Assembly: GCA_963930775.1 (NCBI GenBank)
Contig: OZ005705.1
Location: 5,952,001 to 6,016,000, forward strand
Source: Cliona cf. orientalis
Lineage: Eukaryota; Porifera; Demospongiae; Clionaida; Clionaidae
Direction of reading: 5' to 3'
DNA: 64,000 bases
Part shown: in pieces, positions 1 through 64,000 of the stretch
Numbering within the stretch: position 1 is the first letter of the stretch
How the letters are laid out: each line of letters starts with the position of its first letter
Made by a program: the position numbers and the translations under genes
Notes under the pieces: model-generated
The model's database searches: none
The model's input: only the letters and a program-made list of their open reading frames with translations
Told to the model about the DNA's origin: nothing

Positions 1-54
1 AGAGTGAGAGAGAGACAGAGAGAAAGAGAGAGAGACAGAGAGTGAGAGAGAGAG
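1..54. repeat. GA-rich microsatellite at the window edge
   Basis: The first 54 bases are almost pure GA/GACA simple repeat. On the minus strand they lie downstream of the last visible exon of the ankyrin/PH gene, so they are probably intronic. Confidence 0.9.
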
Positions 55-83
55 TACGTAGTTATGTATGATATGTAGTGAAA

Positions 84-3000
84 AGCGTTTTACCCTTGTG
101 GCATTGACACTTCCCAAGTGCAGCAAGAGCTGCAGTCCATTCAGCCAGTTCTTGTAGTCTTCTGAGGACACTGCAACCACATCTAGCACTCTGAAATTAC
201 AGGATAGAATTACGGCATACTTGTAAGATGATATCGTATTGGTTGGTTAGTTTCTTTACCTACCTGAGATTTGTGAAGATGGTGAAGGAAAATTTATGCT
301 TGTTCATGGGATCAAAGTCCTTTCGTCCAAACACTGCAGGGCTAGCGGAGGAGCGCACACCAACCAGGATATCTGAGTACACAATATTAGCAATAGTAAA
401 TCTGATATCCTGATTGTGTGTATAAAAATTAATAATGCGGGGTGATGCATTTTACCAGATTTCACATCCTTGTTGCTAGTGTCTTTGGACTTGCTCCAGC
501 AAATCTGAAAGTAGTAGACATACCAGATCATTACACTATAGATAGGTGGAATAGTAATAATATAGTAATAGTCCTACTTTGCAGTTTGAGGGGTTGACCC
601 AGAAGAACCGAGGGTGAAGGGGGCCCTTCCCATCATTAGTGAACTTATTAATCCACGCTCCACAGCACACGGACTGAATCTGAAGCACCTGTTCTGACGT
701 CATGGCCGCTTTCAGCTCTTCAACGTTCAAGAGCTGGCCCTCCTGCACAACAATATATAGATGTTTAGTTACGTTATAGTTAGACTATAGCCTTGAGTGG
801 TTTATTTGAATTGTACGCTAGCCTCGTGGTTTAAATGCCCGTCTCTAGCGTACAATTCAAATAAATCACGATAAGGCTATAGTCTAAGTGGCTTGTACTA
901 TGACCGCCAACCGTGGTATATGGAAGTTATACCACGGCTCTATGCCCATAGTAAATACACGCGTTATCTGCCAGCTGTGGTATATGGCAGTTATACCATG
1001 GCTGTGGGTACTCCACAGTTTGCACAGTGGGCAGACAGTGGTTTACATCGTATATACTACAGGCGGTGCCTTTGATCTTTACTCTAGTCATAGTACAAAA
1101 TGGGGTTAGAACCCTGCTAATAATCCCTAAATCTTGATGTACATGTGTGACTATGGCCTAGCAAGTAATGATCTATGAATCTGCCCATCAGGTCATAGTA
1201 TACACCAGTATTTGTTATATACACAAAACGTTTTCCGTCATGCCAGCGATAATCACACTACTGATTCTAGTAAACTTCCCAAAGTTTTACCTGTTGCTGG
1301 AGTGCTCTTGTACCAGGAGCTGCTGTGGTGGTGCCGTAGGTCAGAATGGAGTTGTAGCTGCATTAGTCGGCAATAGCTTAAATTTTGTCTATGTATATTC
1401 ATAATTTCATATGAGAAGAGCTGCACCTGTCCGAAGCCTCCATGAGGCCCTCTGACTTGGTCAGCAGGAGAGAGCAGTAATGGAGTCCCTTCTCTGTCGC
1501 GTAGTCCAGAGCTGTCTTCTGGCTGCTATCCTTAATGTTGGGCTCAGCTGTGTATGCACATTGTAAAAATAGGTTCAAGAGATTAGAGTTTATTTATCAT
1601 CGCTGGGGTTGCTAGTTGTATTAGACTTACCTCCATGTGCCAGTAGTGCTCTAATCACTTCAGGATTCTCACACACAGTCGCCCAGTGCAGCGGTGTACG
1701 CCTATAATAGCCATTATTGTCAGTTACTATGTTGAAGCACTTTAGTATAAGTAGCATTTACCCATTGATGTCAATATCATTCACAGAAGTTGGCCTGATG
1801 GCCTTGATCAGGGTAACAGCTTTAGCACAGCCCTGTCGGTTTGAGAAATACGTAAAAGGTGATGCCCACTGTACTGACAGAATCTATATACCAGTACCTG
1901 CTCAGCAGCTTGATGCATCACCGTTTTTCCCTTCTTGGTGGTGTACTGAGCACTGTCCTGGTTGATCAGTACCTAATAGAACAGAAAATAAACCCAGTCA
2001 ATTATTAGCTATAGCTGCCAATACATTGATCTACCTGTAGAGCTCTTGTGTCGTGTCTCTGAACCGACCAGTGGACAGCTGTCATTCCATCTACGTCACT
2101 AATTGCAGGGTCTGCCCCCTTTTCTAGGAGCACCTTGATATGGTTGGGTTTGCCGTGGAAGGCGGCCCACATCAAAGCTGTCATCATAGCCCCATCTCGA
2201 ACATTGATGTTGAGACCAGGGATCTATACAACAGAAATGAGTCTTGTAACAATTTTAGAAATTTCTTTTCCTTCCAGAAATCACCTTCTCTAACAGTAGC
2301 TCAATACTCTTGGGGTCCTTATTGTTAGTACACCAGTGCAATGGCATCCTTCCCTCCCTGTCCTGAGTTAATATACAATGTACATAAATTGATGTTCGTT
2401 AAAGTAGAATAGCTACGTACCCTTTTCAGACCATCTGCCCCAATGCTTAGAAGAAGAGCTATCATTTCAATATTACCAGAATATGCTGCTTGATGGAGGC
2501 ATGTGCTACCATCTACAGAGAGTGGGGGGAGGGGAGAGGGGGGAGGGGAAGAGAGACTCAGAGATAAATGCATTCAAGGACAACATATCACCCCAGTTCC
2601 TCACCATCTGCAGTTGAATTCACATTGGCACCCGCCTCAGCCAATATCTTAACACAGTGGAGGTGGTCTTGATGGACAGCATGCATGAGTGGTGTCCGCC
2701 CTTCGCTGTCCCTGACATCAACCCCCTCTCGCTTACACATCTTCTCTGTCCCTAGAATCATCTCCACGGGGTCCTGAGTGATGGGTAGAATCGAAAGCTG
2801 CTCATTCAGTGACTTTTTGTTCCCTGTGGCAGCTGCGTAGTGAAGAGGATGCATATCTGTCGAGCTGCTAGGTGGGAAATTCACAGGTTGTTCCTCAGGG
2901 AGCTGTCCGGTTCCTTTGACTGAGACGAGGTGGACGTTTCTTTCTTGATTATCATGTTTCTTTAGACCTTTATACAGTGCAGGATTGTACTGAGGCATCT

Positions 3001-4576
3001 GAGCCTCAAGGAGTGCCTCTTGGTTGCCTGAATCCACCTCTTCATAGTTTGGGTCATGGGACTGATCACGTGACACCGTGGAGAGCTCCTGATTGGTGGA
3101 TGGTGCAGTATTGAGTTCCGTAGCTGCTTGGTTGATCACCACAATGCTCGAGTCCAGTTTAGGCTGAGGTTCGTAAGCACTGAGTGTAGGCATTGCAGTG
3201 ATAGTTTGAGTATCGGTTGATTGGAGGGGCTTCCTCTTTACCACTGTGCTGTACTCTGGCTCCGCTGGGACATCACGCTGATCTATTACCACAATGTAAT
3301 AAAAATGATGTGTTAAACGTTTAGAGCCTGCACCTAGGGAATTTCTAGATCGAGGGGCTAATTATAAGGAGCACTTTAAAGCCATTATTTTGTTTTATCA
3401 CCTTTCCTATCCTGATTCTCCCATTCTTGGGCAACCAAATCTCCATTCTTGGATCGAACCACAATCACTGGCTCTAGGCTGATTGGTTTCGCCACATTGC
3501 GTCTGCGCTCTCCTTCCTCCTCCTCCTCCCCCTCTCTGACAATCTTGTCCAGAGGAGCACTCCCAGGCCTCTCCTTCTCCTTCTCTGATGCCACCTTCCC
3601 CAATCCCCTCTTCTCATCAAGAACTGACGCACTATTTGACTGGAGAGAGGGTGACTGAGCCACAGCTGCTACTATAGAAAATACTGGAGTAGCAGTAGCA
3701 GTAGTAGAAGGTAGTATGGCAGCTGCAGGGTTTGGTGGTAGTGGTGGTTTCACTGGACTAGGAGCCACTTTGTTGAATCGTCTCAAAGGAGACATCGTTC
3801 TCTTGGGTGTTGTTTGCGGGGATCCATTGTTGGTCTTGCTGCCCATGATGGCTTCTCTCCTCAAGTCTTGAGCAGGAGGGTGAGCCAAGCTTTGAGATAC
3901 AAATGGAGAGGTAGCTGCTGTTCCTGTCTCTATCCCTCCAGCACCACCTTGTTTGTCTTGGAGAACCTACATGCAGTAAATCAAAGAATACCTGAATGTT
4001 CTAACTTTAATAAATAAATAAATAGAAACAGCATGCTTGTTTTACTGGAATTGCTGCTGCTCCTGATGTGTTTGTCACTGCTTCATCATCACCTAAAATA
4101 TATGGTAAACCAGCAATAATTATTGCAGATTTTAATAATATTGGTAACTCACTGAGATCAATATGAAATGTTTGTGCATGCTTCTCTGGGGAGATCCAGG
4201 CGTTAGCAGGAGTGCCAGAGATAGCTGCTGCCACCTCTACTTCTGTAGCTTCATTGGTGGAAGATGCTGTTCCACCACTTAATACTCCCTGTGATACAAA
4301 AATTAATAATAAAAAAAAAAGTTCGATCATGTATTATAAATGGGATAGGATACTACCAGAAGTACATTACACGTAATGTACTCCTGATACTACTGCATGT
4401 ACTGAGCTCTATTCTGATTCTACTACCTCTTTGATGATATTATTTGGGTCTTTATCGTCCAGTTTCTCTTTCGCACCATCCACTAAATCGTTGAAATCAT
4501 CACGGGATTCAGAGGGCACCACTCCGGGAGGTGGAGGAATCAAAGGCTTGGAGCTGGAGCTGGAGCTAGAGGCCAT
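84..4576 (-). CDS. Ankyrin-repeat protein with C-terminal PH domain, 3' end outside window
   Basis: Many-exon gene whose 3' end lies beyond the left edge. The likely start is the ATG at 4574-4576 (MASSSSSSSKP); in-frame ATGs lie upstream to 4630. The first third is low-complexity, rich in Pro and Ser, with a Glu-rich stretch (exons about 4427-4576, 4153-4288, 3402-3966). Exon 2605-3282 holds possible SH2-type sites (YSTV, YEEV) and begins the ankyrin repeats (MHPLHYAAATGN, GRTPLMHAVHQDH). Repeats continue through exons near 2423-2512, 2330, 2226-2034, 1970-1885, 1850-1770, 1705-1630 and 1550-1430 (STCLHQAAYSGN, MTALMWAAFHGKPNH, RTPLHWATVCENPE). Their arrangement resembles ANKRD55 and inversin. 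The last visible exons (about 748-590, 507-460, 380-270, 196-84) encode a PH-like fold: GAWINKF, HPRFFWVN, WSKSK and a final amphipathic helix with KNWLNGLQLLL, closest in my memory to fungal Mcp5/Num1 PH domains. A role as a membrane-bound scaffold is inferred. Confidence 0.75.
780..887. mobile_element. Small fold-back element in the ankyrin/PH gene
   Basis: TTAGACTATAGCCTT and TTTATTTGAATTGTACGCTA have inverted partners TAGCGTACAATTCAAATAAA and AAGGCTATAGTCTAA. The arms are about 42 bases with a loop of about 24. It lies in an intron and has no coding frame. Confidence 0.7.
909..1003. repeat. Two related hairpins in an intron
   Basis: CCGTGGTATATGGAAGTTATACCACGG at about 911-937 and a related hairpin at about 974-1003 (CTGTGGTATATGG then TTATACCATGG) are each nearly self-complementary. 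They are adjacent and similar, so probably copied from one another. Confidence 0.6.
2515..2565. repeat. Purine-rich simple repeat
   Basis: GGGGAG/GGGAGA repeats lie in the short intron of the ankyrin/PH gene between the exons ending at 2605 and starting at 2512. Confidence 0.7.
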
Positions 4577-4700
4577 TTCCAACATAAAAGGGGGTGGGGC
4601 TGGATTTGAACTTGCATGCACATGCTCCATCGCGTATTGGGGGTGGGGCGCCCTTGGGGGTTGTCCCTAAAATTAAAACTGTACAAGGCCTCGTGGAGCA
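4577..4700. promoter_or_regulatory. Short divergent promoter region, ankyrin/PH gene and aminotransferase 1
   Basis: Only about 124 bases separate the opposing start codons. It contains GGGGTGGGGCGCCCTTGG, a GC-box-like stretch, followed by CCCTAAAATT. A clearly related block lies upstream of the second aminotransferase at about 7557-7595, so core promoter sequence was probably copied with the gene. Confidence 0.5.
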
Positions 4701-7408
4701 ATGTCTACCAAAAAGCAAGAAGATGATCCTCTGGCTTTCGTTAAGAAGCCGAATAAGAGCTACACTCTTTTTGATCACATTCCATCCGACACGGTCAACC
4801 TAAAGATGGGAGCACCAGGGGAGGCCCTTCTCAAGAAGAGTAAGGAGATCATGAAGAAAGCAACAGTCCACAAGATGGTAAGTCACATCACAAATATACT
4901 ATCATAGCTAGCTGAAGAGGAGATAGGTTTGGGAGGGAGTGCGGTGTTTAGAGTACTGTGCTATCAGCAAAAATGATGATTCCTTATCAAAGGAGAAGCT
5001 TAGCTTTGCTTCTGTGATTGAAATCACAAATAATTTTATCCGCTACGTGGTCTGATTTGCTGGTAGCAAGAGTGCAGTATGTACCAATGGCAATTTTCTG
5101 GCATAAAACGTGCAAATGTCTGCAAAATGGTACATTCACTCCTATTGAAGATCAACATATTGTGTATAAATGCACGTAGGAAGAGGACAATGCCCACTGG
5201 TTGTTTCAGTACGGTCCTGAGGTTGGTGATAGAAAGTTCCTTGAGACACTGGCCAGCTTCCTCACTGAAGAGTACAAGTCCCCAGTAGATCCGTGAGTTC
5301 AAGTTCCATTATAACTTATGTCATGAAATATTTGGTCCCCCGCGCTAAGTAGTCCCCCTGGACTGTTAATTTCCGCCATATCCAGTCCCCCCTAAGGGTA
5401 TGCGCATGAAAACCCATCATTCCCCCTGAGGCTAATGGCATGCGCACGAAAGCCCGCCATTTTCACTTGAAGGTTAATGCATCAAAGTGAGCGCTATGTT
5501 TCTGCCACCAACGGTTGCACCATACAGAAAATAGTGGGGACCGTTTATGGCAAGGGGGGACCAACTATGGTGACTATCAATGGTCCGGGGGGACCATCTA
5601 TTCCGCCATGGACGGTCCGGGGGGACCGTTAGTTTCGACCACGGATGGTCCGGGGGGATCATTCATAGCATGACAGGTATTGAGAGAATAAAAAATTTGA
5701 CAATTTTTTTTGCTTACCATCATAAGCATGCATGGGTTAAATTGGCCACGTTGCCAGAGTGAAAACCTCACCAAAATTTTCCACTATAATTTAGTTGCAT
5801 CCAATTATTACAGGGATGATCTGTTTGCCACTGCTGGAGCAACACAGGGGCTCAACCTTCTCAGCCACATGCTATTCTCAGCGGGAGACATTGCGTTTGT
5901 TGAAGACCCAACGTACTTTCTGGCCATGAAGATGTTTAATGATGCTGGGATGAAGGTCATTGGATGTAAGTTATGCAGTAGAAAGCCAGTACTTATACCA
6001 AGCACTCCCTGAGCTACACTCAGGCAGTATAGTATAGCAAGTCTAGTTTCAACCTTCACTATGATTAGGAGAGCCTTTATACATGTAGACATCTCAATGA
6101 AAATGCAGGCCACCTTAGTAAAGATGCTGTAGTACTCTTCCATTCTCAATCTCTGCAGTACCAATGGATGACATAGGAGTCATTCCTGAAGAGCTGGAGA
6201 AGATTCTTGAAGCAAACAAAGACAACAAACCTCGTGAGCTGACAGAGAGAAAGCCATACTGGTCTCTTCTCTATGTCCTGACAACTTTCCATAATCCTCG
6301 AGGAATGTGCCTACCTCCAGGTAAGTGTAGCTAGTCTATCCAATATTGACGTATCTCTTATGATTTTTGACTTTGTAGATCGCTGTGAGAAATTGATTAA
6401 ACTCGCTCGCAAGTACAACCTTCTGGTGGTTACTGACGATGTCTACAATCTGCTCTACTTTGGAGATAGCCCTCCCACCCGCCTTTACCAGTTTGACAAA
6501 AAGTAAGTAGAACCAGAGGCTTATCGAGCCACCCAATACCACTAAACAAATTTTTTATTGACTTTTTTTTTAGGTCTGACGCAGACTACCAGGGGAATGT
6601 AGTGTCCAACGGCACATTCTCCAAGATATTTGGACCTGGAATGAGACTTGGGTGGATGGAGGTGCCAGCCAGAGTCAGGTCCTCCATCCTGAGCACAGGG
6701 GTGTCCATCAGTGGAGGTGGATTCAACCACTGCGTATCTGGAATCATGGAGAGCGTCATCTCTCTGGGCCTGCTCACTCAGATGCTCCAGGACTCAAGAC
6801 CACTCTATCGGGTATAATATTACATTTCAAGGGATTCAGGCTCCACATCACAGCATACAAACTAGGCTTGCTCATTCCCTCTTAAAATTTAGCTTTATAT
6901 TTTCACAAGGAAGAGAGCCTGGCTTGAGGTTATTATTCCATGAAGTTATCTTCACTCTTCACTAATCCAGGAGCAGTGTAAGGCGGTGTGCGATGTTTTT
7001 AGAGCTCAGCTGCCAACTGCAACGTTAATAGCACCACAGGGTGGCTATTTCCTCTGGGTGAAGCTACCTGATGGACTCAGTGGCATGCGTAAGTAATCAT
7101 GCAGGAACACTGTGAAAAATATTTATAGTGTTCATCAGTTTTGTAATCTCGGCTTAGAATTGATGAAAACGTGTGAGGAACATTTCAAAGTCACCTTTGC
7201 TCCAGGAGTGCTGTATGTACTGATGAATCAAAATTATTACGACTAAGTCTTAATGTTTGTTATTAATAATTATTGCAGGACCTCCCCATCAAAGCAGTTT
7301 CAAGATTGTATCAGGATTGGCTTTTGCTACTACAGCAAAGAAGTTCTAACTGAAGCCACTGAGCAGATTGTGAAAGCTGTCAAGATGCTCCAGTCTCAGA
7401 CCAAGTAG
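4701..7408 (+). CDS. PLP-dependent class I/II aminotransferase, copy 1
   Basis: Nine exons: 4701-4877, 5180-5292, 5814-5965, 6159-6320, 6379-6502, 6574-6811, 6971-7088, 7158-7212 and 7279-7408, giving 422 residues. This is a fold type I PLP enzyme of the kynurenine/2-aminoadipate aminotransferase-like group (yeast YER152C-type). Visible landmarks are ATAGATQGLN (cofactor phosphate region), HNPRG at the usual NPxG position, VVTDDVYNLLYF with the Asp and Tyr that contact the pyridine ring, and GTFSKIFGPGMRLGW, whose Ser-x-Ser/Phe-Ser-Lys core provides the Schiff-base lysine. The C-terminal domain has a GGYFLWVKLP motif. No targeting peptide is obvious, so it is probably cytosolic. The amino-acid substrate cannot be told from sequence. 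It is about 82% or more identical by eye to the next gene. Intron 2 carries a minisatellite absent from copy 2. Confidence 0.9.
5335..5665. repeat. Minisatellite of about 33 bp in intron 2 of aminotransferase copy 1
   Basis: Degenerate units begin near GGACCGTTAGTTTC or GGACTGTTAATTTCCGCCA and end in GGTCCGGGGG or similar. The best adjacent units are at about 5587-5651, and older units start at about 5345-5390. A second short repeat (ATGCGCAYGAAARCCC) lies at about 5400-5465. The matching intron of the paralogue lacks all of this. Confidence 0.7.
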
Positions 7409-7554
7409 CAGCTGCCACCAAAATACTATTATATCATTCTGATATCAAACTTTTTAAAAATTAAGCTAGCCATAGTACATTATTGCTGCTCTGCTCAATC
7501 ATAGGCTCAATGTCCATTGTCAGGTGGGTTAATTGGGCGCGACGAAACAACAAG

Positions 7555-7692
7555 GGGGTTGGGGCGCTCTTAGGGGTTACCCCTAAAATTAGAATAGCGC
7601 AGCGCGAGGCGCTAGGCGCGCGCGCAACTAGCCTCGTCCCCAGTACAGCTAGCTACAGTGCAGCCTCCCCGATCTTTGTTCAACGCGCAACG
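7555..7692 (+). promoter_or_regulatory. Upstream region of aminotransferase copy 2
   Basis: The stretch GGTTGGGGCGCTCTTAGGGG followed by CCCTAAAATTAGAAT parallels the block upstream of copy 1. Only 284 bases separate the stop of copy 1 from the start of copy 2, so this is the probable promoter. It is inferred from duplication, with no TATA box recognised. Confidence 0.4.
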
Positions 7693-9885
7693 ATGTCGAC
7701 AAAGAAGCAAGAAGGCGATCCTTTGGCTAAGAAGCCGATTAAAAACTGCACTCAGTTCGATCACATTCTGGCATCGGATACGATCAATCTGAAGTTGGGA
7801 GCACCTGGGGAGCCCCTTCTCAAGAAGAGTAAGGATATCATAAAGAAAGCAACAGTCCACAAGATGGTGAGTCACTATGTGGGGTGAATAGTGTCAAAAC
7901 TAGTGTCGCAATATTTAATTTGGAGGGTAACTGTTCATTGTGTAGGGGGGTGAGTGGACATCTGAGGGGGCGTGCTCCACTTTGGAGGATGCACCGTAAA
8001 TGTGGAGGAGGGGGCTTGTTCCGTAGCCGAGCCGATGCATTGTTTCTGTGATTGGAATTTTATCCGTTACGTGGTCTGATTTACTCGGATCCAATTTGCT
8101 ATTAATAGTGAGAGTGCAATGTATGCCAATTCACTGGCTTGCAACATGCATGTGCAAAATTCCACAAGATGGCAGTCACATCTAATGTCCTCACATGCAT
8201 AAATAATGATGTATTATTATAGGAAGAGGACAATGCCCACTGGTTGTTTCAGTATGGTCCTGAGGTTGGTGATAGAAAGTTCCTTGAGACACTGGCCAGC
8301 TTCCTCACTGAAGAGTACAAGTCCCCAGTAGATCCGTGAGTTATGAATACTAATAATTATGATATGACTAATTTAGTTGTATCCAATAATTATTACAGGG
8401 ATGACCTGTTTGCCACTGCTGGAGCGACACAGGGGCTCAACCTTCTCAGCCACATGCTATTCTCAGAGGGAGACCTTGCGTTTGTTGAAGATCCAACGTA
8501 TTTTTTGGCCATAACGATGTTTAATGATGCTGGAATGAAGGTCACTGGAAGTAAGTTTGTGGTACAAAGCCAGTGCTTTTAAATGCAGTATTCAGTGGAG
8601 CCTTTAATCTCTGCAGTACCAATGGATGAGAGGGGACTCATTCCTGAAGAGCTGGAGAAGATTCTCGAGGCAAACAAAGGTCACAAACCTCGTGAGCTGA
8701 CAGAGAGAAAGCCATACTGGTCTCTTCTCTATGTCATGACAACTATCCACAATCCTCTAGGAATGTGTCTGCCTCCAGGTAAGTGTAGCTAGTCTATCAA
8801 ATTAATATTGATATGATTTTTGATTTCATAGATCGCTGTGAGAAATTGATTAAACTCGCTCGCAAGTACAACCTTCTGGTGGTTACTGATGACGTCTACA
8901 ATCTGCTCTACTTTGGAGATAGCCCTCCCACCCGCCTTTACCAGTTTGACAAAAAGTAAGGCTTTGTATACCTCTGATATGCCTATCTACTAGGCTAAAT
9001 TTTCAACGCTATTTAGGTCTGACGCAGACTATCAGGGGAATGTAGTGTCCAACTGCACATTCTCCAAGATATTTGGACCCGGAATGAGACTCGGGTGGAT
9101 GGAGGTGCCAGCCAGAGTCAGGTCCTCCATCCTGAGCACAGGGGTGTCCATCAGTGGAGGCGGATTCAACCACTGCATATCTGGAATCATGGAGAGCGTC
9201 ATCTCTCTGGGCCTGCTCACTCAAATGCTCCAGGAGTCCAGACCACTCTATCGGGTAGGTTGTGAATTTTGTAAATTCTCTGAATCACATTTTGCACCTA
9301 TTCCCACCTTTGGGGGGTGAAGTTGGCCAAGTGTACCTAAGCTTCCATTTTTACTTGATGCATTCACATGTACTAAAATCTTTTGGAAGGAAGAGAGCCT
9401 ATAGCTAATTATCATTCGTGAACTTATTTTCTCTCTCCACACATAATATACCCAGGAGCATTGCAAGGCAGTATGTGATGTTTTTAGAGCTCAGCTGCCA
9501 ACTGCAATGTTTGCAGAACCACAGGGTGGCTATTTCCTCTGGGTGAAGTTGCCTAATGGACTCAGTGGCACACGTAAGTGATCAGGAGTGCTGTGTAAAC
9601 AAAATTTAATAGTGGTGTGTTTATATTTTTAACTTTTTGATCTTGACTCAGAATTGAGGAAAACTTGTGAGGAACATTTCCAAGTCACCTTTGCTCCAGG
9701 AGTGGTGTATGTTATCCCATAGATTAAAATTATGATCTGTTAATTATAATTGCAGGACTTCCCCATCAAAACAGTTTCAAGACTGTATCAGGATTAGCTT
9801 TGTCCACTACAACAAAGATATCTTAATTGAAGGCACTAAGAAGATCGTGAAAGCTATCAAGATGCTTCAGTCTCAGACTGAGTAG
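7693..9885 (+). CDS. PLP-dependent class I/II aminotransferase, copy 2
   Basis: Tandem paralogue of the preceding gene, with nine exons at 7693-7866, 8223-8335, 8399-8550, 8617-8778, 8832-8955, 9017-9254, 9456-9573, 9652-9706 and 9756-9885, giving 421 residues. All intron positions and phases match copy 1, and eight of nine exon lengths are identical (exon 1 is one codon shorter). The NPxG motif reads HNPLG here, against HNPRG in copy 1. The catalytic CTFSKIFGPGMRLGW lysine region is intact. Differences cluster in exon 1 and the C-terminal exons (for example KTCEEHFQVTFAPG against KTCEEHFKVTFAPG, and FVHYNKDI against FCYYSKEV), so substrate preference could differ. The reading frame is intact, so both copies look functional. 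Confidence 0.9.
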
Positions 9886-10306
9886 CCGCAACTGCTAGCA
9901 AAATACTGGCTGTTTATTAATATATGCAGTCCGATTCTGATGTCAAACTTTTTAGTAAAATGCAGTATTATTTATTATACTACGAGATGTTCGATTAGAA
10001 GCTTGACCCCTTGATGTCACGATGTAAGCAGGTAAAGGTCGTCAGCGAAACGTGCTAGAATCGCGATATAGCATATCGCCTGATGCAATGCAATGCAGCG
10101 CGGCGCGCGGACCCATGTCATGCATGTGCTCTACAGGTACAGAGCTTTAAAAATGTACATGAAACTAGAGACTCTATATAGACTGTGATGATCATAAAAC
10201 AATTCTGCTCTACATAAAAAATTCATATACATCTCATGTACTAAACAAAAAAGGAAGAAGGAAAAGTTACACTTTCAGCTTGGAGCCACACACGTGCGTG
10301 CGTGCA
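9886..10306. other. Convergent 3' intergenic stretch between aminotransferase 2 and ILK
   Basis: There is no gene here. It contains one copy of the recurring GGTAAAGGTCGTCA motif at 10031-10044 and a CG-rich patch (GCAGCGCGGCGCGCGGACC) near 10092. Both genes end here, so the stretch mainly carries 3' untranslated regions and polyadenylation signals. Confidence 0.6.
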
Positions 10307-13300
10307 CTATGACACCTCCAGCCGGTCAAGAATTGGCTTGATCTTTTCGAATCTTGGTCGCTTGTTTGGATCAGCATTCCAGCAGATATCGATGATTCTT
10401 TGCAAGTGATGGTTAACGAACTTTGGTATGAGCGGGCGAGCATTCTCTTTGGCAATCTGAGTTATGATAATATATAAGCATGTGGTGTAACAAGCAAGTG
10501 TATACATGACATTGGGTGTGTATATGTGACAGAGAGAGGGGGAGAGGTTTATACATAATACAACAAGCTCTAATATAATATTAGAACTGTAACTACCGTA
10601 AATCTGGAAATTTTCGTTGTAAAAATATTTTCGTAGTCGATGGCGGCTACGAAAATTAATCTTACGAAAATTAGCATGCACTATTAACGCTAGTGTGGTA
10701 AGGGGTCGTTCCTACGAAAATTTTTTTACGCGAAAATTTATCATACTAAAGTTTCTTTACACGAAAATTTCCAGATCTACGGTATGTACCTTGATGCCAA
10801 CGTGCATGGGTGAGAGACCGGCAAAAGGCACCTTCCCTGTCGCTACCTCCCAGAGGATGACCGCAAAGCTGTACATGTCAGCAGCCCTCTTATCCACGTC
10901 TGAAGGGCGATGTTGGAGGTCTAGAGAACAAATCAGAAACAGTACAATAGATTAAGGTATATAGGGTCTTGAATCAAAATTAATACCAGTATGCTTACAT
11001 TCAGGGGCCATCCAGTGAGGTCTAGATATCTTTTCGTTTTCCATGAAGGAGAATCGTGTATGAGCCATGTCCAGCTTAGCTGTCAAGTCTTCCTCAATCT
11101 AGAGAGGCAAGAAACAGAGAGAGAGAGGGAGAAGGAGAGATAAAGGCAATAAATTCACTCTTCTTGTTCAATTCCTTACAAAGACATGGTGAGGGTTGAG
11201 ATCGAAGCCTGTGATCATAGGCTCCAGTGAATGAAGATAGGCCATGCCATGGCAGATATCCTGAGCAAACTTAACACCTTCCTCAACGTTGATCTTGATC
11301 ACTGTGACACAGCAGACACAATAAAACACATGCTTGATATCAAATTTAATTGTTTGAAGCGACTAACCTGTATCTGGATCATGTAGGATGTGGTAGAGTG
11401 ATCCATATCTCAGAAACAGGCTGATGGTGTGGACTTGTGGGCTGACTATCACTGCCAGCAGCGGGAGGATGTTATCGTGATTAAAGATTCTGAAAGAAAA
11501 GCCATACAATGTCACAATACTAATATCATTGAAAGGACGGTCGGTTGGTATTATCCTCCAGAGCTCAGTTTACCTGAGTCGATTGTATTCGTGGTGGAAG
11601 TTGTCCATCTGTCCAGAGCGGAAGACATCACCGATAGTCTTTAGCTTCTTGACGACCACAGTGTGACCGCTCCACGAACCCTTCCACGTCTGAGCAAAAT
11701 TCACAAAATCAAAATCAATGTGAAGGCCAGTATGAATTTTCAACCATATAGATTTAAAAAACATCAAAAACCATCAATTAATCATGATTATATCCCATTT
11801 AGTGGGTAATTTGGGTAAATTTGGTGAAATGGCTCTCATTTGGTATTGGCGGAATTTAAATTGGCCATCTGAATGCTCAGTGTGTGTGAGGATGCATCTA
11901 ATTACCTCTCCATGAAAGCCTTGGCCCATCTTGATGGCAGTGGTGACCTGACTTCTCTCCACTTCAGGCTGACGTTGCTTGAACTCTAAGTCTAGTGGGG
12001 ATGAGGAGGCAACAACAGTATACAGCTATGATCACATGAAATCAACTATGTGATTATAAACTTACAGTCACTTCTCTTGGTTGCCCGCATTTCTATAACA
12101 AAAAAACAATAATAATAATAGTATATACCTAATGTTGTTGGAAATTAATTCCGGGGGAGGGGGGTTAGAGCACCCCCTGCCCCTCGTTTCCCGAACTAAA
12201 CCCTGGTACCTATAACCTCTATTTCTGTCTTAGCATGCATGCATGTCAGAGGCTTACTTTTGTGAGGTACAATGACGAGACTCTGGCCGTACTCGCCAGC
12301 CAGTGCCTCCAGTTTCTTTCGTAGGCGTGGCCTGGCCTTGGAGAGGGGCGTGTCCCCGTACTTGTTGGAGATGGCAATGATAGCACCGTTCTTTACCAAC
12401 ATCTGAAAATAAAATATTATTTAACCCATAACAAGTGATCAAAGCTATTATTATTGTGAGATTGTGAATGCTAATGCATATTATTAGTTTCTAGACTACC
12501 TCACAAATCCCAATGAAGTTCCAGAATGCTGCATAGTGTAGAGGAGTGTTGCCATGTTCGTTGGCCAGGTTCACATCAGGATGGGTCTGGAGCACCTGTT
12601 GACAGTCGATACACACACAATCATACTCTTTTTGTGTAGGAAATATCATTATTAGATCATACTTGTAACAAATACTGCAATCTGATTGGTCATTAGCAGG
12701 TATCTATATGTGATAGTACCCCTACAAGATTTTGATAAAACCCCTACAACTTTGTATCCTCGGGCCATTACAGTGTTTTACTATTATGATCTAAACTTGT
12801 TAGACACTGTTTAGTCGGTTTCCACGTGATTTAGAAGACCTCAGGGCTCCGCAGAACCCTCACTGCGCTCGGGATTCTACACAGAGCCCTTCGGTCTTCT
12901 AAATCACGTAGAAACCTCCTAAACAGTGTCTAACTAATATTTAATTTTGTCAACCTATGCAGGTATCATCTATCCATATGCTACAATTATCCACATCTGG
13001 CCTAGAATACTATTTGCAAAGCAATGTTTTTACAATGTAAATCTGTATGCATACCATGCAAGAAGCTAATATGTACAGCCCATTAAAAAAAGCACAAAGT
13101 GGGCGAGCCTACACACATCCCGTTGCTAGCCAACACAACCAGAGGATTACATGTATGCAGGTAGGCAGGGAGAGTGAGCTCTAGCATTACCATATTAGGC
13201 AAAACTGACATTCACAGGCAGAGTATGCATGGTAAACATTGATATTAGCCACCCAAAATTATAGGCTGCTTTAGCCAATCACTCTCAAAATTATGCTGTT

Positions 13301-14847
13301 TTTTGTTTCAGCTTTGGTGGTTCATATACATTGTAGCTGTATGTACCAGACCAAGCACTAAGATGGTCCCCCTTCTCTTATAGGTCTCATTCCCAGGACA
13401 CTCCCAGTTTTTCAATGTTCTCCATCCAGCATCGAGAAACTGGGAGCGAGGCTATGTAGGTCTAGAGCTAGCTACACCTAGCTACATGTATGATGGGAAG
13501 CTATGAGGTTGTATATGTTGATTTAATTTTAACCGGGGGGGGGGCTTACTTTTATGAGGACGTCGTACTTGCCATACTGTGCAGCCATATGCAGGAGTGA
13601 GTTCCCGCCCATGTTGACGGTGTCTGTACGGGCCCCTCGATGAAGAAACATGTCCACGACCTTGGCGTTTCCGTACATAGAGGCGTAGTGGAGTGGCGAA
13701 AAGCCATGCTGATCACTGCATTGTATAAGAAGGATGAGGTACCACAATAATATATTATCAAACACATTATTATATTAATGATTGTTGAAGTTTTCTGCTA
13801 GAGAAGCTAACTAAAGGATTGATACTAGGATGACTTTGCAAAATCTCTCATTTCAGACCATCACAGACTAACTATCCTCATTTCAGGCAGAATATTGCTT
13901 ATGTAGTTCAGATAGCCTCTCATTCTCAGCCCCTATTCCCAGCTTTTCAACACTGTGCACTCAGGGGAGCCTGGAGATGAGGCTATATAGTTCAGGTATG
14001 TTATGCGTAAGTGTTCAGGTAGAGGGAGTGAACATCACTACTATCTAGAGGGATCCCACCACATACTCGGGACTTTATGCACAAAATCTCTCTTCTTCTA
14101 GATGTGAAAAATGGCTACCTCATATTGATGTCATGGTCTGGGTTCATCAGCCACTCCTTACAGTAGAACTCGTCCCCATCCCGACAAGCAGAGAAGATAT
14201 CCTCACTGGTGGTCTCAGGCCTCGCACCTGGATGGATGGGTAGATGGACGATAATGATATTTGTTGTTAATACTTGACACGATATGGTATAGCCTCAATA
14301 CTTGTTATCACTAACAAGCAAACCACTTGACACAACAATTACAAAAGTACCATGACATTAAATTTTGTAAATAGTGGCACCATACTGTTGTTATAACCTG
14401 GAGCAACCTACCTGCTCTACTGAAGAACTTGAAATCCTCTTCCATATCTAGCTAGTTAACTGACAGGGGCCCCTAGCTCTGTTTGATAGTACTAGGATGG
14501 CTTTATTGTAGTAGTTGAACAAGCCTAGAGTACACGCACAGGATGCGATTGAATCCTGGCAAAGGCTATAGCGGGTCATTGAGCAGTAGGAATGTTGATA
14601 TAGTAGTGTAGGAAACCGATGTGGAATTCCTTGACCATTAAATTTGGCAAGGCAGCACAATAGAGCTTCGGGAAACTGTAGTAGATCCACCGTACTACAT
14701 ACTTGCCTAATTTGGGCGGCTTTAATTAGAAATTTGAGCCGTTTGTAGTGCAAGCTGATAGCTACAAGGTTTAGATTTTAATACCAGCATGCACAAGGAA
14801 ACGAAAAATGCAGTATTAAACATGCAAGTTCACTCACCAAACGCCAT
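10307..14847 (-). CDS. ILK: Integrin-linked kinase (pseudokinase)
   Basis: Multi-exon ILK orthologue. The N-terminal ankyrin domain includes DQHGFSPLHYASMYG, GGNSLLHMAAQYG, NEHGNTPLHYAAFWN and NKYGDTPLSKA, matching the ILK repeats that bind PINCH. A short linker (EYGQSLVIVPHK) precedes a kinase-like domain with a Gly-rich loop region (MGQGFHGE), VVVKKLK (lysine kept), LHSLEPMITGFDLNPHHV in place of an HRD catalytic loop, and no DFG at the activation site (LDMAHTRFSF). The lobe then continues with MAPEYLQHRPSDVDKRAADM and ends at SAVLDRLEVS-like residues; the stop is at 10307-10309. ILK works at integrin adhesions with PINCH and parvin as a scaffold. Two in-phase first exons are possible: ATG at 14845-14847 (MAFG) or ATG at 14443-14445 (MEEDFKFFSRAG). 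It is divergent from ADCK2. Confidence 0.95.
10594..10784. mobile_element. Fold-back MITE with TACCGTA termini in an ILK intron
   Basis: The left end TACCGTAAATCTGG and right end CCAGATCTACGGTA are inverted, followed inwards by AAATTTTCG and CGAAAATTT. The interior repeats ACGAAAATT several times. Terminal TA dinucleotides are compatible with a Tc1/mariner-type TA target. There is no coding capacity, so it is a non-autonomous element. A related end occurs at 60956-61133. Confidence 0.75.
12800..12933. mobile_element. Hairpin element of 134 bp in an ILK intron
   Basis: TTAGACACTGTTTAG, then TTTCCACGTGATTTAGAAGACC, is repeated in inverted orientation as GGTCTTCTAAATCACGT and CTAAACAGTGTCTAA. 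The arms are about 40 bases with a loop of about 50 bases. It has no coding potential and looks like a MITE. Confidence 0.75.
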
Positions 14848-15150
14848 GATTGTTCTGACAGCAACAAATTAATTTTACAAGTCTACTCTGTTTACGTTTC
14901 TTGTATACCTGACCGCCGCGCCCGGCCGGCTGGGGTCCTGCTGGTGCGCGCGCCGCGCAAACACCGATGCCCCGCCCACTAAATTCCGCGTGCATGTACA
15001 TGTGGGCATGGCAATGAGAGTTGCGTCAAGGTCAAATTTCCCCGGACGCTTTCGATTTGCTGAGAAGTTGCAGGCAACGTATTGGTGATTATAGCTTTTA
15101 TTAGCGAGTCTAACACTGCTCTTGTCAATCTGTAGCCCACAGGTCAAGGT
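14848..15150. promoter_or_regulatory. Bidirectional promoter region, ILK and ADCK2
   Basis: About 300 bases separate the farthest ILK start and the ADCK2 start. The stretch includes a CpG-rich core (CCGCCGCGCCCGGCCGG near 14911 and GCGCGCGCCGCGC near 14944), unlike the AT-rich surroundings. The genes diverge, so shared promoter use is likely but inferred. Confidence 0.5.
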
Positions 15151-17906
15151 ATGAGGGAGATTCTGGCTGGTAGGCTCCAGTACCTCTCCCACTGCCGAGT
15201 CTGCAATCGTATGAGCGTCCACAGGCTACAATTCTCCACTGCCTTGCGAGCAAAACCATCACAGCTTCTCCTCCAGCGATGCTGTATTCAAACTTTGAAC
15301 CATGGTGAAAGATTGGCAGCTCACCCATTGGTACGTCACGGTGGCTACCACTCACTACCTCGTTTCTTACAGCGGTTTAGACTCAACTTGGGAAGGAAAT
15401 TGTTTCACAGTGGCATCAGACAGCTGATATCGCGATATTTATTCAGATCTCCAACGGCTACCAAGATCACTTTTGCTAGTGGTGGTGGACTACTTTTTGG
15501 TGGGCTGGGAGGATTTTTATTTGTTAACAGGGACCACCGTCAAAGTGAAAATGAGTGCGATTGTGAACGTCAAACGCAAAACAACTGTGGCTCCCCTGAA
15601 CTTTTGCTTGCACGAACGCCAATCAGCGAGCTAAGCCTGATTCAGCAACTAAAACTGGTCGCCCGCTTTCTTTTCCTCTCTCTCCTATTCTCTCCGGCCG
15701 TTGTTCTCTACGCAGTAAGCGTTCTAACTGGGAGCAGGGACGCAGAGGACCTGGCCTGGAGATACGTCTACTTTGCCATACAGTTGGCCGGACCTGCCTT
15801 TATCAAGCTGGGTCAGTGGGCTAGCACACGTAGAGATATATTCAGTGAGGATTTCTGCCGAGCGTTGTCCAAGCTGCACACACGCTGCAGTCCTCATTCA
15901 TGGAGGGCCACCGAGCAGCTGCTCTGTGAGAATTTTGGTGAAGATTGGGAAGAAAAGGTGATACTTCTGGATCACAATGCTATAGGCTCGGGCTGCGTGG
16001 CCCAGGTATACCAAGGATATCTAAGAACTGAACAAAGCAAAAAAGATAAGGCTGAAGAGGATGTTTTGAAAGAAAAGCTGATACCTGAAGGAGAAGTGGG
16101 TTTAAAAGATCTCAGAGAAGCTGCACTGATGGCTGATGGTGGCTACATCCCGATAGCTGTGAAGGTTCTTCACCCAGGAATTGTCGAAGCTATGGATGGA
16201 GATATTCGGCTGATGAAGTACATGGCTAGCTGGATGGACTATGTCTACCCTGATCTGCACTGGATTGCCCTCAAGGAGTGCGTGGAGGAATTTTCAATGG
16301 TTATGCAACAGCAGGTAAGAAGTGTGTGTACTCCCTGGTTGACCTTATCATAACTCACCCTGTAATATTGTGTAATAACTAAGCGTACTGAGACTTGCAG
16401 GTAGATGAGGGTAGTTGAAAGTTACTCAAGCAAACATAATAATAAACTTATCCTTGATGGTATCTGTGATTATCAATTACCTGCAAATTCATGTGTTATT
16501 CACACGCTCCCAGCTTGACCTCAAGCTTGAGGCAAAGAACTTGCTCAAGTTTCAAGACCTCATGAATGGCTATGAGAACATCAAGTTCCCTACACCCATC
16601 ACTCCCTATGTCACCAACTCTGTACTTGTCGAGAGTTTTGAGGTAAAGATTTTTTGCTTCATGGAATATCTCCTAGTCTAGTTAAATTTTTATCCTCATG
16701 GCCACGTATTCTCTGTCTATCCCTTTATCTAGTCTGGAGCACAGATCTCTGAATATCTCAACAATCCAGGTGGGAAGCTTCAGAAGGAGCTGGCCAGAAT
16801 AGGCGTTGAGGTGGTCTTGGATATGGTAGGTTTGGTAAAATTAATAATTTACACTAATAATAATTATTGTGAGTAGCATCCTGATGATGAATTATTCTCT
16901 CACTCTTTCTCTCTCCCTCTCCCCCATCCCCTTCTCTCTTTCTCCCTTCCTCTCTCGCTCTCTGCAGCTTTTTGTTCACAACTTTGTTCACGGTGACCTT
17001 CACCCTGGCAACATCCTTGTTCAAGATCCTAATGTGGACGATCCCAAGATAGTTCTCCTCGACTGTGGCATCGCTACGAGTCTCGGAAAGATAGACCTTG
17101 AGAACTTTCACAGCGTCTTTACGGCCATCGTCAGGGGTGAAGGTGCAAAGGTTGCTGACCTCTTCCTTGGCGTGCAGAAATGTGCCACTGTTGATAAGTA
17201 TCGTCAGGACATGGCTGACCTGGTCGATTATAGCGTAAAGCATCTCAACTTAAGTGAGGTACATGGTGTATGCATAATCATTATTGTACACATTGAGTAG
17301 TTTTTTGTGCACTGATGTTATCAGTAAAATATTATTTGTTTTTCAGACGCAAGTTTCAACTCTCTTTTCAAGAGTATTTGATATCCTCATAGAGCACAAG
17401 GTACAGTACATTAAAAGAAATCTATATACATGACATTGTAACAGTTGATGTGTAGCCTCATCCCCAGGCTCTCCCCCTAGCTCCTCTTTATATTATATGC
17501 GTGATTTTATGCAAAAAATTTATTTGTGTGTATAAAATAAAGCTGGAGACAAGGCTAGTTGACGTGTACAAGAAGGTTTGAACACAATATCCTATAGTCG
17601 ATCATCAATAATTATTTTTCATATTCATGCTAACGTATCATTGTTACTATACAGGTGCGCATTGAGCCCAAGTACACATCAGTGATGGTGGCCATGATGA
17701 TTATCGAGGGACTGGGACGCTCCCTCGATCCGAATCTTGACATTCTGGTGTACGCAAAGCCGTGCGTGCTGAATAGGGCCAAGAGGTACCTGAGAGAGGA
17801 GGTGGGGCGGAGGATAGAGATCGCCACGGAGAGGGTAGAGAGGATGAAGAGAAGCTTGAGCTTGGGGGGAACTGCTGGAGAGACAGACTCAATGTCATAC
17901 CACTAA
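15151..17906 (+). CDS. ADCK2: aarF-domain (UbiB/ABC1 family) protein, ADCK2 type
   Basis: Six exons (15151-16314, 16514-16642, 16733-16825, 16968-17258, 17347-17400, 17655-17906) give 660 residues, close to vertebrate ADCK2. The N-terminus is rich in Arg, Ser and Leu with few acidic residues, as expected for a mitochondrial presequence. Next comes a glycine-rich hydrophobic stretch (GGGLLFGGLGGFLF) and a second hydrophobic segment near residue 170. The family hallmarks follow: AFIKLGQWASTRRDIF (the KxGQ motif of the UbiB extension), GSGCVAQVY (Ala-rich loop position), IAVKVLHPG (nucleotide-binding lysine), FVHNFVHGDLHPGNILV (catalytic loop) and VLLDCGIA (metal-binding DxG). ADCK2 is an inner-membrane protein connected with coenzyme Q and lipid metabolism in mitochondria. 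All key motif residues are present. Confidence 0.93.
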
Positions 17907-18149
17907 GTGAGGCACAGTCTTGCAGTCTAGCGATAACGATAACCATGAACAGAATTTTAATTTATTTTTTTGTACTCTACAGTCAATGCCGCATCATCAT
18001 AATATGCACAGGTGCAGAGTATTATTATGACATTGTTATTGATTATTAATTTATTGTCTCGATTTAGTAGCACCGTTTAAAAAAAAGCAGGAAAATAATT
18101 ATCAGAAAGTGAAACAATCACAACCACAATCATGTTAAAAACACAACCG

Positions 18150-18181
<32 letters not shown>

Positions 18182-18503
18182 GATATACACAAGGCTTTGT
18201 TTAATCGTGTTTATTTTCAATATAGACACCGACAATAGCTGCCACTAATATGACCTATAGTGTGTGTTAGTAGCAAGACCAAAATACATGATTGTATAAA
18301 AATTGTTTATTGCAATTTTCTGGTAAAGGTCGTCACACACCATATTAAGATAGTAAAGTCCCAGAACACAAATTTTCTTGCATAGCATAAACTGTACTCT
18401 CTTTTCAGTGCTGATTGTATTATACAATATTATGGTTTACATAACATGACATTTGTGTACCCGCTAAAAAGAAAACTAATTAGCATTCCCCGGGCTGGAA
18501 AAC
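17907..18503. other. Convergent intergenic stretch with CA microsatellite and recurrent motif
   Basis: No gene is evident between the ADCK2 stop and the stop of the longin protein. It includes a CA run at about 18152-18181 and the recurring TGGTAAAGGTCGTCA motif at 18321-18335. It probably contains both 3' untranslated regions. Confidence 0.6.
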
Positions 18504-21500
18504 CTACCGTACTACACTTACTGTTATGAAGAGTCCAACGATAAGGATCATGATAAGTGCCTTCCAGTGTTGCTGCAGCCACTCACTGCAGTGGCCTCTT
18601 CTAGTCAGGCTACCCATCACAGACTGGAAAGGAAAGGAGCAAAAAAAAAAAAGCATGGACAGCAATGCACATCGTCGAACAGCAATATTATTATTATCAT
18701 ATGTACAGACGTGTATTAGTCTTGTTTCCAGGCACAATAGAAATGAATAGTTGTTACGAAAACTAAAGCTAGAAATGCTATAGGATCTGAGTACAAGGCT
18801 GGACATGTATGTATGTATGCATAAGCCATTGACTTACGTCGTGGCTCATGAAGCTGACATCACTGCTACCTGACTCCAGCAGCTGCAGTCTCTCCACGTC
18901 ACCCTCATCATCAGACAGCTCTGAAAAACAAGAAGTAACATCCAGAAAATAGAGTATTTTTACCCCGCGTGCATGCGCAAGGGGTAAAGTAATTGGTCGT
19001 GTTGTTGTTGTTATCGTTGTCGTTAGCACAAAAATCGCCTTATTTCGAGATATAGGCGTCTAAGCGACTCGTAATCACAAGGAATCAATCGAATTTGGCG
19101 AAAAACTGGCTTCAGTGTGCGTCAAATCGAGGGATACGGTCCACGAACACTACAAATAGCGCCTTTTTGTTGGCCACCGTAGCCATACCTATTGACAGTG
19201 CCCATCAATGCATATGCATACCAATAATATTGTGCTTTCTGCTCATGTGCTAGTCTCGTGCCCAGACCCCACCCCCAAGGGTCTGGGGACGAGACTACTC
19301 ATGCGCACAACTGAGTGGCCAAGTGTATGACTGGTAAAGATCGATCGTCGATGTTCTAAGTCTATAATGACTGCCCTATGTAAAAAGTAAATCTATAGAT
19401 TGCGCTACAGAGCTCTAGTTGAGTATATTTTAGACCTTAGCAGGAAATTGAGCCCAAAGTGGGGAGGTGGGCCGATATTCCATAGTGGACCCTCTCATGA
19501 GGGTATACGATAATTATTATAATGGTCTAATTTTGAGTTGGTCTTGGTGGTCTGTACACAAAGATGGAGTTGTGGGAATGACTCGGGAGAGCAGCTAGTG
19601 TTCACAATGGGTAGTCTTAATTAACTGTTACGGCATCCCCCTTTCACCTTCGTCTGGCTCAGCAGGAGCTTCCCATGCATCAGGGCCTGGCCATACTAAG
19701 TTCTCCACTTGGGCATGAACAGCAATTCAGAGCAACGATCGAGCTAAACTTTTGTAACGTTTGACCATCGCATCATCAATTGAAGTACATCCATCACGAT
19801 GAACAAGCTTTTATTGTTTCTAACAGCTGCAGCTCTGTGTGCTATGGTGACTGGTGCTCCAGGTTTGCCTACGTCTTTTATTATGTAGCTAACCATGCAC
19901 GAGCGGCTTGATTGTATTATTATAGCAGAGACGCCAAGGCATGCTCGCTGGCAGTACAATGTTGAGGTACAAGAAGTAGATGAAGCTCCTTTGAGGAATC
20001 AAGAGTTCATAGGTTTAAAGCAAATTTTAATGTGTTGCCACAGTGAATTTGACATCATTCTGTTTCAGGTTACCAGGAAGAGGCCGCTTTTCTGCAGGGA
20101 AATGCATACACTTTCAAAGTTAAGAGTAACCAGGGAACTGTTGTTTCTATTCCAGCCAAGCTTGTCAATCCATGTACGTTCCAATTGCAAGATGAACTTG
20201 ATTGATGGATACAAGTCTGATACATGCCTGCTCTACAACTTGTACAGCATTCGTCTGTCTAGAATATTATGGAAGTCTACCAATTGGAGGTTGCATACAG
20301 CCTGGAGGTTGTGATACTTGGAGAGACACGGGCATTAAGCTATGCTTTGATGATTATAAATATGTCAGTAAGTACATGTACAGTAATTATTGTGCATATT
20401 GTGCCTACATTTGCAATGCCCATTCATTCTGATATTATAGCTATCCGCTTGATACTTCCAATTTAATTTTCAGGGAAAGTTTGTATAGCAGACTCCCATG
20501 GAATTGGTGTTCAGGCCCAGGCTAAACCTTGTTAATGGTGAGATCTTGTGTCGCTAAATTCGTGCATGGTTATTAATGACCTATGTTATCTCTGATCATA
20601 GAGAAAGTGCAGTGCGGCAAGACTTCTGGAATATTGAGAGTAATTGATGATTAGCTGAGTGCTACAGGAACTTTTCTTGAGTTTTATAATTTTTAGGTCT
20701 ATTTGTAGTTTTTATAATAATTATCTAAATCCATTATTACTAGGGAAATGCATAACATTGTGGGGTGAGCCTGAGCGACATAGGGCTGCAGGAGGCACAT
20801 TTGTAGGCTGGCCTCTGCCGATTTGATGGTAGTCTCACATGCTAATTACAAGTAGCCTAGATTCTCTCTTGTGCTGACTGACTCGGCGACGAGTCCATCA
20901 CGCCTTTGTTGCAAGGATAGCTGCCTCTGTGCCCGAGCCTCGGATCATTACCCCACGTGCATGCGCAAGGGGTAAAGCAATCGGTTTGTCTGTCAGTTGT
21001 TGTCGGTTCTAGGCATCTGTGCGAGCTCTAAGCACAACCAATCGGTAATATCGGTGATAAACTGGTTTATACGCGGTTCGAATTGCTCAAAAAGGCTTAC
21101 TAGTGCTACAAAGTGCATTTTCTGTTCAGCATGCCTGTGGTTTATCGATCGCACCCACTCTTTTAGTATGCTTTTAACACTGCGCATGCTCAAGCTCAAT
21201 GTTGGAAAGGGTCGTCAAGTCATAAAACTGCCGCATAGTGTTGCAATACTACACTACAGTGGCAGAGCGCGCGGGGTATGTGCTCTACAGAGCTCTAGTT
21301 AAATCATGTACAGACTCTCTTTTCTAGTCAAATCACTCTCCCAGGCCCTCCCCAATGTATAATACTTTTTAAGGGAGTGGGGTTGGAAATGGGGCTACTA
21401 TTGACAAGATCAATCATTGTGGACAAAGTGATCAACCAGCATTTCTTACCGAGGTCCCTCACTCCAATGCGCTCTAACCGGACCTGATTCGGCGAAGGCA

Positions 21501-22128
21501 GGAGACTCAGTGCCGTGTCTGTGTAGTACCTCTGCACATTATGTGTGCGTGTGAATGTATGTGTGTTTGTGGGAGCGCGTGTGCCAACATGTCTCAATCT
21601 GGATAATAGTCTTAGTGTAGGGGTCTTTACCATTTCCTTGGCTAGTGCTCCCGAGAATTCACTGTTCATAGCAAATGGCAGTGCACTCGTTATGACATTA
21701 TTGTCAGAGTAGGTCTCAGAGAATCTGCAGCAACAAGAATACAGGTGTACATGTATAATGATTATATTATGCTCTTGGCAGAAAGTATAAAGGCATGGTG
21801 CCAAAATTTGCGAGAAAAGGTTGTAATTTCTCACTTGCGCTTGATTCTATCCAGGAACAGAAACGCCTTTGATCGTTCAAAATCCTACAAAAGTGGACAT
21901 CATGACATAATGGACTTCAAAATGAAGCACCATAGGACTTTAAAAGTTTCAAGTTTTAATGCGATAAACTGTAAACCGTCCCATCACATGTGCTATCAAC
22001 ATGAGAAAACGACTATTTCACTCACGTCGTCTGTGATGCACAAGTAGACTATTCCACCTTCACATATGTAGTGATACATGTACCTGCTCGTGTGTGTGTG
22101 CATACATGATCAGAACAGTGTGTCAGCA

Positions 22129-22159
<31 letters not shown>

Positions 22160-22233
22160 GGGAGGGAGGGAGAGGGAGAGAGAGAGAGGGGGGGAGAGGG
22201 AGAGAGAGGGAGAGGGAGAGAGAGAGAGAGGGG

Positions 22234-22313
<80 letters not shown>

Positions 22314-22319
22314 GAGAGG

Positions 22320-22394
<75 letters not shown>

Positions 22395-22677
22395 CGCACT
22401 CTCCAGCTGCATAAGTCAGCTTTCCATCCGTATCCAGTTCAATGTTCTTGATCACTTGCAGAGCAACCTCACTGAAATTGCCATGACAACAGGCGTAGTG
22501 GGCCAGAATGACATTTCCCCTGGCAATTAAGCTGTAGATGATGCCCAGGGTGTAGGCAGAGACGGAGAGGCCGTCTGCATTGATGGGGGTCAGAGCATTG
22601 GCTCTTGCAGAGCCATTCTGCTGAGTCCGAGTGTGGGACGACATGAAGCAGTTCACCTGCACACCAAACAGTTTCAT
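18504..22677 (-). CDS. VAMP7-like longin-domain, tail-anchored protein lacking a full SNARE motif
   Basis: Seven coding exons on the minus strand (22400-22677, 22026-22083, 21835-21884, 21631-21724, 21450-21531, 18838-18920, 18504-18623) sum to 765 bases, 254 residues. A longin domain is clear: [55 protein letters not shown] and [18 protein letters not shown] align with VAMP7. Upstream is a Ser/Thr/Asn-rich extension; a shorter start at 22644 ([11 protein letters not shown]) is possible. After the longin domain only about 15 residues ([13 protein letters not shown]) recall the start of an R-SNARE helix. An acidic/Ser linker ([17 protein letters not shown]) follows, then a single membrane segment ([14 protein letters not shown]) ending SVVR, typical of a tail-anchored vesicle protein. 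Phases agree across the 2.5-kb intron that would normally have to hold the SNARE exon. It is probably a trafficking factor of late endosome or secretory membranes; the function is inferred. Confidence 0.8.
18961..19424. repeat. Interspersed repeat, copy A, beside the nested secreted gene
   Basis: It begins TACCCCGCGTGCATGCGCAA, continues GGGGTAAAGTAATTGG, and ends near GCTACAGAGCTCTAGTT. The second copy at about 20951-21300 shares both ends, while the interiors are diverged. It includes the small hairpin element at 19251-19297. Confidence 0.55.
19251..19297. mobile_element. Minimal fold-back element, TAGTCTCG termini, 9-bp flanking repeat
   Basis: TAGTCTCGTGCCCAGACCCC is followed almost at once by its inverted copy ending GACGAGACTA. 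The flanks read CTCATGTGC and CTCATGCGC, a 9-bp direct repeat with one mismatch, as expected for a Mutator-like insertion. The termini match the larger elements at 53626-53971 and 54841-55222. Confidence 0.65.
19799..20654 (+). CDS. Small secreted six-cysteine protein nested in the longin-gene intron
   Basis: I do not recognise the family. My model has six exons (19799-19862, 19929-20012, 20069-20173, 20248-20367, 20475-20537, 20602-20654), 489 bases, 162 residues. Every intron has phase 1. The N-terminus is a clear signal peptide ([21 protein letters not shown]). The mature part has a charged region ([13 protein letters not shown]), a hydrophobic/Gly region ([16 protein letters not shown]) and a C-terminal Cys-containing part ([46 protein letters not shown]), six Cys in all, suggesting three disulfides. 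It is transcribed opposite to the host gene. The exon 3-4 junction (73-base intron) and the last exon are the least certain parts; an alternative ends in exon 5. No function is assigned. Confidence 0.65.
20951..21300. repeat. Interspersed repeat, copy B, on the other side of the nested gene
   Basis: It starts TACCCCACGTGCATGCGCAA and ends GCTCTACAGAGCTCTAGTT. It lies in the same orientation as copy A at 18961-19424, so the two flank the nested gene as direct repeats. No open reading frame belongs to it. Confidence 0.55.
22126..22391. repeat. Long GA microsatellite in intron 1 of the longin gene
   Basis: About 265 bases of nearly pure (GA)n with scattered GGGA interruptions sit directly downstream of the exon 1 donor on the minus strand. 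Reading frames through it give artificial Arg-Glu or Ser-Leu polymers. It fills most of the short intron between exons ending at 22400 and starting at 22083. Confidence 0.95.
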
Positions 22678-23111
22678 GACTCACTCTGTTTATAAATCTA
22701 GTTCTTGCTAATACTGGAGAAGTTTCAATACACTATAGTTGAGGTACTAGCTATGCTTTCATCCGAGGAACATAGACGGATAATCTTATGGCTTCAAATA
22801 CTCTTCAAAGATGCTAAACTGAACCCAAACGGCATCACACTACCTGCACACCCCGAAGGCAACAGCTGCTTATCATTCAAAGCCTAAAGCAGCTGATCTT
22901 ACGAACAATTTACCTTGTTCTTACCTGGTTTTCTTTTGTAGGCGGTTGTTCTCCAGTTTTTGCCAAGTCAGCATTTTTTGAGACTAGTTTAAAAGTTAAC
23001 CCCCTCTTGAAACATATAATTAACCCCATTAATACGACATCGTTTGCGTCCACGTGTTTTGGGCTGCGCGCGCGCATGCATAGCTGGAGCCTGGAGCTGG
23101 AGCGAGCATAG
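22678..23111. promoter_or_regulatory. Divergent upstream region, longin gene and POLR1D
   Basis: About 430 bases lie between opposing starts. A short CpG/GC patch (GGGCTGCGCGCGCGCATGCA near 23060) lies close to the POLR1D start; the remainder is AT-rich without recognisable elements. A shared promoter is plausible but not demonstrated. Confidence 0.35.
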
Positions 23112-23986
23112 ATGGATACTCAGAGATTAGAAATAGTAAGTTTTAGTGATAATTATTCCACCTATAAAATTAATCCCTGCGTGCTATTCCCCTAGGTGCC
23201 CCTGGATGACCCCGACGACACGACGTGTATGACCTTTGTACTCAACGGGGAAGACCACACCCTCGGGAACGCACTGCGCTACATTATCATGAAGAAGTAT
23301 GCAGACACCACATGTACCAGTAGTAGCTTTTCATGCTTATCCCTTTCTATTGTTTAATACTTGCATACACACACAGTCCAGATGTAACGTTCTGTGGGTA
23401 CAGCGTCCCACATCCGTCTGAGCGCAAAATTAACCTGAGAGTACAGACTAATGGTATGCATATGAAGCACCGTACTAGTATCAGTTTTCACAAAACAATT
23501 ATGGTCTGATGTCCCTAATTGAGTAGCCAATTAAAATCTAAAGGAGGAGAGATGTAGTAGATTTGGAATAATTATTGATCTTGTATTCAATTGAGTGAAC
23601 CTCAAACCCACTTTGTACGAGTAGTGTCAATAGAACCCATAATATGACATTGTATATCTTTCGATTGATACATTGACATTATGTCATGTATAATAATATT
23701 ATTATTAGGCATACCAGCAGTTGAAGCATTACAGAAGGGCCTTACTGATCTACAAGAGCTGTTTGAACACGTACTGCACACATTCAAGGTAAGTGGGAAA
23801 AAGTCTTCTGAAGTGTGTATCAAGAATCACGCATGTTATCATGAGTTTTGTAGTTATTGCTTTGACACAGGCTGTGTACACAGTGAAACTGGATTTGGGA
23901 TTCTCACTTGTCTTTTTTATCTTCAGGGTAGTGTTGATAACTTCAGACAACATGAACAGCTATTGACCTCTTCCCAAGAAGAATGA
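23112..23986 (+). CDS. POLR1D: RNA polymerases I and III subunit AC19 (RPAC2)
   Basis: Five exons (23112-23135, 23196-23296, 23377-23453, 23709-23788, 23927-23986) give 113 residues, a little under the human protein length. The sequence is a single RpoA/Rpb11-like dimerisation fold: [20 protein letters not shown] is the alpha-like motif, [20 protein letters not shown] the conserved strand pair, and [21 protein letters not shown] the C-terminal helix. AC19 pairs with AC40 (POLR1C) to form the assembly platform of RNA polymerases I and III in the nucleus. The first exon encodes only eight residues before a phase-0 intron. Nothing is missing. Confidence 0.95.
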
Positions 23987-24258
23987 TTGTCACTATGTAC
24001 CCAGCTATAATACACAAGCTACGCACCTGAACGTAACGAAAATTTTAATGATGCACTATAATAATTATTATACACACTAAACGACGTGTTTACAATACAT
24101 TTGTTTATTATTGTGGTAAAAAACAATAACAGAAATGTTAAGATAATCCTGTAACAGATTGATTTCAGTATTATTATAGAATCCGATACTCACACAATGT
24201 CATGACATTGTACACACACACACTGCACATAATATATACATACACGCATGTACAAAAC

Positions 24259-27200
24259 CTAGCAGCTGGGTGTGGGTAAAGGTTTTCTTCTGTCAACAGT
24301 TGGAGGAAGGAGTGGCTTAGGTTTGCCAGGGGGTGCTGGAGGCTTCGAGGCACCATTTCTAGTTCTCACTGCTCTACTACTTCCACTAGGAAGTTGACTG
24401 TTGTAACTGTCACCACTACTACTACTGTTGAAAGACCTTCCCAAACTTGTTGAATTGGTGAAATTTGTCCTAGATGACGCCAGATTTGTGGTTCCTACGG
24501 CAGGCTTTGGAGTGAGAGCGGGAGGTTTGGGGTGTGACGTAGGATACTGACCTGTGCCAGGCTTCTTTGATACTTGAGGCTTTACTGGTAGGTGTGGGGG
24601 TGACTTTGGCTGAATTGCTGGTTTTGCAGCCACAGGTGGTTTGATGGGCGGTCTAGGTTTTGTCGTCGCGCTTGAAGAGGACGAGGAGGAGGAGCTGGGG
24701 GTAGCAGTTTCTGCTGGCCTTTTTATGTTATGTAGAGGTGGGCGATTTCCTATGCTTGCTGGCAGATTCGTCTCATAGCTTTCGATAAATTTCTTTTTTG
24801 ACGTCTTCATCCCAATATCGGCAGGTAGCTTAGTCTCGTAGCTAGGCCTTGTGCCTCCTCCGAGTGTAGATGCCTGGTTCTTTGTAGGAACTAGAGGCTT
24901 TGCTGCTCTGTTACTCTTCTTAGCAGTTTGCGGTAGAGTATTTGGAACGGAGGGTGGACCTTGACCAAACGTAAACGGCTCAAAAACATGATCCGACTTA
25001 GCAGAAGCTGGTGAGGATAGACTATCAGGACTTATTGACCTTTGCTTCGGAGGAGGTTTTGGCTTCTTGGACTGATTTGTTACAGCTACGGAGGAAGAGG
25101 GTGAGGAGTCGAATTGTCTAGGACCCCTCTGAGGTAGAGGGGGTGCATTATCACCAGATATTGGTGATGATGGATAAGGTGGGGAGGACAGGGGGAGCGA
25201 TCGAGGGGGTAGAGGGATGGCATTATCTGGTGGTGATCGCCCCCTAGAGGAGGAGGAGGGGGGATTGGAGTCACCAGCGACGGCTGCTCTGTGCTTATCA
25301 GATGCATGTGGGTGTCTGCGAGGAACTGGTGGAGCTTCATCATCATCATCACTAATGCCGTCAACTACTGCTCCCGGGAGGGGCATAGGTGGACGCTCGT
25401 TCCCACGTCTTGGTATGGCGGGAGGTGCATTGGTTCCAGCAGAGGAGGCTACAGGTGGGCGAACAAACACTGGTGGCCTTCCACCACCATCACTACTACT
25501 AGCGGGGATCTTTGGAGGAGATTGATGAATTGGATTACCAGCTGACGAATGTGAAGGTAAAGGAAGAGGAGGTCTCCTTAGGAATTCTTCTCGTTTGAGC
25601 GTGTTTGGCCCCTTCCCAGCAGCTCTTCTTTCCGGTGAAATGTGCTCGAGATATGCTGCAGGGCTGTCGTCATCTTCGTGGGGTTGACAGTCTACATACT
25701 CGTCGTCACTGCTGTTTATAGGACCGGCACAATTCCCCTGCATTGCTCGATCGTTCAACAAACTATCGTCAGAAGCTGTGAAGGGAACTTCCTCGTACGC
25801 TTCTTGGTCGTGTCCCCAGCTCCTAGGCCTGTTCTTCTCGGCGGGAGTATCGCCGTAAAGCTCCTGTCTTTTTTCCTGAAGCTTTTTGCCAAATTTTGGG
25901 TCATTCTTGAGATTAAACCCCACACCTCTTGTTCCAGTTGCTGTCCCGTGTCCACTTCTCCCTCCTCCCAGGAGTTCTGATGAATTTGTATTCAACAGAT
26001 CGTCACTGCTTCCAGATTTCCATGGTTTGGCTGGAGGGGCAGGTGGCTTGGTCTTGACCTTATGCTTAGGCGTTCGAGGAGAATTTTTGAGCGAACCGAA
26101 ATGCTTCTTGTGTTTTTGTGCGGGGCTATCGACTGTTGGCTTATTGGAGTGAACTCCTTGTTTGGGCATTTTTGTTGTTGCCGCTGCTGCTGCCGCTCTC
26201 CATTCATCAACCTGGACAAACTCTGAACTCTGATTAAACGATCGTGTGTAGCGTCTAACAGGATGGCTCGGGGGTAAGGGGGGAGGCTGCAAACCTTCGT
26301 CTTGTTTCCAGACGGGCGGTGGGAACTTGTTTAAGTCACGTATTGCATTAGCCTCGTCTATGTTGTCATACACCTCTTCAAAGCTGTCTTCAAACTTGGT
26401 GGGTGGGGCTTTGTTCATGAACACCTGTGGGTCTTCGTAGAACACTTCCTCGATCATGGGGGGTGGTGACGGAGATACCGATGGCCTCTTGGGGGGCGGG
26501 AGGGGTGGGCGGAGTGTCGGCTTGTTGAAGGTCTGAGACGCAGTGAGTGAGTCTTCAACTTCGGGACATAAATTTGCTTCTTCAACTATAAACATGATTG
26601 TATCGGTATGTATGCAAATGTTTGAGTAGGTGTAAGATCACTTTGCAATGTGAAAACTATCAATTAGAGTAACGCACACACACACAAATGCTTACTCGGG
26701 TTGTATACAAGCAGCCCTTGCTCGTGTAGTATGCATACTCAATAATATTTTTGTGGCACTTGGCTAAGTAGCAGAATATCTAGCTGGGTGCTTATTTGGG
26801 GTACACAACAATATAGAGGCTCTGTCAATGTGGTTGGTAGTCTATTGGGAGTTCAGAACACAATACACACACACTAGGAGAGTTGGTTTATGGTGATGAT
26901 AATCTATGAATGAGCCTGTTGTGTACTATTCCTATGCACACAGCGGGATTAAATCAAAAACTTTTGACTATCAATCTTGTAAGCAATCGTCTATCTGACT
27001 TTATAGATCAAAATTAATACGAATAGTTCTTATACACCATACTACTATTATTATCATGGTGGTGGGGGGGGGGGGATAGAGGGGGAGGGAAGTATTGTTA
27101 CACATGAAATTCTATCTTATCGCATAACATACAAACAGGAAATGCATAATATTACTCCAAACTTATGCACCTGCAGAGAATCCGCACACACTGGCCAGAC

Positions 27201-29223
27201 ACTTGACCCAGTCCTCCATCTCACACTCACTGCCACACTCAAAGTAGTAGTCTCTTGTCTTGTTGCCCAGGTTTATCGAGAGCTTGAAGACATAGGCCCT
27301 GTTCTGGAAGGGCAGTGGGGCCACCATGTCCTCACAGTTGCTCAGGTCGATGGTCTTGCGGTAGTCCTGGGGACGCTTCTCCTTCGTGGTGTAGTACTCC
27401 ATCAGACGGCCTGACCACAGCACAAAATACCTGCGCTGCCATTGCTGTAATATGCAGTTTGTGTGTGTGTGTTACATTAGTCCTGATTTCTTTGTCCCTT
27501 TGATAACCATAAATCCTGTACTGTTATTTATAATTATAGCGATAATCTCCTAATGGTATGAAAGACATCCATTAAAGGGTAATGTATTGGTTCCAGAAAC
27601 ATTTTGACTAGATTTAACCAGTTAGATCCCCCCTCCCCCCACCCTCCCCCCCCCCCCCCCCGGCCAATTAGTTGGGTATCCTTATCCTCGGTGGAGAGGA
27701 TATTACATCACTCTTACATCACTCTCTTGCAGGAAGCCCAAAGGGTCTGCAGACTATACATCACGTATTACACATCACACACGATGAACCAAGCCCCACA
27801 GGCCTTTTAGACACTCACACACTTCCTGGTTAGTGCTACTATACTCCATAACTCCACCAGCATTGTGCATACAAGGTAACTATTAGTGGAAGAAAACTCC
27901 CTATGGCAGAGTGCAGTTCTTTGCAACTATAAGTTTTCTGATGGTCCACAGTACAATAATATTTGCACCATACCACATGTGTCACTGAGACACCAACATG
28001 TGGGTTAATTGCTTTGATGTTGGAACAGGGAGATTTTCCAACAATAAGTTTGGAATCCACAAAGGTATTTTAATTATTATATTGATCTCTGCTACACAAT
28101 GCAGTATAGATAATCTGCAAGTCCATACAACCGTGAAACTATGAAGGACATGGGAGCTATATATGTAACTTAGGCATGCATCCTGAATATTACTACAATA
28201 CAGAGATACTCCAGCTAAATTCTCCCTAGCTAGAATTTTTGCAGTGCATGATACTGAAAAACTGGGCTGGGAGTGGCCCAGAGACAAAGCTACGGCTACA
28301 GTACAGTTAGGCTATACACACTGCCAGCTTTCTTTGACAAACCAACACGCAAAGAGTTCTCTAATATTATACCCATCCATCCCCGATCGTAAGCAGCTGT
28401 GTTGATACGACACATCAATGATCATCATGCCCGAGTGTGGTACTTTCAAGTAATGGTCATTCCTACATCGACAAGCAAACATTATCTATAATATAACTGA
28501 ATGTTGTGACGAGCTGGGATGTTGTGATACGCTCAGATTCCCCAAATCAGTGTTGCTTTTATCATTTCTGATAAATTCTGTTAGTAGGATTACGTGCAAA
28601 TGCTCAAATGTCTCTGTGTGTACATTTTGCATATACACACACTCACAGGGTCCACACACATGGGAAAAAGAGTTTAGTTTACTGAACCTTTGTGAATAAA
28701 CTGGTCGGGAATTGTAGTAAACTTTTGAAGCTGATACAACAGTAAAAGTTTCTTTATGTATTAGATAAACAGAGGTGTGCTAATGGATTTAAGCTGGCAT
28801 TGAAGTGAGTGCTAATTGAATGTGGTTGCTGTGATAAATTTGGTACAATCTGACATAGTACACACAGATACAAGCACACTCTACCCCCCACACTACACAC
28901 TACACACTAGCTCATTTGCTGGCACAAACAACAGCTAGAGCAGCCATCAGTAATAGTGACACAACAATCAATTTAGACTGACTAATCTCTCTCTCTCTCT
29001 CTCTCTCTCTTGTTCCCTCTCCCTCCCTCCCTCCCTCCTTCTCCATAGCTACACATGCAGGTTCTGTCCTAGTTAGCTGCAAAGTTCAATCTACAAAATT
29101 AATTATACATCCGAGTGGGCTACATTCCTATGAAGCATGCTAGTTGCTCACCGCCATCAGCCGGTCCTGCGGAGGAGATTTGGTCAGAAAACCTTCTTTT
29201 ATTACTCTTCCTATTCCAGACAT
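24259..29223 (-). CDS. GAB-family docking protein A (PH domain plus long proline-rich tail)
   Basis: Three exons: 29152-29223 (MSGIGRVIKEGFLTKSPP), 27171-27444 and 24259-26585, totalling 890 residues. Exons 1-2 form an N-terminal PH domain (QWQRRYFVLWSGRLMEYY, then AYVFKLSINLG, DYYFECGSECEMEDWV, ending CGFSA), the GAB1 arrangement for PIP3 binding. The long last exon is disordered and rich in Pro, Ser and Lys. It has many SH3-type ligands (PPAIPRRG, PPLPQRGPR, PPVPRRHP, KPPAPPGKPKPLLPP) and tyrosines in SH2-like contexts: YEDP, YDNI and YETN (Grb2-type YxN for the last two), YVDC, YEEV. SYETKLPADIG and SYETNLPASIG are an internal repeat. It should act under receptor tyrosine kinases at the plasma membrane. 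It pairs head-to-head with docking protein B. Assignment to GAB rather than another PH adaptor rests on exon structure and PH sequence. Confidence 0.8.
27445..29151 (-). other. Intron 1 of docking protein A
   Basis: About 1.7 kb without a recognisable gene. It contains a poly-C run (about 27643-27661) and a CT-rich tract (about 28986-29040). Open reading frames here are short and show no family resemblance. Confidence 0.6.
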
Positions 29224-29712
29224 CTTGGATCATAATACAGACTGACAAAGAGCTCGTAAAGTCCACTATTATAGTCTTGCTTGCGATCGAAATCTTCATG
29301 TGCAGAATCTGATGCCAAGATGGAGGGCGTGTACGACAATCGATCCCGCGCTGCCCGGATGTGGGAATGTACCGTACACAGGAAGTACGGTACAAAGTGC
29401 ATACACGTGACATGTCGACAGCGCATGCGCGCGCTGTCAGCGCAGCACGTGCTCTTGTTCTGACGTTATCATCCGCGCCAGTTTTTTCCCGCGCACAGTT
29501 TTTTGTGGGACCGGGGTCGTCAAACTCAAAAATGGGGAAATTTGTCATATCAGCTAGCGCTAGCTATAGCTAGCTGATACTGTCAGAAATACATACCGGT
29601 ATGCGAATGACCTCGAGAGATTTTGTTTGAGTCGTCATCATTCAACTGCTGCTGAGATCGGTGTCGCGTCAAGCTAAGGAAGAGATAAGCAGAATAGCCA
29701 TAATTTTGAGAG
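29224..29712. promoter_or_regulatory. Bidirectional promoter of the two GAB-like genes
   Basis: 489 bases lie between the opposing start codons. The central part is CpG-containing (GCGCATGCGCGCGCTGTCAG near 29420) with short palindromes such as GTACCGTACACAGGAAGTACGGTAC near 29368-29392 and GCTAGCGCTAGC near 29562. An ETS-like AGGAAG sits inside the first palindrome. Shared regulation of both docking genes is inferred. Confidence 0.5.
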
Positions 29713-30985
29713 ATGGGAGGCGGAGAAGTCCTCAAGAAGGGGTGGCTGATCAAGAGTCCTCCCTTGGAGTCTGGTGGCATGAAGGTATATAGATAGCCCT
29801 ACGCACGCTTTCTTTTGTATGCGTAGCCATGATTACTCCATGTGTGGAGTATAGTAGGCGCGCCGAGCATGTTGTAGTACCTAGAAGATATGGGTTTTTA
29901 GAGTTGGTTTGTCGACACTGTGCACGCGTGCGCCATGTTTACACTTTATGTGTTTGTTTATTTGACAGCAGCTCAGGTATTACTGATAACCATAGCTACT
30001 GTAGCATGGTTCTATGTGTCCAGGTTTACAGCATGGATATCAAAAAATTTTGCTCAGAGGAGAGGGTAGGTATTCTCAGCATTGTTTGTGAACAAAACAG
30101 CTTTCAGGGATGGCAACAGTACTAGTATCTATCATATCGGAGACCTCTTTCATGTTTAGACTTGGCCATATGTTGTGTGTCATCTGCGCAAACATGCCAC
30201 TAGGTAATACAAACATGTGCTAATAGCCTCAGAGCTAGTTTAGCGAGCTACTATAGCCAGATCCTTGGTCAGCTGAACATCTTGTGACATGTGCTGTGTG
30301 TATGTATGTGAGTGTGTGTTAGATAGAGGGAGGGAGGGAGAAAAAGATGGGTAAGGACTGGGCATGTAGCCCTCGATTAGGTAGTATGTTTGTGTCTCTG
30401 TTCCTTACTAGGTGGTGATTCCTTGGCCTCCTGTAACGCCGTAGGACGGGGTTAGTTGTGTGGTTTAATGATTGCGTTTTAGGTACAAGTTGGGCCAAAT
30501 TGTGAGTCCAACAATTGTGAAGGTGATCCCTACACCATATATGTACTCAAGTTTGTGTAAATTCTACAAAATTTAATGTACTGATTCCACCGTACATGTA
30601 GGAAATCTCACTATTCACAATGAAAGATACTCACAATTAATAGTCAGCCTATGGCATCGGTGTATGTATGTAAAGTGCTAGATACTGGCTTAAGTGTTCT
30701 ACGCTCACGCAGATGCCAATGTTATTCAATTATGCATTTCACTGTAGGCCTTGCTGAGTGGGTTTTTCCTTATAGGTATGTGCAATTTACATTCTTACTG
30801 TAATTATTTGTAATGACATGGGTATGGTTGGGTCCCCGGAATATGTACTTGTACGTGTATTTGTGTATGTATGTTGGTATAATATTACACTTGTGTGTAA
30901 GTAAGCATGTCGTATTTGTGCATGTTTCTTGTTTCTCTTTCCTTTCCTTTCTCTCTTCCTCTCCTCTTCCCTCTCCAGCAGCGGA

Positions 30986-31016
<31 letters not shown>

Positions 31017-34000
31017 GAAGGGAGGGAGGGAGAGAGAGAGGGAGGGAGGGAGAAAGAGAGAGACAGACAGACACAGAGAAGCAGGCAATCTACCTCTGAA
31101 CACTTGTTATTCTTTCATCCTACAAGTCATCTGTCCTTGCGTTTACACGGCCGCCAAGTCCACTATTACTTCATCTCAATCAAAATGTTTGTGTAGGCTT
31201 AGTCCAATCAAGAGCGTGTACGTATTTGAGTGTGGACTGTTTTGTTACGTGCATACAGTCATGTACACACCACGCAGGGGAGCACGCTCTTATTGTGAGC
31301 ATGCAGCTTTATCCGCCCTAGGGTCCATTCCCAATACTCTGTGTTGCATACTCACGAGGCTATAGTACAACATATCACAGGATGCCACCAAACCAATTTA
31401 GAGCTTCCATCTACGTAATTATTTGTTCAATACATGCAGAATAATATGCTAGAGCTTCCAAAAGGATGAGGTATACAAGTAGTTGAATAAGCTTATTTCA
31501 ACTACTACCAAGTGGATTGTAGGTACAATAAAAAGTGCTCAAGTTTGCTGTTTGCAGATGGAAACGGTACAGGGTTGACAAATTCTAATGTTCGATATTA
31601 TTATTATGGTGCGTATACATAGCTAATGTGCGTTTATTTAGAAATATCGAACATTAGTTACCCGCAAAGTATAGTCACGTTCAAGCAGGCATGGTCTAAC
31701 TACTAATGTGTATTGATAAATCACTGAAATATCACTTGAAACAGCTCACAGTTGGCCGAAGAAGAAAACACTACTGCCTATATATACCACAGACAGACCA
31801 TGAATAGGCTAGCTAAGACAACGACAGACGAAACCTGTCCCACATGTCTCCAAAATAATATTACCTGTACCTATGAAAGCTTGATTGTCGTGGTGCCAAA
31901 TTATTGCCATACAGCACATTCGTGGTGTATACAATGCCATGTGTATGCATGCAACCTATTCAGGGTACACCATTCTGAAAGCTCTACACACGTGCATGTG
32001 GTGATGTGAAGTATGATGTTATGAAATGCCTGGCATATTATTATTTGACGTTCTGCATGTAACTGCTGCCGGTATATAGATACAATGAAGCCGGACTAGT
32101 TCACTGTAGTATGTTGGTATGTTTGCTATGGCCTCACCTGCATAGTAGTTATTGTTTTTTTTCTAATAATAATGCGTACATGTAGCTACCTCTCTCTGTG
32201 TGGCAAGCCTAAGCTGCTATTATTGGCATTGAGCCATTGTTCTTTTGACCGGTGGTCGAAGCACTGCCATCCCATTTGCAGAAGAAACTGCAAGAAAGCC
32301 ATCTCTACTTGCAGAATCCAACAACCTTGTGTCATTTATCTCTTGCTCAAATTGTTCAGCTGGCTTACCAGCTCATATCTGTTCATGACACTTTACTGAA
32401 TAATTAAGCAAATATTTTTAAAAATTATTAGCTTCTCTTTATCTTTGATCCAGGCATGGCGGAAAAGATTCTTTTGTCTTCGGTCAAGCAAGGTTCTGGA
32501 GTACTACAAGTCGGTGGACGGGGACCTGAAGGGCGTGGTCAACCTTGAGGACTGCAAGGCCGTCCATGCCGACCTCTCGCACAAGAAGTACAAGCACGTG
32601 TTTGACGTGGAGACAAAGGACAGGACTTACTATCTCGTGGCCAGCTCCCAGGAGGAGATGAAGGAATGGGTGGACACCATATGTAAAGTCTGCGCATTCT
32701 CCTTACACAACACTCCACAAGGTGTGGGTAAGACCCTGTGATTATTGAACATAATATTATTACATGGAAGGAGAGAGAGGGTAGACAGAAACAAGCAAGG
32801 TGTGGGTGAGGCTCTGTGATCAATGGTGTGTGTTGAATGATATTACATGGTGGTGAGAGAGAGCAAGGGAGGAAGAGGGGAGGGAGAGAGAAAGAAAGAG
32901 AGGGAGAGAAAGAGAAAGAAAGGGAGAGGGAGGAAGTGAGGGAGAGAGAGATATTGGGAAAGAGATTCTTTAGAATCTTGCGCCCATCTACATGTACTTG
33001 TACACATAATTTTCACCCACACCGTAGGCTGTAGTATTGGGATTTGGCCCCACTTGTGCACACACGTGGTCCCAAACTCCTTATAAAAGCCAATCCCTCC
33101 CATTGTGCTTGGAGGTTTGTTTGGTGCAAACACTGAATCTGAAAAAGAAAAAGGGTGAGATGTGTTAGTGGGAGATGCCGGGAAAAGTTCGCGTTAGACT
33201 TGTCGTGGTTAGTACAGATTTACCACATATTACTAGTGATAAACACAACAACACATACAGTGCAGCTAGCTGTTACAAACATCACAATTTTTAGAAAACT
33301 CCACACACACCTCTCCTCTCTCCTTGCAGTTGACAGTTCCGCACCTCGCATTGGTGATAGTAAGACCATGCCATCTAGAGGATCCACTGGCCAATTCCTC
33401 ATCACTTCACCCGCACCAGGCAGTAGCAGTACCTTGACTCCGGGCAGCAGTGGTGTCTCCTTCAACGAGCGGTTCAAACCAGCCCAAAATGGAGCCACTG
33501 CCGAGTCACTCTATTCCCTGGCAACCGAGTCAGGGGTAGAGGTCAAGAGACAACTGGCTGGCGGAACTGGTGATCTACCTGCCGGGATACCTCTCTCAGA
33601 AGCTCTGGCTTCAAAGGGACTTGGAAATGGAGCTAGCCGTGCAGCTACCATGGATCCTAGTTGCGTCTACCCCATGTCCGGGTTATCGGATTACAACTTT
33701 TTCTCGCCCAGGCCCCCGGGGGTCAACGATCCTCAGGGAATCTACTCACTAGCTCAGCAGGAGACACACACAAAGGGTACCAGGTCGGCCACACTGATGC
33801 CTGGAGCTCAGTTGGATCAGAGAGACGTTCAGCAGTATGGAGGAGTGGGAGGGCATAGGTCATTACAGGCGACATCTTCTCTAGGGGGAGGAAGGGGTTC
33901 CCTCGATCCAGCCACGGGGGTCAGTAGAGGTCAACCAGGTCAAAGTCCACCCAATAGCACTGGTCCTACAGTGTCTGCAGTGGGCTCCAGAACAGGAACT

Positions 34001-35415
34001 GAAACCAACAGAGCAGAACTATTGGAGAATGGATATATGGCACCGAGGCGAATTCCCCGCCCATCTGGATACGAGTATCCTCCATTTGGTCCTCCAAGAC
34101 CTGCCGGGGGAGATCATCAACATTTGACCGGGAGTATCAGCAGCGGCAGTGTTGGCAGTGGCACTCCAACATCCCGACAGCCACACTCAGCCCTACTGCT
34201 GAGACCTGAAGCAGAGAAGGTGTCTAGTCCATCATCGTCGTCGTCATTAGCAACAGGAGGAGGAGGAGAAAGAGGAGCTGCAAGTGGTGGTGCACGTACT
34301 TACATCAACGTTCAAAGCTTAGGTGGGAGTGCACCTCCCCCCATCGACCGCACCACAAAGCCTACTCCCCCCGTTATCGATAGAACTCTTAAGCCGGTAG
34401 GCTATCAGAGCCCAAAGAATACTCCGCCTGAATACGATGGTGGTGTGTTGGACCAAGAAGAAGAAGATGGAGATAGTGACTCGAGCGATTCTTCGCCAGA
34501 AATGTCCAAGAAGCATGCTTCCTCTTCTGGGGTGGCATTCAGCATCGCTGATCTCCCCAAACCCACCAATCGCACAACTCAGTACACGCAGGTGGAAATT
34601 GTCAATGCAACAAATCGTGTTAAAGTATCTTCTTCTCCAGCTGCTGACGATGGCAGTGCATCGAGAAAGGTGCCCATTCCTGTTCCACGTGAACGGGACC
34701 GGGATCACCCCATTCCGAAACCACGGAGAGTAAACTACTCGGACATTGATCTCACCGCGACAGCTGCTCGGGTGGAGGCAAGGTCGACAACAAGGTCACC
34801 CACGCTGAGAAAGGCCGAGCAGGAGCACCTCAAGGACAAACCTTACATCAACGTGAGCAGAGAGGGTGACGTGGACGACGACACAGACCCTGGCTACTAC
34901 ACACACATGAGAGTGAGTGCAGGGTCCTCCTCGTTGTTAGAGTAGGTGATGCAGTAGTGGGAGGGTGTGGTTTGGGAGGAGCTAACAACAGCATCAAAGC
35001 TTTTGAGCTCCATTTCAAGATGAAACAGTATACTGGAGTGGAATAAAAATCGAGGGCTATCCATAGACTGCCTGTACCTATGCGGCCTCAGTAGCACCTC
35101 CCAGGGTCCTCCTATATAGCTCTTCAGTGCTGCACACTGCTCTGTAACATCTATGGGAATCTGGGAGGAGCCGGGGGGGGGGGGTGGTGAGGCTAGGTTA
35201 TGCAGCCCATCCTATCTGTTTTCCGTAGCATCATTTTTTTTGTTTTGCTTCTCCATGTGTGTACAGGAAGCCACATGTCCTGTACTATTATGTTTCTTTA
35301 TCTTCTGTTTCAGGACTTATCAGAAGAGGAAGCAGATAGGCCAACTTTGGAAGTGCTTAGAGAATTAGTAAGTTTATGTGTGCTTAAAATACTATATAAA
35401 GCCAAGGCAATTTAA
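29713..35415 (+). CDS. GAB-family docking protein B (closest to GAB1/2)
   Basis: Exons 29713-29784 (MGGGEVLKKGWLIKSPP), 32454-32727, 33330-34912 and 35314 onward. The PH domain (AWRKRFFCLRSSKVLEYYKS, VFDVETKDRTYYLVASSQEEM, ICKVCAFS) is very close to GAB1. The tail carries two adjacent Grb2 C-SH3 ligands of the PxxxRxxKP type (PPIDRTTKP and PPVIDRTLKP), a GAB signature. SH2-type tyrosines include YINV twice (Grb2/Shc-like YxN), YTHM and YMAP contexts (YTHM fits the p85 YxxM rule), and VNYSDIDL, which fits an SHP2-type V-x-Y-x-x-I site. It therefore has the layout of a docking hub for PI3K, Grb2 and SHP2 at the membrane. The 3' end is uncertain: exon 4 may end at the donor at 35367 or run on to a stop at 35413-35415, and reading through exon 3 gives a stop near 34945. 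Confidence 0.85.
29785..32453 (+). other. Intron 1 of docking protein B
   Basis: About 2.7 kb. It contains a GA/GGGA tract (about 30978-31075) and a short inverted repeat at about 31585-31656. I see no coding exon. Confidence 0.6.
31585..31656. repeat. Short inverted repeat in GAB-B intron 1
   Basis: CTAATGTTCGATATT is mirrored by AATATCGAACATTAG about 40 bases later. It is a small fold-back structure with no coding content, possibly a degraded MITE. Confidence 0.6.
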
Positions 35416-37725
35416 GTACTTATTCAACAATCTTGATTTTGGAACAGCACAATAAATGACGATCTTCTTAGGAGGGTAGTTATATACTACAAGGTCGTTA
35501 GGTAGTGAATAATTATGGGGAGAGGAGGATAGAGGGATCGTTTAGCTTATGAGGGGGAGGGGGTAAGGGGAATGTCGTGGTCCCAGTCCGTCGATCAGGA
35601 AAGCTTGCTTAAAAATCATGTTACCAATTCAGATTCAATCAGCTAGTACATGTGAAGATAGCAGAATGGATATACCCGGTAGCTAAGCCCCTGGAGACCT
35701 AGAACAATAGCATATATACACTGTTAGAGAATAGTATACATTTAGCACTCTCTTCAGCGTGCGTAGCTTATCATAAACTGTGCTTTGTATTCAATCCACA
35801 CCTTGAATATGCTTCTGGAGAACCTGGGTATATATCTGGAGGGAGGGAGGGGGGTATATACATGTAGGACAGGCGGAGGGGGAGAACACAGGAGGGGGGC
35901 AGGGCAGGGGTGTGAGTGGGGGGTGGCAGTGGAATACTGGGAAATTTGAAAGTTAATTGTTTCTTGGTGAGAAAAGCAAGGCCTCTTGCAAGAGCACCTC
36001 TCCCTTGGCATTCACACTCACCTGGTTAGAGATTCTTCCTTGTTCAATTCCCTGAGCATTTGCCTTAGTTCCTGCTAAGTTTTCGCTTAAGCATCACCTT
36101 AATTGGTGCAGAAGAGTTCATTTGGAGGAAGTTAATCTCCTTGGAAGGAAAGTTGGTATAAACCAACATTTTTGAGGGGGAAGGTGGGGAAATTTTTTTT
36201 TTTGGCTGGAGAAGAGAGAATCCTTATCTATCAGAGATAGAATCAGCTATCGATATTTCTTCAATCAGCTATCGATATTTAAAGGTATATCGATCTAAGC
36301 CCCTAGAGACCAACACTCTTGCATCTATATTATGGAAGAAATAATACAGAATGATAGTATACAATATCATGTGCATTATAAGAGTGTAGGTATACACTTG
36401 GCACCCTCTTCAGCGTGCGTAGCTTATCATAAACTGTGCTTTGTGTTCAATCCACCAATGGGCTGCTCCAGAGGGTCAAGTTTTTATCAACACCTGGGGC
36501 TCCCCAAGCACTCTGTCCCATCTCCCGCAAAACATTGTTTCTAAAAAGCTTATGAAAAGTCCAGAGCAACTTGCGGTTTCGAGGCTGAAACTTGACAACT
36601 TCTTGGGAAATAAGTGAGAGAAAAAGCTCTCTCTATACCCTGTGTGGTAAACACACACTGAGGGGCAAAAGTTTTCGAATGGCGGCCAGTGCTAGCATGC
36701 GATATTATTTGTATGTCGTCAAAAAGACTGTTTACCTAAACAACGTTCAAGTGCTTTGCAAATGTCACCACCACAGATTCCCCCAAGGAGCTGACAGCTA
36801 CTGCCGCCCGCCTGCCTCACTCACTTACTTATATTACTGCCTGGCAACCGGTTGGTGCTCGCTGCTGCTACCTCAGTGAAGCCTACTTGTGGCCGATACA
36901 CACATAAAATTAATATTATGTTACTGTATATTGATTATATATACACACACCACTCATATTAAATGTGATTTTTGTGCTTATGTGAAAGCATAATATTATT
37001 ATTATTATAGTACAGTACATTGCACATCCAAGTACACTCTTCCGAGTATTATGTAATACTATCTATGTATGATGATTTTGTGTAAGGTGGTATAATTTTA
37101 GTACAATGTATAATATGTGTATTATTTATGTGAAGACATCAACATGTATACATACATGTGCACCGTCCATCCCTGAATTTTATCGTGTGTGTGTGTGTAT
37201 CATACCCTCTTAGAGGTGGATAAATCTTTATCTTATCCATTTAACAATTCCCTGCATGAATGTTGTTCATAGTGGATATTCTAAAATAATAATGATTCTT
37301 TCTTTTTTTTGTCATGAGCAGGAGTGCTAAAACTTTAAGCGAAAGAGATACTAATAGTCACTCCTGTTAAATTAATGATGGTAATTAATAATAATAATAA
37401 TTGTACTATTTACAATCATGATAAAAAAGTATAGGAAATGGGTAGATCCTGTCAAAAATACATTCACAAAAATTTCAGAAGAAAAACAATGGGCAGATTT
37501 CTCTATAAATTTTTGATGCACAAAACGATTGTTATGTGGGGGGAGGGGGATCGTGGGAGGCATGAATGGTGAAAACGAATCGATGTATACATACTCAATT
37601 ATTAACTACAAATCATGTAATAATTAAATTAAGCTGATACAATAATAACATTAATAATATTCTGGTTTATTGGGAAGTATTAGCAGTATAAATGATGATG
37701 TGGTATAATAATAACAACGATATGC
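35416..37725. other. Convergent stretch downstream of GAB-B with a duplicated segment
   Basis: No convincing gene lies between GAB-B and the GLIS-like stop. A segment of roughly 60-120 bases is present twice: about 35688-35806 and 36295-36455, with the core CTTCAGCGTGCGTAGCTTAT nearly identical. Near 36251-36285 a short unit AATCAGCTATCGATATTT is repeated. Further GAB-B 3' exons or untranslated sequence could be here. Confidence 0.5.
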
Positions 37726-40700
37726 CTAACTGGTGTTCGGCGTCATGTATAGAATCTGTCGTTGCGGGACCCCCTGAGATTGGACAATGGGGATGACCTG
37801 GGGGGCGCCAGTGGTAGTGGCCGTCGCTTGTCCCAGCATCACCGTGGGGACCTGGGTGGGTAGTACAGCTGTCTGGTGATGACGGTGGTGGCCGTGGCCG
37901 CCATGATGACCCGTTGGACCTGGGGCCGGGGGGCTCTGTAGTATCGTAGTAGGCATAGAGCCGGTCAGTAGGATCTGTTGTCCACTGCTGCTAGTAGCAC
38001 TGGCCATGGCCATCTTTGAGCCTCTCACCATGGGAGAGTGTGAGGACGACGACAACAAAGGCGAATGAGAAGTGATCAAGGGCTGTGATGATTTGACTGT
38101 GAGTGGTGGAGCTATGGTGGCAGCAGCTGCTATGCTTGATGCGGCCACTGCACTATTTCCACACGTTGGAGGCCAGCTGCTTGTCACTATGGTGACCTTA
38201 GAGGGTGACATCTTAGTTGGACTTCCACCACCACCAACAGAGCCCAGAATAGCAGCAGCTGCTACTGCAGAATCATTTGGTAGGGTTGTACCATTTGGAG
38301 ATGGAGTGGGTTTTCTCTCTTGCTTTTCATTTTTGTCCACAACCTGTGCCTGTACTTGCTGTTGCTGTTGCTGCTGCTTCATTTGCAGCTGAGCCACCTC
38401 CTGTTGGGCTTGCAGTTGTGCCTGCTGAGACTGAAACAACTGCTGCTGGAGTTGAGCTATCTGTTGTCTAAGCTGCTCCTCCAGATCTGCTTCACTTTTT
38501 GGAACGTTAACACTCACAGCAGCTGCAGCCGCTGCCTGGCCTGGACGGCTCTGCTGCTCAGCTCTTCCATCACTAACTGCCTGCTGCAGCAATTGAATGG
38601 GAGGCAGTGGCAGTTGTTTTTGCAGCAAATTCTGTTGCTGCTGCAATTTTGTGATGGTATTCTGTGGATGTGGCGAGACGGTTATGATGTCCCTACTGGC
38701 AGTGTTTGCAATTCCAGGTGTCGGTAGTAGCATGAGCACTTGTTGCTGTTGCTGCTGCTGCTGCTGTTGTTGTTGATGAGTGACAGCAGCTGCTCCCTGA
38801 GAAAGCAGTGGGGAGGAACCTGGAGCTAAGAAGCTTAGAGACTGTGGAATGGAGGATGGAACACCGGGAATCTGAACCAGTGGTACTTGAATCAATTGAG
38901 GCTGTTGCTGCTGTTGCTGCTGCTGTGCAGCTGCCACACTTATCGGTGGACCAGTTAGACTCCCAGAAGTTGAGGTGAGAACAGGAGGAGAGGGAAGAGT
39001 CTGTATCAACTGTCCATTGCAGTTGATGGACACTATGCCTGGGTGGATGAATCGGGGACCTGGGGTAGTGGGAGTGATGGGACTCGTACTAGAACCTGAT
39101 GATGCTGATCTCTTTCTGGAGCCACCCCGAGATGATCCGTTGGTCAGTCCCGTACCGTCTTCATGTTCCTGCCTCTCCTTCAGCTTGTGTGTGTACTTGA
39201 TGTGTTTTCGCATCGAGCTAGGATCCGTGTAGCTCTTTCCACAGCCGGGATACTTGCAGACGTACGGCTTTCTCGTGATGTGCGTCTTCATGTGTTTCGC
39301 ACGGTCGCTCGTGTTGTTGAACTTCTTTGTGCAGCCCTCGTAGTGACACTCGTAGGGCTTTTCCCCCGTATGCGTGCGAACGTGCAGCTTGAGATTCTCC
39401 AGGCGGGAGAAGGAGCGAGTGCACGTGGGATACTCGCACCTGTACGGTTTCTCTCCCGTGTGGCAGCGGAGGTGTGTGATGAGCTTATAGCGAGCATCGA
39501 ATGGCTTCCTGCTTCTTGCACAGTCCTTCCATTGGCAGACATACTTGTCCATGGCCAAGGTATGATCTCGGTCCAAGTGCCCCACGAGTGACTCGAGTTG
39601 TGGAAACTCCTGGTTGCAGTTCTCCCAGCAACAGACGAACGGTCCACTGTCGTCCATTTCTTCCTCGGTGAGGGGAGAGGCCGCAGTGGGGGAGACAGCT
39701 GTCGCATGAAGGAGAAGGGCTGGACTCCTTGGGTCTGCCACCAGGAGGCCCTGCTGGAACAGAGACTGCTGCTGGGTAGCTGAGATACTCGAGGTGGGGG
39801 AGGTGGCAGAGAGGCTGGCTATTGGTGAGAGGGAGGAGCACGAGTCGGTTGTGGATGGGGAAGAGGAAGAGACTGTGTGGTTTTCAAGTCCAACTTGAGT
39901 GAAGCTCGAGTACTTTGCTGCAGCAATTCCCCCACCCCCACCAGCAGCTGCACCGTTTGGACTCTGCAGATTCACATTGCCATTCTGTAGGATAGATAGA
40001 CTCATCTTAAACACTCGCATCTAGAACTCTCTCTTACTATTACTATAATAGTATAATAGTCACTCTACAGTGCTTCAGCTAGCTACGGGCTGCAGCACAT
40101 TAATTTGCAGAATTTTCAAAATTGCAGCTGCAACCAGAAACTGCAGTGCAGCACCACCGCAGAGCTACATGTAGTCCCCGTAACGATGCATGGGGCGTAC
40201 ATGCGTCGCACGTACATACATTCAGTACGGGTATGCTCGCTCACGATCACACACCGTGGTTGACGACTGCAAAAAAGCACACTGTGGGCATTTGGTAGAA
40301 ACTTTAGACAAACAGTGCAGCGCACACACACTTAAATAACTCACACTTGCACTCCTGCACTACACACTAGTATATTGAGGCGCTTATGTCGCAGCGAGGT
40401 GCTTTAAAACACTGTGTGCTAGCTAGTGCAAAAGTGAAACCTTCCCCAAAGAGGAAGGCGCTCAACCACGGTAGAAACAACACGAAAACCCAACCTGCAG
40501 TTTGTGTATATAACAAAGTGTTTATTTTTGGGTTTTTGCCCGTACTGTTCTGCATGACACTGTCAGTATACCATATAGCGAAGTGTGTAACCCATATATA
40601 ACTGCGAGTTCACAGTAAAAGCTGACAATAAAAGCTGATGTTGTAAACACAGAGAATTTCTAGGAATCGAGATCGCTTTCTCGATCAGTGTAAAAATTGG

Positions 40701-43700
40701 GTTCCCATGCACGCAGCTCACAGCCAGACAACACAGCTGCCACATACTCTCAGGCACATAGAAAGTATGTATGTTAAAACACACCGCACATACCACACTC
40801 TTGCACACCCACAGAGTCCATGGAAACCATCCCTTAAGCTTCCTTCCTTCCTTTAGGTGAAAAAAGCTTGCCTCTGTTATGCCACGGTGGCACACCACAC
40901 AAAAAGGGCCTGGCATCCTATCACCCCCCACACTATGACAATGCCACCCATCACCACTATCAGCCACACTATCTACAAACAATGTGTGGAAGGAGAGGGT
41001 AGCTATGGGGGGAGATCTGATTGGTCAGTTTACTACCAAATGCGCCGCCATGTGTATACAATGACACACAATGTGTCGCATAATATTTTTTTGTTTACAG
41101 TCCGGATCTCTTTCTCTCTCTTTCTCTCTCTCTCTCTCACACTCTCACTCTCTCTCTTTCTCCCTCTTCTTGTCTGGTCAGGGCCCAGGGGAGGGGGAGG
41201 CATTTAAGTTAGTAAGCTGATAATAGTAGCTATACAAACAATAGTAATAAAAGGGAGGTGGGGTGGTGGGGGGGGGGGGGGGGAGCTGCTACAAAAATTC
41301 ACGGCCACTCTTTTCGAGACTAAACAGTGACAGACAGTGAACCTCAAATAGACAACCCTTTGGTTCCACCACCCATTAAGCACCACCATAATTATGCATT
41401 AGGACAAAAACGTACAATTACATGTGCATGCATGCAAGTCTGTCACTATGTTAGCACCAGGACTGCCACACACATTATGTAATCATACCTCAAAAATTAA
41501 TCCTGCAGATTTCTGCACATGCATGCACAAAATTTCAATGAAGTCATCGAATAATTAGATGAAATACTATGCATGTAAACCATAGCATGCAGCATGCATG
41601 ACTGTTGCATGCACACCAACGATATTATCTCCAAACCGATCAGCTCACTAGGGCCCCGTGCCTTCCTGGCTGTCGAGCTAGCTATCATGACTACATATGG
41701 GATGCTTATTATTATTATTGCATGTACACAACTGATTTGCGATCATTTTTTCGGTGAGGCAACCACAAATGTGGCGTGCACAGCGTGGCCATTTCCCCCA
41801 GGTGTCTTATCACTATCAAACACGCACAAATCGAGTTACCACACTGGGGCCCCTTTGGTGGACTATCAGAGTGGGCCTTTGGCCAGGCTGGGGCAAACAC
41901 TTCAAATCTCATGAGCTCCAAAGCCTTGTAGCTATGCATACAGGTTCACCACAGATAAAGCTGAGTTTACTACAGACATCGGATCAGTCAGCATAGCAAC
42001 ACCTGGTGGGTAATAGGGTTGTTTATGTGCCTCTGGGCTCTAAGGTGGTTTAAGCCATGGGTGGTGCTCAAGCTAGCTATGAATATCATTATTATTATTT
42101 TTTTCCAAACACACAGGGATATAAAAAACACACAACAAACATGCACTGGTACACACCTCACACAACTAAAGCATTCACTGGGTTTTTTGGGGGGAGTTGC
42201 ATTGCTCTGGTCACTGCCAGGCTCTGGGTGGTGGTGCTTAAATCCACTAGGACTAATTTCTTCACAAAACACATATTAAAGAATTTATTGGTTGTTTTTT
42301 GCCATGTCCATGGGCTACAATGCTCCCATGCTCCCATGCACAGCAGCAGCAGGGTGGTACTCTCTACTGATTTTTCCAAACACTGATTAGGACTCAATAT
42401 ACACACAACTAAAGATTTTCTGGTTTTTTGGGCTAGCAGTGCTCTCACACATAGCAGCAACCCAGGCTGGTGGTGGTACTACACTCAAACACCACCATAC
42501 TACGAGTTGTAGGACCATGCTGATCTACATAAAAACATACAACGCCACACTAAAGAATTCACTGAGGTAGTGCTCTCACGCTGGGCTCTCTCTCTGTCTC
42601 TTTCATTTCTCTCCTCCTCCCATCTCTCTATGAAAACACAAACATACAATGCAGAGCGAGCTGGAGCACCCCCAGGCCTTTCTGCTCACAATGGGCTATA
42701 TAGTGCGTGAGTAATAATAATGTGTAGCTAATATGATTGGCGGATGTAGCAGAACAACAGCCAAGCTCTTTCAGCCAGTGCACTGCCTATCTGAAGTCGG
42801 CATAATTGTGGCAATGTACCCATCTGGCCAGAAACATTTTTTCCACCTAACCACTGTCTACGAAACTCATATTATTATTATACCACCCATAACTATAATT
42901 ATACCTTCCAACTTCTTGCACCGGCTGGTGGCTGGTGGCTGGTGTTCGTGCGAGTGTGTGTGCTATGTGTGCATGTGGGCAAAACCCCCAACTCAGGCCC
43001 AAGCCAAGCCAAGCCAAGCTAAGCCTAGCCTATAGCCAAACCAGGGGCTTCTACTCTGCAGATCTGGCCCAAGAAAGTACAGAGAAGAATGGAAACAAAC
43101 ACGAATCAATTATGACATAATTATAGCCATTCGTGCACAGCATGCATGCAGGAGCACTATTTCTCACTCACTCACTCACGTACGTACTTTGTCCAGTGCA
43201 TTTATGAGTAACAAACACATAATAATTATGATATATGCTAAACCACCACCATGTCTATAATAATATTATAGGCTGCAAGAGATACCTAGCAAATTACGCT
43301 CCAATTAATTCGTCGGCCAACTGGCTACAAGACAAACAAATCCACAACCTGCCAGTCGTATGTAGCCATACAGCGCATACAGCGCAACGACCAATAATTC
43401 TACACGCCCCAACCACCAGGATGCACTACGTAGCTTATAATATAGCTAGCACGTTTCTGTCTGTCTATAGATGCAATAAATATTACTCTAATACCTTGTC
43501 CTTGTCTGTCTGTGGCCTGTAAAAAAACAACCGTGTCCTTTGGAGAGAGGAGTGCATTAGGGGGAAGGAGGAAAGGCCACGGCTAACAGCTGCACAGAGA
43601 AAGACTTTCCCACACCCTAGGGAGCTAGTGGCAGACCCATTAGTCTAATGGGGACGAACAACGCATACTGTCGTTCACGAGGCTAGCTTCCAGACACCCA

Positions 43701-45784
43701 CATATGCACCGCTGTTTGTTCGTAGGCCTACACCGTTAATTACTACCATCCCATAGTGTACATTCCAGCGTAATTAATTCCAACTAACTATGGGATCGAA
43801 ACGCTCGCTCGCCCAGTTCCCAGTTGGGGACGTCTCGATTGGAGTTTCGCGCGTACGACGATAATTTTGTGCCACGCGAATCTCTTCTTTTTTTTCTTCA
43901 ATAGTTGTCCAAAACCTCCATCGGAGTCCCAACTACCCGATAATCGTTCGATGTTTATCATTTCCCTGACCTCAGAGTTCCCTCCCGAATTAGTGAACAC
44001 TGAGCAATATATAGGCTCTTTGGATTTAGTACTTAATCTCCTTGATCAGCTTTAGAAATAGCTGTGAAAGTATACACACTCCAGGTATGGCCCAGTACTA
44101 CATGTATACTTTGTGGAAGTGTGCCATGACTGGTCGGCATAATATTGTTATAACCGTGGCAACCGATCTCACTGTAGTGCTGCTGCATGTTGCATGCAAC
44201 GTACATGTACAGAGAAGATGATAAACTGACAATAACATAACGATCGTGGCACGGTACGTGGCTTATAAGAGAGAGCGAGCATCAGCTCAGCAAACATGGA
44301 GAAAATCTAACCACACACACATTTACATGCACACACACACACGGGTAGCTACGTGTATACAGAACACTCCAACAAGTGGACAAACGTAGATCATGAACCA
44401 CAAAGAGACGACATCTATGCAGTTCCTCCCCTCAAGCTTCACGCTTGGTTAGGTTTGCAACTTGGTCTCTTAACTAAAAACACTCACCCTCCCCCCTTCC
44501 TTCCTCCCTCCCTCCCTCCCTCCTCCCCTGCCCTCGCGCTAATCAAAACCAGCTGCTGCGTGTGGTTGGTACGTCTATATATAGACTAGCCTATAATTTA
44601 GCAACTGCATCACAATACAGTCGAGCCTGTACAGTATAGTGGTCACTGTCACCTCCTTATCACAGCCACTTACTACATTCCGGCTCCAAGGGGCAAAACT
44701 CCACACACCATCACACTATATAGCTATCCCTTTAAAGCAGTCACCTCTCTATTAGAGCCAATGATTTCCAGCCCATAGGTATAATTTACTATAGACAATT
44801 CCAGTTATTATCTATCATATATATTATTATTATACCTCTGATGCTGCAAAGTCCAGAGACAATGGAGGAGATCTCATTGATATCAACGGGAGATCAGCGA
44901 TGATGGGTGACGTCAGTCGCTGCAGGTGATCGTGAGACTCGTGGTCCAGTTTATTGTCCGCTTCCATCGCCATATTATCGGAGGAGGCAACACCATTTAC
45001 GTAGCTAGCAGTAGCAGCCTGGGGAGATGGGGAGAACAGATGCTGACCGCTGCTGCCGATCGGGTGGAGTCTGGTGCTGGCCGGATCAACCAGCATCGAA
45101 GATGACGATGATTTTGATGCTTCATGTTGAAGGTCAACCCCAGCCAATACTATGTCCTGCAATTGATAGCAAAGTGCATGTTGTAGAGATTTGTAAACTA
45201 TACTGCACTGAGCATAGGGAGTTTTCTGTATAGTAAAACAATGGGATTTATTATATCAATTGTGATGGTTTCAACAGCTGCTCAAGTGGGGTATCCTGGT
45301 TGCCAACTTGGAATAAATAAACAAAACTCTAGAGGGTCCAAAAACAATGCCCCAAAACATTCACTGAGCACATTATGGAGCACTAGTACTGTACATTATT
45401 CATGAAGGAATACACTTGAGGCTGATTGATGATAACAGTACTCTATAAGCCCAGGCACTTGTTTATTTCAATGCCCACTATCATCCACCGCATAAAAACC
45501 ATTAATGTACTCACTCAAAATTAATAGCACTACAGTGTGGCCACTAATTAGACACTTCTTTATCACTGAGATTCTTTACTATAAGTACTCACGCAATTAG
45601 CATTTCCATTGGTGTTGGGAGCCCCAGCACCTGCTCCAGTGGAAGACGATTTTGCAATGGTAGCATCGATGACCAGCTGTTGCTGCTGTGCAGCTACGAT
45701 ATCCTCGCTCCGGTGGACTCGAGCAGTAGCGAGCGGAGAGATCCCGCTGTCAACATTCATCATCCCAATGCCTGGTATATTCAT
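37726..45784 (-). CDS. GLIS-like five-zinc-finger transcription factor, polyQ-rich
   Basis: The main exon, 37726-39984, is continuous. Two upstream exons at 44836-45156 and 45593-45784 join it in phase 0, giving 923 residues. The five C2H2 fingers of the GLI/GLIS/ZIC class begin at [10 protein letters not shown], then [53 protein letters not shown] and [18 protein letters not shown], linked by TGEKPY-type linkers. RLENLK and TDPSSMRKH are GLIS/GLI signatures that contact DNA; GLIS is my preference because of finger 1 spacing and [10 protein letters not shown]. The tail is rich in Gln (runs of 7 to 12), Ala and Ser/Pro, as in activation domains. The 5' exons are low-complexity and show no domain, so the junction across a 4.85-kb intron is an inference; alternatively the finger exon starts at 40018-40020 ([12 protein letters not shown]). 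Confidence 0.85.
39985..44835 (-). other. Long intron of the GLIS-like gene
   Basis: About 4.85 kb without a recognisable exon. It contains CT-rich tracts (about 41105-41165), a poly-G run near 41270-41282, a degenerate minisatellite (42160-42590) and repeated AAGCCAAGCC at about 43002-43026. Many short open frames lack any family match. Regulatory elements are likely but I cannot name them. Confidence 0.55.
42160..42590. repeat. Degenerate tandem repeat, unit about 110-145 bp
   Basis: Units start with ACACAACTAAAG or ACACTAAAGAATTCACTG and contain TGGTTTTTTGGG and GTGCTCTCACAC followed by GGCTGGTGGTGGTACT. Starts are near 42166, 42275, 42402 and 42548. Units are diverged, so the array is old. 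Confidence 0.55.
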
Positions 45785-46620
45785 GACGCGTAGCTGCATG
45801 CAGCTGTATGTTTGCCCGAGCGTCGGTGCGGCGATTCGCGGAGTTCCAGCTTTGTAGGTAGCGACTCGGGAGGGCTTCTCTGCAAGCTAGCTGTGATCCT
45901 GCAAATGTCCAAACTGCCTTTTTTTATCGGTGAGGTACCCGAGTGTATAAATATCAATACTGACACGTGTGCCGCCCAGGGAAGGCGATCGGTGAGTCTG
46001 CACGATCCGTCATCAACCTGCTTGCTTGCTTGCTGCACTGTACTATTAGGGTAGCTACATGATTATTTACAGTAAGGCAAACTAACTTTATTGGAATAGG
46101 GTAGGCCAGCGCGCACCCCGCGGCGGACCTCCCGCACACATGCACCCCCATACGACAAACTATGCCCCTCCCACGTTCGCCATGCATGGGCGAGACACCA
46201 ATTTGCGAGACCTCACGCCGCGCATACACACATCGCCTCGTGGCTGCGCTGGCTGAACTCGCGCGCTCTCGAGTCGCTTGGCTGTTGGCGTTTCCAATAG
46301 AAGCCGACCATAAACCATCCGGCACAATAGTAAGTTTATCACAGTGGAGCTCCGAGCAGCTACCGGCTGTGCTAAGCTCCAATGTACGACATAATAAAAA
46401 TTTGTGTAGTACAATGTATAATAAATTTATTCTGACTATGGAAATTAATGTTGGGTTAATGTGATTCATATCCTCCCATTCCCAGACTGAGAGCAGCTGT
46501 TCCTAGTACTCATCCCGGCCTCCTCCCTCACTCTTTCTCTCAGCCTTCCTTCCTCTGATCAACACTCTGCGTACATGTGACCATACTATTAAATTATTAT
46601 AAAAACTTCTTAACGATTAA
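45785..46620. promoter_or_regulatory. Divergent upstream region, GLIS-like gene and PGAP2
   Basis: About 830 bases. It is CpG-richer than its surroundings around 46110-46290 (GCGCGCACCCCGCGGCGG, CTCGCGCGCTCTCGAG). It contains no convincing coding exon. Confidence 0.4.
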
Positions 46621-48992
46621 ATGCTACTTCCCGAGCCAGTAATGTCTAACCCCACGATGTCCAAGCCTCTTCTTCACATCCCCTACACCTACATCATGGT
46701 GACCACCTTCATCTTTCCTGTCTTCTCTCTTGTCTCTGTCGTAACTCTAGGAGTGCTGCTTCACTTTGAAAAGGTCACCTCCACCCATTGTAAGGTGAGT
46801 CACACTAACTACTACGGCTGCCGACCTCATACAATAATATTTAACTCCTCCCCGATCCATTCTGAATCCCAGCTTTTCAATGTTTCTTGCTACTATTAGA
46901 AAGCAGGGAGGAGATTGGGGATGAGTTAATTTTAATGTGTGAGGATGACCCTTTATTAATTATTCCTCATTAACCTGATGTGTGTGCAAATCTGCCTTCT
47001 AATGAATTATGCATGATTCCCAATGCTATCGTAATTATATTGTATGAGGCTATCCCTTTAATTAACTCGCTGCACCTCCTCCTCTTTATGAGGCAGAAGC
47101 TACTGTATGTACTATGAGGTCACCTCTGAATTATTGAACATGTTACAGGGTTTATTTATTTCAAGGGGGCCAGGGGGTGCTTTCACCCCCCCCCCCCTGG
47201 AAATTGGCTTTCCCCATAATATTATGGAGTTGCCCCCCTGGATTAATTTTGTATTTGCCCCCTCTTGAGGCTTGTTTGCCAAATCCTGAAATAACCCTGA
47301 TGTTCCATACATGTATACCCACCAACTAAGTAGGTTACTCGCATTTCATACTCCCATACTTTATTTACCATAATTTGCTTCAGTTTCGTGTTTGTATTGA
47401 TATCATGCATTCCTTGAGCCGTGGGGGGGGGGGGGGGGGGGGGGGGGGAGATGGGGGTGAGGATAAGAAATGATTATCCCTCTAAAAAATTAATTCTCCC
47501 AAATTTAATCTAATGCTAGCTTCCAGGTACATGTAAACACACACACAACACCCATCTCTGATTTGCTTCGATCCTGGAATATTATAATGTTGGTGAAAGC
47601 TGAAAGTGATAAGGAATAATAATAAGATCGCATCCCCAAAATCCAGTCAGCTTCAAGGGGGAACAATGAATCATTATACATGTATACGTGTGTGTATATG
47701 CATACTCCCTTTATCCAATTGAGTGGTTATTTACTCACACATGCACACACACACACACTGTCACTCCCCCCTCCCCTCCTCCCCTTACTTCCACCACTCA
47801 CTCACTAATTATTTTTAAAGAAAATCCTCACCTAACGATATTCATAGCTCCCCACTACCCTACCTCCCTACCGACTGACCACCTGTGAGCTTACATAGAC
47901 GCATTGTTTTCCTACACCACTGTTAATGCGCTGCCTGATCGAGCTCCACTCCAGTATCCCCGTGAGGCAATGCCTGTGCGTCCGCGGACAACCCAACCCA
48001 ACCCAACCCCCGACCCAGCATGTAAACTACACGTAGTACGGGCGTCTATGTACACAAACGACTAATGGACCTGCCAGTCACTCTGAATGGGATAATTGAG
48101 TAATTAATGGCTCCCTGGCATAGCTTAGTGTGGGGGGTGACTTGATGGGATGGAGGAGACTAATTAGCGATAATTGGGTTTTGTGCTCTGGAGTATAATA
48201 TCATGAGTAGTAACGTGGAGTTGAGTGCAGGGCACTCACACACACACACGCACTGCATACGTACACGCAAATACACAGGGCCAGACCAACCAGTTGTATA
48301 TATAGCGTACGTACATGCAGTGCGCGTCCAACGCCCCTACATACCAGTGGGCAAATTAACGTTTGTCTGCCGTCTGCTCTGAGCGCACCCCGTATCGTGC
48401 GGAACCGTCCTTCCCTCGACTCCCCTCCTCAAACCTCTGACCCTCACCTACATAGCTTCTCCTCTCTCTCCCTCTTCCTCCCTCCCCTCCCTCCCCTCTG
48501 CCCAAAACAAGACTAGACGTTGCCAGCCGGCCTGAAAGAAGTAGCCATGGCTACCATTTCTTTCTGGTCAGCCGAAAAAGACATCCAGTCTCCGTCTAAG
48601 GGTGGAGGATGTACAGTTAGGGCTTATCAGTGGGTTTGAGTGGTGAGTGTGTACGTGAGTAATCCCTTTTGCCAGTCATTGTTCGTCCGGTCATTTGAGG
48701 TTAGCTGCTAGACCTACTGGAATGTGGTTTGGGCTTGGATGTTTTGTCTTGGCCACTGACCATGCAGTTGGAGCTAATGCACTTATCCCATTCACAGGAT
48801 GTGCTGTCGTTACGATTGAGTGTAATGTGTGTGTATGTATGAATGTATGTCTGTATGTGGCTGACTGGGCATTGTGTGTGTGTATGTGTATCATTGTACA
48901 GTTGAATTGTGTGAAGGTGGGGGGTCTAATAGCGTGCTGCTTTTGGTAAGGCTCCTGTTAGAAAACGATCAAAGTTGTGTCCACAGTGCGTG

Positions 48993-49028
<36 letters not shown>

Positions 49029-49911
49029 TGTGTGTGTGTGCCTATGAGGGATATCAATTATCTAACTAAGGAATTTTTCGCTCGATTGCTCTCGTCTTGA
49101 TTGAAGATTGAGCACTACAAAGTGACATGAAGAAACTAATCTCGGCCTATGAAGCTATGTCTAAGACGAAAGTAACACAGTGATAGTCAAATAATTATTC
49201 CAAAATGCTACTATCATCAATAATTTCTGCACACTCAACTACATTACATTGTATAATTATCTTATATTCTGCCTCTGTTCATGTAATACTATTAAATAAT
49301 CATGTGAATGCAGGTACCCAACATTGTGCCGTCCATCAGTGCAGTGACGGGTGGAGTCACCCCCGAGCGCTACATCTGGCGTCTGGGCATGGCGCTGTTT
49401 GTCGGTCCTCGTCTCTTCGATGGTCTTCTCTATGTCAACTTCTTCACTCACTCTCTGGGGGCGGCCGTCTCCCGTCTCTGGTACAGGTGGACAAACAGGC
49501 TCAACTACCTCCTTCACGTCGGACAGCTCCTGGCTCTACTCGGCCTCTCCTATGTCTCATCTACTGAGAATTTTTGTGAGTTTGTATGTATATATGGGCT
49601 GGTGGAATCTCGCTTGGGCACAGCTGGGACAGTTATGTACCCTAATTAAAGGAGGTGTCCTCACTTTAAGGGTAATTTTCCTCACTGTAGCTAAGTATGG
49701 TGTTCTAATTGAGAGAAACATCCTCATTGATTTTAAGGCATTTATTGTAAACTTCTCTGTGAATGTTACGGCTGGGACTACGATTAGCTAATAGTCATTA
49801 GTGTCCTGATTGAAGGAGGTGGGTGTCATCTCATTTTGGGGATGGCCTTGTGGGAGCATTCCTCCATAGTGAATGTGTATGATTATAATAATGTGTGTGT
49901 GTGTGGGTGGG

Positions 49912-49950
<39 letters not shown>

Positions 49951-50974
49951 GGAGATGAATCTTTCTTTTGTTTTCTCAGTGATCCACAGAAACTGTTTCA
50001 TTTCCTTTGTTGTCTGTTCCATGTTGCACATGGTCACTTTTCTCATCCTCTACAATGCTGGCCGACAACCTCGGAGCTATAGGGTATGTCGGCAATGAGA
50101 CCACACCCACAAACCACACCCCTAGCCCCCTTCCTTTGTAGTATATATGGAGTATCAAAGCTCAATTGAAACAATTTGTCGTCCTTCTTTACCCCTTTTA
50201 TTATAGGATAAGATCTCGTTTCGTCTGCGGTTGGCGTTTGCCGTTGCTCATTGGACGATATTCTTCACAAGTATCTACTTCTACTGGCGCCACAACACCT
50301 ACTGCGAGCCCTACAGTATCCTCAACCAATCAAACTTCAATCCCCCCTCCCCTTCCATTCCCCCCTCCCTCCCTGACCTCACCCTGTGTCATCAAAGCCT
50401 CTCCACTTTCTCACTTACTCTTTACTCTCTCTCCTCAAGTATATATAGACATGTACAAACGATGTCGTATACATACATGTACATACCATAGCCCCTTTGT
50501 GTGTCTGATATTTTAGCTAACCACAAGATGTATGCCCCTAGTTTGTCGGCGTAATTGCGAACACAATGGTGTCTGTGTCTTGGTTCCGTTTTATCGAGTT
50601 AACCCCTACGCTCTCACCGTGTACTAGCCGTGGAGGAAATATGTGTTCCTCCCAGGCCCATCTTGTTCTTTCCTTGACTGGTGCCCTAATTACCTTGACT
50701 TGTACCACTTACCGCTACGCCGCGTAATCTGTGTGTGAAATGATGTTCTGCTATTTCATTCGTTCGTTCATTCGTTCGTTCGTCTGTCTGTTCATCCATT
50801 CGTCCATTTGTTGACGCACGCTGAACAGTGTATAGCGTCTACGGAATGTGCGAGTACCTGGTTGTGCTGACTAACGTGGCGTTTCACTGCGTGCAGGCCC
50901 TCGAGCTGCAGAATGACTACTACATCACCGTGGCTCTGCCCAAGTTCACCCGGGAACATTCCCACCGCCAATAA
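46621..50974 (+). CDS. PGAP2: Post-GPI attachment to proteins factor 2
   Basis: Five exons (46621-46794, 49314-49575, 49980-50083, 50207-50315, 50829-50974) sum to 795 bases, 264 residues, the usual length for the FRAG1/PGAP2 family. A hydrophobic first segment (TYIMVTTFIFPVFSLVSVVT) is followed by VPNIVPSISAVTGGVTPERY, the most conserved family block in the first luminal loop. Further membrane segments are LLHVGQLLALLGLSYV, CFISFVVCSMLHMVTFLILY and RLAFAVAHWTIFFTSIYFYW, with YSVYGMCEYLVVLTNVAFHC at the end. PGAP2 acts in the Golgi in fatty-acid remodelling of GPI anchors. Two starts are possible (46621 or an in-frame ATG at 46642). Intron 1 is 2.5 kb, the others short. An AATAAA-like polyadenylation signal overlaps the stop region. 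Confidence 0.93.
46795..49313 (+). other. Intron 1 of PGAP2 with homopolymer and microsatellites
   Basis: About 2.5 kb with no recognisable exon. It holds a 26-base poly-G run at about 47424-47449, a CA run near 47748-47758 and a GA tract at about 48995-49027. Pyrimidine-rich stretches occur near 48460-48500. Confidence 0.6.
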
Positions 50975-51458
50975 TAATAAAGGATTATAATATTATTATC
51001 GTATAGTTGGTATTATCAATTATTTTGTGTAATCCAAGTTAATGTACACAGGTTCAAGTGTTGTGGTATTTTTTCACATCTAGAAAATTCGTCAATTTAC
51101 GTAAAAATAAACAGTGAAATGAAACTCCTTTTTTTTCAATGGAGAAAAGTACACAAAAATTAGAACTCCCCCGGGATGATTACACTCAAATACTGTCCCA
51201 GGTTACTTACTTATCTGACAACGGGTATAATATTATTATAGTATAATAATATTAAATTTTACTGAATCTGATACCATAGTCTCATGAATGAAGGCCCATG
51301 GGCAGACAACTTGAGGGGGACAATCATGATAATACTGCAAAAAACTTGTGGAGGTGGTACATGTATATATGGGCCCTAATTTACAAAGTAATCGTGGTAT
51401 CATAACAGAAGTAAATAATTAAATTTACTGATGAGTGAGTGAGTTTATCACAGATTGG

Positions 51459-54302
51459 CTAGCTTCCCCTGTAGGTGGAGTAGGCGTAGGGACTGAGGAG
51501 GAGAGGAATGTGGTAGTGCTGAGATGTATCCTCCAGCGTAAATACGACCTGCGTACACCAGAACCCATTCATCAAACAGCTGACACACATTACGTATATT
51601 ATAATAAGTTATGTACAATCGGGCATGTTCGTACATACACCGACATACGTAGATGGACATACAAACTAGCCGCATTGTGTGGAGCTTAATTCGTGCCAAA
51701 AATACAGCTATCACTGCATGCTTTGTTAATGGATCATCCGATAAATTCCAAAGACTAGACTAATAATTAGGCGATGGGTTTTTTTTATTGTGTTTTTTTT
51801 TTCTTTTGGTCAAAGGACAAAAATGCTTCTGCAGTTCAGTCACAGTGCACAGGAACATGATACGTACTAGTGGCCATTCCTTGTGGTAGCCAGCTCGTTT
51901 AATCTAATTTAGTGCAGCCGGTTCAACTTACAGTCAGCTATAATAATAGTATTACAGTGCCTATAGCTATGCCCACCTCTCAATTATCCAGTTAGTCGAA
52001 GGACTAATAATCTGTTGACGGTTCAATGCAATTAAGGACCATAAGCGGAGACTACTATGACGACCGTAATTATTACTAGGAAGTTAGTTGAATAAAGTGC
52101 GTAATTGTTATCGCACGCCACGGGACAAAATAGTAAATATAAGGTCATAAATCTACAATGGTAATTGGCGGTGCTGGTACGTATGTGGCGTAAATTAAGT
52201 TGGTGCACGAGCTTTAACTATACAACACACGTGCATACAACTCAGTAGCTACATAGTCTCAATGATCTTATATTTCTACGTGAAGTACTATGTAATAGTA
52301 AGACTGTTCTATAATATTATTTAATATCAGTTACTATCTAGAGTATTCGGCCTATTGCCTCAGGCCCTTAGTGACCGCCCTATATATGCCTGAAGCATAT
52401 CGGGCTCTCCCACTGATTGGAGAACAAATCTAATGTAATTATAATTATTATTGACTTACATCAGCATAAGGGTAAAACGGCTTGTGGTTGCCTAGAGAAG
52501 CGAAGTAAGTCGCCGTGTCAAAGTGCATCTTGTAGGTGCCTGCTCTGAGCTGATCTTGAGTCAGGAGATGGGTCACTCTCCCATCCGAGTTGGTGCTCCT
52601 GTGTGGGCAAATGAACCGGCCCAGTAATAATTTAATTATGCAAGAGTTTAGGAGATGTAACTTCCACAATAATTAATCAATTAATCCCCAATTATATCCC
52701 AGTGCCTGCTGAGCGTGAGGTGTACGATCCTAATATGGATGCACTCGGGCGAACTGGTCTAGCCGCTAACAGGTCCTTCATCCCACCATCTCCATTAGTG
52801 AGCCAGCAGGAACAGAAGGTAGCCAGCCGCATGTCTATGCAAAAATCAGAACTACCTAGCTACCTAGACATAACCAGCGGAGTGCACGGTTGCTACCTCA
52901 TGCCTAAGTCTCTCTCACTAAAGAGAAAATTAATGGCGGCCATTGTTAACGTGGGCTGTGCACACCCTCTGATTCATTAGACAAAATATCAGGCACAAAA
53001 ACGTCGGGCCCTCTCAAAGATTCTTAAGTTTAATGATGGGATGTGCGTACGGCCATGCACACGTTCTGATTGAGCCACCAGACAAAACCAGGTTGGATGC
53101 GACATGCATCTCTGATATCACCATACTATCTAGCTCTATACAGTGGAACCTTTTTTAGCTATTAAGAATGCCCCTGAAATGAGGACATATCCCCAAATCA
53201 GGACACTGTACAACTATATGTACAAATTTAACTATCCCCAAAATGGGGACGCCTCCTTTAATTATTAGGACACTGTCCCAAGGCCAAGGGTGTCTGAAAT
53301 AGAGGGGATCACTAATGTTACTCTCATACTACACCAACGCTGCATGCTGTTATGTGTCTATGATGGGATTTGCTGAGGTAGCTACATGTAGATAAGAAGC
53401 ACGGAATTTTGTCAGTTTTCGTTAGGGGAGATAAATAAACATGTTCCCAGAATGAAACACGACACCATGCGGATTTATTTAATCATAGTTTTAAAAGAAC
53501 TCGAAAGCCAAAATTTTTTTTGTTGCTTTCATCATCTCTCTTACTAGCTCCCACTCGCGCAGCTAGTAGTCACGTGGTGGCACTCTGACATGTGCGTGGC
53601 GACACTGCTCTTGCAGAGCGATAAATAGTCTCGTGCCCAGCCCCCTTTCACGCACGCGGAGAGAAGGGGTCTGGCCAAACGTGTATAGGGCCCGTGTCGC
53701 CCGTGCAACGTACAGTGCGCGCCAATCAGATGCACGGATCAAGTCACATGACTGCGCAGGCACGATTGGAATGCACATTAATGATTGTGCGCGTGCGCGT
53801 TCGTACGGAATGTACCCTTGGTGCCCAATGGAATGTTAATTTATTCGCGTTTCTTATTCACGCACACCAGAAATACGTGACGTCATACATTCCTTGGCGA
53901 CACGGGCCCTATACACGTTTGGCCAGACCCCTTCTCTCCGCGTGCGTGAAAGGGGGCTGGGCACGAGACTAAGCGATAAATGCATGATAAAACCAGGGGA
54001 TTAAGCTTAAACTCTTACGCTTGCACTATTGTCATCCATGACTGAGTGGTGGGCTCCAGATAGCTGAGCTGCACTGGCACACCAGCTGCAGGTTGACCCA
54101 GGGCTGTGTCCAGCACATGGCTAGTGATCGGGGACTTCGGGGACTTGGACATTCCCTGTCGAAATTTCATGCATGAGGAGATTATTATTAAAATACATCT
54201 GACGCAGGATGATTTATCACTTACAGAGCAAGGTTGAGGCCTAGTGCTTGGGGATGGTTGCAAATGTGCAGTGATGATTTGCAGTCTATTAGCAGCAGCC
54301 AT
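51459..54302 (-). CDS. 5-hydroxyisourate hydrolase with N-terminal peroxisomal PTS2 signal
   Basis: Four exons (54225-54302, 54019-54155, 52460-52598, 51459-51548) give 147 residues. This is the transthyretin-like enzyme that hydrolyses 5-hydroxyisourate after uricase in purine breakdown. Hallmarks: [16 protein letters not shown] (active-site His), [12 protein letters not shown] (catalytic Arg), FYPYADVVFTL and a C-terminus [20 protein letters not shown], ending in the invariant YRGS tetrapeptide that separates the enzyme from transthyretin. The extension [14 protein letters not shown] contains a perfect PTS2 pattern, R-L-x5-H-L, as in the zebrafish enzyme. The likely location is the peroxisome. 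Exon 1 encodes the targeting peptide alone, so a second start would give a cytosolic form. It is divergent from RBX1. Confidence 0.95.
52702..52980 (+). other. Open reading frame of 92 codons in an intron of the HIU hydrolase gene
   Basis: A plus-strand frame preceded by an acceptor-like CCCAG encodes [14 protein letters not shown] and a basic tail. No family is recognised. It could be an exon of an unknown gene, a decayed insertion or chance; with no partner exons I keep it only as a note. Confidence 0.2.
53142..53310. repeat. Interspersed repeat with CAGTGGAACCT start
   Basis: CAGTGGAACCTTTTTTAGCT is followed by repeated blocks that include GAGGACATATCCCCAAA, ATGGGGACGCCTCC and TTATTAGGACACTGTCC. 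Related but weaker text appears near 49640-49850 and 44625-44760. It is an old interspersed family with internal short repeats, without coding sequence. Confidence 0.4.
53626..53971. mobile_element. Mutator-like MITE with terminal inverted repeats of about 75 bp and 9-bp duplication
   Basis: The left end TAGTCTCGTGCCCAGCCCCC is mirrored by a right end reading GGGGGCTGGGCACGAGACTA. The inverted match extends about 75 bases through TTTCACGCACGCGG, CCAAACGTGTATAGGGCCCG and TGTCGCC. The flanks are AGCGATAAA (53617-53625) and AGCGATAAA (53972-53980), a perfect 9-bp target duplication typical of Mutator-like elements. The interior has no open frame, so it is non-autonomous. The perfect arms and duplication imply a recent insertion into the HIU hydrolase intron. 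Confidence 0.85.
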
Positions 54303-54447
54303 GCAGCAGGCTCAAGGTCAAAGTACACGGTGGTCCAATTATCCGAAAGTGCTCCGTAATTTTTTCTTGAGCTGACCAAGTTGAAATTCGAAGAAGGCCG
54401 AGGGCAAATTTTCCTTCTCATTATTTGGCGTTTGGCGATAAACTAGC
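54303..54447. promoter_or_regulatory. Bidirectional promoter, HIU hydrolase and RBX1
   Basis: Only 145 bases separate the two opposing start codons. The region has no TATA box and no strong CpG island; it includes TTCTTGAGCTGACCAAGTTG and ATTTGGCGTTTGGCG (E2F-like) near 54422. Both genes must use this interval or overlapping sequence. Confidence 0.55.
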
Positions 54448-55735
<1,288 letters not shown>

Positions 55736-56134
55736 TAGCACCATTGCATTTTTGTAAATCTTAGTGCCTCGAACCTCACATAATGTACCTGTAAAAAATT
55801 ATTATAACATGCACCCAATTAATATTATACTCTTATGCTTTGATTCGTCACACTGTCTCAATGATAGTATCATAAAATTCTAAAAAGTACTAATTCTAAG
55901 ATCTCTATTACATAATAATATTGTGAAGACTCCATCACGTACAAAGAAACGGCAAGTGTAACAGCACACACAGGAAAAATAATATTATAGTAACTGTTGT
56001 AGTCGCTAATAATTGTTTTATGTGATATTTGCATGATACTAGCTGGTGTGACATAATATGCACGTACGTACATACACAGCAGTCACTTGGACAAAATCAT
56101 TAAGTCACTTTTTAAAAAAAGGTGCTAATTAATT

Positions 56135-64000
<7,866 letters not shown>

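Follow-up and report, generated by a model that had tools for sequence, protein, structure and literature searches.

Gene structure

The window is a stretch of 64,000 nucleotides from contig OZ005705.1 of Cliona cf. orientalis. On its minus strand, a longin gene occupies positions 22677-18504, flanked by an ABC1-kinase gene and an RPAC2-like gene. Its seven exons were all found as the original prediction described, and they join into a single frame of 765 nt encoding 254 amino acids, with GT-AG borders at all six introns. The protein consists of a longin domain, a central region of 76 residues, and a C-terminal anchor of 17 residues. The features are as follows.

22400..22677, minus strand: exon 1; N-terminal extension (modelled as residues 1-43), then the first part of the longin domain; ends in phase 2
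22026..22083, minus strand: exon 2; longin domain
21835..21884, minus strand: exon 3; longin domain
21631..21724, minus strand: exon 4; end of the longin domain; terminus aligned with VAMP7 L114, phase 0, like human exon 4
21450..21531, minus strand: exon 5; equivalent of exon 5 in VAMP7; N-terminal half of what was the SNARE motif
21450, minus strand: end of exon 5; position of VAMP7 I144, phase 1
21450..21480, minus strand: best surviving SNARE remnant; overlaps the part of VAMP7 that folds back onto its longin domain
18921..21449, minus strand: intron 5; 2529 bp, 90% genome-repeated sequence
18838..18920, minus strand: exon 6; equivalent of exon 6 in VAMP7; ERLQLL remnant and region of the zero layer; ends in phase 0
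18504..18623, minus strand: exon 7; equivalent of exon 7 in VAMP7; starts with SV; anchor and stop codon
18560-18510, minus strand: transmembrane anchor in exon 7; 17 residues
18306..18311, minus strand: polyadenylation-like signal AATAAA, the nearest past the stop codon (about 193 nt)

The start of the gene is ambiguous (M1 at 22677, M12 at 22644, or an exon further upstream), and the N-terminal extension accordingly spans about 32-43 residues in the model. Exon 6 is rich in acidic residues and serine. At the other end, the C-terminal transmembrane segment was correctly predicted (mean hydropathy 2.99), while the last residues of the product are uncertain because a consensus GTAAGT donor lies within exon 7. 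None of the four listed pyrimidine-rich acceptors in 17900-18503 provides a hydrophobic phase-0 continuation after exon 7. Joining this donor to the acceptor at 18463 would yield a shorter anchor ending in RVHKCHVM. Four AATAAA signals, including the one listed above, are present in 17901-18504.

The 94 codons of the tail contain no stop codon, and 209 of 20000 shuffles were equally open, an argument weakened by the fact that openness also guided the choice of these exons. In codon usage, the longin part was matched or exceeded by 1782 of 5000 null stretches and the tail by 1624 of 5000; even the conserved longin domain is unremarkable by this score, and the test is powerless. Misassembly, which had been named as a possible refutation, is unsupported. 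The whole locus lies uninterrupted on a single contig, its exons are in order, and the segment 18400-21700 matched only itself over its whole length among the 40 of 4957 candidates that were scored.

Other VAMP7-like genes

The original prediction proposed checking for a full VAMP7 elsewhere in the genome, and a full single-exon VAMP7-like R-SNARE was found on another contig, C2. No second intron-bearing VAMP7 was detected by genome searches with the window protein (eight matches: the seven window exons and the C2 gene) or with mouse VAMP7 (five matches: the C2 gene, three window exons, and one brevin-like exon on contig C8), searches that might miss individual short exons if a copy were divergent. 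No longin was seen upstream of the brevin-like exon. As expected, no relatives turned up when prokaryote contigs and viral contigs were each scanned once.

Longin domain and adaptor-binding groove

The longin domain is of VAMP7 grade, as predicted. In Pfam, the whole protein matched Longin (2.7e-21) and no other family at E <= 10. The best PDB match was VAMP7 (6.8e-39), followed by the next family, Sec22b (1.4e-7). Against mouse VAMP7, 60 of 113 aligned residues are identical (53%); the longin domain of the C2 gene shares 38 of 109. Nine residues of the VAMP7 longin groove are named in PMC3549491. Six of these nine are identical in the window longin and the other three are I, V, and Y in place of L, I, and F, while the C2 longin retains three of the nine. 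The DDFER motif is intact in the window longin.

The genome includes two neighbouring copies of AP-3 delta. Both carry KIPVQKLELGIGL, which is compatible with the spacing of I702, V704, L709, and L713. The identity of this linker exon is based on Pfam PF06375 and on the spacing; phmmer found no match between it and PDB 4afi. The linker may serve the longin of the C2 gene and not that of the window gene.

Intron layout of the tail

The tail is interrupted after residues 160, 187, and 215 by three introns, in phases 0, non-zero, and 0. Their positions align to VAMP7 L114, I144, and S167, at junctions that were deduced for mammalian VAMP7 from published facts. VAMP7a has 220 residues, and this length underlies the figure of 144 shared residues used for the second junction. 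According to the published descriptions, exons 1-4 of human VAMP7 encode 114 residues, and VAMP7b, 40 residues longer than VAMP7a, includes 116 new ones. With the VAMP7a length given above, this leaves 144 shared. In rat, the expected product from exon 4 to exon 7 is described as 263 bp long, or 104 bp if exons 5 and 6 are skipped, a difference of 159 nt. Around S167/S168 (exons 6/7) the sequence is poorly conserved and the match varies with how gaps are placed; only the phase and the summed exon length are independent of gaps. Exons 5 and 6 together measure 165 nt in the window gene against 159 in rat, and the span from longin to anchor is 76 residues against about 74 in VAMP7.

Since the tail introns match the deduced VAMP7 4/5, 5/6, and 6/7 junctions and the exon lengths are nearly equal, no SNARE exon is apparently missing. 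It had been proposed that a SNARE exon was lost in the 2.5-kb intron. This is not supported: collinear exons of similar length are present, 90% of intron 5 is repeated sequence, and no SNARE exon was found in its 2529 bp. The layout suggests, at the level of sequence, that the SNARE helix decayed in place while its exons were retained.

Loss of the SNARE motif

The claim that the protein has no working SNARE motif was borne out. Leave-one-out R-SNARE HMMs scored seven held-out motifs at 31-80 bits and the window tail at -1.3 to -3.4 bits. A six-frame search with an R-SNARE HMM over positions 16000-24500 reached a maximum of 2.5 bits; ten R-SNARE exons used as positive controls, nine of them training sequences, scored 22-60 bits. 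The tail alone showed only a sub-threshold Pfam match to DUF5056 (E 0.09), and Synaptobrevin PF00957 was recognized in the single-exon VAMP7-like gene at 1.6e-26.

Neither the heptad layers nor the zero-layer Arg of an R-SNARE is present in the window protein. Its SNARE part shares 18 of 71 residues with mouse VAMP7. In the alignment, R150 of the zero layer is replaced by E with two residues inserted alongside, layer -1 is changed from V to S, and layer +6 from F to G, and layers +7 and +8 now carry R and H. The layer hydrophobicity of the tail was equalled in 2688 of 5000 shuffles, against 64 of 5000 for VAMP7 and 0 of 5000 for the C2 gene. Similarity of the tail to the VAMP7 SNARE region is weak (64 of 5000 shuffles in local and 134 of 5000 in global alignment). 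The best-matching 16-residue segment corresponds to VAMP7 135-150 (92 of 3000 shuffles; the best of 12 segments tried, uncorrected). The original prediction saw about 15 SNARE-like residues; an alignable remnant does exist, but it is one of two, the other being ERLQLL. Among the fold-back determinants in the remnant, I139 is kept, M140 is changed to G, and I144 to L. The fold-back latch may fail because M140, one of the three determinants, is Gly here.

Comparison with known non-SNARE longins

Whether the longin domain has a role apart from its SNARE has been discussed with splice isoforms, plant genes, and paralogues of Sec22 as evidence. The window gene shares with VAMP7 (TI-VAMP) the longin domain, the deduced tail intron positions and phases, the C-terminal anchor, and the groove residues. 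It differs in lacking the R-SNARE heptad layers and the zero-layer Arg, and in adding, in the model, an N-terminal extension.

The original prediction knew of no widely described animal counterpart derived from VAMP7; this has to be corrected, since human VAMP7j, a splice isoform described as a membrane-anchored longin without SNARE, is already published (PMC3123573; PMC10743575). The window protein, as predicted by the gene model, is of the same type, a membrane-anchored longin without SNARE motif from a VAMP7 gene. In VAMP7j, as described, exons 5 and 6 are skipped and the gene also makes full VAMP7, while in the window gene these exons are present but decayed, at a separate locus. VAMP7b keeps the N-terminal part of the SNARE motif and is thus a partial parallel to the remnant; VAMP7i is grouped with VAMP7j and VAMP7b among the closest human VAMP7 splice isoforms. 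What is unusual, as far as the sequence can be read, is a separate locus that is VAMP7-like by exon layout and whose sole readable product is the non-SNARE form.

Sec22a and Sec22c are mammalian non-SNARE longin genes (PMC2779197) and likewise dedicated animal genes, although they originate from Sec22 and not from VAMP7 and belong to the early secretory pathway. Phytolongins are described as a longin, a non-SNARE region of 60-90 residues, and a transmembrane domain (PMC2779197), and the predicted likeness to them in layout was confirmed, with 76 residues between longin and anchor. They are reported to derive from VAMP7-type R-SNAREs without conservation of the zero-layer Arg, and their N-terminal half is more SNARE-like than the C-terminal half, as in the window gene (PMC2779197, PMC4861013). 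They differ in their plant VAMP72 origin and are reported as land-plant-specific; the comparison is one of layout. Wnt-family matches at three loci indicate an animal genome, and the longin is nearest to animal VAMP7 in PDB. We infer that the window gene arose independently of phytolongins.

Interpretation

The reading preferred here, given about an even chance, is that an intron-bearing VAMP7 locus now encodes a dedicated membrane-anchored non-SNARE longin, acting as a sorting regulator or competitor. The SNARE exons would have stayed in place and in frame while the fusion helix and most hydrophobic layers were lost, and the longin with its binding groove, and the anchor, would have been retained. 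The protein would be tail-inserted into endosomal or late-endosomal membranes and would make its groove available to sorting partners, for instance AP-3 delta or an Hrb-like adaptor. These partners bind mammalian VAMP7 only once the SNARE helix, entering a SNARE complex, vacates the groove. No SNARE complex would be expected for the window protein. Its groove might be permanently open, and it would then compete with SNARE longins for adaptors, or link adaptors to membranes without fusion; or the groove might be gated solely by the surviving fold-back remnant of exon 5. Fusion would be left to the single-exon VAMP7-like R-SNARE on C2. A role as regulator or decoy is plausible, and we infer the expression, topology, binding, gating, and competition of this longin.

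Two alternatives concern the status of the locus. It is quite unlikely that the gene is a decaying VAMP7 pseudogene, replaced by the single-exon gene on C2, even though the SNARE region is eroded, a full longin R-SNARE is present elsewhere, and codon usage gives the exons no coding mark (in a test also blind to the conserved longin). Neither frame nor splice sites are disabled, and the tail is stop-free. Decay without selection would strike both parts; the longin is kept, with DDFER and the groove intact, and the SNARE is eroded, which would speak for constraint. In the second alternative, splicing to a SNARE exon that escaped detection would give an ordinary VAMP7, and the form described above would be a minor isoform like VAMP7j. 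This would agree with the very well kept longin, as in a working VAMP7, and with reports that human VAMP7 gives non-SNARE isoforms through exon skipping. It is nevertheless very unlikely, given the six-frame search of 16000-24500 with its maximum of 2.5 bits, the repeats that make up 90% of intron 5, and the human exon 5-7 positions already filled by the exons read here; moreover, of ten matches in a genome-wide PF00957 search, none is on contig C17 (25 of 25 candidates scored).

The other two alternatives concern the tail. A functional but very divergent R-SNARE, in which exons 5-7 form a non-canonical helix entering SNARE complexes, would explain the nearly unchanged distance from longin to anchor and the weak collinear similarity. 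It is the least probable reading, because the layer hydrophobicity is at shuffle level, the zero layer and layers -1, +6, +7, and +8 are replaced, and the hold-out HMM scores are negative. Unlikely, though less so than any of these, is a selected non-SNARE longin whose tail is a mere spacer, with other longin partners and neither AP-3/Hrb competition nor a latch. The tail is mostly unalignable and acidic/serine rich, the fold-back segment is without M140, and docking models for human VAMP7j are reported to have preferred LRRK1 to VARP (PMC10743575); against this, the longin retains the binding groove for AP-3 delta and Hrb, and delta retains the matching spacing.

If the preferred reading of a dedicated non-SNARE longin is true, the decay of the SNARE beside a kept longin and groove would represent two functions separated by natural selection. 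It would also hint that VAMP7-type genes gave rise to membrane-anchored non-SNARE longins a second time, independently. The window gene would then lend itself well to assays of adaptor binding and competition. A more specific version is tentative and rather less probable: in this animal lineage, the ancestral intron-bearing VAMP7 locus lost none of its exons but changed one residue at a time into a dedicated self-gated longin, in which only the fold-back latch of the SNARE helix and the adaptor groove survive, and fusion passed to an intronless VAMP7-like copy. Such a self-gated longin would parallel the phytolongins at the level of a whole animal gene, with an independent origin.

Gene Structure and Surroundings

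The longin gene encodes a VAMP7-like longin protein, and its seven exons join, as the original prediction had it, into one frame of 765 nt. The frame codes for 254 residues, and all six introns are GT-AG. The predicted C-terminal membrane anchor was recovered as a 17-residue hydrophobic segment at the C-terminus, and AATAAA is present about 193 nt beyond the stop codon. Both ends of the protein are uncertain. The frame may start at M1 (22677), at M12 (22644) or in an upstream exon, while exon 7 contains an internal consensus GTAAGT donor, from which no hydrophobic-anchor continuation was seen via the four pyrimidine-rich acceptors printed in 600 bases downstream. The features are as follows.

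15136-17906, plus strand: ABC1-type kinase gene, convergent with the longin gene
22677-18504, minus strand: longin gene, seven exons
18921-21449: intron 5 of the longin gene, 2529 bp, between exons 5 and 6
18956-19250: dispersed repeat with TTACCCC(G/A)CGTGCATGCGCAAGGGGTAA, a near palindrome
about 19799-20535, plus strand: small gene-like exon chain nested in intron 5 on the opposite strand, with a signal-peptide-like start recognized by eye
20944-21301: dispersed repeat with the same near palindrome
about 22120-22391: long GA-rich microsatellite filling most of intron 1 (exon 1/exon 2)
about 23112-23986, plus strand: RPAC2-like RNA polymerase subunit gene, divergent, starting about 435 bp from the 5' end of the longin gene
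37729-40020, minus strand: frame of 764 aa that includes several C2H2 zinc fingers, possibly GLI/ZIC-like

Longin Domain and Loss of the SNARE Motif

Residues 44-160 constitute a longin domain (Pfam Longin, e-value 2.7e-21). The best PDB match of the protein was VAMP7 (6.8e-39), the next family being Sec22b (1.4e-7), and 60 of 113 aligned longin positions are identical to mouse VAMP7, which bears out the VAMP7-grade longin first proposed.

By every test applied, the protein has lost its SNARE motif, as had been claimed. Neither the whole protein nor its tail (exons 5-7) matched PF00957 at an e-value of 10 or below; the sole Pfam match of the tail was DUF5056 (0.09), and the VAMP7-like R-SNARE encoded on contig C2 matched PF00957 at 1.6e-26. 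As a SNARE profile, seven R-SNARE motifs (six of this genome and that of mouse VAMP7) were combined into one HMM. Its best score across all six frames of 16000-24500, intron 5 included, did not exceed 2.5 bits, and ten R-SNARE exons at control loci, nine of them training sequences, scored 22-60 bits. In seven leave-one-out HMMs, the held-out motif scored 31-80 bits, versus -1.3 to -3.4 for the tail. Layer hydrophobicity, at positions we assume from the synaptobrevin register, was 0.59 in the best register of the tail (equalled by 2688/5000 shuffles), 1.99 in VAMP7 (64/5000) and 2.28 in the C2 protein (0/5000).

Some similarity to the VAMP7 helix is detectable. The tail-VAMP7 score was reached by 64/5000 shuffles in local and 134/5000 in global alignment; similarity to the C2 protein was not significant (1135/5000 and 1478/5000). 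By VAMP7 region, the tail keeps 0/14 residues at 115-130, 7/15 at 131-146, 6/21 at 147-167 and 5/21 at 168-188. The best 16-residue segment among 12 tried was VAMP7 135-150 (92/3000 shuffles, uncorrected). It contains I139, M140 and I144, determinants that fold the VAMP7 helix back on the longin (PMC2648964), and thus overlaps this latch. The signal is modest, and one determinant is missing, the tail having I, G and L at these positions.

Origin of the Tail

The last three introns map by global alignment after VAMP7 L114 (phase 0), I144 (phase 1) and S167 (phase 0), the first two in alignable sequence, the third in weak sequence and dependent on gap placement. Exons 5 and 6 are 82 and 83 nt, 165 nt together. 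VAMP7a is 220 residues long. In the published descriptions, mammalian VAMP7 exons 1-4 encode 114 residues, and VAMP7b, which skips exon 6, exceeds VAMP7a by 40 residues with 116 new ones, so that 144 are common to both; the frame shifts when exon 5 or exon 6 alone is skipped and is kept when both are, and the expected rat product goes from 263 to 104 bp, which gives 159 nt for rat exons 5 and 6 (PMC3123573, PMC10743575). The phase classes of the tail introns agree with these mammalian junctions, as deduced from published lengths and products. Because the tail introns align to them, the loss of the motif does not look like exon loss. The alternative of a SNARE exon lost in the 2.5-kb intron is disfavoured by the intron positions, by the 165 nt against 159 nt in rat, and by the finding of no such exon in intron 5. 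Of the 2529 bases of this intron, 2284 match other sites in the genome. Contig C19 has stretches matching positions 19404-20779 at 86% and 20780-20926 at 78% identity, and the nested exon chain has an 86%-identity copy at C19:2980657-2982047. For the dispersed repeats near both ends, the 40 candidates scored out of 4957 include more than 20 long matches to one and over a dozen to the other.

That the locus is a pseudogene is unlikely. Codon usage had no power to discriminate, as not even the longin is separable from background. Decay is uneven: longin and splice sites have stayed intact while the SNARE part keeps 18/71 residues, which argues for selection on the longin. The tail is also free of stops, as were 209/20000 shuffles, although the exons had been chosen for being open. 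Scans of prokaryote and viral contigs revealed no relatives.

Relation to Known Longin Proteins and Possible Function

Phytolongins have this layout in common but originated from VAMP72 (PMC2779197, PMC4861013), and human VAMP7j has it through exon skipping (PMC3123573, PMC10743575). Mammalian Sec22a and Sec22c are described as non-SNARE longin genes (PMC2779197). The open-licence titles and abstract openings that were listed included no animal VAMP7-derived gene of this kind; such listings and selected passages are weak evidence that none is in print.

In mammals, AP-3 delta and Hrb are reported to bind the longin groove of VAMP7, which stays blocked by VAMP7's own SNARE helix as long as that helix is not part of a SNARE complex (PMC3549491, PMC2648964). 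Of nine AP-3 groove residues, the longin-gene protein keeps six, with I, V and Y for L, I and F at the others; the C2 protein keeps three. The likeliest role is a membrane-anchored longin that would engage sorting adaptors without fusion, its groove open or weakly latched by the tail remnant; adaptor binding, latch and competition are inferred. VARP is reported to bind the closed longin-plus-helix form and not the longin alone (PMC10743575), and therefore would be expected to bind the longin-gene protein only given a working latch.

Related Genes in the Genome

PF00957 matched ten times genome-wide, never on contig C17, the contig implied to carry the locus. One match is the full longin-plus-SNARE gene that was to be sought elsewhere, a single exon at C2:20007-20675 (best PDB match VAMP7, 2.4e-26). 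Its longin is less VAMP7-like (38/109 identical, versus 60/113), and the two are the VAMP7-like genes of this genome. Intronless, unlike the intron-rich VAMP7-type locus, the C2 gene is possibly a retrogene; it may be an old retrocopy of the longin-gene locus or another paralogue. By inspection, other matches are Ykt6 on C12 and short brevins on C8 and C9, and one on C5 lies inside a 427-residue frame. Sec22 was found on C9 via its longin. Wnt-family matches at three loci identify the genome as animal, and so small a number of Wnts, in a compact, intron-rich genome of 217 Mb, would suit a sponge.

AP-3 delta (PF06375) has two copies with near-identical exons about 18 kb apart (C8:928469-947167), either tandemly duplicated not long ago or duplicated in the assembly. 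The linker exon reads KIPVQKLELGIGL in both, with a spacing that fits I702, V704, L709 and L713; phmmer gave no link between this exon and PDB 4afi. Several short-brevin SNARE exons lie within C8:5153000-5409000, one of them (22 bits, locus L026:9304-9444) being absent from the Pfam listing.
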